Assembly (NCBI GenBank): GCA_913055155.1 | Contig: CAJXJR010000007.1 | Location: 62,001 to 126,000 of the forward strand | Source: an uncultured Erythrobacter sp. | GTDB lineage: Bacteria > Pseudomonadota > Alphaproteobacteria > Sphingomonadales > Sphingomonadaceae | DNA length: 64,000 nt | Direction of reading: 5' to 3' | Made by a program: the position numbers and the translations under genes | Notes under the pieces: model-generated | What the model saw: the letters and a program-made list of their open reading frames with translations, nothing else | What the model was told of the DNA's origin: nothing | Database searches by the model: none | Shown: positions 1 to 64,000 of the stretch, piece after piece | Layout of the letters: the number at the start of each line of letters is the position of its first letter | Position numbering within the stretch: the stretch's first letter is position 1

Positions 1-956
1 CGCAACGACTCCCGCCGGGCTGCGGGATCGTGGGTGGCGCCGGAGACGATGATCTCGTCGGCCTGCGTGCGCTCGATAAAGCGCCCGATCTTCTCGCGCA
101 CCGTGACGGGCGAGCCCACCGCGCGGGCCACGTCCATGCTTTCCAGCATGGCACGCGCCTGCGGCGGCAGGCTGTCGCGATAGCCGGGGACGGGCGGCGG
201 CAGCTTGCCCGGATCGCCGCTGCGCAGGCGCACGAAGGCCTGGTCCTGGCTGCTGGCGAGCAGTTCGGCCTCGGCGTCGCTGTCGGCGCACATCACGCTC
301 ATCGCCGCCATCACGTGCGGCTTGTCCAGCGCTTCGGACGGGCGGAAATCCTGGCGGTAGATACGCAGCGCCTCGTCCAGATGGGTCGGCGCGAAGTGGC
401 TGGCGAAGGCGTAGGGCAGGCCCAGTTTCGCGGCCAGCTGCGCGCCGAACAGGCTGGAGCCGAGCATCCACAGCTCCACCTTGGCGCCAAGGCCCGGTGT
501 GGCGGTGATCGGCAAGTCGAGATCGCCCGTCAGCAGGGCGCGCAGTTCCACCACGTCCTGCGGGAAATATTCCGAGGCTGCCTGCAGGTTCTTGCGCAGT
601 GCCTGGCCGATGATCGGGGCGGAACCCGGCGCGCGGCCAAGGCCCAGGTCCACCCGGCCCGGAAACAGTGCATCGAGCGCGCCGAACTGCTCGGCAATCA
701 CGAAGGGGTTGTGGTTGGGCAGCATGATCCCGCCTGCGCCGATGCGGATCGTCTTGGTAACATGGCCAATGTGGCTGATCACGACCGAGGTCGGACCTCC
801 GGCGATGCCCTCGCTGGCATGGTGCTCGGCCACCCAGAAGCGTTTGTAGCCCGCAGCCTCCGCAGCCTGCGCCAGCTGGCCGGATTCGCTGATGGCTTCG
901 GAGACATTGCTGCCTTCGCGCACCGGCACGAGGTCGAGAACGGCAAGGTCGGTCAT
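1..956 (-). CDS. LLM class flavin-dependent oxidoreductase (luciferase-like), C-terminus cut off by the window edge
   Basis: The frame opens with an ATG at 956 and runs off the left edge without a stop, so only about the first 318 residues are visible. They read as a bacterial luciferase-like TIM barrel: early VAEHH, then GLGRAPGSAP and later PVTVREKIG, typical of the single-component alkanal monooxygenase-like subgroup. Such proteins use FMNH2 or F420H2 to oxidise unknown small substrates; the substrate here cannot be read. Its ATG overlaps the TGA of the upstream hydrolase by four bases (ATGA), so the two are probably co-translated. Family is secure, function is not. Confidence 0.9.
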   Translation of the reverse strand, partial: MTDLAVLDLVPVREGSNVSEAISESGQLAQAAEAAGYKRFWVAEHHASEGIAGGPTSVVISHIGHVTKTIRIGAGGIMLPNHNPFVIAEQFGALDALFPGRVDLGLGRAPGSAPIIGQALRKNLQAASEYFPQDVVELRALLTGDLDLPITATPGLGAKVELWMLGSSLFGAQLAAKLGLPYAFASHFAPTHLDEALRIYRQDFRPSEALDKPHVMAAMSVMCADSDAEAELLASSQDQAFVRLRSGDPGKLPPPVPGYRDSLPPQARAMLESMDVARAVGSPVTVREKIGRFIERTQADEIIVSGATHDPAARRESL

Positions 957-1675
957 AGCGCGCCCACCGTGCGCAGCAGCAGGGCGATATCGCCGTCGCG
1001 GCTGAGGCGATGGTCGCCGCCCTTTACCAGCGTGACCTGCACGTCCTCGCTGGCCAGGGCCCGGGCGAGGCGCAGAGAGATTTCGGGTGGCACGTCGGTA
1101 TCCTCCTGCCCGTGCAGCAGCCGGACGGGCGCAGTGATCGGAATGTCGCTGCCCAGCAGCTTCAGCCTTTCCGCATCGTTCCAGAACAAGGCGTGGGTGG
1201 GCGTGGGATCATAGCCGTAGTTGTTCTCTTCGTAGATGGTGACTCCGGCGCGCAGCTGGCTTTTCTGCACCTCGTCGAAGCCCCAGTCCGAAAAATCGGG
1301 CGCGGCGGCAATGCCGACCAGGGCGTGCAGCCTGTCGCCAAGCGCCATGCCCACCAGCAGCATCAGCCAGCCACCCATGGAGGAGCCGATCACGATCACG
1401 GCGTCGGCTGCCACCTTCGCCTCCACCATTGCCAGCACCTCGTCACGCCACTGGCTCAGCGATCCGTCGGCAAAGTCGCCTTCGCTCTTGCCGCAACCCG
1501 AATAGTCGAGCAGCAGGCATTCGCGCCCGTTCGCGGCGCACCAGTCGAAGACAGCAGTCGCCTTGCCGCCGTCCATGTCGGACATGTAACCGGGCAGGAA
1601 CACCATGGACGGGCCAGTGCCCGCACAGTGGCGATAGGCGATCCGGTTGCCGCCGATTTCGAGTGTTTCAACCAT
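953..1675 (-). CDS. alpha/beta hydrolase
   Basis: A 240-residue alpha/beta hydrolase fold protein. The nucleophile elbow GSSMGG (Ser near residue 98) is followed by the late acid in HGQEDTDVP and the catalytic His in GGDHRLS, a complete Ser-Asp-His triad. The length fits the compact carboxylesterase or palmitoyl-thioesterase ABHD10-like group, but the substrate is unknown. It has no signal peptide and should be cytoplasmic. It precedes the flavin-dependent oxidoreductase with a 4-bp overlap and is transcribed away from thrS; its 5' end is only 65 bp from the Thr-rich leader frame, so the thrS promoter must lie in or beside its start. Confidence 0.9.
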
Positions 1676-1740
1676 CCCCGCTTACATGGCGACCCGATGC
1701 ATTGGTGACAATGCAGCAATTGGCCCTTATGTCTGCGGCG

Positions 1741-1812
1741 ATGGCCAAGCATGTGACTACCACCACCACTACTACCACCTCGGGCAACCGGGGGCGGATG
1801 GTCGTGGGTTGA
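1741..1812 (+). CDS. candidate Thr-rich leader peptide of thrS (regulatory upstream frame)
   Basis: Seen: a 23-codon frame reading MAKHV, then eight consecutive Thr codons (1756-1779; three ACT and five ACC), then [10 protein letters not shown] and a TGA at 1810. In-frame ATGs also exist at 1711 and 1729. It ends 131 bp before thrS. Known: Thr-codon runs in short leaders govern ribosome-mediated attenuation of the enterobacterial thr operon, and alphaproteobacteria use leader peptides upstream of trp genes. Inference: when charged tRNA-Thr is scarce a ribosome stalls here and changes folding of the following RNA to raise thrS expression. A poor -10-like TTATGT at 1727-1732 would make the 1741 ATG nearly leaderless; no Shine-Dalgarno sequence is obvious. 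Confidence 0.65.
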
Positions 1813-1920
1813 CGCACGAGCATCGCCACCCGGTTTCGGGTGGCGCGGCGTCCTCCCGAAATCGGCAGCAAAGTGAACGTCGCTCTTCAAGCGCGCGCAG
1901 GCTTGTGCCATGGCGCGCGC
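1778..1920 (+). promoter_or_regulatory. candidate thrS attenuator: competing hairpins after the Thr codons
   Basis: Four stems can be drawn. P: 1778-1783 with 1788-1793, capped by a GCAA tetraloop, directly after the Thr codons. Q: 1824-1832 with 1837-1845, nine perfect pairs around a four-base loop. R: 1830-1840 with 1855-1865, eleven pairs including one G-U. Q and R share 1830-1840 and exclude each other. S: 1891-1898 with 1913-1920, GC repeats. Mutually exclusive stems behind a Thr-codon run are the expected form of an attenuator. No stem is followed by a U-tract, so a classical intrinsic terminator is not evident; Rho-dependent or translational control would fit better. Confidence 0.5.
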
Positions 1921-1943
1921 ACACGCGATGGAATGATGGTGCA

Positions 1944-3959
1944 ATGACCGAACTCTTGAAAATCAGCCTGCCCGACGGATCGGTGCGCGAAATGGAACCC
2001 GGCAGCACGCCAGCGGACGTGGCCGCGGCGATCGGTCCCGGCCTTGCCAAGGCGGCGCTGGCGGCGCGCGTCGATGGCGAAGTGCGCGACCTGAACCGCC
2101 CCTTCGAAGGCGATGCCGAGCTGGCGCTGATCACCAGCCGCGACGAGGAAGAGGCGCTGGAACTGGCGCGCCACGACTATGCCCACGTGCTGGCCGAAGC
2201 GGTGCAGTCGCTGTGGCCGGGCACGCAGATCACTTTCGGCCCCGCCACCGACGATGGCTTCTATTACGACGTGAAGGCACCCGACAGCCGCGATCCGTTC
2301 TCGATGGACGACCTGCCGCAGATCGAGGAGCGTATGCGGGAGATCATCAAGGCGGACAAGCCGCTGGTGCGCGAGGTGTGGAGCCGCGAGCAGCTGATCG
2401 AAAGGTGGGAAAAGGAAGGCGAGACCTTCAAGGCCGAATGGGCGAAGGAACTGCCCGAAGACGAGGAATTGACGGTCTACTGGTCGGGCGAGCCGGGCAG
2501 CGACGGCGCGTGGCTGGACATGTGCCGCGGCCCGCACCTGGCCAGCACCGGTAAGCTCGATCCGCAGGCGTTCAAGCTGATGCGCGTGGCCGGGGCATAC
2601 TGGCGCGGCGACCAGCGCAATGCACAGCTCACTCGCATCTACGGCACCGGCTGGCTCAACAAGAAGCAGCTGAACGCGCACCTCACCCGGCTGGAAGAAG
2701 CCGCCAAGCGCGACCACCGCAAGCTGGGCCGCGAGATGGACCTGTTCCACTTGCAGGAAGAGGCGCACGGCAGCGTGTTCTGGCACCCCAACGGCTACAA
2801 GATCTGGCGCGAGCTGGAAGCCTACATGCGTCGCAAGATGGATGCAGCCGGCTATCGCGAGATCAAGACGCCGCAGGTGATGGACGCGCGCCAGTGGGAG
2901 CAGAGCGGCCACTGGGGCAAGTACCGCGAAAACATGTTCGTCATCCCCGACGAGGTGCCCAACACCGAGGACGAAGGCGAGATCGTATCCGGCGATGCCG
3001 AGTGGATGGCGCTGAAGCCGATGAACTGCCCGGCGCACGTATTGGTGTTCAAGCAGGGCATCACTTCGTACCGCGACCTGCCGATTCGCCTTGGCGAAAT
3101 GGGCTGCTGCCACCGGAACGAGCCGCACGGCGCGCTGCACGGCCTGATGCGCGTGCGCCAGTTCACGCAGGACGACGCGCATATCTTCTGCACGGAAAGC
3201 CAGGTGGTGCAGGAAGTGCGTGCCTTCATCGAGCTGGCAGACAGCATCTACAAGGACTTCGGCTTTTCCTACGCCATCAAGCTGGCGCTGCGCCCGGAGC
3301 AGCGCTTCGGCAGCGATGCGGACTGGGACAAGGCCGAGCAGGAAATGCGCGACGCCGTGGCCGAGGCGGGCATGATGAACGAGGAGTTCGGCTGGGAGGA
3401 ACTGCCCGGCGAAGGTGCCTTCTACGCGCCAAAGCTGGAATGGCACCTGACCGATGCCATCGGCCGCACCTGGCAGGTGGGCACCATCCAGGGCGACCGC
3501 GTGCTGCCCGAACGCCTCGATGCCACCTACATTGGCGAGGACGGCGAAAAGCACCGCCCGGTGATGCTGCACCGCGCGATCTTCGGTTCCTACGAACGTT
3601 TCATCGGCATCCTGATCGAACACTTTGCCGGGCGCCTGCCGGTGTGGCTGGCCCCGGTGCAGGCGGTGGTGGCCACGATCGTTTCCGATGCCGACGATTA
3701 CGCGAAAGAGACCGTGGCCAAGCTGCAGGCCGCGGGCATCCGGGTGGAGAGCGACCTGCGCAACGAGAAGATCAACTACAAGGTGCGCGAACACTCGCTG
3801 GCCAAGGTTCCGCACATGCTGGTTGTCGGCAAGCGCGAGGCCGAGGAAGGCACCGTCGCCATGCGCACGCTGGGCGAGAAGGAGCAGAAATTCCTCTCTC
3901 TCGACGAGGCGATCGCGCTGCTGAAGGCCGAAGCCACCCCGCCGGACCTGCGCGGGTAA
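1944..3959 (+). CDS. thrS: threonine--tRNA ligase
   Basis: A 671-residue class II synthetase that charges tRNA-Thr. Order: N-terminal TGS domain (about 1-65), the editing domain with HDYAH (His77, His81), the catalytic core with the MNCPAH zinc/ATP region and the [16 protein letters not shown] motif 2 block, and a C-terminal anticodon-binding domain ending near the stop. Length is normal for bacterial ThrRS. The start at 1944 ([12 protein letters not shown]) matches the family; the same frame stays open upstream to 1647 but that stretch encodes no ThrRS-like sequence. The Shine-Dalgarno sequence is weak (GGAATGATGG). A Thr-rich leader frame and competing hairpins precede it. Confidence 0.98.
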
Positions 3960-3978
3960 GAGGGGGCGCGGCCAAGCC

Positions 3979-4722
3979 TTGGAAGTCCTCGCCGGATTTA
4001 CCTGGCTCCAGATCGCGGTGGCAGCCGTCGCCACGCTGGGCGCGGCCTTCATTCGCGGGCTGACGGGGTTCGGTTTCGGCATCCTGCTGGTGCCGATACT
4101 CGCCCTGGCGATCACGCCCGTGGAGGCCGTGCTGGCGCTGAACATCATGGCCGGGCTGCTGGCCTTGAGCGAGATCCGCTTCGTGCTGCGCGAGGCGGAA
4201 AAGTCTGCTCTCGACATCAGCGTGCTGCTGGTCCTAACCACCTTGCCGGGCCTGCTGCTGCTCGATGCTCTTTCCACCGGCCTTGCCCGCCTGCTGATCG
4301 CGCTGGTCGCGCTGTCGGCGTTTTTTGCGATCCTCCTGCCACGCCGTGCGGCGCATGTGCCGGGGCCGGTGGCCACCGGGCTGACAGGGCTTTCTGCAGG
4401 TATCCTTACCGGATTTGCCGCCATGCCGGGGCCGCCGGTGGTGCCCTATTACGTGGGGCGCGATATTCCGCGCGTGACCGCCAAGGCATCGATGATCGGC
4501 ATTTTCGGCGTCGCCGCGATGGCTGGGGTCACGTCCGGCGCGGTGTCGGGATTGCTGGAATGGCGGGTGGTGGTGCTGGGGCTGGCGCTGTTCCCGCTGG
4601 TGCTGCTGGGCAACTGGCTTGGCAGCCACGCCTTCGGCAAGGTGAGCGACCGGGCCTGGCGGATCTTCGTCGGGATCGTGCTGGGCGCGGCTGCCGTGGC
4701 TGCATTGGTCAAGCTGGTCTGA
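3979..4722 (+). CDS. TauE/SafE family sulfite exporter-like membrane protein (first copy)
   Basis: A 247-residue polytopic membrane protein with about eight hydrophobic segments and the two family signatures: FIRGLTGFGFG in the first half and FAAMPGPPVVPYY in the second. TauE/SafE proteins are thought to export sulfite, sulfoacetate or related anions, although most members are untested. The start is a TTG at 3979, 19 bp after thrS, behind a purine-rich AGAGGGGG; no ATG fits as well. A second copy follows after 7 bp, and the convergent neighbours are sulfate-assimilation genes, which supports a sulfur-related role by context only. Confidence 0.88.
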   Translation: MEVLAGFTWLQIAVAAVATLGAAFIRGLTGFGFGILLVPILALAITPVEAVLALNIMAGLLALSEIRFVLREAEKSALDISVLLVLTTLPGLLLLDALSTGLARLLIALVALSAFFAILLPRRAAHVPGPVATGLTGLSAGILTGFAAMPGPPVVPYYVGRDIPRVTAKASMIGIFGVAAMAGVTSGAVSGLLEWRVVVLGLALFPLVLLGNWLGSHAFGKVSDRAWRIFVGIVLGAAAVAALVKLV

Positions 4723-4729
4723 GGGCGCG

Positions 4730-5467
4730 ATGTTCGGCTTTGCCATAGAGGCGGTGATCGTCGCGCTGCTGGCCGCCATCGCGGCGGGGTTCGTGCGGGG
4801 GCTGGCGGGCTTTGGCCTCTCGGTGGTGCTGGTGCCGGTGCTGCAACTGGCGATCGCCCCCAGCGCGGCGGTGCTGATCGGGCTGATCTCGCTGTTCCTG
4901 ATCGGGCTGACCGACGTGGGCCGCATCCGGCGCGATGCCGACAGGTCGGCCATTCCCATCACCCTGCTGGCGCTCGCCTGCATGCCGCTGGGGCTGTGGG
5001 CGCTGGTGGCGCTGCCGCCCGAATGGGCGCGCGTGCTGATCGCGCTGGTATCGCTGGGCGCCTTCGTGCTGGTGGTGGTGCCGCTGGGAAAGGTTGCCAT
5101 GCCGCGCCGCCCGGCCATGGCATTGTCGGGCTTTTTCACCGGCTTCTTTGGCGGGTTCGCCGGGATGCCGGGGCCCGGCATGGCGCCGTTCTACCTGCGC
5201 GGACGGCTGGAGCCGCGCCAGGCGCGAGCATCGATGATGGCGATCTTCCTTGTCGTCACGCCGCTGTCTGCCGCCGTGTTCGTGTGGCAAGGCATCGGCG
5301 GCCTGCCAGAGCTCGAACTGGCCGCGCTGCTGTTTCCCGCCGTGCTGCTGGGCGACTGGTTCGGCCACCGCGCTTTCGGCCGCGTGACGCAAGGCCAGTG
5401 GCAGCTTGCCACCGCGCTGGTGCTGGGCGGCGCGGCGCTGGGCGCGCTTTACAAGCTGGCGGCCTAG
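4730..5467 (+). CDS. TauE/SafE family sulfite exporter-like membrane protein (second copy)
   Basis: A 245-residue paralogue of the preceding gene with the same layout: FVRGLAGFGLS early and FAGMPGPGMAPFYLRG midway, separated by hydrophobic helices. The two copies have diverged clearly in sequence, so this is an old tandem duplication or a heteromeric pair rather than a recent repeat. It lies 7 bp after the first copy and is surely co-transcribed. Its stop overlaps the stop of convergent cysQ by four bases. The transported anion is not known; sulfite or thiosulfate is suggested by the neighbouring cys genes. Confidence 0.88.
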   Translation: MFGFAIEAVIVALLAAIAAGFVRGLAGFGLSVVLVPVLQLAIAPSAAVLIGLISLFLIGLTDVGRIRRDADRSAIPITLLALACMPLGLWALVALPPEWARVLIALVSLGAFVLVVVPLGKVAMPRRPAMALSGFFTGFFGGFAGMPGPGMAPFYLRGRLEPRQARASMMAIFLVVTPLSAAVFVWQGIGGLPELELAALLFPAVLLGDWFGHRAFGRVTQGQWQLATALVLGGAALGALYKLAA

Positions 5468-6207
5468 TCCGCTTGCGCCGCAAGCGCGGCGACTTCGGCC
5501 AGCACGCGCTCTGCCCATTCGGGGCGGCAGATCAGCAGGTCGGGCATGTAGGTGTCAGCCTGGTTGTAGACCAGCGGCGATCCGTCGATGCGCGAACAGT
5601 GCAGGCCGTGGGCAAGCGCCACGGCAACAGGCGCACAGCTGTCCCATTCGTATTGCCCGCCCGAATGCAGGTAGATCTCCGCTTCGCCGCGCACCACGGC
5701 CATGGCCTTGGCTCCGGCGCTGCCCATGCCGATCAGCTCGCCGCCAATTTTCTCGGCCACGGCCACGGCTTCGGCAGCGGGGCGCGTGCGGCTGACCACC
5801 AGGCGCGGCTTCTCAGCCGCTGGGGGCAGAGGTGAAGGCCGGTCGCTGCGCAGCACCGCGCCAAGGCCCGGCAGTGCGACAGCGCCCACTTCCGGCTTGC
5901 CGCCGATCGCCAGCGCGACGTGCACCGCCCAGTCGGTGCGTTCCTCGCCATACTCGCGCGTGCCGTCTACGGGATCGACGATCCACACCCGCTCCTTCGA
6001 CAGGCGTTCCTCGGTATCCTTGCTTTCTTCCGACAACAGGCCGTCGTCGGGCCGCTGGTGACGCAGCGCATGGACCAGGAACTGGTTGGCCGTCTCGTCT
6101 CCTGCCTTGCCCAGGGCCTTGCCCTCGAACATGCCCGATGCGCGCACTTCGAGCAGGATGCGTCCGGCAACGTTGGCAAGATGGGCGGCAAGTTCGGCGT
6201 CTGTCAT
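5464..6207 (-). CDS. cysQ: 3'(2'),5'-bisphosphate nucleotidase
   Basis: A 247-residue member of the inositol monophosphatase superfamily. It removes the 3'-phosphate of PAP (and PAPS), the by-product of sulfate reduction. Metal-binding motifs are visible: LLSEES, WIVDPVDGTREYG and, near the end, WDSCAPVAVALAHG. It is the last gene of the cysD-cysNC-DUF2061-cysQ operon and its ATG overlaps the DUF2061 stop by four bases (ATGA). The operon placement makes the CysQ assignment stronger than inositol phosphatase. Confidence 0.93.
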   Translation of the reverse strand: MTDAELAAHLANVAGRILLEVRASGMFEGKALGKAGDETANQFLVHALRHQRPDDGLLSEESKDTEERLSKERVWIVDPVDGTREYGEERTDWAVHVALAIGGKPEVGAVALPGLGAVLRSDRPSPLPPAAEKPRLVVSRTRPAAEAVAVAEKIGGELIGMGSAGAKAMAVVRGEAEIYLHSGGQYEWDSCAPVAVALAHGLHCSRIDGSPLVYNQADTYMPDLLICRPEWAERVLAEVAALAAQAD

Positions 6208-6470
6208 GTGGGAAGCCCCTCGTTTTTCTGGTCGGCATTGCCAAGGGGCTGGTCGCGCAGGCCCCAGGTGATCGAGCCCCAGGCTCTCTCGTGGAAATAG
6301 TACAGCCCCATCTTGGTCACGACCTCGGCGGAAGCGATAGCCCCCGCCGCTGCCGGATTGCTGGTGAACAGCCAGCTGAGCAGGAAGGTGTCGATGCTGC
6401 CGAGCACGCGCCAGCTTACCGCTTTGGCGAAAGACCGGCTGTGGCCTTCGCGGCCCTGAAACAGGAACAT
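6204..6470 (-). CDS. DUF2061 family small membrane protein
   Basis: An 88-residue protein whose core (SFAKAVSWRVLGSIDTFLLS, then ASAEVVTKMGLYYFHERAW) is the DUF2061 signature: two short hydrophobic segments and a conserved YxxHERxW end. The biochemical role of the family is not known to me. It sits between cysNC (16-bp gap) and cysQ (4-bp overlap) inside the sulfate-activation operon, so it is probably made with these enzymes. The context suggests a membrane role in sulfate or sulfite handling, but nothing in the sequence proves it. Confidence 0.88.
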   Translation of the reverse strand: MFLFQGREGHSRSFAKAVSWRVLGSIDTFLLSWLFTSNPAAAGAIASAEVVTKMGLYYFHERAWGSITWGLRDQPLGNADQKNEGLPT

Positions 6471-6486
6471 GGTCCGTGCGCTCCGG

Positions 6487-8409
6487 CTATTTCAGCGGCA
6501 GGATCTGGTCGATGATGTAGCTGGCCGCCTCTGCGGGCGTCATCTCCACCGTGTTGACCGTGATTTCGGGGTTCTCCGGCGGCTCGTAGGGGCTGTCGAT
6601 ACCGGTGAAGTTCTTCAGCTTGCCTTCGCGCGCCTTCTTGTAGAGGCCCTTCACATCGCGTTCCTCGGCCACTTCCAGCGGGGTGTCGACGAAGATCTCG
6701 ATGAATTCGGCCTCACCCATCATGTCGCGCACCATCTGCCGCTCGGCGCGGAACGGGCTGATGAATGCGGTCAGCACGATCAGGCCGGCATCGGTCATCA
6801 GCTTGGCAACCTCGCCGATGCGGCGGATATTCTCGATCCGGTCGGCCTCGGTAAAGCCCAGGTCCTTGTTCAGGCCGTGGCGCACGTTGTCGCCATCCAG
6901 CAGGAAGGTGTGGCGGTTCATCAGCGCCAGCTTCTTCTCCACCTCGTTGGCGATGGTCGACTTGCCGCTGCCCGAAAGCCCGGTGAACCACAGCACGCGC
7001 GGCGTCTGGTTCTTCATCTGCGCGTGGTGTTCACGCGTGATGTCGGTCGCCTGCCAGTGCACGTTCTGGCTGCGGCGCAGGCTGAAGTTGAGCATGCCGG
7101 CGGCGACGGTGGCATTGGTGATCTTGTCGACCAGGATGAAGCCGCCCAGTGTGCGGTTGTCGGCATAGGGTTCGAACACCAGCGGCTTGTCGGAATAGAC
7201 TTCGGCCACGCCGATATCGTTGAGCGAAAGGGTCTTCGCCGCCAGCTCGTCCATCGTGTTCACGTCGATGCGGTATTTCGGCTGCTGCACTGTGGCAGAG
7301 ACCGTCTGCGTGCCGATCTTCAGCCAGTAGCTGCGCCCGACGTGCATGTCCTCGTCGTTCAGCCACACCAGCGTGGCTTCGAACTGGTCGGCGGTTTCGG
7401 GCGGATCGTCGGCCACGCACAGCACGTCGCCACGCGAGCAGTCGATCTCGTCGTTAAGGGTGATGGTGACCGACTGGCCGGCGACGGCCTCGTCCAGCTC
7501 GCCATCGAAGGTGACGATCGACTTTACCGTGCTGGTCTTGCCCGACGGCAGCACGCGCACGGCGTCGCCCGGCTTGACCGAACCCGTGGCGATCAGGCCT
7601 GAAAAGCCGCGAAAGTCGAGGTTGGGGCGATTGACCCACTGCACCGGCATGCGGAACGGCTTTGCCGCCGCTTCGTCCGACAGCACCTCGACGCTTTCGA
7701 GGTGCTCGACGAGGCTGGGTCCGTCGTACCACGGCGTGTTCGCGCTGGGCGCCGAAGTTATGTTGTCGCCCTTGAAGCCGCTGATCGGCATGGCGGTGAA
7801 GCTCTCGATGCCGATGTCCTGCGCGAAAGCCGCATAATCGGCCACGATCTGGTCGAAGGTGGACTGGTCATAGCCGACCAGGTCCATCTTGTTCACCGCA
7901 AGGACGATGTTCCGGATGCCGATCAGGTGGCACAGGTAGGAGTGGCGGCGCGTCTGCACCAGCACGCCCTTGCGCGCATCGACCAGGATCACGGCGAGGT
8001 CGGCGGTGGAGGCGCCTGTCACCATGTTGCGCGTGTACTGCTCGTGGCCCGGGCAATCGGCGACGATGAACTTGCGCTTTTCGGTGTTGAAGAAGCGATA
8101 GGCGACATCGATGGTGATGCCCTGTTCGCGTTCGGCAGCCAGGCCATCAACCAGCAGGGCAAAGTCGATCTCCTGCCCTTGCGTGCCCACGGTCTTGCTG
8201 TCGTTGCTGAGCGCTTCCAGCTGGTCTTCGAAGATCATCTTCGAATCGTACAGCAGCCGCCCGATCAGGGTGGACTTGCCATCGTCCACGCTGCCGCAAG
8301 TGATGAAGCGCAGCATGGTCTTGTGCTGGTGGGTTTCGAGGTAGGCGTCGATATCCTCGGCGATGAGGGCATCGGTCTTGTAGGCGGCCTCGGTTTTCTG
8401 CTCGGTCAT
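6487..8409 (-). CDS. cysNC: sulfate adenylyltransferase subunit 1 / adenylylsulfate kinase fusion
   Basis: A 640-residue fusion. Residues 1 to about 450 are CysN, the GTPase subunit that drives ATP sulfurylase: P-loop [12 protein letters not shown] (39-50), DCPGHEQ switch region, NKMDL base-recognition motif, then beta-barrel domains. Residues from about 455 are CysC, the APS kinase, with its own P-loop GLSGSGKST and [10 protein letters not shown]. Together with CysD it converts sulfate to APS and then PAPS. The ATG shares one base with the cysD stop (TGATG), so the two subunits are translationally coupled. The fused form is common in alphaproteobacteria. Confidence 0.97.
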
Positions 8410-9323
8410 CAGAAATAGCCCTCCTGCTTCTTCTTCTCCATCCCGGCGCCGCCGGCATCCTTGTCGATCACGCGGCCTTGCCGTTCGCTGGTGGTGGTCA
8501 GCAGGGTTTCCTGGATCACTTCGGAAAGGGTGGCGGCCTCGCTTTCGACAGCGCCGGTCAGCGGAAAGCAGCCCAGCGTGCGGAAACGCACGGACCGTGT
8601 CGTGATCTCGGGCACTTCGCCCAGAACGTCCTCCAGCCGGTCGATATCGTCAGCCATGAACAGCCCGCCTTCCCATTCGAAGGTGGGGCGCGGTGCGGCG
8701 AAGTAGAGCGGGACGATCTCGATGTTCTCCAGCTGGATGTATTGCCACACGTCCAGCTCGGTCCAGTTGGAGATGGGGAAGACGCGGATCGATTCGCCCT
8801 TCTTCTTCCTGGCGTTGTAGAGGTTCCACAGCTCGGGCCGCTGGTTCTTGGGGTCCCACCCGTGGCTGGCGGTGCGGAATGAGAACACGCGCTCCTTGGC
8901 GCGGCTCTTCTCCTCGTCGCGCCGGGCACCGCCGAACGCGGCATCGAAGCCATACTTGTCGAGCGCCTGCTTCAGCCCCTCGGTCTTCCACATGTCGGTG
9001 TGCAGCGGCCCGTGGTCGAAGGGGTTGATGCCGCGCTCTGCCGCTTCGGGGTTCTGGTAGACGAGCAGTTCCATGCCGGCCTCGCGCGCGCTGCGTTCGC
9101 GCAGCTCGTACATGTCCCTGAATTTCCACGTGGTATCCACGTGCAGCAGCGGGAAAGGCGGGGGCGAGGGATAGAAGGCCTTCTTGGCAAGGTGCAGCAT
9201 CACGGCGCTGTCCTTGCCGACGGAATAGAGCATGACCGGCTTTTCGGCCTCGGCCACCACTTCACGCATGATGTGGATCGCTTCGGCTTCGAGCCGCTGG
9301 ATGTGGGTGAGTGACGCAGTCAT
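8409..9323 (-). CDS. cysD: sulfate adenylyltransferase subunit 2
   Basis: A 304-residue PP-loop ATP pyrophosphatase, the catalytic subunit of ATP sulfurylase. The PP-loop [14 protein letters not shown] is near residue 35; [16 protein letters not shown] and a C-terminal [11 protein letters not shown] complete the CysD pattern, ending in GYF as in enterobacterial CysD. The start [14 protein letters not shown] at 9323 aligns with family N-termini and has AAAGG about 8 nt upstream; an in-frame ATG at 9368 would add an unconserved leader. It heads the cys operon and faces a divergent LuxR-type regulator across an 86-bp gap. Confidence 0.96.
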
Positions 9324-9375
9324 GGGCAAGCCTTTGCTGGTGAACGCAAGATCTCCTAGATGATTCACCTGCCTT

Positions 9376-9403
9376 TTGACTTCCCATATGGGAGGTATAT
9401 ACG
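9376..9403 (+). promoter_or_regulatory. promoter-like elements with a perfect 12-bp palindrome between cysD and a LuxR-type regulator
   Basis: TCCCATATGGGA (9382-9393) is a perfect palindrome in the divergent gap. On the plus strand a TTGACT (9376-9381) and a TATACG (9398-9403) flank it with a 16-bp spacer, so the palindrome fills the spacer. Transcription would then begin at about 9410, the A of the regulator's ATG, giving a leaderless message. A dimeric regulator bound here would block RNA polymerase; it could also act on cysD, 59 bp away. The identity of the binder is inference. Confidence 0.5.
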
Positions 9404-9409
9404 CCGGCC

Positions 9410-10519
9410 ATGCGCGTTCCCAATCTTGGCGAGACAGAACTGCTGGTGCCCCTGCACGAGGGCATGTTCGAAAAACCGATGTGGGATACCTTCCTCACCC
9501 GGCTGAAGACGGTGGCCGGCTGTGACATCGCCACCCTGCTGGTGCGCGCGCCGGACAGCGCCGGCGCCGTGCAGTTATCCGCCGGCGCCGGTGAAACTCC
9601 GCCAAGACTGCAGGCGCTGTTCGACGAGAAGTTCGGCGGGGCCGATCCGCTGCAATCGCACACCATGCGCGAAGGGCGGGTCTACACGCTGGAAGAGCTG
9701 CTGGACGCGGGAGGGGAAGAACAGCGCGCCTTTGCCCGAGAAGTGCTGGCGCCGCTGGGCCTTTCGCACATGCGATCGGTGCGGCTGAGCGATGCCAGCG
9801 GGCTCGATGCCTGGCTGATCCTGACGTCGCGCGAGGACATCCCGCCCTCGGCAGGCGCGCTGATGACGGCGCTGCTGCCGCACCTGCGCGTGGCCCTGCG
9901 TGTGCTGGCGCGGCTGGAGCGCGAACAGGCGCGCGCCTCGATGAGTGCCGGCGCCTTCAGCCACATCGATTTCGGCTGGATCGCGGTGGACCGCCGCTGC
10001 CGCGTGGTGGACATGGACGAGCAGGCCGAGCGGTTTCTTGGCCGCTCGGGCATGCTCAGGCAGGGGCCCTACGGACGCCTGACGCCGTCATCGCCCGCCA
10101 TCGACCGCGAACTGACCGCGCTGGTGAAGGCCTTCGCCGACGACCCCGACCAGCGCCCGCGCGCGGTCAACCTCAGCCAGGACCCGTGGATCGACATTCT
10201 CGTCTCACCCGTGCGCGTGGCTTCGCTGGCGGCGGGCGGAAAGGCGGTGGCGGTGGTCTATTTTCGCGGCGACCAGAGCTCTTCGGCAGACCGCTGCCAG
10301 CAATTGATCGACATGTTCAAGCTGACGCAGAGCGAAGCGCGCTTTGCCTGGTCGATCGCGCAGGGCCTGTCGATTGCCGAGGCGGCCGACAAGCACGGGC
10401 TGACCATCGAAAGCGCGCGCAACTATTCGAAGAAGGTCTACGCCAAGACCGGCGCGAAGGGGCAGGTGGATTTCATGCGCCGCGTGCTGACCAGCGTGGT
10501 CGCGCTGACGGTACACTAG
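9410..10519 (+). CDS. LuxR-type helix-turn-helix transcriptional regulator
   Basis: A 369-residue protein with a LuxR/FixJ-type HTH at the C-terminus (from about residue 305): [20 protein letters not shown], then [20 protein letters not shown]. The N-terminal 290 residues look like a GAF- or PAS-type sensory region but I cannot name the ligand. No signal peptide or membrane segment is seen. It diverges from cysD with a shared palindrome in between, so it may be a local regulator of sulfate assimilation; no CysB-type LysR gene lies nearby. The start coincides with the predicted transcription start, with no Shine-Dalgarno sequence. Confidence 0.85.
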
Positions 10520-10538
10520 GTCTGTGCGGAAGGTGGCC

Positions 10539-10646
10539 TCAGGCGGCGAGGATCAGCGCCAGCGCACAGCCGCACACGATCAGGCTGCGCAGCACGTCGT
10601 GCGGCACGGCGATGGTCTGACGGCTGAGGGCGATTGCGTGGGCCAT
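10539..10646 (-). CDS. small hydrophobic protein of unknown function (tentative)
   Basis: A 35-codon frame with an N-terminal MAHAIALSRQTIAVPHDVLR and a hydrophobic tail LIVCGCALALILAA, which could form one membrane helix. It fills most of the gap between the convergent LuxR-type regulator and the agmatine deiminase gene, and has no good ribosome-binding site (AGG abuts the ATG). It resembles small single-helix proteins annotated in related genomes, but I recognise no family. An inverted repeat (10640-10646 with 10656-10662) covers its start and could instead be part of a 3' end. Confidence 0.35.
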   Translation of the reverse strand: MAHAIALSRQTIAVPHDVLRSLIVCGCALALILAA

Positions 10647-10680
10647 CCTGCAAGAATGGCCCCAAAGTCCTAACGACTCG

Positions 10681-11667
10681 TTAAGAGCTGGCAGTCGGCA
10701 CGTGCTGGCTGGCGCAGTGGAAGCTGCCGCCGCCGGTCAGCACGGCATCGGCGCGCAGGCCCACGGCCTCCCGGTCAGGGAATAGCGCGCCAATCGCGGC
10801 CACGGCATCGTCGTCATGCGCGGAGCCGTAAGTCGGCACCACCACCACGCCATTGCAGATCGCGAAGTTCATGTAGCTGGCGGGCTCTGCCTCGTCGTCT
10901 TCGCCGATGAAGCCGGGGGAGGGCACGTCGCGCACCTGCAAACCGAAGTCGCGCGCGCGGGCACGGGCATCTTCGTAGACGGCTGCGTTTGGATCGTCGG
11001 AACCAGAGGCGAGCGGGATCGCGATCGCACCTTCACCCACCATGCGCGCCAGGTTGTCGACATGGCCATCGGTGTGGTCGCCCGCGAGGCCTTCGCCCAG
11101 CCACAGGATACGGTCAAAGCCCAGGTCGCGTTGCAGGTTCGCCCGGATCTGCTCGCGGGTGAGCTGCGGGTTGCGGTTGGGATTGAGCAGGCATTGCTCG
11201 GTCGTAACCACCAGCCCGGTGCCGTCGCTTTCCACCGCGCCGCCTTCCAGCACCCAGTCCGCCCGTGCATAGGGCAGGCCGCCTGCTGCCGCCAGCGAAG
11301 GCCCGGTCTCCTGGTCGCCTTCGAGCAGGTACTTGCCGCCCCAGCCGTTGAAGCCGAAGCCTTGCGCGCGGCGCTGGCCATCGGGCCCCAGTACGGTCAA
11401 CGGCCCGGTGTCGCGCAGCCAGATGTCGCCATAGGGATGCTGTTCGATCGCGACGCCGGCAGAGACCAGCTTGCGCGCCTGCCCTTCCGCCACGTCGTTG
11501 CGCACCACCAGCCGCACCTGCTGCCCGGTTTCGGCCACGGCATTGGCGAAGGCGGCCATCTGCGCCTGCGCGGGTTCGAGGTTCTCCTCCCACAAGTCGG
11601 CATGGGCGGGAAAGCCGATCCAGATCCAGTCCTGCGGTGCCCATTCGGCGGGCATGCGGAAGGTCAT
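10681..11667 (-). CDS. agmatine deiminase family protein
   Basis: A 328-residue member of the guanidino-group modifying (pentein) superfamily that hydrolyses agmatine to N-carbamoylputrescine and ammonia. Visible marks: MPAEWAPQDWIWIGFP at the N-terminus, WLRDTGP, DHTDGHVDN with the catalytic His/Asp, and the C-terminal GGGSFHC carrying the nucleophilic Cys. The start at 11667 aligns with family members. It begins 5 bp after the M28 peptidase gene and is co-transcribed. No N-carbamoylputrescine amidase gene is adjacent, so the next polyamine step must be encoded elsewhere. Confidence 0.93.
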   Translation of the reverse strand: MTFRMPAEWAPQDWIWIGFPAHADLWEENLEPAQAQMAAFANAVAETGQQVRLVVRNDVAEGQARKLVSAGVAIEQHPYGDIWLRDTGPLTVLGPDGQRRAQGFGFNGWGGKYLLEGDQETGPSLAAAGGLPYARADWVLEGGAVESDGTGLVVTTEQCLLNPNRNPQLTREQIRANLQRDLGFDRILWLGEGLAGDHTDGHVDNLARMVGEGAIAIPLASGSDDPNAAVYEDARARARDFGLQVRDVPSPGFIGEDDEAEPASYMNFAICNGVVVVPTYGSAHDDDAVAAIGALFPDREAVGLRADAVLTGGGSFHCASQHVPTASS

Positions 11668-11672
11668 GGCGC

Positions 11673-13316
<1,644 letters not shown>

Positions 13317-13416
13317 GGATTTCCTTTCGCGTGAAATCAGTGGCGGCCCATTTGGCATTGGCAAGGCCGGGGGGCAAGCGCAGGCTTGAAGCGTGCCGCA
13401 CACAAGGGCAGGAACC

Positions 13417-16089
13417 ATGGCGATGAGCATCGACTGGCAATCCGCACTGGACCGCGCTGCGGCGCACGCACCTTTCCTCAAGCGCGCGATGGATAACCGC
13501 GCCGAACTGGTCGGGCTGCTGGCGGCGGGCAAGGGCGACGAGGCGCTGGCCCGCGCCAGGACCGAAGGCGAAGGCATCGAGGATACAGGCGTCGCCTTGC
13601 GGCGCGAGCGCCTCTCGCTGGCGCTGGTGCTGGCTGTGGGCGACCTGGCCGGTGCGTTCGATGTGGTGAAGGTAACGGGCGAACTGACCGACTTTGCCGA
13701 CCGCGCGCTGGATGCGGCCATGCTGGCCGTGATCCGCAAGCGAGTGGAGGACGCGGACACCAGCGGCTTTACCGCGCTGGCGCTGGGCAAGCAGGGCGCG
13801 CGCGAGCTCAACTATTCGTCCGACATCGATCCGATCCTGCTGTTCGACCCCGAACGGCTGGCCCGGCGCGAGCGTGACGAACCGGGCGAAGCGGCACAGC
13901 GCTATGCCCGCCAGCTGGTGGAGCTGCTGGGCCAGCCGACCGGCGATGGCTACGTGATGCGGGTGGACCTGCGGCTGCGCCCGGCCAGCGAAGTCTCGCC
14001 GCTGGCGATCACCTTCAACGCCGCCATCTCGCACTACGAAAGCAGCGCGCTGGCGTGGGAACGGGCGGCCTTCATCCGCGCGCGTTCGGCAGCGGGCGAC
14101 GTGGCCGCGGGCGACGCCTTCCTCGACGAGATCCGCAGCTTCGTCTGGCGCCGCAGCCTCGATTTCCAGGCGCTGGAAGAGGTCCGTCGCCTCACCCACC
14201 GCATCCGCGACGCCTACAAGGGCCCGCGTGAAGTCGGCCCCGGCTTCGATATCAAGAAGGGGCGCGGCGGCATCCGCGAGATCGAGTTCTACGCCCAGAC
14301 GCACCAGTTGATCTACGGCGGGCGCGACCCCTCGCTGCGGCTGCGCGGCACGCGCGCGGCGCTCGATGCGCTGGCCGCGGCAGGCATCATCGAGGCCGAA
14401 GACGCGCAGGTGCTGGGCGACAGCTATGACCGGCTGCGCACCATCGAGCACCGTTTCCAGATGGTCGACGACCGCCAGACTCACGCGCTGCCCGACACGG
14501 CGGAAAAGATCGACAATGTCGCGCGGCTGGAAGGCCTGGCCGATGGCGCGGCGCTGGTGGCCGAACTGCGCGACATCTGCGACCGCGTGGCGGCCCGCTA
14601 TGACGACCTGCTGGGCGAAGACGAGGAGCAGGCGAGTGCCAGCGTCGCCGTGCCCGACGCGTTTCGCGCGCGCTTCGACGAGCGGGTCGAGCACTGGCGC
14701 GGCTCGCTGCGCGTGCTGCGATCGGACGAGGCGCGCATCGCCTTTGCCGCCATGCGCGATCGCCTGCTTGAAGCGCTCGCCGCCGCGCCGGACCCGGACC
14801 ATGCGCTGGCGCGGTGGGAGACGCTGCTCAGCCGCCTGCCCACCGCGATCAGCCTGTTCCGCCTGTTCGAACAGCGCCCCGGCCTGCTCGACCGGGTGCT
14901 GCGCATCCTCACCCTGGCGCGCCCGCTGGCGGATGCGCTGGCGCGGCGGGCGGACCTGCTCGACGTGCTGATCGATCCCAATGCGCTGGACTTGCCCGGC
15001 TCGATCGACAGCCTCGCCCAGCGCATGCAGGCGGCCGAGGATACCGACTACGAATCGCGGCTGGATCGCTTGCGCCAGGTGGTCGGGGAAGAGCGGTTCG
15101 CGCTGGGGGCGCAGATGGTCGAATGCAGCCACGATCCGCTCGACATTGCCGAGGGGCTGTGCCGCGTGGCCGAGGCCGCCGTGCGCACCGGCGCCGATGC
15201 CGCAATTGCCGATTTCCGGGAGAAGCACGGGGTAATCCCCGGCAGCGAACTGGTGATCCTGGGCCTGGGGCGGCTGGGTGGCGGCGCGCTGACGCACGCC
15301 TCGGACCTCGACGTGGTGTTCCTGTTCACCGACCCGGACGAGATGGGCGTCGAATCCGACGGCCCGCGGCCGCTTAGTACGGCGCTCTACTACAACCGCC
15401 TGGCCGCGCGGGTGACGGCGGCGCTGAGCGTGCCCACCGCCGAAGGCGCGCTGTACGAGATCGACACGCGGCTGCGCCCGCAAGGCGCGCAGGGGCCGCT
15501 GGCGGTGGGCTTCGAGGCGTTCGCGCGCTACCAGCGCGAAAGCGCCTGGACCTGGGAACACATGGCCTTGGCCCGCGCCCGACCGATCTATGGCTCGGCC
15601 ACGGCGTGCGGGAAGCTTTCCGACCTCATTCGCGGGGTGCTGCAAGAGCCGCGCGATCCCGGGCAGCTCAAGGCCGACGTGCTCAAGATGCGCGGCGACA
15701 TGCTGGCGGCCAAGCCTCCGCGCGGCCCGCTGGATGTAAAGCTGATGCGTGGCGGGCTCGTCGATTCGGAATTCCTCGTCCACTACCTGCAACTGCGGGA
15801 ACGGATCGGCTTCGACCCGGCGATGGAAAAGGCGATTGCCGCGCTGGCCGATGCCGGGCTGCTGCCCGGCGACTACGCGCAGGCCCACCTTGCCATCACC
15901 CGCTACCTCGTCGCCGTGCGCCTGTTCGCCCCGGACGGCAGCGAACCGCCCGAGGCCACCCGCAGCGTGCTCGCGCGGGCCTGCGGGGAAGATAGCTATA
16001 AGGCCCTGTTGCAATCGCTGGCCGAGGCAAGGCAATGCATAGCCGCGCAATGGGCCGAGCATTTCGGCGAGACACTGGAGATCGAATGA
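13417..16089 (+). CDS. glnE: bifunctional glutamine synthetase adenylyltransferase/deadenylyltransferase
   Basis: An 890-residue two-headed nucleotidyltransferase that switches glutamine synthetase off by adenylylation and on by deadenylylation. Two GlnE nucleotidyltransferase repeats are visible: NYSSDIDPILLF in the N-terminal half and THASDLDVVFLF in the C-terminal half, each followed by a GlnD-PII-like helical region. It is slightly shorter than the enterobacterial enzyme, as usual in this group. The ATG at 13417 with AGGA six bases upstream is preferred over a GTG at 13393. Its stop overlaps the peroxiredoxin start (ATGA). Confidence 0.96.
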   Translation: MAMSIDWQSALDRAAAHAPFLKRAMDNRAELVGLLAAGKGDEALARARTEGEGIEDTGVALRRERLSLALVLAVGDLAGAFDVVKVTGELTDFADRALDAAMLAVIRKRVEDADTSGFTALALGKQGARELNYSSDIDPILLFDPERLARRERDEPGEAAQRYARQLVELLGQPTGDGYVMRVDLRLRPASEVSPLAITFNAAISHYESSALAWERAAFIRARSAAGDVAAGDAFLDEIRSFVWRRSLDFQALEEVRRLTHRIRDAYKGPREVGPGFDIKKGRGGIREIEFYAQTHQLIYGGRDPSLRLRGTRAALDALAAAGIIEAEDAQVLGDSYDRLRTIEHRFQMVDDRQTHALPDTAEKIDNVARLEGLADGAALVAELRDICDRVAARYDDLLGEDEEQASASVAVPDAFRARFDERVEHWRGSLRVLRSDEARIAFAAMRDRLLEALAAAPDPDHALARWETLLSRLPTAISLFRLFEQRPGLLDRVLRILTLARPLADALARRADLLDVLIDPNALDLPGSIDSLAQRMQAAEDTDYESRLDRLRQVVGEERFALGAQMVECSHDPLDIAEGLCRVAEAAVRTGADAAIADFREKHGVIPGSELVILGLGRLGGGALTHASDLDVVFLFTDPDEMGVESDGPRPLSTALYYNRLAARVTAALSVPTAEGALYEIDTRLRPQGAQGPLAVGFEAFARYQRESAWTWEHMALARARPIYGSATACGKLSDLIRGVLQEPRDPGQLKADVLKMRGDMLAAKPPRGPLDVKLMRGGLVDSEFLVHYLQLRERIGFDPAMEKAIAALADAGLLPGDYAQAHLAITRYLVAVRLFAPDGSEPPEATRSVLARACGEDSYKALLQSLAEARQCIAAQWAEHFGETLEIE

Positions 16090-16565
16090 TGAGCGACAAT
16101 CTTCCCGATGTTGGCGACACGATGCCCGACGTGGCCATGGAAGGCGCCGATGGCACCACCGTGAAGCCGTCGGACTTTCGCGGGCAGAAGCTGGTGGTGT
16201 TCTTCTATCCCAAGGACATGACGCCGGGCTGCACCACCGAGAACATCGAGTTCAGCGCCGCCAAGGCCGATTTCGAAGCCGCCGGCACCGCGCTGCTGGG
16301 CGTCTCCAAGGATCCCTATGCCCGGCACGAGAAATTCATCGCCAAGCACGACCTGACCGTGCCGCTGGCGTCCGACCCGGAAGAGGGTGGCCTGTCCGAT
16401 GCGCTGGGCATCTGGACCGAGAAGAAGATGTACGGAAAGACCTTCATGGGCATGGTTCGCACCACCTATCTCGTCGATGCCGATGGCAAGATCGCGCAGG
16501 TCTGGCGCAAGGTGAAGGTGAAGGGCCACGTCGAGGACGTGCTGGCAGCAGCCAAGGCGCTCTAG
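16086..16565 (+). CDS. bcp: thioredoxin-dependent peroxiredoxin, Bcp type
   Basis: A 159-residue atypical 2-Cys/1-Cys peroxiredoxin that reduces hydroperoxides. The peroxidatic Cys sits in FYPKDMTPGCTTEN (Cys49) and the usual arginine in GMVRTTYLVD is present. The second Cys found five residues later in many BCPs is absent here, so it may work as a 1-Cys type. The first ATG (16086) overlaps the glnE stop as ATGA; a second ATG follows immediately at 16089. Translation is coupled to glnE, an unusual partnership. Confidence 0.93.
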   Translation: MMSDNLPDVGDTMPDVAMEGADGTTVKPSDFRGQKLVVFFYPKDMTPGCTTENIEFSAAKADFEAAGTALLGVSKDPYARHEKFIAKHDLTVPLASDPEEGGLSDALGIWTEKKMYGKTFMGMVRTTYLVDADGKIAQVWRKVKVKGHVEDVLAAAKAL

Positions 16566-16575
16566 GTAACGCTCG

Positions 16576-17373
16576 GTGCCTGTCAGTACCGATCTGTCCC
16601 AGGCGATCCGCGCTGCCCTGCTGACGGGTGACAAGCGCGGCAAGGTAATGGCCACGCGCGCGCTGGTGCGCAGCTGGCGCAAGGGCGATCTTGCCACCGC
16701 CTTTTCGGTGCAGATGCCCGATCACCCGGCTTGGCCGGACGGGCTGGAAGTGCTGCCGCCGGGCAAGATGCCCAAGCGCGGCAAGGGCGGTTCCGCCCGC
16801 AACCGGATCGCGCTGTGGCACAGCCTCGCGCACATCGAATTTGTCGCCATCGACCTGGCGCTGGATATCGTCGGGCGCTTCGGCGCCGAGATGGGCGAGC
16901 ACTTCGTGACCGACTTCCTGAGCGTGGCAGCGGACGAGGCGATGCACTTTGCGCTGATCGAACGGCACCTGGCGACCATGGGGGCAAGCTATGGCGACCT
17001 GCCGGTGCACGCGGGCCTGTGGCTGTCCGCCGAGGAAACCGCGCACGAAGTCAGCGCGCGCCTCGCCGTAGTGCCGATGGTGCTGGAAGCGCGCGGGCTG
17101 GATGTCACGCCGGCCACGCTGGAGCGGGTTCGTTCGCAAGGCGATTCGCACGGGGCCAGGATCCTGCAACAAATCCTTGACGACGAAATCCGCCATGTCG
17201 CTGCAGGCGCAAGACATTTCGACGCGTTTTGTCGCAGGCACGGCAAAGACCCCAAGAATCACTGGAAAACGCAGGTAAACCGCCATTTTCGAGGAGTGCT
17301 GAAGCCGCCATTCAACGACTCGGCGCGTAATGCTGCCGGACTGTCGCGCGATCTCTACGCAAGTGTTGCCTAG
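16576..17373 (+). CDS. DUF455 family ferritin-like protein
   Basis: A 265-residue helical protein with the paired metal-ligand motifs of the ferritin-like fold: AHIEFVAIDLALD, AADEAMHF and DDEIRHVAAG. DUF455 members are related to tRNA-modifying di-iron proteins such as MiaE, but their activity is not established to my knowledge. It begins with a GTG at 16576, 10 bp after the peroxiredoxin gene, so it is the third gene of the glnE group. No signal peptide is seen. The di-iron nature is inferred from the spacing of Glu and His residues. Confidence 0.85.
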   Translation: MPVSTDLSQAIRAALLTGDKRGKVMATRALVRSWRKGDLATAFSVQMPDHPAWPDGLEVLPPGKMPKRGKGGSARNRIALWHSLAHIEFVAIDLALDIVGRFGAEMGEHFVTDFLSVAADEAMHFALIERHLATMGASYGDLPVHAGLWLSAEETAHEVSARLAVVPMVLEARGLDVTPATLERVRSQGDSHGARILQQILDDEIRHVAAGARHFDAFCRRHGKDPKNHWKTQVNRHFRGVLKPPFNDSARNAAGLSRDLYASVA

Positions 17374-17522
17374 TTAACGAATTGCCCCATACCTCAACAT
17401 CACACGAGGCACCGGGTTCCCCGCACGGCCTCGATAAATAGACCGGTGCAGAGCCAGACAGGCCGAATTGCCGGATAACCAGAAGGGCGTTGGAGAGCGC
17501 CTGACGAAGCAAAAGGGATCGT

Positions 17523-18194
17523 ATGCTCGTCAAGATTGCTACCATTCTCGCCATGGGCACTGCGGCTGTCGCCAGCCCGGCCATGGCCGAAGACACGCTC
17601 GCCGAAGGCGTCATCGACACCGAAGCCGTGGCCAATGCCCCGCTTGGCGACGACGAAGAATTCACCGAGCTGTTCGCCAGCTGGGAAGACCTTGAAGATG
17701 GCGGCCGCATCACTGCCGCTGGCGAAATCATTGCCGCGCCGCGTGTCGCCATTTCCGTGCCGTCGCGCATGCCGGTTGATGGCGTTCAGCTCACCAGTTC
17801 CTTCGGTATGCGCAACCACCCGATCTTGCGCCAGCGTCGCCAGCACAATGGCGTGGACCTTGCAGCTCCGCGTGGCACCCCGGTCTATGCAACCGCAGAC
17901 GGCGTGATCGAATCGGCGCGCTATTTCGGCTCCTATGGCAACTATGTGCAGATCGGCCACGGCGGCGACCTGGAAACGCGCTATGCCCACCTGTCCAGCT
18001 ACACCGTTCGCAATGGCGACGAAGTGCGCAAGGGCGACCTCATTGGCTATGTCGGCTCGACCGGCCGCTCCACCGGTCCGCACCTGCATTATGAAGTGCG
18101 CGTGGCGAACGAGCCGGTGAACCCGATCCCCTACATGGTGGCGGAGCTGGAAACCTCGGATGACGAAAATGCCGCGCGCGGCGGTCCCGAGTAA
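17523..18194 (+). CDS. M23 family metallopeptidase (LytM-type), secreted
   Basis: A 223-residue protein with a signal peptide (cleavage after AMA, about residue 22), an acidic linker, then a LytM domain: SSFGMRNHP (His99), QHNGVDLAAP (His108, Asp112), GSTGRSTGPHLHYEV with the HxH ligand pair. All zinc ligands appear present, so it should be an active peptidoglycan endopeptidase rather than a degenerate activator. It is preceded by a 149-bp gap and AAAAGGGA six bases before the ATG, indicating its own transcript. A strong terminator follows. Confidence 0.93.
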   Translation: MLVKIATILAMGTAAVASPAMAEDTLAEGVIDTEAVANAPLGDDEEFTELFASWEDLEDGGRITAAGEIIAAPRVAISVPSRMPVDGVQLTSSFGMRNHPILRQRRQHNGVDLAAPRGTPVYATADGVIESARYFGSYGNYVQIGHGGDLETRYAHLSSYTVRNGDEVRKGDLIGYVGSTGRSTGPHLHYEVRVANEPVNPIPYMVAELETSDDENAARGGPE

Positions 18195-18217
18195 GCGGGT
18201 TCAAATACGGATTTGAG

Positions 18218-18245
18218 AAAGGCGGGCCGGGTGCCCGCCTTTTTT
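18218..18245. terminator. bidirectional intrinsic terminator
   Basis: GGCGGGC (18221-18227) pairs with GCCCGCC (18233-18239) around a five-base loop. It is followed by six T on the plus strand and preceded by AAA, so it can end the M23 peptidase message and also lies at the end of convergent galU, whose stop codon sits in the T-run. Confidence 0.88.
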
Positions 18246-19119
18246 ATTGCGCCAGCAGCCGCTGCGCCATGGCGCGCACGTCGTCGCCCATGTCCTCGCG
18301 CTCCAGCGCCAGCGCCAGCGTGGCTTCGACGAAGCCCAGCTTGCTGCCGCAATCGAAGCGGCGCCCTTCGAAGGTGACGGCGTTGAACGGCTGGTTGCCG
18401 ATCATCCTGGCCATGGCATCGGTCAGCTGGATTTCGCCGCCCGCGCCCTTTTCCTGGTTTTCCAGCGTGCGCATGACTTCGGGCTGGAGGATATAGCGGC
18501 CCGAGACGATCTTGTTCGACGGAGCCTGGTCCACCGGCGGCTTTTCGACCAGCCCCTTCACCTCGGTGAGGTTGCCGCTGGTCGCGCCCGGATCGATCAC
18601 GCCATAGCTGGACACGTCCTCGTGCGGCACTTCCAGCACCGAGATCAGGTTGCCGCCCACTTCGTTATAGGCCTCCACCATCTGCGCCATGCAGCCGGGC
18701 TCGCCCACCATCATCTCGTCAGGCAGCAGGATGGCGAACGGCTCGTCCCCCACGATGGCGCGGGCGCACCAGATCGCGTGGCCCAGGCCCAGCGGCACCT
18801 GCTGGCGCACGGTGATGATATCGCCCGGCGTGGCGCGGGTGGGTTCCAGCACCGACATGTCCTTGCCGCGCTCCGCCATGGTGGCTTCCAGTTCGTAGGC
18901 CATGTCGAAATGTTCGACGATGGCGGTCTTGCCGCGCCCGGTGACGAAGATCATCTGCTCGATCCCGGCCTCGCGCGCCTCGTCCACCGCGTACTGGATC
19001 AGCGGGCGGTCGACGATCGGCAGCAGTTCCTTGGGGATGGCCTTGGTGGCGGGAAGGAAGCGCGTGCCCAGCCCGGCGACGGGGAACACGGCTTTGCGGA
19101 TCGGTTTGCGGTCACTCAT
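18244..19119 (-). CDS. galU: UTP--glucose-1-phosphate uridylyltransferase
   Basis: A 291-residue nucleotidyltransferase making UDP-glucose from UTP and glucose-1-phosphate, a precursor for polysaccharides and glycolipids. The N-terminal KAVFPVAGLGTRFLPATKAI nucleotide-binding loop, FVTGRGK, LPDEMM and LVEKP are all characteristic of GalU. Length is normal. It is transcribed alone, divergent from an unknown gene across 100 bp, and ends at a bidirectional terminator. UDP-glucose would also serve the glycosyltransferase genes near 40 kb, though that link is inference. Confidence 0.96.
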   Translation of the reverse strand: MSDRKPIRKAVFPVAGLGTRFLPATKAIPKELLPIVDRPLIQYAVDEAREAGIEQMIFVTGRGKTAIVEHFDMAYELEATMAERGKDMSVLEPTRATPGDIITVRQQVPLGLGHAIWCARAIVGDEPFAILLPDEMMVGEPGCMAQMVEAYNEVGGNLISVLEVPHEDVSSYGVIDPGATSGNLTEVKGLVEKPPVDQAPSNKIVSGRYILQPEVMRTLENQEKGAGGEIQLTDAMARMIGNQPFNAVTFEGRRFDCGSKLGFVEATLALALEREDMGDDVRAMAQRLLAQ

Positions 19120-19219
19120 GCCCGGTTTGTGCAGCGCGGCGAGGCTGCGGTCAACTGCCTAGCGAGCACCCTCTCGATATCGCGCTTGCAAGCTGCGAAA
19201 GGCAAGTTAGACCAATTAC

Positions 19220-19861
19220 ATGCTGCCCAAGCCACCGCCCGACTTGCTGGTTCGCGTCTGGCAAAGCGACGAAATCGTTGCGGGCCTGATGGTGCTGGTG
19301 CTCACGCCCTTCGTGCGCTTCCTGTGGCAGGCAGGAAGCCTCGCGTTCAACCAGTTCCGCGAATGGGCGGGGCAGCGTGTCGAGAAATGCCGGATCGAAC
19401 TTGGGCCGTTCACCATTCCTGTCGATCGGATCGACCACATGCCGGCGCAAGTCACGATCTGTTGCCTGACCATTCGCTATGGGGTCGATGAATACCTTGA
19501 ACGTCTTGCCTCGGAACAGGAGAAGTTTGAAGGCCGCACGCGCCTGCGGATCGACCGGTTCGTCTTCCGGCTGGACCGCGAAGCGCGCACCTATCGTGGC
19601 AAGCTTGCCATCAGGGTGCACAAGCGCCTCGGAACCCAGTTCAAGCTGTTCATCGAAGCGGACGGAAATCGCCACGCCGATTCGATCATCAAGCTGCTTG
19701 AGAGCCTTGACGGGGTCGTGGAAGTGACACGATCCGACTATGGCCCCAAGCCTAAGGTGTGGTTCCTGCTGGAACAGTTCCACATTCTCGATACCACCAA
19801 TGGCGATGTCCGCCTGCGCGATGAGGAGCGCATCCGCAACAACTTCTATTTCCCGATTTAG
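19220..19861 (+). CDS. hypothetical membrane-associated protein
   Basis: A 213-residue protein I do not recognise. One hydrophobic stretch near the N-terminus (EIVAGLMVLVLTPFVRFLW) may be a membrane anchor; the rest is a soluble, charged domain with FHILDTTNGDVRLRDEERIR near the end. Codon use is visibly less GC-biased than in its neighbours, so it could be acquired. Upstream, TTGCAA (19186-19191) and TTAGAC (19207-19212) could form a weak promoter with a start at about 19220, so the message may be leaderless. The frame is well supported by its length and clean boundaries. Confidence 0.7.
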   Translation: MLPKPPPDLLVRVWQSDEIVAGLMVLVLTPFVRFLWQAGSLAFNQFREWAGQRVEKCRIELGPFTIPVDRIDHMPAQVTICCLTIRYGVDEYLERLASEQEKFEGRTRLRIDRFVFRLDREARTYRGKLAIRVHKRLGTQFKLFIEADGNRHADSIIKLLESLDGVVEVTRSDYGPKPKVWFLLEQFHILDTTNGDVRLRDEERIRNNFYFPI

Positions 19862-19919
19862 CGGCACGGACCGTTCGGCCGTTCCATGCGTTGGAAGGGC
19901 AGGAAAGGAGACAAGCGCC

Positions 19920-20162
19920 ATGCTTATCAAACTCGCCGCACTGGGAGCCCTCGGTTTTGTCGGCTACCGCTATTACGACAGGAATATCCGCAAGCACCAG
20001 AACGAGGCCTTTGCCGCCGGCCAGGCTGGTGGCCCCAACCACCAGCAGATTCGCAACGCCGGCCCTGCAGCCACGGCCACCGGCAAGCGGGATACCTGGG
20101 ACATGATCGACGAGGAGGGCGACGAGAGCTTTCCTGCCAGCGACCCGCCTGCGAACTACTGA
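19920..20162 (+). CDS. small membrane-anchored protein with a C-terminal SFPASDPP motif
   Basis: An 80-residue protein. The N-terminus (LIKLAALGALGFVGYRYYDR) is a single hydrophobic helix; the tail ends DESFPASDPPANY. The ESFPASDPP motif recurs in many small unknown proteins of sphingomonads and rhizobia, but its role is not known to me. AGGAGA lies about nine bases before the ATG, a good ribosome-binding site. It may share a transcript with the preceding unknown gene (58-bp gap). Its 3' end overlaps the convergent RHH gene by seven bases. Confidence 0.75.
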   Translation: MLIKLAALGALGFVGYRYYDRNIRKHQNEAFAAGQAGGPNHQQIRNAGPAATATGKRDTWDMIDEEGDESFPASDPPANY

Positions 20163-20401
20163 TCGCCGCGGCGACGCAAGTCGTCGACCAGCCACAACCT
20201 GATGGCTGTTGCGAGGCCGGGCGCATGCTCGGCCTCGATTCGTTCGGCATCGATCCGCGCCACGACCGCGTTGAGCGGCAAGGCCTCGCGCGCTGCCACA
20301 TCGTGCAGCAGGTCCCAGAACAGGGGCTCGAGGCTGATCGAAGTCTTGTGACCAGCGATCTCGACCGAGCGTTTGACCGGCGGGTGGTAGATTTCAGCCA
20401 C
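20156..20401 (-). CDS. ribbon-helix-helix domain protein
   Basis: An 81-residue protein with the compact RHH_4-like pattern: RSVEIAGHKTSISLEPLFWD, then LNAVVARIDAERI. Members are presumed DNA-binding dimers, with no known target here. The start is a GTG at 20401 with GAGGGCC upstream; it lies 11 bp after phaB, so it is the second gene of that operon. The link with a PHB-synthesis gene might point to regulation, but this is only context. The C-terminus (WLVDDLRRRGDQ) is complete. Confidence 0.78.
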   Translation of the reverse strand: MAEIYHPPVKRSVEIAGHKTSISLEPLFWDLLHDVAAREALPLNAVVARIDAERIEAEHAPGLATAIRLWLVDDLRRRGDQ

Positions 20402-20412
20402 CGGCCCTCGCC

Positions 20413-21135
20413 TCAATACATGTGCTGGCCGCCGTTGATCGACAGCGTGGAGCCCGTGATGAAGGCGCCGTCCTCGCTGGCAAGGAAAGCCACGCCGCGG
20501 GCGATCTCGCTGGCATGGCCGAGGCGGCCGACCGGAATCTTCGCGACGATCTTTTCCAGCACGTTCTCCGGCACGGCGGCGACCATGTCGGTATCGATAT
20601 AGCCGGGCGCAATGGCGTTCACGGTGATGCCGTAGCGCGCACCTTCCTGCGCCAGTGCCTTGGTGAAGCCGTGGATGCCGCTCTTGGCGGCGGCGTAGTT
20701 CACCTGGCCATATTGCCCGGCCTGGCCGTTGATCGAGCCGATGTTGATGATGCGGCCCCACTTGCGGTCCTTCATCCCGGCAAAGGTGGCCTTGGCCATG
20801 TTGAAGCAACCGCCCAGGTTAGTGCGCATCACGTCGGTCCAGTCGTCGTAGCTCATTTTCATGAGCGTGCCATCACGCGTGATGCCGGCGTTGTTGACCA
20901 CCACGTCGATTGGGCCGACTTCCTCGGCGATCTTTTCGCAGGCGGCCAGCGTCGCCTCGTGGTCGCCCACGTCGAACTTGTAGGCGGGGATGCCGGTTTC
21001 ATCGGTGAACTTGCGGGCCTTTTCGTCGTTGCCGGCATAGCTGGCGACAACCGTGAAGCCGTCTTCCTTCAAGGCCTCGCAAATTGCGCGACCGATCCCG
21101 CGCGTGCCACCGGTGACCACTGCTACATGTGCCAT
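20413..21135 (-). CDS. phaB: acetoacetyl-CoA reductase
   Basis: A 240-residue short-chain dehydrogenase. Cofactor motif TGGTRGIG (residues 8-15), NNAGITRD, the Ser of INIGSING and the YAAAK catalytic pair are present, and the FNMAKATFAGM and GQYGQVNY segments match PhaB rather than FabG. It reduces acetoacetyl-CoA to (R)-3-hydroxybutyryl-CoA with NADPH for PHB synthesis. No phaA or phaC is adjacent; a PHB depolymerase gene lies at 43.7 kb. It precedes the RHH gene. Confidence 0.92.
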   Translation of the reverse strand: MAHVAVVTGGTRGIGRAICEALKEDGFTVVASYAGNDEKARKFTDETGIPAYKFDVGDHEATLAACEKIAEEVGPIDVVVNNAGITRDGTLMKMSYDDWTDVMRTNLGGCFNMAKATFAGMKDRKWGRIINIGSINGQAGQYGQVNYAAAKSGIHGFTKALAQEGARYGITVNAIAPGYIDTDMVAAVPENVLEKIVAKIPVGRLGHASEIARGVAFLASEDGAFITGSTLSINGGQHMY

Positions 21136-21200
21136 GCAATAAACCCCTTCGATTGCTGATCGTGTTGCGCAACAGTGTTAGCCTTGCGGCCCCTGTCGCG

Positions 21201-21227
21201 CAAAACAAAACCCCGCCGGAGCGGGGT
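21201..21227 (-). terminator. intrinsic terminator of the outer-membrane protein gene
   Basis: ACCCCGC (21210-21216) pairs with GCGGGGT (21221-21227) around a CGGA loop. Read on the minus strand the stem is followed by a T-rich TTTGTTTTG, suited to end transcription from the gene at 21255-22022 before phaB. Confidence 0.8.
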
Positions 21228-21254
21228 CCTTTCGAAATACAATTGCTCAGGGTG

Positions 21255-22022
21255 TCAGAAACGGAACTGCGTGCCGATGTATACGGCCTGGCTATCCTGC
21301 TGTTCGAGGTCGGGGACCGGGATCAGGTCGCGGTCCTGCTCGATCCGCACACCGGCGGTGATATCGAGGTTGCGCGTCAGGCTGTAGCTGCCGGCCACGT
21401 CCAGCATCTGGTCGGTCAGCGTTTCGCCCGAAACGGCGACATCATCGGCCGTGGAGTCTTCCTCCAGCTCGATGCGGGCGGCAAAGCGGCTCGGCTCGTC
21501 GCGCCTGGTGCTGCGCGGTGCGAACTGCGCCAGGTCGGGAATGCGCGCGTTCGAAAGGTTGGCCGAAAGGTCCGGCGCGGCGATGGTGCGCGCAGGGGCC
21601 TGGGCAAAGCTGGAATAGCCGCGCGCCAGGCCAAGGTTGTAGCGTGTGGGCGTGACGCGCAAGCCGATGGCAGTACCATCGTTGCCGCGCTGGGCGCCGA
21701 TGCCGGTGCTGGCTGCCAGCGCGTCTGCGGTCTGCTGGTCTACGCGGACAGCCACGGTGACAGAGCGCGCAACCGAGGAATCGGCAGCCCCTGCGGGCGT
21801 GAAGCGCAGCATGCGCGCATCGCCGCTGCGGCGCTCGATAAAATCGGCAAGGCGCGGGTCGGCGTCGGCCGGGGTGAAGGCGAGGAAGGCTTCGGGTGCG
21901 GTATCGTCCGCCCCGGACAGCGAGCCGAAAGCGAAGCCTGCCGTGGGTAGCGCAACAGCCAGCAGCGCAGCAGACGCGCCAAGCGCTGCCTTCCCTGCCA
22001 ATCCTGTACGCCTGTTCGACAT
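21255..22022 (-). CDS. hypothetical protein, probable outer-membrane beta-barrel
   Basis: A 255-residue protein with a signal peptide (about residues 1-31, ending GFA). No known domain is recognised. The C-terminal third has alternating polar and hydrophobic residues (MLDVAGSYSLTRNLDITAGV) and the protein ends GTQFRF with a terminal Phe, the usual signature of an outer-membrane barrel. The middle is low-complexity and rich in Ala, Thr and Arg. It is a single gene with its own terminator. The barrel call is inference. Confidence 0.65.
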   Translation of the reverse strand: MSNRRTGLAGKAALGASAALLAVALPTAGFAFGSLSGADDTAPEAFLAFTPADADPRLADFIERRSGDARMLRFTPAGAADSSVARSVTVAVRVDQQTADALAASTGIGAQRGNDGTAIGLRVTPTRYNLGLARGYSSFAQAPARTIAAPDLSANLSNARIPDLAQFAPRSTRRDEPSRFAARIELEEDSTADDVAVSGETLTDQMLDVAGSYSLTRNLDITAGVRIEQDRDLIPVPDLEQQDSQAVYIGTQFRF

Positions 22023-22342
22023 AATGCCCCTATCTATCCTCGACCCGATGGACCCTGCATGAACCGCATAGCCATACGAAACCTGCGAGTCGCCGTTATC
22101 AATACCCTAGTTACGACCGGATCATGACAAATTCCAGACATCGCTTTGCCGCGGCACGGCTTTTTGCGGACTGTTGCAGCTTCTCCACAACCAGGCGCCA
22201 CGGGCATTAAGCGGGCATTCACGGCGAATCGGCGCTTTTGTGACCGCAATGGTGCTTCGCAAGGCCGCTTCGCCTTGCCGCGGGCGGCATGCCCGTTATA
22301 GAGGCTGGCAACTGCGATGTTTTCGTGTTTACAGGACCAATG
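22023..22342. other. 320-bp divergent gap
   Basis: It separates the probable outer-membrane gene from the DUF3576-leuS operon. Apart from a promoter-like pair at 22275-22302 with a short inverted repeat (CGGGC and GCCCG) in its spacer, I see no gene, RNA or repeat. It presumably also holds the promoter of the minus-strand gene, which I could not place. Confidence 0.6.
22275..22302 (+). promoter_or_regulatory. candidate promoter of the DUF3576-leuS-lptE-holA operon
   Basis: TTGCCG (22275-22280) and TATAGA (22297-22302) are separated by 16 bp. The start would be near 22308, about 35 bases before the DUF3576 start codon. The spacer contains the inverted repeat CGGGC/GCCCG. Confidence 0.5.
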
Positions 22343-22804
22343 ATGGCTTTTTCCTCCCTCCGCACCTTCTCCCGCCACGTCGCTGGCGCCGCCATGCTGG
22401 GCACGGCCACGTTTGCGCTTTCCGCATGCGGGGGCGGCAACGACGAGCGGCTGCAGACCGACCTCGCCGCAGCGCGCGTTACCGCGATCGGGGTGAATTC
22501 CTACCTCTGGCGGGCCAGCCTGGAGACTCTCAGCTTCATGCCGCTGACGCAGGCAGACAGTTCCGGCGGTGTGCTGGTGACGGACTGGTACGCCGATCCC
22601 GACAACCCGAACGAACGGGTGAAGGTCTCCGTCGCCATCCTCGACCAGGACCTGCGCGCCGATGCGCTGCGCGTCGCCGCCAGCCGCCAGGTGCTGCAGA
22701 ACGGCGTATGGGTGGAAGCACCCGTGCAGGCTGCCACGGTGCAGCGGCTGGAAGACATCATCCTGACCAAGGCGCGCGACCTTCGCCGTTCCGCCGTCGG
22801 CTAA
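22343..22804 (+). CDS. DUF3576 family lipoprotein
   Basis: A 153-residue protein with a lipobox ALSAC (Cys29) and the DUF3576 core: IGVNSYLWRASLETLSFMPL and a C-terminal RDLRR. The family is found in alphaproteobacteria next to leuS and lptE, and its place here is the same, 21 bp upstream of leuS. The role is unknown; an envelope function fits the signal peptide and the neighbouring LPS-transport genes. ATG codons at 22340 and 22343 are adjacent; the second is better spaced from AGGA (six bases). Confidence 0.88.
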   Translation: MAFSSLRTFSRHVAGAAMLGTATFALSACGGGNDERLQTDLAAARVTAIGVNSYLWRASLETLSFMPLTQADSSGGVLVTDWYADPDNPNERVKVSVAILDQDLRADALRVAASRQVLQNGVWVEAPVQAATVQRLEDIILTKARDLRRSAVG

Positions 22805-22825
22805 CTTCCCTTAGGGGCAATTGAC

Positions 22826-25345
22826 ATGACTGCTGAACGATTCGATCCGGCAAGCGCCGACGGTCGCTGGCAAGCTGCGTGGGACGAAGCCCGGTGCTTC
22901 GAAGCCGACAGCGCCAGCGCCAAACCCAAGACCTATGTCCTGGAGATGTTCCCCTATCCCAGCGGGCGCATCCACATCGGCCACGTGCGCAACTACACCA
23001 TGGGTGACGTGCTGGCGCGCTATCACAAGATGCGCGGGCGCGAAGTGCTGCACCCGATGGGCTGGGACGCTTTCGGCATGCCGGCGGAAAACGCGGCGAT
23101 GGAAAAGGGCGTCCACCCCGGCGGCTGGACTTACGACAACATCGCCACGATGAAAGGCCAGCTGAAGCAGCTGGGCTTCGCGCTCGACTGGAGCCGCGAA
23201 TTCGCCACTTGCGACCCGGAATACTACGGCCACGAGCAGGCGCTGTTCATCGACCTGTTCGAGAACGGGCTGGTCTATCGCAAGGAAAGCGAGGTCAACT
23301 GGGACCCGGTCGACATGACCGTGCTCGCCAACGAGCAGGTGATCGACGGCAAGGGCTGGCGCAGCGGCGCCGAGGTGGAGAAGCGCAAGCTCAACCAGTG
23401 GTTCCTGAAGATCACCCATTTCGCCGAGGACCTGCTGGATGGCCTTTCCACGCTGGAGGACTGGCCGCAGAAGGTGCGGCTGATGCAGGAAAACTGGATC
23501 GGCAAGTCACAGGGCCTGGAATTCGCCTTCGACCTGTCGAACGGCGACACGCTGCCTGTCTACACCACCCGGCCCGACACCATTTTCGGCGCCAGCTTCG
23601 TCGCGGTGGCGGCAGACCACCCGGTGGCGCAGGCCGTGGCCGCAGACAGCACTGCAGCTAAGGACTTCATCGCCCTGTGCAAGAAGGGTGGCACCACGGC
23701 GGCTGAGCTGGAAACGGCGGAGAAGCTGGGCTTCGATACCGGCCTGACCGCGAAGCACCCCTTCACCGGCGAGGCGCTGCCCGTCTACATCGCCAATTTC
23801 GTGCTGATGGACTACGGCACCGGCGCCATCATGGCAGTGCCGGGGCACGACCAGCGCGACTTCGAATTCGCCACCAAGTACGGCCTGCCGATCCCGCGCG
23901 TGGTTGCCACCTCGGTTGAGGAAGCGGACAAGCCCTTCGCAGGTGAGGCCGAGGCAGGCGACGGGGTTATCGTCAACTCCGATTTCCTCACCGGCATGGC
24001 CGTGGAAGAGGCCAAGGCCGAAGTGATTTCCCGCGCCGAAGCGGGCGGTTGGGGCAAGGGCACCACGGTCTGGCGTCTGCGCGACTGGGGCGTTTCGCGC
24101 CAGCGCTACTGGGGCACGCCGATTCCCTTCATCCACTGCGATGATTGCGGCGTGGTGCCGGTGCCGAAAGACCAGTTGCCGGTGAAGCTGCCCGAGGATG
24201 TGAGCTTCGAGCAGCCGGGCAACCCGCTGCTGCGCCATCCGACGTGGAAGCACACCAGCTGCCCCAGGTGCGGCGGCGCGGCCGAGCGGGAGACCGACAC
24301 GCTCGACACCTTCGTCAACTCCAGCTGGTATTTCCTGCGCTTCGCCAGCCAGCCCGCGGACAAGCCGTTCGACGCTGCCGAAGTGGCGCAGTGGATGCCG
24401 GTGGACCAGTATATCGGCGGTATCGAGCACGCGATCCTGCACCTGCTCTATGCCCGTTTCTGGACACGCGCATTGGCGCATTGCGGCAAGCTGGAGGTGA
24501 AGGAACCCTTCGCTTCGCTGTTCACGCAGGGCATGGTCACGCACGAGACCTACAGCCGCAAGGATGGCCCGCGCGAGATCTACTACACGCCTGCCGAGGT
24601 CGAGCGTACCTCCGACGGTGCGACACTGAAGGCCGATGGCCAGCAGGTCGCAATCGGCAAGGTCATCAAGATGTCCAAGTCGAAGAAGAACGTGGTCGAC
24701 CCCGAGGACATCATCCGCGACTACGGCGCCGACGCGGTGCGCTGGTTCATGCTGTCGGACAGCCCGCCGGAGCGCGACCTGCCGTGGTCCGAAGCCGGGA
24801 TCGAGGGCTGCGGGCGCTTCGTCCAGCGCCTGTGGCGGCTGTTCGGCCAGTTCGACGCGGGCGCTTCGGGCGAGGACAAGGACCTTGCCCGCAAGACGCA
24901 CCAGACCGTGGCTGCCGTTGCCGAGGATATCGAGGCGCTGAGCTTCAACAAGGCCGTGGCGCGCATATACGAACTCACCAGCGCGGCGGAAAAGGCCAAG
25001 CCTTCGGCAGACCGGAACCACGCTATCCGCAGCCTGCTGCTGATGGCATCGCCGATGATGCCGCACTTGGCCGAGGAAGGCTGGTCGGCGATGGGCGGCG
25101 AAGGCCTTGTGGCCGAGGCAAGCTGGCCCGAAGTGGACGAAGCGCTGCTGGTCGACGACGAGGTTACCATCGCCGTACAGCACAAGGGCAAGTTGCGCGA
25201 TACGCTGACCGCGCCCAAGGATGCCTCGAAGGAAGACCTGGAGGCCCTTGCGCTGGCCAGCGAGAAGGTCCAGCGTTCGATCGATGGCGCCGAAATTCGC
25301 AAGGTGATCGTGGTGCCCGGCAGGCTGGTGAATATCGTTACATGA
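22826..25345 (+). CDS. leuS: leucine--tRNA ligase
   Basis: An 839-residue class I synthetase. HIGH is at residues 50-53 ([15 protein letters not shown]), the CP1 editing domain follows with [12 protein letters not shown] and [12 protein letters not shown], a zinc-finger-like CxxC region lies near 430-475, and KMSKS is at 615-619, followed by the anticodon-binding helices and C-terminal domain. The length is normal. It is 21 bp after the DUF3576 gene and its TGA overlaps the lptE ATG. No Leu-rich leader was found upstream, in contrast with thrS. Confidence 0.98.
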
Positions 25346-25836
25346 TCCGCATTCTCGCCCCTCTTGGACTGCTGGCCACGCTGTCTGCGTGCGGCCTGCA
25401 GCCGATCTATGCAGGTGGCGGGAACGGCTTCGTGGCGCGCGAACTGGCAGCGATCGAGGTGCCCGCGATACCGGGGCGCGAAGGCTGGTTGGTGCGCAAC
25501 GCCCTGACCGATCGGCTGGGGCGCGGTGCCTCCGATGGCAACTCGCACTACCGGCTCGACGTGATCCTGGATGACCAGGTCGAGGGCCTGGGCCTACTGA
25601 CCGACGATACCATTGGCCGCGAACGCCGCATCCTGCGCGCCCGATACCAGCTGGTGGATGTCACTAGCGACACCATCCTTGTCGACGCCACGGCAGGCGC
25701 CGATGCCGGGATCGACGTGGTCTCTTCCGAATTCGCCACCATCGCGGCTGAGCAGACCGCGCTGGAGAACCTGGCGCAGGAAGTGGCGGACCAGATCGTC
25801 GTGCGGATCACCCGCACCTTGCGTGAGCGCCAATGA
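25342..25836 (+). CDS. lptE: LPS assembly lipoprotein LptE
   Basis: A 164-residue outer-membrane lipoprotein (lipobox TLSAC, Cys17, then GLQPIYAG, the typical alphaproteobacterial LptE start). It partners LptD to insert LPS in the outer leaflet. The remainder matches the LptE alpha/beta fold, ending in an arginine-rich [12 protein letters not shown]. Its ATG overlaps the leuS stop and its stop overlaps the holA start, so the three genes are translated as a coupled set. lptC and lptA lie just downstream on the other strand. Confidence 0.9.
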
Positions 25837-26867
25837 AGGCCACCCAGCGCGACTATGCGCAAGCAGCGCGCAAGGCCGGCAAGAGCTTGCGCATCTGCTT
25901 TTTCTGCGGCGCCGACGAGGCGGGGGCCACTGCCGCTGCGAAAAAGCTGATCGCCGGGCTCGACGATCCGGGCGAGCGGCAGGAACTGACCGGGCAGGAG
26001 CTGCGCTCCGACCCCGTGCGGCTGGTCGACGAGGCACGCTCGACTTCCCTCTTTGGCGACAGTCGCCACATTTTCGTGCGCGCATCGGGCGAGGAAGCGC
26101 TGGAAGCGATCAAGACCTATTGCGACCTGGCCGACCGGGGCGAGGCCGAGGGCGCCTGGCCCATTTTCATCGTTGCCACCAGCGCCACCGACAAGTCGCG
26201 CAGCGCCAAGCTGCTGATCAAGCGCGCCGACGCCCTTGTCGCCGTGTTCTACCCGCCCGACCTGCGCTCCGTCACTGCCGACGTGCGGGCCATGGCCGAT
26301 GCGGCCGGCATGCGTCTCAACGGCAACCTTGCCGAACGCATTGCCCATGCTGCCGGGCTCGACGTGCGGCTGGCGCAAAGCGAGGTCGACAAGCTGGCGC
26401 TGTACCTCGATGCCTCGCCGCAGTCGCCCAAGCAGGCGAGCAACGACGACTTCGACATGATCGGCGCCTCCACCGAGGAAGACGGCTTCATGCCGCTGGT
26501 CAACGCAGCCCTCGGCGGAGAGGTGCGCAAGCTGCCGCATGAACTGCGGCGCCTGCGCGAGGTATCGCTGAACCCCGTCGGCGTGGCGCTGGCGCTGGAA
26601 CGGCGCGCAGCGCAGCTGGCGCGGCTTTCGGCCAACCTGCGCCCCGGTGACGACATGCAGAGCTTCCTCAAGTCGCAAGGCGTGTTCTTCCGCGAGCACC
26701 GCGAAGTGGGCGACCAGCTGCAGCGCTGGAGCGGCGGCAAGCTGGAACGGCTGGTGCCACGGCTGGCGGACCTGCACCGTTCGCTGCTGGCCAACAGCCA
26801 GACCGCCGAACTGATCCTGTCGCAGGAGCTGGCGCAGATCGCCCGCTATGCCGCCGCGCGGCGGTAG
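25833..26867 (+). CDS. holA: DNA polymerase III subunit delta
   Basis: A 344-residue clamp-loader subunit that opens the beta clamp. The sequence follows HolA: an early CFFCGADEAGATAAAKKLI in place of a P-loop, then TDKSRSAKLLIKRADALVAV and a C-terminal collar domain rich in Leu and Arg. The leuS-lptE-holA order is common in alphaproteobacteria. The ATG overlaps the lptE stop by four bases. It converges with lptA, leaving a 13-bp gap in which I see no clear terminator. Confidence 0.93.
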   Translation: MKATQRDYAQAARKAGKSLRICFFCGADEAGATAAAKKLIAGLDDPGERQELTGQELRSDPVRLVDEARSTSLFGDSRHIFVRASGEEALEAIKTYCDLADRGEAEGAWPIFIVATSATDKSRSAKLLIKRADALVAVFYPPDLRSVTADVRAMADAAGMRLNGNLAERIAHAAGLDVRLAQSEVDKLALYLDASPQSPKQASNDDFDMIGASTEEDGFMPLVNAALGGEVRKLPHELRRLREVSLNPVGVALALERRAAQLARLSANLRPGDDMQSFLKSQGVFFREHREVGDQLQRWSGGKLERLVPRLADLHRSLLANSQTAELILSQELAQIARYAAARR

Positions 26868-26880
26868 GAAAGCGAAAAGG

Positions 26881-27456
26881 TCAGTCGCCTTCGGGCACGG
26901 CGAAGGTGCCGGATACGCGGCCCGGCTGTCCGCCGCTTTGCGCGCCCACGCCATCCACGCTGGACAGCCCCGAGTTGAGGTCGATCACCAGCCGCCCACC
27001 GTCCAGCGTGTCGCTGCCGCGACGCAGCGCGACATTGCCCGACAGCACGATCACCCGGCGGTTGAAATCGTAGACCGCGGCATTGCCACTGGCGCGTTCG
27101 TTGCCGCGCGAGACGGTCACCCCGCCCGTCGCATCGATGCGCTGGATGCGCAGCGTGCCGGTGTCGGTATAGGCGACCGTGGTGCGCGCAGCGGTCAGCC
27201 GCAGGTCGCCCTGCTGGATCTCCACATCGCCCGACAATACCACGCGGTTCTGCCGGTCCTGCAGCTCGATTCGGTCGGCGGCATAGCTTACCGGCTGGTT
27301 GGAATTGAACCCGGCCAGCGACTGTGCCCCGGCCACCGAACCGAACGCCAGAGCGGCGATCCCGCCGGCCAGCAGGCCGCCGGCCATGCCCTTCAGGGCG
27401 AGGCGGGAGAGCGAAACACGCGATTGGGCATGGGTCATGCTGTCAGGCTCCGTCAT
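26881..27456 (-). CDS. lptA: LPS transport periplasmic protein LptA (OstA-like)
   Basis: A 191-residue exported protein with an N-terminal hydrophobic segment (GMAGGLLAGGIAALAFGSVAGA) and an OstA-type beta-jellyroll: PVSYAADRIELQDRQNRVVL, VYDFNRRVIVLSGNVAL. It bridges the periplasm between LptC and LptD. The start at 27456 is chosen because its ATG overlaps the lptC stop (ATGA); a second ATG lies six codons in. lptB, the ATPase usually found after lptA, is not here because holA converges directly. Confidence 0.88.
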   Translation of the reverse strand: MTEPDSMTHAQSRVSLSRLALKGMAGGLLAGGIAALAFGSVAGAQSLAGFNSNQPVSYAADRIELQDRQNRVVLSGDVEIQQGDLRLTAARTTVAYTDTGTLRIQRIDATGGVTVSRGNERASGNAAVYDFNRRVIVLSGNVALRRGSDTLDGGRLVIDLNSGLSSVDGVGAQSGGQPGRVSGTFAVPEGD

Positions 27457-28109
27457 TGGATTTCGTCGGGCAGGCGCAGGCGGCCCGGCACCATTCGCAG
27501 CCGGGCATTGCCGTCGAGCGAGATGACCCGCTCTTCAAGGTCGGCGTGCATGGCATCGGCAGAAAAGGTGCCGGCGGGAATTGCCCCGCTGACCTGCCCT
27601 TCGCCCACCAGGGTGCGGCTGGGCAGGTCTATCATCACGTTGCGGGCAATGAATTCATACCCATCGGTGGCGTTGAAGCGCACCATGCCGGGGATGCCCA
27701 CCTGTTCGTCATCGATATCGTAGGTGCCGCGCGGCGCGGTAAGCACGGCGGGGCCGCCGCTCAGCACGATGCGCGCGGTCAGGTCTTCCAGTTCGACAAT
27801 CGGCACGCTGTTGCTCTGCTGCACGGCTTCGCCGGCGACCAGGCTGAACGGGCGGCCGCGGCTGTCCTGCCCACGATACATGGCATTGTCGACGCGCAAC
27901 CGATCGTCGGCAATCGCCACCTTGTTGCGATCGAGCAGGAAGCTGATTTCCCCGCGCGGGGAAAGCGGCGTGATCAGCATCATCGCCGCCACCACGCCTA
28001 CCAGCGCCGGCAGCGCCACCGCCAGTACGCGCACGATCGTGTCGAGCGAAGAGCCCGGAGCGGCGAAGTGCTGGCGCCTGGTGCGGATGCGATCAGCGGC
28101 CTTGGTCAT
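27453..28109 (-). CDS. lptC: LPS export protein LptC
   Basis: A 218-residue bitopic inner-membrane protein: one transmembrane helix (VLAVALPALVGVVAAMMLI, about 28-46) and a periplasmic beta-jellyroll with VDNAMYRGQDSRGRPFSLVA and VELEDLTARIVL. It receives LPS from LptBFG and passes it to LptA. It follows rnd with a 23-bp gap and is coupled to lptA, the normal alphaproteobacterial order rnd-lptC-lptA. Confidence 0.9.
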   Translation of the reverse strand: MTKAADRIRTRRQHFAAPGSSLDTIVRVLAVALPALVGVVAAMMLITPLSPRGEISFLLDRNKVAIADDRLRVDNAMYRGQDSRGRPFSLVAGEAVQQSNSVPIVELEDLTARIVLSGGPAVLTAPRGTYDIDDEQVGIPGMVRFNATDGYEFIARNVMIDLPSRTLVGEGQVSGAIPAGTFSADAMHADLEERVISLDGNARLRMVPGRLRLPDEIQ

Positions 28110-28132
28110 CGGGTTTGCCTAAACGCCACGGG

Positions 28133-28753
28133 CTATGACTCGTGGCTGAAAATGTCCTTGTCTGCCCATCCGGCGATATCCAGCCGGGCACGGGTGGGGA
28201 GGAAGTCGTAGCACGCCTGCGCCATGTCCAGCCGGTCTTCGCGCTGCAGGCGTTCGATCATCACCTCGCGCAGGCGGTGCAGGTAGCGCACGTCGCTGGC
28301 GGCATATTCGCGCTGCGCATCGTTCAGTTCCGGCGCGCCCCAGTCGCTGGTCTGCTGCTGCTTGGAAATGCTCTCGCCCAGCAGCTCCTCCACCAGGTTC
28401 TTCAGGCCATGCCGGTCGGTGTAGGTGCGGGTCAGCTTGCTGGCGATCTTGGTGCAGAAGACCGGTGCGGCGGTGACCCCCAGGTAATGCTCGATCGCCG
28501 CCAGGTCGAAGCGGGCGAAGTGATAGATCTTGATCCGTGCCGGATCGGCCAGCAACGCCTTCAGGTTGGGCGCATCGTAGCTGCTGCCCTTGGCAAAGCG
28601 CACCAGGTGTTCATCGCCCTGGCCATCGCTGATCTGCACCACGCACAGGCGATCGCGCGGGGTGACAAGACCCATGGTTTCGGTGTCGACGGCCACCGGG
28701 CCATCGGCGAGCACGCCTGCGGGCAGGTCTTCTTCGTGGAAATGTACTGTCAT
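28133..28753 (-). CDS. rnd: ribonuclease D (3'-5' exonuclease)
   Basis: A 206-residue DEDD-type exonuclease. Exo I is AVDTETMGL (Asp23, Glu25), exo II lies in HFARFDLAAIEHYLG and exo III is YAASDVRYLHRL with its Tyr and Asp. It is only the exonuclease domain, without the HRDC domains of enterobacterial RNase D, which is usual next to lptC in alphaproteobacteria. It probably trims structured RNAs such as tRNA precursors. Upstream lies an inverted repeat that also touches the ung start. Confidence 0.9.
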   Translation of the reverse strand: MTVHFHEEDLPAGVLADGPVAVDTETMGLVTPRDRLCVVQISDGQGDEHLVRFAKGSSYDAPNLKALLADPARIKIYHFARFDLAAIEHYLGVTAAPVFCTKIASKLTRTYTDRHGLKNLVEELLGESISKQQQTSDWGAPELNDAQREYAASDVRYLHRLREVMIERLQREDRLDMAQACYDFLPTRARLDIAGWADKDIFSHES

Positions 28754-28825
28754 CGTGGTTTTGCCTTAGGCGGATTGGGGATTTGAGGGAAGGGCGGACT
28801 GGCTCTCCGGACATTGCCCCCCTAT

Positions 28826-28893
28826 CCGTTCGTGTCGAGCGAAGTCGAGACACGATCGACTTGCCGCCTCTCGACTTCGCTCGAGGCGAACGG
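28826..28893. repeat. 25-bp inverted repeat (dispersed-repeat-like) at the ung 5' end
   Basis: Left arm 28826-28850 and right arm 28869-28893 are inverted copies with only two mismatched positions, separated by 18 bp. The core TCGAGCGAAGTCGAGA occurs in both arms. It resembles a short intergenic repeat I associate with sphingomonad genomes. The right arm runs into the Shine-Dalgarno sequence of ung, so folding could limit its translation. Confidence 0.75.
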
Positions 28894-28901
28894 AGGTGTG
28901 C

Positions 28902-29585
28902 GTGAGCGAGACAATCCCCGAAAGCTGGGCCCCCGTGCTCGACCCCGTCCTGGCCACGCCCGAGGCGCGCAGGCTGGGCGGCTGGCTGCGCGCGGAGGAG
29001 GAGGCGGGCAAGGCGATCTTCCCGCCGCGCGGCATCCGGCTGAAGGCGCTGGAGCTCACCCCGCTCGACAGCGTGCGCGTGGTGATCCTGGGGCAGGACC
29101 CGTACCACGGCCCCGGCCAGGCGCACGGGCTGTGCTTTTCGGTGCCCGACGGGGTGCCGCCGCCTCCTTCGCTGAAGAACGTGTTCAAGGAGATGCAGAG
29201 CGATCTCGGACTGCCCGCGCCGGACCATGGCTCGCTGGAAAGCTGGGCGCGGCAAGGCGTGCTGCTGCTGAACAACACGCTGACCGTGCAGCAGGGCATG
29301 GCAGGCAGCCACGCGGGCAAGGGCTGGGACGCGATCACCGATGCCTGCGTTGCCGCCGTGGCAGAGCGCAGCGAGCCAAGCGTGTTCATCCTGTGGGGCA
29401 GCCATGCGCAAGGCAAGGCGGCGCGGATCCCGGCATTGCGCGACGGCGGCCCGCACCTGTTGATCAAGAGCCCGCACCCCAGCCCGCTGTCCGCCCATCG
29501 CGGGTTCTTCGGTTCGAAGCCGTTCAGCCGCGCCAATGCCTTCCTTGAACAGAACGGTCGCGGGACCATCGACTGGCAACTGTAA
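28902..29585 (+). CDS. ung: uracil-DNA glycosylase, family 1
   Basis: A 227-residue enzyme that removes uracil from DNA. The water-activating Asp is in VILGQDPYHGPGQAHGLCFS (Asp66) and the minor-groove loop in HPSPLSAHRGFFG is intact. A GTG at 28902 is preferred: GGAGG (28892-28896) is five bases upstream; a GTG at 28896 overlaps it. It is a single gene divergent from rnd, with a long inverted repeat across its leader. Confidence 0.95.
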   Translation: MSETIPESWAPVLDPVLATPEARRLGGWLRAEEEAGKAIFPPRGIRLKALELTPLDSVRVVILGQDPYHGPGQAHGLCFSVPDGVPPPPSLKNVFKEMQSDLGLPAPDHGSLESWARQGVLLLNNTLTVQQGMAGSHAGKGWDAITDACVAAVAERSEPSVFILWGSHAQGKAARIPALRDGGPHLLIKSPHPSPLSAHRGFFGSKPFSRANAFLEQNGRGTIDWQL

Positions 29586-29748
29586 GCGAAGCGGGCGCCG
29601 GCTAATGTGGAGCACGTGGAGCACTGTCCTGGAGGCAAAAACCCGTGCTTGCGGCGAAGGGTGTTTTCCATTCTGATTCAGGTGGTTGGGGCGGTTATCC
29701 ATGCGCGCGCTTTGACATTCGGCCCGCGAGTAGGAAAGCTGCGCCCCG

Positions 29749-30075
29749 ATGACCGAAGATGAAGCCCGTACCGCACTGGCCGAACGGCTGGCCGAGCTCG
29801 ACCGGCTCGACGTGCTGAGCGCCGAAGGCCGCGCGCCCGTTACCCTGCAGCAGGATAGCGTGGGGCGCCTGTCGCGCATGGACGCGATGCAGCAGCAGGC
29901 CATGGCGCAGGCCGAGGAACGACGGCGCGGGGCAGAGCGCATACGCATCAGGGCCGCGCTGGAGCGGCTGGACGAGGGCGAATGGGGCTGGTGCGTCACT
30001 TGCGGCGAGGAAATCGCCGAGGGGCGGCTGCGCAACGACCCCAGCGTTGCGACATGCGTGGGGTGTGCGGGTTAG
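29749..30075 (+). CDS. DksA/TraR-type C4 zinc-finger protein
   Basis: A 108-residue protein with a coiled-coil N-terminal half and a C-terminal four-Cys finger, CVTCGEEI then ATCVGC. Shorter than DksA and lacking the canonical DxxDxA tip residues in an obvious form, it belongs with the TraR/YbiI-like proteins that may bind RNA polymerase. A TTGACA at 29712-29717 lies upstream but no convincing -10 accompanies it. A DUF1772 gene follows after 24 bp. Confidence 0.85.
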   Translation: MTEDEARTALAERLAELDRLDVLSAEGRAPVTLQQDSVGRLSRMDAMQQQAMAQAEERRRGAERIRIRAALERLDEGEWGWCVTCGEEIAEGRLRNDPSVATCVGCAG

Positions 30076-30099
30076 AGCCGCTCAAAGGGGGGTGTCGAC

Positions 30100-30582
30100 A
30101 TGACGATAACAGATGGCGTGTTGTGGTTCGCGGTGCTTGGCGTTGGCGTGATGGCGGGGGTCTATTTTACCTTCTCAGCCTTCGCCATGCGTGCGCTCGA
30201 TGCCATTGGTTTGCCGGCGGGTATGCAGGCGATGCAGTCGATCAACCGCGTGATCGTGCGTTCGCTCTTCCTGCCGCTGTTCTTTGCCAGCAGCCTGGCC
30301 GCGGCGGTGCTGGCCGTCGTTGCCCTGCTCGACCTGTCGCAGCCGGGCGGCCTTCTCCTGCTGGTGGGCGGAGCGAGCTATGTGCTGGGCATGTTCGTGG
30401 TGACGGTTGTCGGCAACGTGCCGCTCAACAACGCGCTGGAGGCGGCAGCGGCAGATGGCGCGGAGGGCGAGGCCATGTGGCGGCGCTACATGAATTCGTG
30501 GGTGGCATGGAACCATGTCCGCACGCTTGCCTGCACACTGTCGATGGCATTCCTTGTCGCAGCGCTGGTGGCGCGGGGCTGA
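30100..30582 (+). CDS. DUF1772 family membrane protein
   Basis: A 160-residue protein with four predicted membrane helices. The pattern GVYFTFSAFAMRAL early, GNVPLNNALEA in the middle and YMNSWVAWNHVRTLACTLS late is that of DUF1772, a family related to fungal anthrone oxygenases. The bacterial function is unknown to me. It lies 24 bp after the zinc-finger gene and is likely co-transcribed. Its stop is seven bases from the stop of the convergent small gene. Confidence 0.88.
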   Translation: MTITDGVLWFAVLGVGVMAGVYFTFSAFAMRALDAIGLPAGMQAMQSINRVIVRSLFLPLFFASSLAAAVLAVVALLDLSQPGGLLLLVGGASYVLGMFVVTVVGNVPLNNALEAAAADGAEGEAMWRRYMNSWVAWNHVRTLACTLSMAFLVAALVARG

Positions 30583-30589
30583 GCCTTCG

Positions 30590-30823
30590 TCACTCCAGGC
30601 AGAGAAAGTCCGCCAGCGGATAGCGGGCGATAACGGCATCGTCGGCGTCGAGCACGGTCACGTCCTGCGCCATGTGCAGGCAGCCGCGACCAAGTTCTTC
30701 TGCCGCGAGGCCGCGGGCCACGTGCTTTGCCACAAGGCCCACTGCCCATTCGGCGGGAAGGTCGAAAGCGATTGCGCGGCTGCGGCGGTTGCCGCGTTCG
30801 AGACAGAATCGGTAGTCCGGCAT
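30590..30823 (-). CDS. small hypothetical protein, possibly DUF6894-like
   Basis: A 77-residue soluble protein starting MPDYRFCLERGNRRS and ending YPLADFLCLE. The MPxYxF start and short alpha/beta pattern resemble the DUF6894 family of small alphaproteobacterial proteins, but the match is weak and I could not confirm it. Codon use is normal for the window and the frame is cleanly bounded by neighbouring genes. Function unknown. Confidence 0.6.
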   Translation of the reverse strand: MPDYRFCLERGNRRSRAIAFDLPAEWAVGLVAKHVARGLAAEELGRGCLHMAQDVTVLDADDAVIARYPLADFLCLE

Positions 30824-30940
30824 GGCGCTCCCTTCACGACCGACTCACAGCACCTGTGTTACAGTTTGATGACACCTTGTTCTGGCACGGGCCGGGATCC
30901 ACGCTGGCGGGGTGACGATCGGCTGCTAAAGAGCGGGCAT

Positions 30941-31114
30941 ATGGTTGCGATCGGATGTTTCATGCTGCTTGTCCTGCCGCTGGCAGGCCTGGTGCTGGGC
31001 GGCTGGCTGGCCGGGCCGCAAGGCATGGCCTGGGGCGCCGGCATCGGCCTTGCCGTCGCGCTCGGCGCGTCGGGTATCATGGGCTATGGGCTGGTGAAAG
31101 CAGGTCGGCGCTGA
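30941..31114 (+). CDS. small membrane protein of unknown function
   Basis: A 57-residue protein made of two hydrophobic helices (FMLLVLPLAGLVLGGWLAG and GAGIGLAVALGASGIMGYGL) and a basic tail KAGRR. It starts at the ATG at 30941 with a poor Shine-Dalgarno sequence. A longer reading of the frame from 30515 runs antisense to the small gene at 30590-30823 and is not credible. A terminator follows 6 bp after the stop. Family unknown. Confidence 0.65.
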   Translation: MVAIGCFMLLVLPLAGLVLGGWLAGPQGMAWGAGIGLAVALGASGIMGYGLVKAGRR

Positions 31115-31120
31115 CCACGC

Positions 31121-31155
31121 AAAAAGGGCGCGCCCCGTGCCGGAACGCGCCCTTT
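31121..31155. terminator. bidirectional intrinsic terminator between a small gene and gltD
   Basis: AAAGGGCGCG (31123-31132) and CGCGCCCTTT (31146-31155) form a ten-pair stem with a 13-base loop. On the minus strand it is followed by five T, so it mainly serves gltD; the plus-strand side ends in TTT. Confidence 0.85.
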
Positions 31156-31175
31156 GGTGATTGCTTTAACCGGCC

Positions 31176-32612
31176 TTAGCGCGGCAGTTCGGTAACGCCC
31201 ATCAGCGCCTCGTCCACGCTGGCCGCGCACTGGCGACCTTCGCGGATGGCCCAGACGATCAGCGACTGGCCACGACGCATGTCGCCGCAGGCCCAGATCG
31301 ACGGGTCGGACGTGCGATAGTCCTGCACGTTGGCTTCCACGTTGCCGCGATCGGTCAGGTCGACGCCGCTCTGCTCGATCATGCCCTGCTTGCGGGGGCC
31401 GAGGAAACCCATGGCCAGCAGGATCAGGTCGGCAGGCAGGATGAACTCGCTGTCGGGCACTTCCTTCAGCTGGCCTTCCGACCAGTCTGCGCGCACGCAC
31501 TTCAGGCCGGTGACCTTGCCGTCTTCGCCGACCACTTCCTTGGTCAGCACGGACCAGTCGCGCTCCACGCCCTCTTCGTGGCTGGTGGAAGTGCGCAGCT
31601 TCATCGGCCAGTCGGGCCAGGTCAGCAGCTTGTTCTCGTGCTCGGGCGGCTGCGGCAAGATCTCGATCTGGGTGACCGAAGCCGCGCCCTGGCGGTTGGA
31701 GGTGCCCACGCAGTCGGAACCGGTGTCACCGCCGCCGATCACGATCACGTGCTTGCCGGTGGCGGTCAGGCTGCCGCGCGGCGCGGCGCGGTTCTCATCG
31801 TCGCCGGCGTTGCGCTTGTTCTGCTGGGTGAGGAATTCCATGGCCAGGCGCACGCCGGGCAGTTCGGCGCCGGGGATCTGCAGCGGGCGGGCATCTTCCG
31901 CCCCGCCGGCGAACACCACCGCGTCGAAATTCTCCTTCAGGTTCTTCACCGAGATATCGACGCCAACCTCGGTGCTGGTGCGGAAGGTGACCCCTTCGGC
32001 CTCCATCTGCACCGCGCGGCGGTTGATCAGGCTCTTTTCCATCTTGAAGTCGGGAATGCCGTAGCGCAGCAGGCCGCCCACGCGGTCGCTCTTCTCGAAC
32101 ACGGTGACCGAATGGCCCGCGCGCGCCAGCTGCTGGGCACAGGCCATGCCTGCCGGGCCGGAGCCGACCACGGCCACGCTCTTGCCAGTCTTCTTCTCTG
32201 GCACCTGCGGGTGGATCCAGCCTTCCTTCCATCCGCGATCGACGATGGCGCATTCGATCGACTTGATCGTCACCGGCTCGTCGGTGAGGTTGAGCGTGCA
32301 GCTTGCCTCGCACGGGGCGGGGCACACGCGGCCTGTGAATTCGGGGAAGTTGTTGGTGGAATGCAGCACTTCCAGCGCATTCTGCCAATCGCCCTTGTAC
32401 ACCAGGTCGTTCCAGTCCGGGATGATGTTGTTCACCGGACAGCCGTTGTGGCAGTACGGGATACCGCAATTCATGCAGCGGGCGGCCTGGTTCTTCAGCG
32501 CCTCCTCGCTGGGTGGAATGACGAATTCCTTGTAGTGCGTCAGCCGTTCCTTGGGATCGGCATAAGTGCGATCCTGGCGCTCGATTTCGAGGAAGCCGGT
32601 TTCCTTGCCCAT
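31176..32612 (-). CDS. gltD: glutamate synthase subunit beta
   Basis: A 478-residue flavoprotein that passes electrons from NADPH to the large subunit. The N-terminal iron-sulfur cysteines ([15 protein letters not shown]) are followed by two dinucleotide folds: [20 protein letters not shown] for FAD and [13 protein letters not shown] for NADPH. It lies 12 bp after gltB and forms the gltBD operon. Length and motifs are complete. The operon ends at a strong terminator. Confidence 0.97.
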
Positions 32613-32624
32613 GTCCTGTAGTCC

Positions 32625-37268
<4,644 letters not shown>

Positions 37269-37326
37269 TCTTCAATACTTCCTCTTGCGCGTGCGGGCCC
37301 CGGGCGGAATTAAGCCGCGCCCCGGA

Positions 37327-37439
37327 ACCGGTTTCACCGGTAACGAAACGCGAATCAACCGCCGCGGGCGGCACGAAAATTTCGCGAAGAGCCCTCATGG
37401 CGACAGGAAGCTATTTTGGCAAGGCTTGCTGCACCGCAA
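37327..37439. promoter_or_regulatory. short dyads upstream of gltB
   Basis: Two candidate operators sit in the 207-bp gap: ACCGGT repeated at 37327-37332 and 37336-37341 with a three-base spacer, and TTGCTGCACCGCAA at 37426-37439, a TGC/GCA arrangement like PhaR-type boxes. Neither has a recognised binder here. No clear -10/-35 pair was found. Confidence 0.3.
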
Positions 37440-37475
37440 AATGGCATTCAAGCGCCAAACCAGGGGTTTGCCTGG

Positions 37476-39500
37476 CTACTTGCCCATGCGTTGCAGGTTC
37501 AACAGCGCTTCGCGCAGGGCCCGTTCGTTGTCGTCGTTCGACGGCTTCGGACGCTCCATGCGCGGTGCAGCGGCCTTATCTTCCCCGGCAGGCGGGTCGA
37601 AAGCGCGCGCTGCAGGTGCTGCTGCATGTGCGGGGGCCTTGCGGTTTTCCTGGTTGGGAAACAGCACCGCCGGCTCGGTATTGTCGGCATCGGGCTCGGG
37701 CTCCTCGATGCGGACGAATTCCTCGACATTGCGCTTGAACGGGTTGGCAGCGGCAAAATCGGTCACCGGAGCGCGGTCTTCGGGCGCGCTGTCTTGCGCG
37801 ATATCTTCGACATCGTCCTGTGCGATGGCTGCGTCCTCGGCGGTAGCCGGGGGCTGGTCGAAGGCTGGGCGCGGCGCGGGTTCGGGTTCGCTGACTTGCA
37901 TCGGCGGCAGGGTGAACGAGGCGGCGAGATCGGCGATCTCGTCGTCCTCGCCTTCATCTTCGTCATCCAGCGTGACCGCGGCGATCGTGCCGGTGAATGC
38001 GCCATAGCGCTGGCGCGGCTCTTCCTCGGACTCGGCAGGCTTGTCGAACGCCGGAGCTTCGGCGGGTTCCTCGGCTTCGGCTTCGCTAGTCGGCTGCGCG
38101 GCAGCGGAACCGAAATAGGCGGCCATGGCCTGGACGGCGTCTTCCGCGGCGGCAGGATCGAACTCGTCCGGTACGGGGGCGTCGAGCGCAGCGTCCTTTT
38201 CGCCAGCCGCTTCGGCTTCGGCCTCCGCTGCGGCGGCAGCTTCGGCTTCGGCCTTGGCCGCGGCTTCGGCCTCTGCCTGTTGCATCAGTGCCTTTTCGGC
38301 GGCTTTTTCGGCGACCCATTCGCGATGCTTGTCGAGAGCAGAACCGAGGCGCTGGACCAGTTGGACAAGGCCTTCGCCCTCTTCGCCGTCAGGTTCCCCG
38401 GCCTTTGCGCCTGCATCGATTTCAGGCGTGTCGACCACGACCGCTTCGTCTGCCGTCTCGTCGACCGGCATTTCGCTCGATGCCTCCACGGGCCCATCGG
38501 TGGGTTCGAAAATCTGCTTGTCGGACACCGTTTCCTCGCTCTCCGTCCCGGCGTTCTCGTCCGGGGCAAATGTCGGTTCGGCGGCAGAATGCTGTTCGTC
38601 GCCCCGATCTTCATCGTGATATTCATCGTGATCTTCCTGCGCCATCGAGGGCGGCGAGAAGGCCAGCGGTTCCTCGGCCGTTGCTTTGGCCTCGACCGGC
38701 TCGGCATAGTGCACGTCCACCACCGGACCGGTGGCATTCGCCACGGCGATGAATTCCTGCCGCTCGAATCCGGGCTGGGGCAGGTCCTGCTCCTGCGGTT
38801 CCTGCTCTTCGGCGAAACCGGTGTCTGCTTCCGCTTCGAGTGCGGCCGCGGCGTCGAGCTCGAGAGGCACGTCCTCTTCCTCGACCTCCGGCTCCGCCGG
38901 ATCGGGCTGGAAGACCTGGCGCGGTTCGTCGGCTTCGGCCACAGGCTCTTCATCGGGAACGCCATCGACCATGGCCGGGCTTTCCTTCGGTTCGCGCACG
39001 GCAGGCACCGGCGCGACGTTGAGGAAGTCGCTGGGGCCTTCTTCCTGTTCGATCGCCAGCGCGCGGCGGCGACCGGCGGGGGCGGGCAGATCGTCGTGAT
39101 CGTCGCCCTCGATGCCGAAGTCGCCGATATCATCGGGCGCGTTCAGCACCTTGCGGTCGCCGGCTTTCGCGCTCCTGGGAGCCGCGATCTTCCGGGCGAG
39201 TACGAAGCCGAGCATGCCGCCCACCAGCGTGCCGACCAGCGCGACCAGCGATTGCGCGGTAAAGCCCAGCGGCGGCGCGGCCAGGGGCAGCAGAGATGCC
39301 AGTCCGCTTGCCGTGCTGGCACGCTCCAGCAGCGCCACGGGCACGATCAGGCTGCCGACCCCCAGCAAGGCGGCAAACCACAGCGCCACGATCCAGGGGA
39401 ACGCGGGGTTCGCGGTAATCGGCGGCTTACCAGGCTTCTGGCCTGCCTTGGCGGCAGGTGCCTGCGCCGGTTCATCCATGTGCTCGGGGCCTGTTGCCAC
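37476..39500 (-). CDS. large acidic membrane-anchored protein of unknown function
   Basis: About 674 residues. Two hydrophobic helices near the N-terminus (PWIVALWFAALLGVGSLIVP and SLVALVGTLVGGMLGFVLA) are followed by more than 500 residues very rich in Glu, Asp, Ala and Pro with little predicted fold, including an Ala/Glu block (AEAEAAAKAEAEAAAAAEAE) likely to be helical or coiled. The C-terminus is basic again and ends NLQRMGK. I know no family. The start is uncertain: a GTG at 39500 with AGGA seven bases upstream is preferred to ATGs at 39542 and 39479. It may be a scaffold of the envelope, which is inference. Confidence 0.72.
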   Translation of the reverse strand: MATGPEHMDEPAQAPAAKAGQKPGKPPITANPAFPWIVALWFAALLGVGSLIVPVALLERASTASGLASLLPLAAPPLGFTAQSLVALVGTLVGGMLGFVLARKIAAPRSAKAGDRKVLNAPDDIGDFGIEGDDHDDLPAPAGRRRALAIEQEEGPSDFLNVAPVPAVREPKESPAMVDGVPDEEPVAEADEPRQVFQPDPAEPEVEEEDVPLELDAAAALEAEADTGFAEEQEPQEQDLPQPGFERQEFIAVANATGPVVDVHYAEPVEAKATAEEPLAFSPPSMAQEDHDEYHDEDRGDEQHSAAEPTFAPDENAGTESEETVSDKQIFEPTDGPVEASSEMPVDETADEAVVVDTPEIDAGAKAGEPDGEEGEGLVQLVQRLGSALDKHREWVAEKAAEKALMQQAEAEAAAKAEAEAAAAAEAEAEAAGEKDAALDAPVPDEFDPAAAEDAVQAMAAYFGSAAAQPTSEAEAEEPAEAPAFDKPAESEEEPRQRYGAFTGTIAAVTLDDEDEGEDDEIADLAASFTLPPMQVSEPEPAPRPAFDQPPATAEDAAIAQDDVEDIAQDSAPEDRAPVTDFAAANPFKRNVEEFVRIEEPEPDADNTEPAVLFPNQENRKAPAHAAAPAARAFDPPAGEDKAAAPRMERPKPSNDDNERALREALLNLQRMGK

Positions 39501-39547
39501 GTGCCAATCCTGTTTTTGCACCGCGTATTTCCACGCTGCCAACCGGG

Positions 39548-40798
39548 TCAGGCGGCGGCGGGGATACGGCCATCGTCGGATTGGCCTAGCAGGCTAAGGT
39601 AAACGACCTGATAACGCTGAATGTTGGTTTGCCAGTCATGCCGGGTCAGGACGTGTTTACGCGCCGCCGTGCGGATCGCGTCCCACTCGGCCCGGCGATC
39701 GACCAGGTCGGCCAGCGCCCGGGCGCAGGCGACGGGATCGTCGGGCGCGAAAAGCACGCCGGTTTCGCCGTGGCGAATCAGTTCGCGGTGCCCGCCCACG
39801 TCGCTGGCGGCCACCAGCTGCATCTGGGCATTGGCCTCCAGCGGCTTAAGCCGGGTGACAAGGTCGGTCAGGCGGCTCTTCTTGCGGGGATAGGCCATGA
39901 TATCGGTCAGGGCGTAATAGCGTTCCACTTCGCTGTGCGGCACGCGACCGGTGAAGTGGATGCGCCCGGCGGCAGACGAGGCCGCAGCCTGCGCGCGCAG
40001 CCTATCGTCCATCGGTCCGCCGCCCACCAGCAGCAGGTGCGCACCCGGATGGCGATCCAGCAGCAGGGGCATGGCCGAGATCAGGTCGTCCAGCCCTTCG
40101 TAATCGTAGAAGCTGCCGATGAAGCCGATGACCGGGCCCCATTCGCCATCGGCGCCGATACCCAGCTGCGCCGCCAGCGCCTCGTCGCGGGCGACAGGCT
40201 CGCCAAAAGTCGTCAGGTCCACGCCGTTGGGCATCACGCCGATCTTCTCCGCCGGGAAACCGCGCGCGACCAGGTCCTGTTTCAGCCCCTGGCAGATCGT
40301 CATCACGGCGTCCGCATCGCGCACGGTGGAGTTTTCCAGCTCGCGCGTCAGGAGGTATTTCAGTGATCCTTCGCGGCCTGTAAGGTTGCCGACGGCGGCA
40401 TCTTCCCAGAAGGCGCGGATCTCGTAGACCACCGGGATGCCCAGCCGCTTGCCGGCGCGGATCGCCGCAAGGCCGTTCAACGCAGGGGAGTGGGCGTGGA
40501 GGATGTCGGGCCGCCATTTGCTCGCCAGCGCGACCACGGCATCGGCCAGGGCATCGATCTCGCGCCACTCCCGCAGGCCCACGGGGCCAGTCGCCTTGCC
40601 CGGTGTGCGGTGGAAGGTGAGGCCATCGATTTCTTCCACGGCGGGGCCGGGTTCGACATGCCGCTGCCCGGTGATCCCGCGCACCTCCAGCCCGATACCC
40701 TGCTGCGCACGCAGGATGGCGCGCGTGCGAAAGGTATAGCCGCTGTGCATCGGCAACGAATGGTCAAGGACGTGAAGGACGCGTGTCATCGGCGCCAT
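39548..40798 (-). CDS. glycosyltransferase, exosortase A system-associated (GT4)
   Basis: A 416-residue GT-B glycosyltransferase of the type linked to exosortase A/PEP-CTERM polysaccharide loci: VLHVLDHSLPMHSGYTFRTR at the N-terminus is diagnostic, and the C-terminal half has the GT4 pattern IGFIGSFYDYEGLDDLISA, LLVGGGP and MAYPRKKSRLTDLVTRLKPL with its acceptor/donor Glu. It would add a sugar to a lipid-linked repeat. The ATG at 40798 is used; the ATG at 40789 (MTRVLHV) fits the family equally well. It is divergent from the ligase gene. No exosortase or PEP-CTERM protein is in the window. Confidence 0.9.
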   Translation of the reverse strand: MAPMTRVLHVLDHSLPMHSGYTFRTRAILRAQQGIGLEVRGITGQRHVEPGPAVEEIDGLTFHRTPGKATGPVGLREWREIDALADAVVALASKWRPDILHAHSPALNGLAAIRAGKRLGIPVVYEIRAFWEDAAVGNLTGREGSLKYLLTRELENSTVRDADAVMTICQGLKQDLVARGFPAEKIGVMPNGVDLTTFGEPVARDEALAAQLGIGADGEWGPVIGFIGSFYDYEGLDDLISAMPLLLDRHPGAHLLLVGGGPMDDRLRAQAAASSAAGRIHFTGRVPHSEVERYYALTDIMAYPRKKSRLTDLVTRLKPLEANAQMQLVAASDVGGHRELIRHGETGVLFAPDDPVACARALADLVDRRAEWDAIRTAARKHVLTRHDWQTNIQRYQVVYLSLLGQSDDGRIPAAA

Positions 40799-40876
40799 GC
40801 CTGCCAGAACAGACTTAAAGGCGCGTCAATAGCTTGGGCGTAAGGCGCTGGTGTACCAAATGAGGACGCGCTCGCC

Positions 40877-41041
40877 TTGATCGACTACTTCTCCATCGCG
40901 CTGACGCACGGGCTGATCCTGCTCGCCTGCTGGCGGCTGCTGATGCGCGATGACCTGGACGTCGAGGGCGCGCAGAACAGGCCGGACCGGCGTCCGTGGC
41001 TGCGGCAGCAAGAGCAGCAGGAGCACGGGCCCGATGCGTGA
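40877..41041 (+). CDS. small membrane protein coupled to the O-glycosylation ligase gene
   Basis: A 54-codon frame beginning with TTG at 40877 behind GAGGA (ten bases). Residues 2-23 (IDYFSIALTHGLILLACWRL) form one hydrophobic helix; the rest is a charged tail with DVEGAQNRPDRRPWLRQQEQ. Its stop overlaps the start of the ligase gene by eight bases, so its translation would deliver ribosomes to the ligase start. Helix-plus-charged-tail composition and sensible codon use argue for a real gene, but no family is recognised and the TTG start is weak evidence. Confidence 0.5.
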   Translation: MIDYFSIALTHGLILLACWRLLMRDDLDVEGAQNRPDRRPWLRQQEQQEHGPDA

Positions 41042-42404
41042 CCTGGTCCTGCTGGCCTTCATCGCCGCGATCGTGGCGATGGGGTTCAAGCGCCCGTTCC
41101 TGTGGGTGCTGCTGTATATCTATGTCGATATCGTCACCCCGCAGAAAGTGGGCTACGGCATCATCACCAGCATATCCCTGTCGATGCTGTGCTTTGTCGC
41201 GGCCTTTGCCGGGTACATATTGCTCGACAGCAAGCAGGGCAGCCGCATTACCCTGCGGCAAGGCCTGATCGTGGCGCTGCTGGGCTGGTGCGCGATAACC
41301 ACCTATTTCCTGGCCGATTTCCCCGAGGAGGCGGCCAGCAAGTGGGAATGGGTGTGGAAGAGCCTGGTCTTCGCGGCCTTCCTGCCGCTGACCTTGCGCA
41401 CCAAGTTACGGCTGGAGGCAGCGGCGCTGATCATGGTGCTGTCTGCTGCCAGCATCATCATATCGGCGGGCATCAAGACGGTATTGTCGGGCGGCGGATA
41501 CGGCACGCTGGTAGCGCTGGTGCAGGACAATTCGGGTCTCTACGAAGGCTCCACCCTGTCCACCGTCGCCATTGCCGTAATTCCGCTGACCGTGTGGGTG
41601 GCAAGGCACGGCAGCATCTTCACCGAGCGCAAGCTGGCGATGGTCTTTGCCGCGGCGCTGGTGTTCGCCGCCCTGCTGGTGCCCGTGGGCACGCAGACGC
41701 GCACCGGGCTGATCTGCATCGCCGCGCTGGGCGTGCTGGTGCTGCGCAGCGTGAAGTATCGCTTCGTCTATGCCGGCTTTGCGGGGCTGGCGCTGCTGGT
41801 GGCGCTGCCGTTCCTGCCCGCCAGCTATACCGAACGCATGTCCACCATCACCGAATACCAGGCCGATGAAAGCGCCTCTACCCGCGTGGCGGTGTGGGCG
41901 TGGACGATCGACTACGTGAAGGCCAACCCGCTGGGTGGCGGCTTCGATTCCTTCCTTGGCAACAGCTTCAGCTACCAGACCCGAACCACGGTGGACGAAG
42001 GCAATACTGAGCGCGTCGTCTACCAAGAAGTGACCGACGAGGGTCGCGCCTTCCACTCCGCCTATTTCGAGGTGCTGGGCGAGCAGGGATTCATCGGCTT
42101 CGCCATCTGGCTGGCGCTGCACGGGCTGGGGCTGTGGCAGATGCAGCGCATCCGCAAACGCTATGCCGACAGCGAGGAGCCCGATGGCAAGCGCTGGTAT
42201 GCGCTGGCGACGGCGCTGCAGAACGGCCACATGGTCTACCTTGTCGGGGCGGCCTTCGTGTGCGTGGGCTACCAGCCGTTCATGTTCATGCTGCTGGGGC
42301 TGCAGATCGCCTTCTACAGCCTGATGAAGCGCGAATGGGCGGGCAAGCAGGAGCAGAACCGTCCGTGGCTGCGCGAACAGCCTGTACAGGGGGCCCCGGC
42401 CTGA
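41034..42404 (+). CDS. putative O-glycosylation ligase, exosortase A system-associated (Wzy/O-antigen ligase family)
   Basis: A 456-residue membrane protein with about ten to twelve helices. The N-terminal FKRPFLWVLLYIYVDIVTPQ and the periplasmic loop TEYQADESASTRVAVWAWTI, then NPLGGGFDSF, match the exosortase A-associated ligase with the O-antigen ligase domain. It is expected to polymerise or transfer undecaprenol-linked repeats on the periplasmic face. ATG at 41034 with AGGAG about ten bases upstream; it overlaps the preceding small gene. Its TGA shares a base with the acyltransferase ATG. Confidence 0.9.
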   Translation: MRDLVLLAFIAAIVAMGFKRPFLWVLLYIYVDIVTPQKVGYGIITSISLSMLCFVAAFAGYILLDSKQGSRITLRQGLIVALLGWCAITTYFLADFPEEAASKWEWVWKSLVFAAFLPLTLRTKLRLEAAALIMVLSAASIIISAGIKTVLSGGGYGTLVALVQDNSGLYEGSTLSTVAIAVIPLTVWVARHGSIFTERKLAMVFAAALVFAALLVPVGTQTRTGLICIAALGVLVLRSVKYRFVYAGFAGLALLVALPFLPASYTERMSTITEYQADESASTRVAVWAWTIDYVKANPLGGGFDSFLGNSFSYQTRTTVDEGNTERVVYQEVTDEGRAFHSAYFEVLGEQGFIGFAIWLALHGLGLWQMQRIRKRYADSEEPDGKRWYALATALQNGHMVYLVGAAFVCVGYQPFMFMLLGLQIAFYSLMKREWAGKQEQNRPWLREQPVQGAPA

Positions 42405-43510
42405 TGGCATCGCAGCACCCTCGCGTGCCGCACCTGCTGGCGCTGACCGGGATTCGCGGCCTCGCGGCGTGGTGGGTGGTGTTCTACCACGCGCGCCTGT
42501 CGCTGGCCGAGTGGATGCCCGACTGGGGCATGGCCGTGGCGGCCAAGGGCTATCTCGCGGTGGACTTGTTCTTCATGCTGTCGGGCTTTGTCATGTGGCT
42601 CAACTATGGCGAGCGGCTGCGCGCCGAAGGCGCAGCGGGAGCGCCGGCCTTCTGGTGGCGCCGCCTGGCCCGCATCTGGCCGCTGCACCTGGCCGTGCTG
42701 GGCGGAATGATCCTGTTTGCGCTGGTGCTGCTGGCAACCGGGCGCGACATGTCGAACTATCCGCTGGCGGAACTGCCACTGCACGTGCTGCTGCTGCAGA
42801 ATTGGGGGCTGACCAGCGAGCTGACGTGGAACCACCCGGCCTGGTCGATCAGCACCGAACTGGGCGCCTACCTGTTGTTCCCGCTGGCGGTGGTGGCGGT
42901 GCGCTGGGAGGCATGGCGCCCGTGGGCCCTGCTGGCGGGCGTGGGCTTGCTCGCCCTGGCGCTGCACGGTGTGTTCGTGCTGGCAGGCGCCAGCGAGCTC
43001 GGCGACCAGATCACCCGGCTGGGCCTGATCCGCTGCGTGCTGCAATTCGGCATCGGCATGTTGCTGGCGAACCTCTGGCTGGCGTGGAAGGAGAAGGGCG
43101 GAATGGCGCTGGCCTGTGCGATCTCGAGCGCGATCAGCCTTGCCGCGCTGCTGGTGTGGGGCACGCCCGAAACCCTCGTGGTGCCGCTGGCCTTCGCCAC
43201 GCTGCTGCTGGCGCTGGCGCTGGATAGCGGCCCGGTGGCGCGGCTGCTTTCCACTCGCCCGCTGGTGTGGCTGGGCGATGCCAGCTACGCCACCTACCTC
43301 GTCCACTTCCCGCTGCTGGTGCTGCTGAAACTGGTGGCGGTGGACGACAGCCTGCAGATCACCCCGCTGGCCTTCGCCACTTACCTGCTGGTGCTGTTGG
43401 CGCTGTCGGGCGGGCTGTATCGCTGGCTGGAGAAGCCGGCGCAGAAGTGGCTGAATGCAAGGGATCCTTTTCGTTTTTCGAAAGCGCCTCCGCGCTTTCG
43501 TCCTCGCTAG
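42404..43510 (+). CDS. acyltransferase family 3 (membrane O-acyltransferase)
   Basis: A 368-residue polytopic protein of the acyltransferase-3/OafA group: LTGIRGLAAWWVVFYHARLS carries the conserved Arg and the active His, GYLAVDLFFMLSGFVMWLNY follows, and FWWRRLARIWPLHL is the usual basic loop. It probably acetylates sugars of the polysaccharide built by its neighbours. The stop of the ligase and this start overlap as TGATG. The last dozen residues (FRFSKAPPRFRPR) look foreign to the family and are encoded by the first hairpin of the downstream repeat block. Confidence 0.9.
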   Translation: MASQHPRVPHLLALTGIRGLAAWWVVFYHARLSLAEWMPDWGMAVAAKGYLAVDLFFMLSGFVMWLNYGERLRAEGAAGAPAFWWRRLARIWPLHLAVLGGMILFALVLLATGRDMSNYPLAELPLHVLLLQNWGLTSELTWNHPAWSISTELGAYLLFPLAVVAVRWEAWRPWALLAGVGLLALALHGVFVLAGASELGDQITRLGLIRCVLQFGIGMLLANLWLAWKEKGGMALACAISSAISLAALLVWGTPETLVVPLAFATLLLALALDSGPVARLLSTRPLVWLGDASYATYLVHFPLLVLLKLVAVDDSLQITPLAFATYLLVLLALSGGLYRWLEKPAQKWLNARDPFRFSKAPPRFRPR

Positions 43511-43721
43511 ATGCGCTCCCCCCGGACCAAGCCCGGGGTCCGCGCCCGCTGCAGGCGGCCGTTCGGCCTTGCGGTCGGCTAGGCGCCGACCGTGTCCCGC
43601 GCGAACCTCATTGGCTGGCGAAAGTCTCGGTCGCGACCAGCGACCGGCCGAGCGCGAATGCGCGACCCGCAGGTGCCGCGCAGCGAATAGCACCGAGGAC
43701 GCTCCGACGGAGGTCGGAGCG
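43479..43721. repeat. hairpin array between the acyltransferase and PHB depolymerase genes
   Basis: At least five perfect or near-perfect hairpins stand in about 240 bp. Examples: CGAAAGCGC (43479-43487) with GCGCTTTCG (43492-43500), still inside the coding end of the acyltransferase; CGGTCGGC with GCCGACCG around TAGGC, near 43576-43596; CGGTCGC with GCGACCG, near 43630-43650; CGCTCCGAC (43700-43708) with GTCGGAGCG (43713-43721). No U-tract follows any stem. No coding frame here is convincing. It resembles a composite intergenic repeat more than a terminator. Confidence 0.6.
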
Positions 43722-43734
43722 AAAGACAAACAAC

Positions 43735-44967
43735 CTAATCAGATGTCGTGGGATGCTCCCGCATCCAGGCTTCCACCACCGGGGCGATGTTGTGGCGCCA
43801 CTTGCTGCCGTTGAAGATGCCGTAGTGCCCCACGTCGGGCGCCATGAAGTACTTCTTCTTGGCGTCGGGCAGGTGCTGCGCCAGCCCCAGTGCGGCCTTG
43901 GTCTGGCCCAGGCCCGAGATATCGTCGTGCTCGCCCTCGATCGCCAGCAGCGCGGTGTCGCGGATGGCATCGGGGTCGATCGCCTTGCCGCGGTGGACGA
44001 ATTCGCCCTTGGGCAGCGAGTGTTCCTGGAACACGTGCTCGATCGTCTGCAGGTAGAATTCCGCCGTCATGTCGCAAACCGACAGGTATTCGTCGTAGAA
44101 CTGCTTGGTCCGTTCGGCAGAGTCATGATCGCCCACGGTCATGTGCTTGAACATCTCGTAATGGCTCATCATGTGGTCCGACAGGTTCATCGAGATGAAT
44201 CCCGCCAGCTGCAGGAAGCCGGGATAGACCCGGCGGCCTGCGCCCGGATAGTTCAGCGGCACGGTGGCGATCACGTTGTTCTCGAACCAGCTCAGCGGCT
44301 TTTCCATGGCCAGGTCGTTCACGCTGGTCGGGCTGGCGCGCGTATCGATAGGGCCGCCCATCATGGTCAGCGTGGCCGGGCGGCACTTGTCCTTCGCCGC
44401 CGCCATCACCGCCGTGGCGGCAAAGGCCGGCACCGAAGGCTGGCACACCGCCAGCACGTGGGTATCGGGGCCGATGTGCTGCAGGAACTCGATAAGGTAG
44501 TCGATATAGTCGTCGAGGTCGAAATGGCCGGCATCGACGGGCACCAGCGCGGCATCGGCCCAGTCGGTGATCCACACCTGTTGGGCGTGCACCATGCGTT
44601 GCACGGTGCCCCGCAGCAGCGTGGCGTAGTGGCCGCTCATCGGGGCGACGATCAGCAGCTTGGGGGCGTCTTCGGGCAAGTCGTCGCGAATGAAGCGGCG
44701 CAAGGAGCCGAACGGCTTTTCCAGCACCACGGTTTCGGAAACGTGCTTCATCACCCCGTCGACATCGACTGGCTGGATATCGAAATCTGGCTTGCCGCGC
44801 TCTTCATAGAGGTGTGCGAACACCTTCAGTGCAGAGGCCATGGCCGGGCCAAGGCCCATGTAGCCCAGCGGCAGCGCCGGGTTGTCGAGCAGGCGCGCAC
44901 CCACGGCGGCCATGTTGCTGGCGCTGCCCAGCATGGCGCGCTGCATCTCGTAGATGGAATAAAGCAA
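43735..44967 (-). CDS. phaZ: intracellular polyhydroxyalkanoate depolymerase
   Basis: A 410-residue intracellular PHB depolymerase that degrades storage granules. It has no signal peptide. The alpha/beta hydrolase nucleophile is a Cys rather than Ser (VLAVCQPSVPAFAA), as in PhaZ1 of Ralstonia, and the C-terminal MAPDVGHYGIFNG gives the catalytic His. MLYSIYEMQRAMLGS at the start is typical. It is divergent from an ABC exporter across 223 bp that contain a TGC-rich element. Partner phaB is at 20.4 kb. Confidence 0.93.
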   Translation of the reverse strand: MLYSIYEMQRAMLGSASNMAAVGARLLDNPALPLGYMGLGPAMASALKVFAHLYEERGKPDFDIQPVDVDGVMKHVSETVVLEKPFGSLRRFIRDDLPEDAPKLLIVAPMSGHYATLLRGTVQRMVHAQQVWITDWADAALVPVDAGHFDLDDYIDYLIEFLQHIGPDTHVLAVCQPSVPAFAATAVMAAAKDKCRPATLTMMGGPIDTRASPTSVNDLAMEKPLSWFENNVIATVPLNYPGAGRRVYPGFLQLAGFISMNLSDHMMSHYEMFKHMTVGDHDSAERTKQFYDEYLSVCDMTAEFYLQTIEHVFQEHSLPKGEFVHRGKAIDPDAIRDTALLAIEGEHDDISGLGQTKAALGLAQHLPDAKKKYFMAPDVGHYGIFNGSKWRHNIAPVVEAWMREHPTTSD

Positions 44968-45072
44968 TCTTTGCGTCCCTTCCGCCTATCGCCCTCTCCG
45001 GACGAATCCTGAGCAGGCCGCGTTTGCCGCGTGTCCCGCGCTACGATCGCTCACATGGGCCTTTTCGGACGA

Positions 45073-45087
45073 TTGTGCAATGCGGCA
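45073..45087. promoter_or_regulatory. TGC-rich element upstream of phaZ, possible PhaR box
   Basis: TTGTGCAATGCGGCA lies about 105 bp upstream of phaZ and of the divergent ABC gene. PhaR regulators of alphaproteobacterial PHB genes bind TGC/GCA-rich sites, and this one resembles them. The match is by eye and the gene order (PHB depolymerase) is the only added support. Confidence 0.3.
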
Positions 45088-45190
45088 TAGGAGCAAAAGT
45101 GGCGTTATCGGCCACCGCTTCGCCGCTTGCCAGGTCTCTTGCAAAGGATGCTTCAAAGCCGTCGGACTTTGGGCTAGGGCCGCTGCCACC

Positions 45191-46975
45191 ATGGCATCTC
45201 CCGAGCAGACCGAAGAACCCCAGAAGGCCAGGAACCTCGGCCCGCTGAAGATGATCTATCGCGAGGCGGCGAAGTATCCGCTGCAGCTGGCCCTTGCCGC
45301 CGTTGCCCTGCTGGTGACGGCGGTCATCACCTCGCTGGGCCTGCCCAACGTGCTGCGCCTGATCATCGACCGCGGCTTTTCCGGCGATGCCGATGTCTCC
45401 CGCTGGTTCCGCTACCTGCTGGGGCTGGTCGGCGTGCTGGGCCTGGCCACGGCGCTGCGGTTCTATTTCGTCAGCTGGCTGGGCGAGCGCGTGGTCGCCG
45501 ATATTCGCCGCAAGGTCTACGACAACCTGCTGCGCCTCTCGCCGGGATTCTTCGAGGAGAACAGTCCCAAGGAAATCAGCAGCCGCATGGTGGCCGATAC
45601 CGCCATTATCGAGACCGTGGTGGGCACCACCGTCTCCGTCGCGCTGCGCAACAGCATCATGGCCGTGCTGGGCACCGGCTACCTGTTCTGGCTGGCCCCG
45701 CAGCTGGCGGTGTGGCTGCTGGTGGGCATCCCGGTGGTCATCATCCCCATCGCCATTTTCGGGCGCCGCCTGCGCGCCATCAGCCGCACCAGCCAGGACC
45801 GGGTGGCAGACGTGGGCTCGATGGTCACGGAAATGCTCTCGGCGATGAAGATCGTGCAGGGCTTCAACCAGGAACGCCGCGAAAGCGGTCGCTTCGGCGA
45901 GGCGGTGGAGAAGACCTTTGCCGTGGCCAAGACCCGCATCCTGATCCGCGCGGTGATGACCGCGCTGCTGATCACGCTGATCTTCGGCGCGATCACCGTG
46001 CTGCTGTGGCGCGGCGCGGTGCTGGTGACGACGGGCGCGATTTCGGGCGGTACCATCGGCGCCTTCATCTTTGCCGGCGTGATCGTGGCCGGTGCCTTCG
46101 GCGCGCTGACCGAGGTGTTCGGCGACCTGCTGCGCGGCGCGGGCGCCGCCAGTCGCCTGCGCGAACTGATGGACGAACAGCCCGAAATCACCGCGCCTGC
46201 CCGCCCGCAGGCCCTGCCGCAGCCGCCGCGTGGTAGCCTGGCCTTCCAGAACGTTACCTTCAGCTATCCCACGCGGCCCGGTGAGCACGCCATCGAGGAT
46301 TTCACGCTGACTGTGGAGCCGGGCGAGACCGTGGCCATCGTCGGCCCGTCGGGCGCGGGCAAGAGCACGATCTTCCAGCTGGCCGAGCGCTTCTATGACC
46401 CGCAGGCCGGGACGATCCGCATGGACGGTGTGCCGCTGACGCAGGCCGATCCGGCCGAAATCCGCCGCCGCATGGCGCTGGTGCCGCAGGAGGGCGTGCT
46501 GTTCGCTGCCAGCGCGCGCGACAACCTGCGCTATGGCGCGTGGGACGCGGACGAGGAGGCGATCTGGGAAGCAGCCCGCGCCGCCAATGCCGAGCAATTC
46601 CTGCGCGACCTGCCGCAGGGCCTCGAGACCTTCCTGGGCGAAGGCGGCGCACGGCTTTCCGGCGGGCAGCGTCAGCGCATGGCCATTGCCCGCGCACTGC
46701 TGCGCGATGCCCCGATCCTGCTGCTGGACGAAGCGACCAGTGCGCTGGATGCCGAAAGCGAGCGGTTGGTGCAGGAAGCGCTGGAGCACCTGATGGAAGG
46801 ACGCACCACGCTGGTGATCGCGCATCGCCTGGCCACCGTGCGCGCGTCCGACCGGATCATCGTCATGGAAGACGGGCGCATCGTCGAACAGGGCGACCAC
46901 GCCAGCCTGACCGGCGAGGGCGGGCTCTACGCGCGGCTTGCGGCGCTGCAATTCGACGATCCGGCTGCCGCCTGA
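45191..46975 (+). CDS. ABC transporter, fused permease/ATPase (exporter type)
   Basis: A 594-residue half-transporter. Residues about 30-320 are the six-helix exporter domain (WLGERVVADIRRKVYDNLLR is the first coupling region) and 350-590 the ATPase: Walker A GPSGAGKST, signature LSGGQRQR, Walker B ILLLDEATSALD. It resembles MsbA-like lipid or multidrug exporters; the substrate is not visible. The ATG at 45191 is the first that fits the family. It is a single gene, divergent from phaZ. Confidence 0.92.
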   Translation: MASPEQTEEPQKARNLGPLKMIYREAAKYPLQLALAAVALLVTAVITSLGLPNVLRLIIDRGFSGDADVSRWFRYLLGLVGVLGLATALRFYFVSWLGERVVADIRRKVYDNLLRLSPGFFEENSPKEISSRMVADTAIIETVVGTTVSVALRNSIMAVLGTGYLFWLAPQLAVWLLVGIPVVIIPIAIFGRRLRAISRTSQDRVADVGSMVTEMLSAMKIVQGFNQERRESGRFGEAVEKTFAVAKTRILIRAVMTALLITLIFGAITVLLWRGAVLVTTGAISGGTIGAFIFAGVIVAGAFGALTEVFGDLLRGAGAASRLRELMDEQPEITAPARPQALPQPPRGSLAFQNVTFSYPTRPGEHAIEDFTLTVEPGETVAIVGPSGAGKSTIFQLAERFYDPQAGTIRMDGVPLTQADPAEIRRRMALVPQEGVLFAASARDNLRYGAWDADEEAIWEAARAANAEQFLRDLPQGLETFLGEGGARLSGGQRQRMAIARALLRDAPILLLDEATSALDAESERLVQEALEHLMEGRTTLVIAHRLATVRASDRIIVMEDGRIVEQGDHASLTGEGGLYARLAALQFDDPAAA

Positions 46976-47074
46976 CAGCCTGGTGTCAGCTTGCCCATGT
47001 CTTGTGTCGAGTAGAATCGACCTTACATCGATCTCGTAACGACAGAAACCGCTTCCCCCGTTTGGGCGAATGTG

Positions 47075-47108
47075 GTTGCATGTGCCTGTAGTTGCATATG
47101 TCTATATT
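47075..47108 (+). promoter_or_regulatory. direct repeat and -10-like element upstream of the M13 peptidase gene
   Basis: GTTGCATGTG (47075-47084) and GTTGCATATG (47091-47100) are direct repeats with a 16-bp period, followed by TATATT (47103-47108). No -35 hexamer stands at ideal spacing, so an activator binding the repeats could be required. The start would be about 47115, giving a 20-base leader with GAGGA. Confidence 0.35.
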
Positions 47109-47134
47109 TGCCCGAAAGAGGACTTCTTACCAAA

Positions 47135-49258
47135 ATGATCCGCAAGCTGCTTGTCACTTCGGCATCCGTCATCGGACTTGCCGTCGCCGCCCCTGCTATC
47201 GCGCAGGAAGACCCCGCCGCTGAAGTGCCGACGATGGATTTCGGCACCTGGGGCGTTGACCTGACCCAGCTTGATAGCGCGATCGATCCGGGCGACGATT
47301 TCAACGCCTACACCAATGCCAAGTGGATCGCGGCGAACGAAATCCCGGCAGATCGCCAGCGTTACGGCGCGTTCGACATGCTGCGCGAGGAATCGATCCA
47401 CGACGTAGAGGTGCTGGTAAACGACCTCGTCGCTTCCAACCCGGCGCCCGGCACCACCGCGCGCCGTATCGTCGATGCCTACAACGCCTTCGTGAACGTG
47501 GACGCGATCGATGCCAGCGGGCTGGCCCCGGCGCAGCCGTACCTGCAGGAAATCTATTCGGCGCCCGATCTGGATCACCTGGTGCAGCTGTTCCAGCAGG
47601 CGGGCTATCCCGGCCTGGTCGCCGCAGGCGTCGGCGTCGATGCGCGCAACCCCACCGACTATGTCGTCTCGCTGGGCTTCAACGGCATGGGCCTGCCCGA
47701 CCGCGACTATTACCTCGTCGATTCGGAGAGCAACCTGGAGATCCGCGAGGCCTACAAGGATTACCTTACCTTCCTGCTGGGCCAGGCCGGCTACCAGGAT
47801 CCGCGCGCGGCCGCCGAAGCGGTATATGCCTTCGAACACCAGGTGGCCGAGCTGGAATGGGCGCGGCAGATGTTCCGCCTGCCGCAGCTGACCTATAACG
47901 AACTGACGCCCGAAGAACTGGCTGCGCTGGCCGGCGATTTCCCCATCGCCACGCTGCTGGAGGCAGGGCAGTTTTCCGACCAGACGCGTTTCCTTGCCCC
48001 GCAAATCCCGCCCACCGATGAGGAGGTCGAAGCCCTCGGCCTGACGCCGGAACAGCAGGCCATGATCGGCGGCGGTCTGCCGGCGATGATGGAACTGGTG
48101 ACCGAGACCCCGCTGGCGACGCTGAAGGCCTATATGGCCGCGCATTTCCTCTCCGCTAATGCCGCCGTCCTTTCCACCGAGCTGGACGAGGCGCGGTTCG
48201 ACCTGTTCGGTCGCCTCATCAACGGCCAGGAAGCGCAGCAGGAACGCTGGAAGCGCGGCATTGCCGCTGTCGAGGGCATGCTGGGCGAACAACTGGGCGC
48301 GCTCTACGTCGAGCGCTACTTTCCGCCCGAAAGCAAGGCCCGCATGGAAGCGCTGGTAGCCAACCTGCAGCGGGCGATGGCGCAGTCGCTCGACGAGAAC
48401 GAGTGGATGACGCCGGAAACCATCGCCGAAGCGCGCGCCAAGCTGGAAGGCTTCGTGCCGATGGTCGGTTATCCGGAAGAGTTCGAGACTTACGACGGCC
48501 TCGAAGTCACTGCCGACGATCCGCTGGCCAACCGCATGAGTGCTACCCGGTGGGCGATTGCCGATGACCTGTCGCGCCTCGGCACGCAGGTCGATCCCAG
48601 CGAATGGGGCATGCTGCCGCAGACGGTGAACGCCTATTATTCGCCGCTCACCAACCGCATCGTCTTCCCCGCCGCGATCCTGCAGCCGCCGTTCTTCAAC
48701 GCCGATGCAGACCCGGCCGTGAACTATGGTGCCATCGGCGCGGTGATCGGGCACGAGATCGGCCACGGCTATGACGACCAGGGCTCGCAGTTCGATGCCA
48801 CCGGCACGCTGCGCAACTGGTGGCAGGATTCGGACCGCGAAGGCTTCGAACAGTTCACCGCCCGCATGGGCGAGCTGATCGAGGCCTACTGCCCGGTCGA
48901 CAGCCCCGAAGGCCCGGTGTGCCTGCGCGCCGGCCAGTCGATGGGCGAGACGCTGGGCGACGTGGTCGGCCTGCAGATGGCCTATCGCGCCTATCGCCTG
49001 AGCCTGGACGGGCAGGAAGCCCCGGTGATCGACGGCCTGACCGGCGACCAGCGCTTCTTCCTCGGCTTTGCCCAGGTTTGGCGCGGGATGGAGCGCGAAG
49101 CATCGCTGCGTAACCGCGTGATGACCGCCAACCACCCGCCGGGTGAATTCCGCCTCAACAACGCGGTGCGTCACCTGGATGCCTGGTACGACGCCTTCGA
49201 CGTCGGTCCCGACGACGCACTGTACCTGCCGCCGGAAGACCGCATCGTCATCTGGTAA
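47135..49258 (+). CDS. M13 family metallopeptidase (neprilysin-like), secreted
   Basis: A 707-residue endopeptidase with a signal peptide (cleavage after AIAQ, residue 24). Zinc site: HEIGHGYDD with the HExxH pair, then GETLGDVVGL with the third ligand Glu. NAYYSPLTNRIVFPAAILQP just before the active site and the N-terminal PGDDFNAYTNAKW are M13 hallmarks. It acts in the periplasm on short peptides. The ATG at 47135 gives the signal peptide; an upstream frame opening at 47072 is ignored. An 11-pair terminator follows. Confidence 0.95.
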   Translation: MIRKLLVTSASVIGLAVAAPAIAQEDPAAEVPTMDFGTWGVDLTQLDSAIDPGDDFNAYTNAKWIAANEIPADRQRYGAFDMLREESIHDVEVLVNDLVASNPAPGTTARRIVDAYNAFVNVDAIDASGLAPAQPYLQEIYSAPDLDHLVQLFQQAGYPGLVAAGVGVDARNPTDYVVSLGFNGMGLPDRDYYLVDSESNLEIREAYKDYLTFLLGQAGYQDPRAAAEAVYAFEHQVAELEWARQMFRLPQLTYNELTPEELAALAGDFPIATLLEAGQFSDQTRFLAPQIPPTDEEVEALGLTPEQQAMIGGGLPAMMELVTETPLATLKAYMAAHFLSANAAVLSTELDEARFDLFGRLINGQEAQQERWKRGIAAVEGMLGEQLGALYVERYFPPESKARMEALVANLQRAMAQSLDENEWMTPETIAEARAKLEGFVPMVGYPEEFETYDGLEVTADDPLANRMSATRWAIADDLSRLGTQVDPSEWGMLPQTVNAYYSPLTNRIVFPAAILQPPFFNADADPAVNYGAIGAVIGHEIGHGYDDQGSQFDATGTLRNWWQDSDREGFEQFTARMGELIEAYCPVDSPEGPVCLRAGQSMGETLGDVVGLQMAYRAYRLSLDGQEAPVIDGLTGDQRFFLGFAQVWRGMEREASLRNRVMTANHPPGEFRLNNAVRHLDAWYDAFDVGPDDALYLPPEDRIVIW

Positions 49259-49278
49259 GGCGAAAAATCGAACACCTG

Positions 49279-49311
49279 AACGGGGGCGAGGCTTGACTTC
49301 GCCCCCGTTTT
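49279..49311 (+). terminator. intrinsic terminator after the M13 peptidase gene
   Basis: A perfect 11-pair stem: 49279-49289 with 49299-49309, loop of nine bases, running into TTTT (49308-49311). It lies just before the uppP ribosome-binding site, so uppP transcription must either read through it or start within it. Confidence 0.88.
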
Positions 49312-49327
49312 GGTTGGAGGCGAGCAA

Positions 49328-50173
49328 ATGACTTTCCTCCAGATGCTGATCCTTGCCGTGGTGCAGGGGATCACCGAGTTCCTGCCGATCTCCTCATCGG
49401 GTCACCTGATCCTGGTGCCGGTGTTCCTCGACTTTCCCGACCAGGGGCCGATGCTGGATATCGCCGTGCACATCGGCTCGCTGCTGGCGATCATCGTCTA
49501 TTTCTTCAAGGATGCCTGGGGGCTGGCGCGCGGCGGTTTCGCCACTGTCGGCATCGGCCACGCGCCCGAGCACAAGAAGCTGTTCTGGTGGATCGTGCTG
49601 GGCACCATTCCCGCCGTGCTGCTGGGCGGGGCGATCAAGCTGGGTGCACTGAACGGCGTGGCGCAGGACTGGCTGGGCCTGGCCATTGCCAACGACGACC
49701 TGATGGAAAGCCTGCGTTTCACCGACCTGATCGCGGTGAACCTGATCGTCTACGGCATATTGCTGGGGCTGGCGGACTATTTCGGCAAGGAAGTGAAGAC
49801 CTTCGAGCAGATGACCTGGCGCGACGGGCTGCTGGTGGGCATGGCGCAGGCGCTGGCGCTGATCCCGGGCACGAGCCGTTCGGGCGTGACCATGACCGCG
49901 GCGCGCCTGCTGGGCTATGGCCGGGTGGAAGCGGCGCGCTTTTCCTTCCTGCTGTCGATCCCCGCCGTGGCCGGCGCCGGCGTGCTGATCGTGCCCGACC
50001 TGATGGAAGCGAGCAGCGAACTGCTGATGGAGGCGCTGATTACCGGCGTGCTCACCTTCATCGCCGCCTTCGGGACGATGGCTTTCCTGATGAACTTCCT
50101 GAAGAAGGCCTCGATGCTGGTCTTCGTCATCTACCGGGTGGCGATGGGCGTGCTGCTGCTCTGGATGTTCTAG
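49328..50173 (+). CDS. uppP: undecaprenyl-diphosphate phosphatase
   Basis: A 281-residue polytopic enzyme that recycles undecaprenyl pyrophosphate and confers bacitracin tolerance. Both signature loops are intact: VVQGITEFLPISSSGHLIL and ALIPGTSRSGVTMTAARLLG. TTGGAGG is about nine bases before the ATG at 49328. It is alone in its strand group and converges with phhA, overlapping it by four bases. Confidence 0.96.
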   Translation: MTFLQMLILAVVQGITEFLPISSSGHLILVPVFLDFPDQGPMLDIAVHIGSLLAIIVYFFKDAWGLARGGFATVGIGHAPEHKKLFWWIVLGTIPAVLLGGAIKLGALNGVAQDWLGLAIANDDLMESLRFTDLIAVNLIVYGILLGLADYFGKEVKTFEQMTWRDGLLVGMAQALALIPGTSRSGVTMTAARLLGYGRVEAARFSFLLSIPAVAGAGVLIVPDLMEASSELLMEALITGVLTFIAAFGTMAFLMNFLKKASMLVFVIYRVAMGVLLLWMF

Positions 50174-51129
50174 ACGGGTTTCGCGCTGCTGCCGCGCCCG
50201 CCGCGCAGGAAATACTCCTGCGTGCCCCGGTGCAGCACATTGTCGACATCAATCACCGCCGAATTGGCATAGGTGAAGCTGGCGCCCAGGTTGCGATAGA
50301 GCCGGTCGAAATCGCGCTCCACCGTCTGGCGATAGAGATCCTCGAAACTCTCGATCACGAAATAGGTCGGCTGCAGGTCGTCGATCACGTAGTCGGTGCG
50401 CATGACTCGATCGACATTCAGCATGATGCGGTTGGGGCTTTCGCCCTCAAGCGCGAACACTGCCTCGGTCGGCCCCGACAGGATGCCTGCGCCGTAGATG
50501 CGCGGTTCGCCGTGTTCGAGGATCAGGCCGAATTCCACCGTGTACCAGTAGAGCGCGCCCAGCGCCTTCAGCTTGTTGTAGCGCATCGCCTTCCACCCGG
50601 CGCGGCCGTATTCCTGCATGTAGTCGGCAAAGGTGGGGTCGGTCAGCAGCGGCACGTGGCCGAACACGTCGTGGAACACGTCGGGTTCCTGGATGTAGTC
50701 GAAGGTCTCGCGCGTGCGGATGAAGTTGCCTGCCGGGAAGCGGCGATTGGCGAGGTGCCAGAAGAACACGTGATCGGGGATCAGCATGGGCACGGGCACC
50801 ACGCTCCACCCGGTCAGCTTGCCCAGCTCCTCTGACAGGTCGCCGAAATCGGGCACGCCACCCTTGCCCAGGTCGAGCTTGTCCAGCCCATCGAGCATGG
50901 CCGAGCAGGCCCGGCCAGGCAGCACGCCCATCTGCCGTTCGAACAGGTCGTTCCAGATCGCGTCGTCTTCGCTGGAATACTGCGTCTGGGCAGGCTCCAG
51001 CCAGTCCTCGCCCACGTGTGCAGGGCGCATCAGCGGCGCGGTGAAGACCTCGTCCGACACTTCGGGCAAGGCGCTGAAATCCTGCGCTGCAGCGCCGGTA
51101 TCGGCAGGTGTGGAGGCCACTGTGGACAT
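50170..51129 (-). CDS. phhA: phenylalanine 4-monooxygenase
   Basis: A 319-residue pterin-dependent hydroxylase converting phenylalanine to tyrosine. The iron-binding motif is VFHDVFGHVPLL (His153, His158), with the third ligand Glu in YWYTVEFGLI. It lacks the regulatory ACT domain of the animal enzyme, as bacterial forms do. No pterin carbinolamine dehydratase (phhB) is adjacent, so that step must be encoded elsewhere. The promoter region just upstream has a dyad. Confidence 0.95.
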   Translation of the reverse strand: MSTVASTPADTGAAAQDFSALPEVSDEVFTAPLMRPAHVGEDWLEPAQTQYSSEDDAIWNDLFERQMGVLPGRACSAMLDGLDKLDLGKGGVPDFGDLSEELGKLTGWSVVPVPMLIPDHVFFWHLANRRFPAGNFIRTRETFDYIQEPDVFHDVFGHVPLLTDPTFADYMQEYGRAGWKAMRYNKLKALGALYWYTVEFGLILEHGEPRIYGAGILSGPTEAVFALEGESPNRIMLNVDRVMRTDYVIDDLQPTYFVIESFEDLYRQTVERDFDRLYRNLGASFTYANSAVIDVDNVLHRGTQEYFLRGGRGSSAKPV

Positions 51130-51135
51130 GATTGC

Positions 51136-51160
51136 ATCATATCACAGCGCGTGATGTCAA
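51136..51160 (-). promoter_or_regulatory. promoter-like region with a dyad upstream of phhA
   Basis: On the minus strand a TTGACA (51155-51160) and TATGAT (51136-51141) occur, but the 13-bp spacing is short. ATCAC (51141-51145) and GTGAT (51151-51155) form a dyad between them, 12 to 26 bp before the phhA start. It could be an operator for an amino-acid-responsive regulator; this is inference. Confidence 0.35.
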
Positions 51161-51167
51161 TCCAGTT

Positions 51168-51392
51168 TCATTCGTTACCAGTTTCGCCGGCGCCTTCCTC
51201 CGTGGCCGGCTCTTCCTTCGGTGGCCGTGCGTCCAGCATTTCGCGCGCGTCGGACAGGGCGGCGGTTTCGCCCTCGCTGGCGACGCCGGGGCCGCGCGCT
51301 TCTTCGCCCGAATCGCAGGCAGTGATGCACACGCAAAGGGCCAGGCCCGCCAGGACCCGGCCCCCCTTGCATGTGTTCGGCTTGCCGATCAC
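51168..51392 (-). CDS. small lipoprotein of unknown function
   Basis: A 74-residue lipoprotein with the lipobox CITAC (Cys26) and an acidic tail rich in Glu, Ala and Gly (EEPATEEGAGETGNE). Its GTG start at 51392 overlaps the stop of the preceding lipoprotein gene as GTGA, which supports this unusual start. No family is recognised. It is the second gene of a two-lipoprotein operon. Confidence 0.62.
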   Translation of the reverse strand: MIGKPNTCKGGRVLAGLALCVCITACDSGEEARGPGVASEGETAALSDAREMLDARPPKEEPATEEGAGETGNE

Positions 51393-51706
51393 TCGGCCGC
51401 GTTCTCCATGGTTTCCTGCGCCGCGTCGGCAGCGGCCATGGCATCGTCCACGGCAGTTTCGGCAGCATCGCCCGCAGCCTCTGCCGCCGCTTCGGCTTCG
51501 GCCATGCCGGCTTCGCCTTCGGCGCTGTCGTCTTCGATCATGGCGTCGGCATCGGCCACCGGATCGGGCGCATCGGCCATGGCGGCGTCGGCGGGCACTT
51601 CCACCGTGTCGGCGGTGGCATCGGCGGAAGCGTCGGTGGTTTCCCCGCAAGCGGCAAGTGCAAGCGCAAGACCGGCAGTGCCGGCGATAATGGCAAGTTT
51701 CTTCAT
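51389..51706 (-). CDS. alanine-rich acidic lipoprotein
   Basis: A 105-residue protein with lipobox LALAAC (Cys20) followed by an Ala/Asp/Glu-rich region (EAAAEAAGDAAETAVDDAMA) likely to form a long helix. A purine-rich AGGAAAGGG lies about twelve bases before the ATG. Low complexity prevents a family call; similar short Ala-rich lipoproteins are frequent in this group. It is divergent from recQ and coupled to the following small lipoprotein gene. Confidence 0.72.
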   Translation of the reverse strand: MKKLAIIAGTAGLALALAACGETTDASADATADTVEVPADAAMADAPDPVADADAMIEDDSAEGEAGMAEAEAAAEAAGDAAETAVDDAMAAADAAQETMENAAE

Positions 51707-51824
51707 GGCGAAAACGGCCCTTTCCTCTTGGTTACTCCGCAAAAGCGCATAGCCTAGGCAGCCTCACGTGGAAATGCCCCTTGCGGTGGTAGGCTTGCGG
51801 GATGAGACCTGCCACAGCGCAGCC

Positions 51825-53609
<1,785 letters not shown>

Positions 53610-53645
53610 GCCAAATTCCTGTTTCGCTTGCCGAAATCCTCAAGT

Positions 53646-53675
53646 TGATATAAATATGATATCATAATTATATCA
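53646..53675. promoter_or_regulatory. 30-bp AT-rich palindrome upstream of the SPFH gene
   Basis: TGATATAAATATGAT (53646-53660) meets its inverted copy at 53661-53675 with a single mismatched pair. It is almost pure AT in a GC-rich genome. It covers a possible promoter (TTGATA at 53645, TTATAT at 53668, 17-bp spacer) and ends just before the Shine-Dalgarno sequence. This is the expected form of an operator for a dimeric or tetrameric repressor that controls the following three genes. Confidence 0.7.
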
Positions 53676-53690
53676 GGAAGGAGATTCGCA

Positions 53691-54599
53691 ATGAGTGAAG
53701 AGCACACGCCGATGGCGCGCAGCCGGGAAGTCCCGGCCAGCGGATACAACGGTTACCTCATGCTGCTGGTGGCGCTGGGGCTGACGCTGGTTTCGGCCTG
53801 GGGACTGATCAACGGCATCAGCACCCTGGATTACACCGGCTCGGCCTTCATGCTCGTGGTTTCGATCATCGGCCTCTTCGTCGCCCTGTTTGCCTGGGGC
53901 GGGTTCTACATGATCCAGCCCAACCAGGGCGCCGTCATCACCCTGTTCGGCGAATATCGCGGCACCGACCGCACCGAAGGACTGCGCTGGGTGTGGCCGT
54001 GGATGGGCAAGAAGAAGATCAGCGTGCGCGCGCACAACATCCATTCCGAACGCGTGAAGATCAACGACAAGCGCGGTAACCCCATCGACGTGGCCTGCAA
54101 CGTGGTGTGGCGCGTGAAGGATACCGCCCAGGCCGTGTTCGACGTCGACGATTTCAAGGAATTCGTGAACATCCAGATCGAGGCCGGCCTGCGCACCGTG
54201 GGCGCACGCCATCCCTACGACGATTTCGAGGAAGGCGAGACCACCCTGCGCGGCAGCCCCGACGTGGTGAACCGCGAACTGCAGGTGGAACTGAACGAGC
54301 GCCTGGCCGTGGCGGGAATCGTGGTCGACGAGGCAGGCCTTACCCACTTGGCCTATGCCAGCGAAATCGCCGGTGCCATGCTGCGCCGCCAGCAGGCCGA
54401 TGCGGTGATCGCTGCGCGCAAGAAGGTGGTGCTGGGCGCTGTCGGCATGGTCGAGGATGCGCTGGAGAAGCTGTCTGCCGACGGTATCGTCACGCTCGAC
54501 GACGAACGCCGCGCCGCCATGGTCTCCAACCTGATGGTGGTGCTGTGCGGCGACCGTGAGACCCAGCCCATCGTCAACACCGGCACGCTCTACCAGTAA
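53691..54599 (+). CDS. SPFH domain/band 7 membrane protein
   Basis: A 302-residue protein with two N-terminal hydrophobic segments (LMLLVALGLTLVSAWGLI; LVVSIIGLFVALFAWGGFYM) and an SPFH domain beginning QPNQGAVITLFGEYRGT and extending through VWRVKDTAQAVFDVDDFKEF. A basic/alanine-rich coiled segment follows (ASEIAGAMLRRQQADAVIAA). Related stomatins organise membrane microdomains and oligomerise into rings. GGAAGGAG lies eight bases before the ATG. It is first in an operon with an RHH-type DNA-binding protein and an LLM oxidoreductase. Confidence 0.92.
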   Translation: MSEEHTPMARSREVPASGYNGYLMLLVALGLTLVSAWGLINGISTLDYTGSAFMLVVSIIGLFVALFAWGGFYMIQPNQGAVITLFGEYRGTDRTEGLRWVWPWMGKKKISVRAHNIHSERVKINDKRGNPIDVACNVVWRVKDTAQAVFDVDDFKEFVNIQIEAGLRTVGARHPYDDFEEGETTLRGSPDVVNRELQVELNERLAVAGIVVDEAGLTHLAYASEIAGAMLRRQQADAVIAARKKVVLGAVGMVEDALEKLSADGIVTLDDERRAAMVSNLMVVLCGDRETQPIVNTGTLYQ

Positions 54600-54621
54600 G
54601 TACACACGTCAGGAGGCAGCC

Positions 54622-54843
54622 ATGGCCGCCCCCCCCAAAAAAGCTGCGAAGAAAGCTTTCGCCCTGCGGCTGGACCCGGCGCTTCACGATGCGGTGGAAC
54701 GACTTGCCGCGGGCGAGCTGCGTTCTGTAAACGCCGAGATCGAGATGCTGCTGCGCGAGGCCCTGAAACGGCGCGGGGTGGAGGTGCCGGTCACCGCCCG
54801 CCCGCGCCGGGGCAGGCCGCCGAAGGAGGGGGGAGAGCCATGA
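54622..54843 (+). CDS. Arc-like ribbon-helix-helix protein with a C-terminal AT-hook-like motif
   Basis: A 73-residue DNA-binding protein. A basic N-terminus (AAPPKKAAKKAF) leads into an Arc-type RHH (ALRLDPALHDAVERLAAGEL, SVNAEIEMLLREALKRRG), and the tail TARPRRGRPPKEGG contains the RGRP core of an AT-hook. AGGAGG is well placed before the ATG. It overlaps the next gene by four bases (ATGA). It may bind the AT-rich palindrome ahead of its own operon; that is inference. Confidence 0.8.
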   Translation: MAAPPKKAAKKAFALRLDPALHDAVERLAAGELRSVNAEIEMLLREALKRRGVEVPVTARPRRGRPPKEGGEP

Positions 54844-55856
54844 AGTTCGGAGTTTTCGACCACGTAGACGACAGTGGCCTGCCGCTGCCCGAGCATCTGG
54901 AGGCACGCCTGCAACTGGCCGAGACTTACGACCGGCTGGGCTTCCACGCCTATCACGTGGCAGAGCATCACGGCACCCCGCTGGGCCATGCGCCGAGCCC
55001 ATCGGTCTTCCTCGCCGCGCTGGCGCAGCGTACGCAACGCCTGCGCTTCGGCCCGCTGGTCTACCTGCTCCCGCTCTACCACCCCCTGCGCCTGATAGAG
55101 GAAGTGGCCACGCTGGATGCCCTGTCTGGCGGGCGGCTGGAACTGGGTTATGGCCGTGGCATCTCGCCCATCGAGATGGGCTTTTACGGCGTCGACATGG
55201 ACGAACAGCAGGAACGCGCCGACGAGACTTTCGACGTGCTGGTCAAGGGGCTGACGAGCGAGCGCCTGTCGCACGAGGGACAATTCTTCCACTTCGACGA
55301 CGTGCCCATGGTGCAGCGGTGCGTGCAAAAGCCGCATCCGCCGCTGTGGTACGGCACCAATTCCCCCAGCTCTGTCGATCGCTGCGCGCAGCAACGGCTG
55401 AACATGGTTACGCTGCTGGCAGGTGAACCCATGCGCGCGATGATCGCCGGCTATCGCCAAGCCTATGCCGCGAACGGCGGCGAACCGGAGGCCATGCCGC
55501 TGCTGGGCGTCGGACGGCACGTGGTGGTGGCAGACAGCGATGCCGAGGCGCTGGCGCTGGCGCGCCCGGCCTTTGCCCGCTGGCGCAAAAGCTTCGTCCA
55601 CCTGTGGCAGGCGCGCGGTGCCGACAATCCCTTCGTGAACAACTTCCCGCAGGACTGGGATGCGCTGGTGGCCACGGGCGCTGCGGTTGCGGGTTCGCCC
55701 GCCACCGTGCGCGCATTCATCGAAGACGAAGTCGAGGCGGCAGGATACAGCTATTTCGTTGCCCAGCTGGCATTCGGCGACATGCCGCTGGCCGCCATGC
55801 AGCATTCGGCAGAGCTGTTCGCGCGCAAGGTGATGCCACACTTTAAGGGCCGTTAA
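54840..55856 (+). CDS. LLM class flavin-dependent oxidoreductase (luciferase-like)
   Basis: A 338-residue TIM-barrel flavoprotein with HVAEHHGTPLGHAPSPSVFL early, LDALSGGRLELGYGRGISPI in the middle and a later FARWRKSFVHLW. It uses reduced flavin or F420, with an unknown substrate. It overlaps the RHH gene (ATGA), so it is the third gene of the SPFH operon. It is distinct from the truncated LLM oxidoreductase at the left edge of the window, with which it shares only the fold. Confidence 0.9.
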   Translation: MKFGVFDHVDDSGLPLPEHLEARLQLAETYDRLGFHAYHVAEHHGTPLGHAPSPSVFLAALAQRTQRLRFGPLVYLLPLYHPLRLIEEVATLDALSGGRLELGYGRGISPIEMGFYGVDMDEQQERADETFDVLVKGLTSERLSHEGQFFHFDDVPMVQRCVQKPHPPLWYGTNSPSSVDRCAQQRLNMVTLLAGEPMRAMIAGYRQAYAANGGEPEAMPLLGVGRHVVVADSDAEALALARPAFARWRKSFVHLWQARGADNPFVNNFPQDWDALVATGAAVAGSPATVRAFIEDEVEAAGYSYFVAQLAFGDMPLAAMQHSAELFARKVMPHFKGR

Positions 55857-55880
55857 CCCTTTTTCGCTAAGCGTAAGGGC

Positions 55881-56870
55881 ATGATTTCGCGACCCGTCCG
55901 TTTGCAGCCCAAGCGCCTGCCCATTGGCCTGATCGGCGCCGTTGCCGCACTGGCCGTGGCCGCCATTCCCGTGGCCGCGCTGCTGGCTCAGGATCGCGCG
56001 TACCCCTTTACCGTGGTCGAAACCGGGCGCGGCTATGACCGGTTGCAGGACGCGGTGGACGCCATCGGCGATGCCCGCGGCTCCATCGCCATCGCGCCGG
56101 GCCGCTACGAACAGTGCGCGGTGCAGGCCGCCGGGCGCGTGTCCTATCTGGCGACCCAGCCGGGCTCCGCCGTGTTCGACGGGGTGACCTGCGAAGGCAA
56201 GGCCGCGCTGGTGCTGCGCGGGCGCAGCGCCGAGGTTTCCGGCCTCGTGTTCCAGAACATGCGCGTGCCCGATTTCAACGGCTCGGGCATCCGGCTGGAA
56301 CAGGGTAACCTGACCGTGGCGCAAAGCTGGTTCCGCGACAGCCAGCAAGGCATCCTCACGCACAATGACCCGAACGGCCAGCTGGTCGTCGACCGCTCAA
56401 CCTTCACCCGCCTTGGCACTTGCGAAGGTGCTGGCGGCTGCGCCCATTCGATCTACACCGGCGAATACGGCCACGTGCGCATTACCCGCAGCCGGTTCGA
56501 GGAAGGGCGCGGCGGCCATTACGTGAAAGCGCGCGCGATCCGCGTGGATATTGCAAGCTCCAGCTTCGACGATGCCGAAGGCCGCGGCACCAATTACATG
56601 ATCGACCTGCCGGGCGGCGCTGCCGGGCAGATCAGCAACAACTGGTTCGTGCAAGGGCAGGACAAGGAAAACTACGCCGCCTTCATTGCCGTGGCGGCCG
56701 AAGGGCGCACGCACGACAGCTCCAGCCTGTCCGTCGTCGGCAACGATCCGCGCTTTGCCACGGGCGTCGATCGCAATTCGATCTTCGTCGCCGACTGGTC
56801 GGGCGACATGGGCGGCGTGGGCGACAACCGGCTCGATCGCCGCCTGACTCGCTACGAAGTGATCCGGTGA
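55881..56870 (+). CDS. right-handed parallel beta-helix repeat protein, exported
   Basis: A 329-residue protein with an N-terminal signal or anchor segment (GLIGAVAALAVAAIPVAALL) and a beta-helix of repeating short strands: GSIAIAPGRYEQCAVQA, VSGLVFQNMRVPDFNGSGIR, LVVDRSTFTRLGTCEGA, RITRSRFEEGRGGHYVKARA. The fold is common to pectate-lyase-like and polysaccharide-modifying proteins. No catalytic residues are identified and the substrate is unknown. It follows the LLM gene by 24 bp and could be in the same operon. Confidence 0.85.
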   Translation: MISRPVRLQPKRLPIGLIGAVAALAVAAIPVAALLAQDRAYPFTVVETGRGYDRLQDAVDAIGDARGSIAIAPGRYEQCAVQAAGRVSYLATQPGSAVFDGVTCEGKAALVLRGRSAEVSGLVFQNMRVPDFNGSGIRLEQGNLTVAQSWFRDSQQGILTHNDPNGQLVVDRSTFTRLGTCEGAGGCAHSIYTGEYGHVRITRSRFEEGRGGHYVKARAIRVDIASSSFDDAEGRGTNYMIDLPGGAAGQISNNWFVQGQDKENYAAFIAVAAEGRTHDSSSLSVVGNDPRFATGVDRNSIFVADWSGDMGGVGDNRLDRRLTRYEVIR

Positions 56871-56931
56871 ACCGGCCCTTTGGCGGGAACCGGCTCGCCT
56901 GCTAGGCCATTGCTCCTGTAAGGAGGCTTTC

Positions 56932-57195
56932 ATGGCAGGCGGATGGTCGCGCGATGGCGCGGTGCAGGACCAGATCGACGATACGGTGAACGACGCAGTG
57001 GCGGCGGCGCGCTCGCGCCTGCCCAGGGGTGAAAGCGCGGAATACTGCGATATCTGCGGCGAGGATATTCCGCAAAAGCGGCGCGAGGCCGTACCCGGCG
57101 TGCGAACCTGCGTGCACTGCCAGAGCGGCCGCGATGCCGCCGTGCGCCATTCCGGCATCAACCGGCGCGGATCGAAGGACAGCCAGCTGCGCTGA
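56932..57195 (+). CDS. DksA/TraR-type C4 zinc-finger protein (YbiI-like)
   Basis: An 87-residue protein with a short helical start (DQIDDTVNDAVAAARSRLP) and a four-Cys finger CDICGEDIPQKRREAVPGVR then CVHC. The spacing and tail (SGRDAAVRHSGINRRGSKDS) match YbiI-like proteins. AAGGAGG eight bases before the ATG is a strong ribosome-binding site. It is a second member of this family in the window, with the first at 29.7 kb. Confidence 0.9.
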   Translation: MAGGWSRDGAVQDQIDDTVNDAVAAARSRLPRGESAEYCDICGEDIPQKRREAVPGVRTCVHCQSGRDAAVRHSGINRRGSKDSQLR

Positions 57196-57204
57196 CGCGG
57201 CTAC

Positions 57205-57702
57205 TCAGCCAAAGGCAGGCGCATAGCCGATTTCCACATCCGGGATTGGCGCCCCGAAGCTCTTCACCTGCATGAATTCGCCCAGCTCGCCTGCGAGCTT
57301 CAGCGGCGTGTGCTGGATATAGCCGAAGCGACCATAGAGCTGCGGATCGCCGAGCACGGTGATGCCCTTCGCCCCGCGCGCCTGCATCGCCCGCTCGCCC
57401 GCATCCATCAGCGCACGGCCAATGCCTTCGCCTTGTCGCGAAGGTTCCACGGCGATGGGGCCGATAACCATCCAGCCCTCGTCCCCATTGGAAAGCCGTG
57501 CGGTCGAATATGTCACCTGGCCGATGATCGTGCCATCATCCTCCGCCACCAGCGAAAGCAAAAGGTCGCCGTCGGCACGCAGGCGCTCGATCACGTCGGC
57601 CTCGTCCCCGTCGGAATAGGGATGGCCTTCGAAGGCGCGCAGCGTCGTGGCGCGGATCGCGGCTTCGTCTCCGGCGCGTTCTTCGCGGATGGTCCAGCTC
57701 AT
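57205..57702 (-). CDS. GNAT family N-acetyltransferase
   Basis: A 165-residue acetyltransferase of the small YhbS-like type: IREERAGDEAAIRATTLRAF at the N-terminus, the acetyl-CoA loop SRQGEGIGRALM and a late LGDPQLYGRFGY. It has no clue to its substrate. Its ATG overlaps the ribA stop (ATGA), so it is the third gene of the xth-ribA operon. It converges with the zinc-finger gene, nine bases apart. Confidence 0.9.
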   Translation of the reverse strand: MSWTIREERAGDEAAIRATTLRAFEGHPYSDGDEADVIERLRADGDLLLSLVAEDDGTIIGQVTYSTARLSNGDEGWMVIGPIAVEPSRQGEGIGRALMDAGERAMQARGAKGITVLGDPQLYGRFGYIQHTPLKLAGELGEFMQVKSFGAPIPDVEIGYAPAFG

Positions 57703-58787
57703 GTCAGCAGGTGCCCTGCCTTGTCGCGTTTGGTGTCGAGATAGCGGGTGTTGTGCGGGTTGGCGGGCAGCTGGTGCGGCACGCGTTCGCTGACCGTCAC
57801 CCCGGCTGCTTCCAGCGCGGCGACCTTCTCGGGATTGTTGGTCATCAGCCGCACGGCCTTCACGCCCAGCAGGTCCAGCATGCGCGCCGCCAGCGGGAAA
57901 TCGCGTGCTTCCTCGGGCAGGCCCAGCCGGCGGTTGGCTTCCAGCGTGTCGAACCCTTCGTCCTGCAGGCGATAGGCGCGCAGCTTGTTGACCAGGCCGA
58001 TGCCGCGCCCTTCCTGCCGCATGTACAGCAGCATGCCCCAGCCGCCTTGCGCCGCCTCGGCAGACATGGCCGCCAGCGCCGCGTCCAGCTGCGGGCCGCA
58101 ATCGCATTTCAGGCTGCCGAAGATATCGCCGGTCAGGCATTCGGAATGCAGGCGGACGAGCGGTGCCTTGTCCATCGATCGCTCACCCAGAACCAGCGCC
58201 ACGTGTTCGCGCATGTCTCCGGGAGAGCGGAACACGACGATTTCCGCGTCTTCCTCCGCCGCGATGGGCAGGTGTGCCCGCGTGGCGATCATCAGGTTCG
58301 CCGGGTCTGCCCAGGCGGCGAGGTCGACCGATTTCAGCGCCACCGGTTCACCGGAGGGATCGGGATCGACCAGGAAAGCCGGCAGGATCCCGGCAATGCG
58401 TGCAAGCTCCATCGCCACCTTGGCAGCCGTCATCCATTCCAGCGGTTCGGCGAGGAAGGGGCCCTTCAGCGGGTTCACCATGTCGAGCGCCGGGTCCGCC
58501 ACGGGCAGCGCGGCGCCCACGGTCAGCGGATCGGAACACCGCATCAGCACGGGCGAGTGGCCATCGGCTGCGGGCTTCTGGTTGGTGAGCTTCAGCGTTT
58601 CCGCCCGCGCGGCGGAGATCAGCAGGTGATCGGATCTGGCGCCGCGATCCAGCGCGGTCTCCACCGGTAGCAGCACCGGGGCGCCATCACCGTTTTCCGG
58701 CCCCACCTTCACCGGCCAGCCATGGCGCAAGGCGTCGATCGCCTGCGCAATCCGCCGCTGGGGGGAGGGAGGCGCGCTTCCGCTCAG
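57699..58787 (-). CDS. ribA: GTP cyclohydrolase II with an N-terminal extension
   Basis: About 362 residues. The C-terminal 200 are RibA: HSECLTGDIFGSLKCDCGPQ with the three zinc cysteines, RQEGRGIGL and LMTNNPEKV. It opens the imidazole ring of GTP in riboflavin synthesis. The N-terminal 150 residues (AIDALRHGWPVKVGPENG onward) form a domain seen in alphaproteobacterial RibA-like proteins. No ATG, GTG or TTG lies at a fitting place; a CTG at 58787 that overlaps the xth stop (CTCTGA) with GGAG seven bases upstream is the best start. The start is uncertain. Confidence 0.88.
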   Translation of the reverse strand: MSGSAPPSPQRRIAQAIDALRHGWPVKVGPENGDGAPVLLPVETALDRGARSDHLLISAARAETLKLTNQKPAADGHSPVLMRCSDPLTVGAALPVADPALDMVNPLKGPFLAEPLEWMTAAKVAMELARIAGILPAFLVDPDPSGEPVALKSVDLAAWADPANLMIATRAHLPIAAEEDAEIVVFRSPGDMREHVALVLGERSMDKAPLVRLHSECLTGDIFGSLKCDCGPQLDAALAAMSAEAAQGGWGMLLYMRQEGRGIGLVNKLRAYRLQDEGFDTLEANRRLGLPEEARDFPLAARMLDLLGVKAVRLMTNNPEKVAALEAAGVTVSERVPHQLPANPHNTRYLDTKRDKAGHLLT

Positions 58788-59572
58788 AGGTCGAACTCCG
58801 TCGTCAGGGGCACGTGGTCGCTGGGCTTTTCCCAATCGCGGGTGTGTTCGGCAATGGTGTGCTTCCGGCTCTGCGCAGCGAGGTCGGGCGAGGCCCACAT
58901 GTGGTCCAGCCGCCGCCCGCGATCCTTGCCCTGCCAGTAGGTGCGATAGGACCACCACGAATAGTTGCGCTGCGGCGCGGGGATGTGCTTGCGGCCAAGG
59001 TCCACCCAGTCGTGCGCCGCTTGCAGCTGGCCCAGCGTCTCCACCTCGACCGGCGTGTGGCTGACCACTTTCAGCAGCGCCTTGTGATCGTAGACGTCGC
59101 ATTCCAGCGGTGCCACGTTGAAATCGCCCACCAGCAGTGTGGGGCGGTCGATTGTTTCCGACCAGCGGGTCATGCGTTCAAGGAAGTCGAGCTTCTGCCC
59201 GAACTTGGGGTTCTTCTCGCGGTCGGGGATGTCGCCGCCGGCGGGGATGTAGACGTTTTCCAGCACCAGGCCATCGAGCGTGGGAAATTCCACGCCGACG
59301 TGGCGCGCTTCGCCGTTGTCCTGCCAGTCATGGCGGGAGAATTCGGTCATCGGCACGCGGCTGACGGTGGCAACGCCGTGGTAACCCTTCTGCCCGTGGA
59401 TCGCGACGTGCTCGTAGCCGAGTTCGGCAAAGGCCTTCGTCGGGAACTGGTGCTCCTGGCACTTGATTTCCTGCAGGCACAGCACGTCGGGCTGCGCTTC
59501 TTTCAGGAATTGCTCGACCAGCGGCATGCGCAGGCGGACGGAATTGATGTTCCAGGTGGTGATGCTGACCAT
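58784..59572 (-). CDS. xth: exodeoxyribonuclease III
   Basis: A 262-residue AP endonuclease/3'-5' exonuclease. Motifs in order: TWNINSVRLR, LCLQEIKCQ (metal Glu), LVGDFNVAP, and the C-terminal WSYRTYWQGKDRGRRLDHMW and PSDHVPLTTEFDL with the catalytic Asp/His. Length is standard. It leads the xth-ribA-GNAT operon and lies just after a bidirectional terminator on the minus strand. Confidence 0.96.
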   Translation of the reverse strand: MVSITTWNINSVRLRMPLVEQFLKEAQPDVLCLQEIKCQEHQFPTKAFAELGYEHVAIHGQKGYHGVATVSRVPMTEFSRHDWQDNGEARHVGVEFPTLDGLVLENVYIPAGGDIPDREKNPKFGQKLDFLERMTRWSETIDRPTLLVGDFNVAPLECDVYDHKALLKVVSHTPVEVETLGQLQAAHDWVDLGRKHIPAPQRNYSWWSYRTYWQGKDRGRRLDHMWASPDLAAQSRKHTIAEHTRDWEKPSDHVPLTTEFDL

Positions 59573-59600
59573 GGGCGAGCCCTAGTCGGCGCGCGCGAAT

Positions 59601-59645
59601 AAAAAAACCCCCGTCGCGGGGGCATGATGCGACGGGGGTTCCTTT
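59601..59645. terminator. bidirectional intrinsic terminator between xth and lolA
   Basis: A perfect 12-pair stem, 59606-59617 with 59629-59640, and an 11-base loop. On the plus strand it leads to CCTTTTT; on the minus strand to a run of seven T. It ends the lolA-side transcript before the xth promoter. Confidence 0.9.
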
Positions 59646-59773
59646 TTCGAGCGTTCGTCACGCTTCGCGAGATACCCGGTATTCTCGAGGATCAGGGCAA
59701 CAGGGGGGAAACCCGCCTCACCGTGTATCTCTGCCAGAGGAAATAGGTGACTGTGCCTGTCGTATCAATGAAT

Positions 59774-59790
59774 GACAGATGTAATCTGTC
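59774..59790. other. GACAGAT/ATCTGTC dyad in the lolA 3' region
   Basis: GACAGAT (59774-59780) and ATCTGTC (59784-59790) are separated by GTA. It lies in an AT-richer 180-bp stretch between the lolA stop and the terminator. It may be an operator or part of a stable 3' UTR; nothing else is visible. Confidence 0.35.
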
Positions 59791-59821
59791 GTAAATATAC
59801 AACCGTTCGGCTCCAGCCTGT

Positions 59822-60487
59822 TTATCCCGGGCGACGGGTTGTGCGCCGCGGGTCGCGGAAGCGGAATTCGCTGTCGGCCACGCGCATGCCATAGCGGTGG
59901 TTGCGCAGCCGCACGGTGGTGCGCTGGTTCTGCGCATCCAGCGCCACCCAGCTGTCCAGCTGCAGCCCGCCGGGGGCCGAGGCGTTCTCGGTGAAGATCA
60001 GCGTCAGGGTGGGGAATTCGGGCCGGTCGGGATCGCTCACCGCGATGGAAACCACGCCGCCGCCGCTGCGCTGCAAGGTGCCATAGCGGGTGATGTCGCG
60101 ATCGGGGTTGAGCAGGGCACCGAGCGGGCTGTCGCCGATGGGATAGCGTTCCACCTGCGAAACCTCGTAGTCGATGATCGACAGCGCGCTGCCGTTCGAC
60201 ACCACCAGCATGTTCACATCGTCGGCATATTCGAAGCGGATCTTGCCGGGGTTCTTCAGCGTCAGTTCGCCCGACAGCGAATTGCCCAGCCGATCGGTCT
60301 GGGTGAAGTCGGCGCGCATCGTGGAGATGGCGCGCAGCGCATCGGCAGCGCGTTGCAGCTGGCCCGATTGAGCCTGTGCGGCGACAGGCGCGGGAGCCAC
60401 ACCAAGGGCGGCCGGAACGACAAACGCCATCGCGCCTGCGAGGGCGGCGATGGCGGGTGTGCGGATAATGCTTTTCACGACGTTCAT
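59822..60487 (-). CDS. lolA: outer-membrane lipoprotein carrier protein LolA
   Basis: A 221-residue periplasmic chaperone that carries lipoproteins to the outer membrane. Signal peptide about 1-39 (ending AQA); LolA pattern: ISTMRADFTQTDRLGNSLSG, LTLKNPGKIRFEYADD and YPIGDSPLGALLNPD. A basic C-terminus (RFRDPRRTTRRPG) is typical of alphaproteobacteria. It is a single gene; the terminator is about 220 bp beyond its stop, so the message has a long 3' UTR. Confidence 0.9.
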   Translation of the reverse strand: MNVVKSIIRTPAIAALAGAMAFVVPAALGVAPAPVAAQAQSGQLQRAADALRAISTMRADFTQTDRLGNSLSGELTLKNPGKIRFEYADDVNMLVVSNGSALSIIDYEVSQVERYPIGDSPLGALLNPDRDITRYGTLQRSGGGVVSIAVSDPDRPEFPTLTLIFTENASAPGGLQLDSWVALDAQNQRTTVRLRNHRYGMRVADSEFRFRDPRRTTRRPG

Positions 60488-60597
60488 ACTCTCACCAGAT
60501 AGGGGCCCTATATGCCGGTGAGGCGTTGAACTGTCAGTGAACCTCGAAGGTTCCCGGCGTTCAGCAAAGCGCCGATCAAGTGGCCTCGACGGGCCTC

Positions 60598-60765
60598 TTA
60601 CTTGATCTTGCCTTCCTTGTACTCGACGTGCTTCTTCGCAATCGGATCGTACTTGCGGAAGGTGAACTTTTCCGTGTGGTTACGGGGGTTCTTCTTGGTC
60701 ACGTAGAAGTGGCCGGTGTCCGCGGTGGAATTGAGGCGGATCTTGATGGTTGCGGGCTTCGCCAT
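60598..60765 (-). CDS. rpmG: 50S ribosomal protein L33
   Basis: A 55-residue ribosomal protein of the large subunit: [38 protein letters not shown] and a basic end. It lacks the zinc-binding cysteines, so it is the C-minus form. It is transcribed alone. Upstream on the same strand a TTGACT (60874-60879) may be its -35 element, but no good -10 is seen. Confidence 0.97.
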
Positions 60766-60898
60766 GGTCTTGCTCTCAAATGTATCGAAAAGGGCGGGTA
60801 AGCCCTGAAATAAATAGGGCGATGCCATCGGCACCGCCGCTCAGGCGCGCCCATTGCGAGAGAATCGGGGAAAAGTCAAGGTGACTCGTCCCTGGCGG

Positions 60899-61303
60899 CT
60901 AAAGGTCGACCTTCCCCCGCAGCGCCTTCTTCTGGCCGTGCGCCTTCTTCGACTGCAGCCGCTTGGTCTTGCCCACGCGGTTCACCCGCGTCTTCGCCCG
61001 CTTCTTCGGCTCCTTCAGCGATTCCTCGATCATCGCTGCCAGCCGTTCGCGCGCATCGCGCCGATTCGCGTCCTGCGTGCGGTGGCTACGCGCGTCGATC
61101 ACGATCTCGCCCGCCTGGTTCAGGCGGCTGCCAGCTATGTCCTTCAGGCGGTGGAACACGCGCGGTGGCAGGCCCAGCGCATAGATGTTCACCCGCAGTT
61201 GCACCGCAGTCGCCACCTTGTTGACGTTCTGCCCGCCGGGGCCGGAAGCGGCGATGAAGCTCTCCTCGGCAATGGCATTGGCCCTGTCGAGGATCTTGCC
61301 CAT
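60899..61303 (-). CDS. arfB: alternative ribosome-rescue factor ArfB (peptidyl-tRNA hydrolase)
   Basis: A 134-residue protein with the release-factor GGQ (23-25, in SGPGGQNVNKVATAVQLRV) and a basic C-terminal tail (KKRAKTRVNRVGKTKRLQSK) that enters the mRNA channel of stalled ribosomes. It lacks the codon-recognition domain of full release factors. It overlaps the rluA-type stop by one base. It is a good match for ArfB/YaeJ. Confidence 0.93.
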   Translation of the reverse strand: MGKILDRANAIAEESFIAASGPGGQNVNKVATAVQLRVNIYALGLPPRVFHRLKDIAGSRLNQAGEIVIDARSHRTQDANRRDARERLAAMIEESLKEPKKRAKTRVNRVGKTKRLQSKKAHGQKKALRGKVDL

Positions 61304-61956
61304 TATTCGGCGCCCAGCGCCACGAAGTCGGCCGGCAGCGGCGCCTCGGCGACGATTTCGGGCTTGTTCTCGCGCGGCACCAGCAGGCGGCTGGCGTGCA
61401 GCATGGTCCGGGTCACGCGGGCATCCTTGTGGCCATAGACCGGATCGCCCAGCAGTGAGCGGCCAAAGGCGTGTTCGGCATGGACGCGGATCTGGTGCGT
61501 GCGACCGGTTTCCGGACGGAATTCCACCAGCGTCAGGCCACCGTCCAGTTCCTTGCGCTTCGTCCAGTGCGTGACCGAGGGCTTGCCCTTCTTCGCCACG
61601 ATCATGCGCCAGCCGCGCGCTTCGCTGCTGATCTTGGCCAGCGCCAGGTCGATGGTGCCTTCCTCCTGCTCCACCGGCCCTGCAACGATGCCGAGGTAGG
61701 TCTTCTGGACCTGCTTCTCCTCGAACGCCTTGTTGAAGCGCTTGAGCGCCTTCGGGTTGCGCGCCAGCAGCAGGCAGCCGCTGGTGTCGGTATCCAGCCG
61801 GTGGACCGGCACCGGAGCACGCTGGAAGCCGAGCTTGAGCGCATCGAGGTGGTCCTCGAGGCTGGGCCCGCCCTTGCGCGGGATTTCGATCGGCAGGCCT
61901 GCAGGCTTGTCGATCACCAGAGCTTCGCCGTCTTCGTAGAGGATGGGGATCTGCAT
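61303..61956 (-). CDS. RluA family pseudouridine synthase
   Basis: A 217-residue RNA pseudouridine synthase. The catalytic Asp lies in VHRLDTDTSGCLLLA. LVEFRPETGRTHQIRVH and LLGDPVYG complete the RluA motif set. No S4 domain is present, so it resembles the short RluA/RsuA-like forms; the rRNA or tRNA target cannot be read. The ATG at 61956 is chosen because the sequence from MQIPILYEDGEALVIDKPAG is conserved. It is coupled to arfB by a one-base overlap. Confidence 0.92.
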   Translation of the reverse strand: MQIPILYEDGEALVIDKPAGLPIEIPRKGGPSLEDHLDALKLGFQRAPVPVHRLDTDTSGCLLLARNPKALKRFNKAFEEKQVQKTYLGIVAGPVEQEEGTIDLALAKISSEARGWRMIVAKKGKPSVTHWTKRKELDGGLTLVEFRPETGRTHQIRVHAEHAFGRSLLGDPVYGHKDARVTRTMLHASRLLVPRENKPEIVAEAPLPADFVALGAE

Positions 61957-62037
61957 TGGGTCTGTCCTAACCGTTTGCCCCGCGCCTGTCGAAGGGCAGC
62001 CTTTCCCATTCGTTTGCCCGGCATCTAAAGAAAAGCA

Positions 62038-62058
62038 GTCCTTCGACAAGCTCAGGAC
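62038..62058. repeat. short dispersed repeat copy (sphingomonad type)
   Basis: GTCCTTCGACAAGCTCAGGA followed by C is a copy of a palindrome-like repeat found throughout sphingomonad genomes. A degraded inverted partner (CCTGTCGAAGGGC, about 61985-61997) lies 40 bp to the left. Together they could fold into a hairpin between the aminotransferase and rluA-type genes. Confidence 0.7.
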
Positions 62059-62067
62059 CGTCCGAAT

Positions 62068-63246
62068 TCAGCTCAGGGCCTTCTCGATCCGGTCCAGCGC
62101 CTCTGCCAGCACGGCCTCGTCCGCGGCAAAGCTGATGCGGAAGCCGTCGCGCCCGCCAAAGGCGCTGGCGGCAACGGTCGCTACGCCGTGGTCCAGCAGG
62201 TGCAGTGCCAGCTTGCTATCGTCGCCGCCGAAGCGGTCTATCAGCGGCGCGGCATCGACGAGGCAGTAGAACGCGCCATCGGGCACGGGGGTGGAAAGGC
62301 CGGGAATGGCGTTCACGCGCTCCACCACCATGTCGCGGCGGCGGCGGAAAGCCTCGCGCCAATCGGCAAGGAAGTCCTGCGGCCCTTCGAAAGCCGCGAC
62401 GGCGGCGGCTTGCGAGATACTGGCGGGGTTGCCGCTGGAATTGCTCTGCAGCTTGCCCATGGCCGCAATCAGCCATTCCGGCCCGGTGGCGACGCCGATG
62501 CGAAAGCCGGTCATCGCGTGGCTTTTCGACACGCCCGAGACGGTCACGATCCGGTCGGCCAGGTCGGGGCAGAGCACCGCCAGCGTGGCGTGCGGTTCGT
62601 CGGAATAGCGCAGCGGCGCGTAGATATCGTCGCTCAGCACCAGCACTTGCGGGTGGCGGCGCAGCACCTCGCCAATGCCGCGCAGCATGTCTGCCGGGTA
62701 CACGGCACCGGTGGGATTGCCCGGCGAATTGAGCATCAGCCAGTTCGTACGCGGGCTGATGAGCGCTTCCAGTTCGCTGGGGCTGAAACGGAAGCCATTG
62801 TGGGCCGAGGTGCGCAGGGGTACCACCGTTCCACCGCAAAAGCGCACCATTTGCGGATAGCTGACCCACCATGGTGAAGGCACCACCACTTCGTCGCCGG
62901 GGCTGACGGTGGCGGCGATGGCTTCGAAGATCGCCTGCTTGCCGCCCGCCGTCACGATCACGCGCGCCGGATCGGTCTCGATCCCCAGATCGCGCTTGAA
63001 ATGCAGCGTAGCGGCCTGTTTCAGCCGCGCGGTGCCGGTGACGGGGGTGTAGCGCGTGTCGCCGCCATCCAGGGCGGCCTTGGCGGCGGCGATCACGTGT
63101 GGCGGGGTGTCGAAATCGGGTTCGCCCACGCTGAGCGAGATGATGTCGCGCCCAGCTTCGCGCAGTTCGCTCGCGCGGTCGGTCATCGCCGTGGTGGGCG
63201 AGGCTTCGATGCGCTGCAGCGCCTGGCTGAGATGGTGCTGGCTCAT
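62068..63246 (-). CDS. pyridoxal-phosphate aminotransferase, aspartate aminotransferase type (fold I)
   Basis: A 392-residue class I/II aminotransferase. The PLP lysine is in TVSGVSKSHAMTGFRIGV, the conserved Asn and Gly in NSPGNPTGAVY, and the arginine that binds the substrate carboxylate in RISFAADE. Most likely it transfers amino groups to aspartate or aromatic/branched acids; the exact substrate is uncertain. Its ATG overlaps the pabBC stop (ATGA). Confidence 0.92.
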   Translation of the reverse strand: MSQHHLSQALQRIEASPTTAMTDRASELREAGRDIISLSVGEPDFDTPPHVIAAAKAALDGGDTRYTPVTGTARLKQAATLHFKRDLGIETDPARVIVTAGGKQAIFEAIAATVSPGDEVVVPSPWWVSYPQMVRFCGGTVVPLRTSAHNGFRFSPSELEALISPRTNWLMLNSPGNPTGAVYPADMLRGIGEVLRRHPQVLVLSDDIYAPLRYSDEPHATLAVLCPDLADRIVTVSGVSKSHAMTGFRIGVATGPEWLIAAMGKLQSNSSGNPASISQAAAVAAFEGPQDFLADWREAFRRRRDMVVERVNAIPGLSTPVPDGAFYCLVDAAPLIDRFGGDDSKLALHLLDHGVATVAASAFGGRDGFRISFAADEAVLAEALDRIEKALS

Positions 63247-64000
63247 GGGACCTGCAAGGTTGCTGGCATCAGTCCACGTAACGCGTTGCCGATGAAGAAA
63301 CCGTTTTCGAGGTCGTCCAGCGACACCTCTGCCTCGCGCGCGCGGCCTTCCTCGATCAGCGATCGCCGCAGCACACCCGGCAGCAGGCCTGCCGACAGCG
63401 GCGGAGTGAGCAGCACGCCGTCGCGTTCGACGAAGACGTTGGTCCAGCTGCCCTCGGTCACCATGCCATCGCGCACCAGCACGGCCTCCACCGCGCCCAC
63501 GCTTTTGGCCGTGGCCAGCGCCGCTTCGTAGAAGCTGCGGTCGCTGCTCTTGTGTCGCAGGCGCCAGTCGTGCGCGACCGTGGGGTGTGGCAAGGCAATG
63601 CACGGTGCAGGGCTGGGCAAGGGTGCCGGCAAGGGATGCGCCTCCAGCGTCACCGCGCCCGATCGCGACAGCACGAGGCGCAGCCGGGCCGCTTCCTCCA
63701 GTTCGAAACACAGCGCCTGGATGCGGTTGCGGGTCTCGTGCCGGTCGAAGGAAAAGCCCAGCGTGGCAGCGCTGGCTTTCATCCGTTCAAGGTGCATTTC
63801 CAGCAGCGGCATGCCGTCGTTGGGATCGAAGCGCATGGTCTCGATCAGGTCGTGCCCGCCCGCTGCGCCGCGCACGAAGGCGCCTTTCACCAGGCATTCG
63901 CGCCATTCTTCCATGCCGTCGCTGTCAGCGACGATGGCGCCGCCCACGCCCAGCACGGCCTTGTGCCGCTGGTTCTCGCCCGGCGTCAGGCGAATGGTGC
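63243..64000 (-). CDS. pabBC: aminodeoxychorismate synthase component I / 4-amino-4-deoxychorismate lyase fusion (partial)
   Basis: The frame runs off the right edge; about 250 residues of its C-terminus are visible. The right part (GVGGAIVADSDGMEEWRECL) is the C-terminal end of a chorismate-binding PabB domain, and what follows is a class IV aminotransferase domain, PabC: AVEAVLVRDGMVTEGSWTNV and PPLSAGLLPGVLRRSL. The fusion makes 4-aminobenzoate for folate. The reading right of 63957 stays open (RLTPGENQRHKAVLGVGG). It is coupled to the following aminotransferase gene. Confidence 0.9.
   Translation of the reverse strand, partial: TIRLTPGENQRHKAVLGVGGAIVADSDGMEEWRECLVKGAFVRGAAGGHDLIETMRFDPNDGMPLLEMHLERMKASAATLGFSFDRHETRNRIQALCFELEEAARLRLVLSRSGAVTLEAHPLPAPLPSPAPCIALPHPTVAHDWRLRHKSSDRSFYEAALATAKSVGAVEAVLVRDGMVTEGSWTNVFVERDGVLLTPPLSAGLLPGVLRRSLIEEGRAREAEVSLDDLENGFFIGNALRGLMPATLQVP

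What the first reader, a model, noticed from the sequence alone, without database searches (positions are those of the whole stretch)
1711..1943. Thr-codon leader peptide and competing hairpins upstream of thrS: a candidate tRNA-Thr attenuator
Eight consecutive Thr codons in a 23-codon frame with its own stop precede threonyl-tRNA synthetase by 131 bp, and the RNA after it folds into stems that exclude each other (Q 1824-1845 versus R 1830-1865), with a GCAA-capped stem right behind the Thr run. This is the layout of ribosome-mediated attenuation, sensing the exact amino acid that the downstream enzyme charges. Thr leaders are known for the enterobacterial thr operon, not to my knowledge for thrS in this group. 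No U-tract follows, so a Rho-dependent or translational mechanism would be new. The frame choice is meaningful: the thrS frame reads the same run as His/Tyr.
Basis: partly seen in the sequence, partly recalled or inferred. Interest (0 to 1): 0.85.

Follow-up and report, generated by a model that had tools for sequence, protein, structure and literature searches.

The report
Threonine-sensing leader before thrS
A short threonine-rich leader gene and a set of competing RNA hairpins sit in front of the threonyl-tRNA synthetase gene and are conserved across many relatives, so this bacterium probably raises the enzyme when charged threonine tRNA runs short, using a switch I did not find described for this gene.

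Summary
Leader ORF 1741-1812 ([23 protein letters not shown]) ends 131 nt before thrS. A model from 27 relatives finds the element in 156 of 397 sampled family genomes at E<=0.01 (146 at E<=1e-4). All 100 fetched hits carry a Thr leader before a thrS-like start. The leader stop lies 10-14 nt before Q in 87 of 100. Folding with a ribosome at the stop gives Q+T; a ribosome on the last Thr codon favours 2:3+R and weakens T: the right direction for thrS induction. A promoter-like pair ends 6-7 nt before the leader ATG in 68 of 99, so the leader RNA is probably leaderless. Most likely: ribosome-mediated Thr attenuation. The output is open: T has no U-tract (4 or more U in a row after T in 5 of 100), and predicted thrS ribosome-site access hardly changes. 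Nine literature searches showed no thrS attenuator.

The parts
1705..1733 (+). Promoter-like P1: -35 GTGACA 1705-1710, 17-nt spacer, -10 TATGTC 1728-1733; predicted RNA 5' end at about 1741, so the leader ORF would be leaderless
   Evidence: of 99 relatives 95 pass the score (96%; shuffled 31%), and in 68 of these the -10 ends 6-7 nt before the leader ATG; distances in shuffles are flat. The generic promoter scan, with a stricter rule, finds none here.
1741..1812 (+). Leader ORF, 23 codons, [23 protein letters not shown]; Thr codons 1756-1779
   Evidence: Thr leader in 100 of 100 fetched hits (3-8 Thr in the best 8-codon window); a C-terminal RGR is common there but was not counted.
1778..1793 (+). 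Hairpin H1 (1:2), 1778-1783/1788-1793, GCAA loop; overlaps the last Thr codon
   Evidence: p=0.012: weak covariation.
1790..1831 (+). Alternative hairpin 2:3 (arms about 1790-1806 and 1815-1831), which takes the 5' arm of Q
   Evidence: MFE with the ribosome on the last Thr codon; swap test p=0.027 (weak).
1824..1845 (+). Hairpin Q (3:4), 1825-1832/1837-1844 plus C1824-G1845; 12 nt between leader stop and the 5' arm
   Evidence: p=1.9e-5.
1832..1863 (+). Hairpin R, 1832-1843/1852-1863, excludes Q and holds the 5' arm of T in its loop
   Evidence: 49 two-sided changes against 19.5 in shuffles, 0 of 500 as high; p=4e-6.
1845..1883 (+). Helix T, 1845-1851/1877-1883; starts directly after Q in 96 of 100; proposed OFF hairpin, followed by TCTTC 1884-1888
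   Evidence: p=6.5e-9.
1885..1920 (+). Conserved thrS-proximal element CTTCAAG...TGTGCCATGG with flanking GCGCGC repeats: possible second promoter (P2) or hairpin
   Evidence: a related motif in 73 of 91 relatives, 48 of them at the same offset from T; stem covariation only p=0.011. Kept in leader-less L024, L027, L029.
1944..3959 (+). thrS, threonyl-tRNA synthetase (671 aa)

Best explanation
A ribosome-mediated attenuator that senses charged tRNA-Thr and controls thrS. Transcription starts at or next to the leader ATG. With enough Thr-tRNA the ribosome reaches the stop codon, covers segments 1 and 2, and Q plus the abutting T form: OFF. With scarce Thr-tRNA it stalls late in the Thr run, covers segment 1, frees segment 2 to take the 5' arm of Q (2:3), so R forms and T is lost or weakened: thrS is read. 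Shown: leader ORF, conserved helices, covariation, exclusivity of Q with R, predicted dependence of the fold on ribosome position. Inferred: transcription start, translation of the leader, stalling, and that T stops transcription (by a U-poor, possibly factor-assisted terminator).
For: 156 of 397 family genomes match; in the own genome the only hit below E=0.1 is at thrS (the window is in the training set). All 100 fetched hits have the Thr leader before a thrS-like start, 94 of them outside the training set. Q, R, T covary, three controls do not (R on alignments not fitted to it). Stop-to-Q spacing is 10-14 nt in 87 of 100 and T starts directly after Q in 96 of 100. Folding: window at stop Q .99, T .99; on the last Thr codon Q .38, R .49, T .31; genus means over 37 genera at stop Q .83, T .70, mid-run stall 2:3 .61, T .37. 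P1 would place the 5' end at the leader ATG, as known for S. meliloti trpL (PMC7298713, passages).
Against: No canonical U-tract: a T-run of 4 or more in the 12 nt after T in 5 of 100. No match in 241 of 397 genomes. H1 and 2:3 covary weakly. In the window a mid-run stall keeps Q and T (.94.92), so only late stalls would switch it; the mean R probability under stall is .24, and T falls only from .70 to .34-.37; with no ribosome the window is in between (Q .42, T .43). On the 28-row alignment the count of two-sided changes in R (13) is nearly matched when partners are slid by +1 (12), though pairing and covariation score peak at R itself. R and T could coexist as a pseudoknot. A possible P2 downstream could bypass the switch. 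L043 keeps the leader without Q to T. No expression data.
Confidence: 0.82

Rival explanations
1. Same sensor, translational or RNA-stability output: the helices change ribosome access or mRNA decay rather than terminate transcription.
For: T lacks a U-tract in most sequences. In 9 of 100 hits with an exonuclease-like gene in between, T has other letters at the same place and its 3' arm lies against the G-rich ribosome site of that gene (my reading of the sequences printed).
Against: Predicted unpairedness of the thrS ribosome site is nearly the same (91 sequences, 36 genera: mid-run stall .483, last-Thr stall .470, stop .491; p=.67 and .0496, the latter towards a slightly more open site at stop). 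In the 9 exonuclease cases it does not change clearly either (.373.400.376).
Confidence: 0.25
2. Rho- or other factor-dependent termination after the leader stop, with Q, R and T only tuning access.
For: No U-tract; untranslated stretch of 131 nt between leader stop and thrS.
Against: The stretch is structured and conserved helix by helix, unlike an open C-rich Rho site (general knowledge).
Confidence: 0.2
3. Conserved element but not a Thr sensor: e.g. an operator bound by ThrRS as in E. coli thrS, the Thr run being incidental.
For: E. coli thrS is controlled by its own product (recalled; ThrRS self-regulation is mentioned in PMC2965389, passages).
Against: The Thr run is kept as codons with varying third positions, with start, stop and ribosome-length spacing to Q.
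Confidence: 0.06
4. Chance: a GC-rich, ACC-repeat stretch that happens to fold.
For: The Thr pattern alone is no rarer than its reversed control in this genome.
Against: Conservation in many genera, before a thrS-like start in 100 of 100 fetched hits, with covariation.
Confidence: 0.01

Closest known systems
pheST attenuator of gamma-proteobacteria; trpS and leuS attenuators of Streptomyces (PMC1262725, passages)
   Same: Leader-peptide attenuation of a synthetase gene.
   Different: Other synthetases, other groups; described there as classical attenuators. Here thrS, an extra helix layer (Q, R, T) and no U-tract in most sequences.
Thr leader of the enterobacterial thr operon (recalled; Rfam Thr_leader)
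   Same: Thr-codon leader peptide as sensor of charged tRNA-Thr.
   Different: Controls biosynthesis; Rfam gives no match in the window at gathering scores, and at E up to 10 for 1650-2050 only two hits of other families on the opposite strand (E 3.3 and 5.1).
S. meliloti trpL attenuator (PMC7298713, passages)
   Same: Alphaproteobacterial leader ORF whose RNA starts at the ATG.
   Different: Trp, biosynthetic operon trpE(G).
Small leader CDS before Caulobacter trpS (PMC4117421, passages)
   Same: Alphaproteobacterial synthetase gene with a translated upstream leader.
   Different: trpS; the passages seen describe no structural switch.
His leader peptides before hisS paralogues in bacilli (PMC2965389, passages)
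   Same: Leader-peptide control of a synthetase.
   Different: Firmicutes, His, found through intrinsic terminators.

Membership tests
Ribosome-mediated leader-peptide attenuators (broad) | Short ORF with a run of codons for the amino acid of the regulated gene | tested here: met
   Thr leader before a thrS-like start in 100 of 100 fetched hits (start found by an N-terminal motif, not by full alignment).
Ribosome-mediated leader-peptide attenuators (broad) | Mutually exclusive helices supported by covariation | tested here: met
   Q/R exclusive; Q, R, T p<1e-4, H1 and 2:3 only p=0.012 and 0.027.
Ribosome-mediated leader-peptide attenuators (broad) | Ribosome position (stalled or at stop) selects the fold | tested here: met
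   In silico only; in the window for the last-Thr stall but not for the mid-run stall.
Ribosome-mediated leader-peptide attenuators (broad) | Leader is translated and ribosomes stall on scarcity | not testable with these tools
   No expression or ribosome profiling data here.
Classical transcription attenuators with intrinsic terminator | OFF hairpin followed by a U-tract | tested here: not met
   Window: TCTTC after T. T-run of 4 or more in 5 of 100; the terminator scan finds none on the plus strand there. So not filed under this subclass.
Rfam Thr_leader (name recalled) | Match to the Rfam covariance model | tested here: not met
   no such match.
T-box | Match to the Rfam T-box model | tested here: not met
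   no such match.
E. coli-type ThrRS translational operator | tRNA-like arms that bind ThrRS over the ribosome site | not tested
   Only the stem of the thrS-proximal element was looked at.

The most novel reading that the evidence does not exclude
The leader works a switch without a U-tract terminator: Q and T stack end to end when the ribosome finishes, while on stalling R forms and T pairs into the loop of R as an H-type pseudoknot (window loops about 1, 0 and 13-15 nt; in relatives the second is 0-2 nt in 78 of 100 and the third 12-17 nt in 78 of 100). T is a modular block that can serve U-less transcription termination before thrS and, where an exonuclease-like gene lies in the unit, a block next to that gene's ribosome site.
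Probability: 0.25. Interest if true: 0.8.

Novelty: new variant of a known kind. Interest (0 to 1): 0.66.

Why it matters
It would be a Thr-tRNA sensor on thrS, a gene otherwise known (recalled) for ThrRS self-regulation in E. coli and T-boxes in Firmicutes, so a third solution for the same gene. It is present in many but not all members of one alphaproteobacterial family, which lets gain and loss of attenuation be studied in close relatives. Its output lacks the usual U-tract, so it could test how GC-rich alphaproteobacteria stop transcription in attenuators.

Tried and rejected
Rejected: chance; reading the run in the thrS frame (it gives His/Tyr; relatives keep the Thr frame and its stop); ribosome-site occlusion at thrS. 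Other genes under the same element: of 12 weak hits that I fetched, 5 were divergent thrS leaders (L234, L235, L239, L240, L241; the thrS N-terminus is visible in the printed part for 4, not for L240) and 7 looked like chance. Led nowhere: promoter and terminator scans of 1500-63700 show no excess over shuffles; the exonuclease-like protein of the insert has no match in the window's genome (an empty answer there has no positive control). Nine literature searches, open-licence papers only, listed no paper on a thrS attenuator; five papers were seen in passages only. The 2004 comparative study of proteobacterial attenuators (cited) was not looked up or read. Viral and metagenome collections were not searched.

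Full report
What is there. Leader ORF 1741-1812 has eight Thr codons at 1756-1779, and thrS starts at 1944. The region folds to -102.5 kcal/mol, z=-2.25. The Thr pattern alone is not rare in this genome (2 sites, reversed control 3), so the case rests on comparison.

Comparison. I took thrS loci from 30 of the 41 genomes searched and from 80 named contigs (the best 80 of 590). Without any RNA model, 32 of these 110 loci showed 5 or more Thr in 8 codons within 450 nt upstream; one, L058, lies in coding sequence. A covariance model from 27 of them (the window is one of the 27) found the element in 23 of 80 named loci, two weak hits (L058, L059) left out; in 12 of 24 same-genus loci, the window included; in 156 of 397 family genomes and 44 of 91 genera at E<=0.01, or 146 genomes and 39 genera if I drop from that table the ten genomes whose best E is above 1e-4; and in 106 of 297 order genomes, where the only hit outside the family (G475) is at E=0.0046 and looks like chance. 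Some of the weak hits are true (5 of 12 fetched). Named carriers include Erythrobacter, Pelagerythrobacter, Croceicoccus, Novosphingobium, Blastomonas, one Sphingopyxis and a few Sphingomonas. On a FastTree thrS tree of 110 rows (35 carriers) presence needs at least 15 changes (shuffled mean 30).

Leader and promoter. I fetched 100 hits, chosen by hand from the list to spread over genera. All 100 have a Thr leader, and a start with a thrS N-terminal motif follows: at 114-169 nt in 91, and at 629-663 nt with a gene between in 9. Six were in the training set, 94 were not. Thr codons are ACC 352, ACT 147, ACG 141, ACA 35. Upstream, a TTGACA/TATAAT-like pair passes the score in 95 of 99 and ends 6-7 nt before the leader ATG in 68 of these; in some of the others my script had taken a downstream ATG as start (my reading of the rows). 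The leader RNA would thus begin at its ATG, as in S. meliloti trpL.

Helices. Swapping one arm for that of another genus weakens Q, R and T strongly, H1 and 2:3 weakly, and three control pairings not at all (on 100; on the 94 outside training, 37 genera: Q p=1.9e-5, R 4.1e-6, T 6.5e-9, H1 .012, 2:3 .027, controls .75.65.40). On alignments not fitted to R, with the pairs taken from the window, R has 13 two-sided changes against 5.3 in shuffles (28 sequences; but 12 when partners are slid by +1) and 49 against 19.5 (slid 6-16). The latter alignment holds the window and 79 of the 100 hits: the nine with the insert, one near copy and eleven others, mostly divergent, were left out. H1, Q and T together: 131 against 38.5 on the fitted alignment (102 rows, two of them spurious), 63 against 26.7 on the unfitted one, where the outer pairs of T align poorly (50% paired). 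The leader stop lies 10-14 nt before Q in 87 of 100 and Q abuts T in 96 of 100: spacing expected for a terminating ribosome (general knowledge).

Switching. With the RNA under and behind a ribosome removed, the window folds to Q .99 and T .99 at the stop, and to Q .38, R .49, T .31 on the last Thr codon; a mid-run stall leaves Q and T (.94.92), and with no ribosome Q is .42 and T .43. Genus means (37 genera, 100 sequences): stop Q .83, R .06, T .70; mid-run stall Q .22, R .24, T .37, 2:3 .61; last-Thr stall Q .51, R .24, T .34, 2:3 .33; free Q .57, T .46. So T falls when the ribosome stalls, the direction wanted for thrS, though by about half on average.

Output. After T comes mostly CTTC, not a U-run: longest T-run 4 or more in 5 of 100, although L191 and L154 have six and five. 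The thrS ribosome site is about equally open in both states (91 sequences). I therefore favour a transcription stop at T by a U-poor or assisted terminator, at moderate confidence. CTTC also begins a conserved thrS-proximal element that some leader-less relatives keep, perhaps a second promoter; part of the CTTC signal may belong to it. In nine hits (L125-L128, L144-L147, L190) an exonuclease-like gene (Rv2179c-like for the one protein scanned, below the Pfam cut-off) lies between, and by my reading T has different letters there and ends right before that gene's ribosome site, which again speaks for T as a functional part. R and T could also form together as a pseudoknot, so their exclusion is not proven.

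Known or new. Leader-peptide attenuation of synthetase genes is known: pheST, trpS and leuS, hisS in bacilli, a leader CDS before Caulobacter trpS; all seen as passages. Rfam has no matching family. Nine searches of open-licence papers listed no thrS attenuator; most subscription papers are not covered. I rate it a new variant: known sensor principle, new target gene, probably leaderless leader, layered helices and no U-tract.

Noticed in passing
L125, L126, L127, L128, L144, L145, L146, L147, L190: A 3'-5' exonuclease-like gene (about 163-169 aa) lies between the Thr attenuator and thrS; T has other letters there and lies against the gene's ribosome site. No match to the L127 protein in the window's genome.
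   Followed up: partly
window 1885-1920: Conserved CTTC...TGTGCCATGG element between T and thrS, also in relatives without the leader (L024, L027, L029): possible second promoter or hairpin.
   Followed up: partly
L014, L015, L017, L019, L020, L022, L026, L031 (last 60 nt before thrS): Same-genus genomes without the leader share CTTGGCG...CTAGGTG or TTAGGTG ending about 7-8 nt before the thrS ATG, so thrS itself may be leaderless there.
   Followed up: no
L043 about 1396-1475: A MAG keeps the Thr leader and H1 but lacks Q, R and T: a possible decaying or assembly-truncated copy.
   Followed up: no
L052, L071, L078, L088, L110, L112, L115 (Sphingopyxis), last 80 nt before thrS: Leader-less Sphingopyxis share an inverted repeat CCTTGCC...GGCAAAGG over the presumed thrS promoter.
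   Followed up: no
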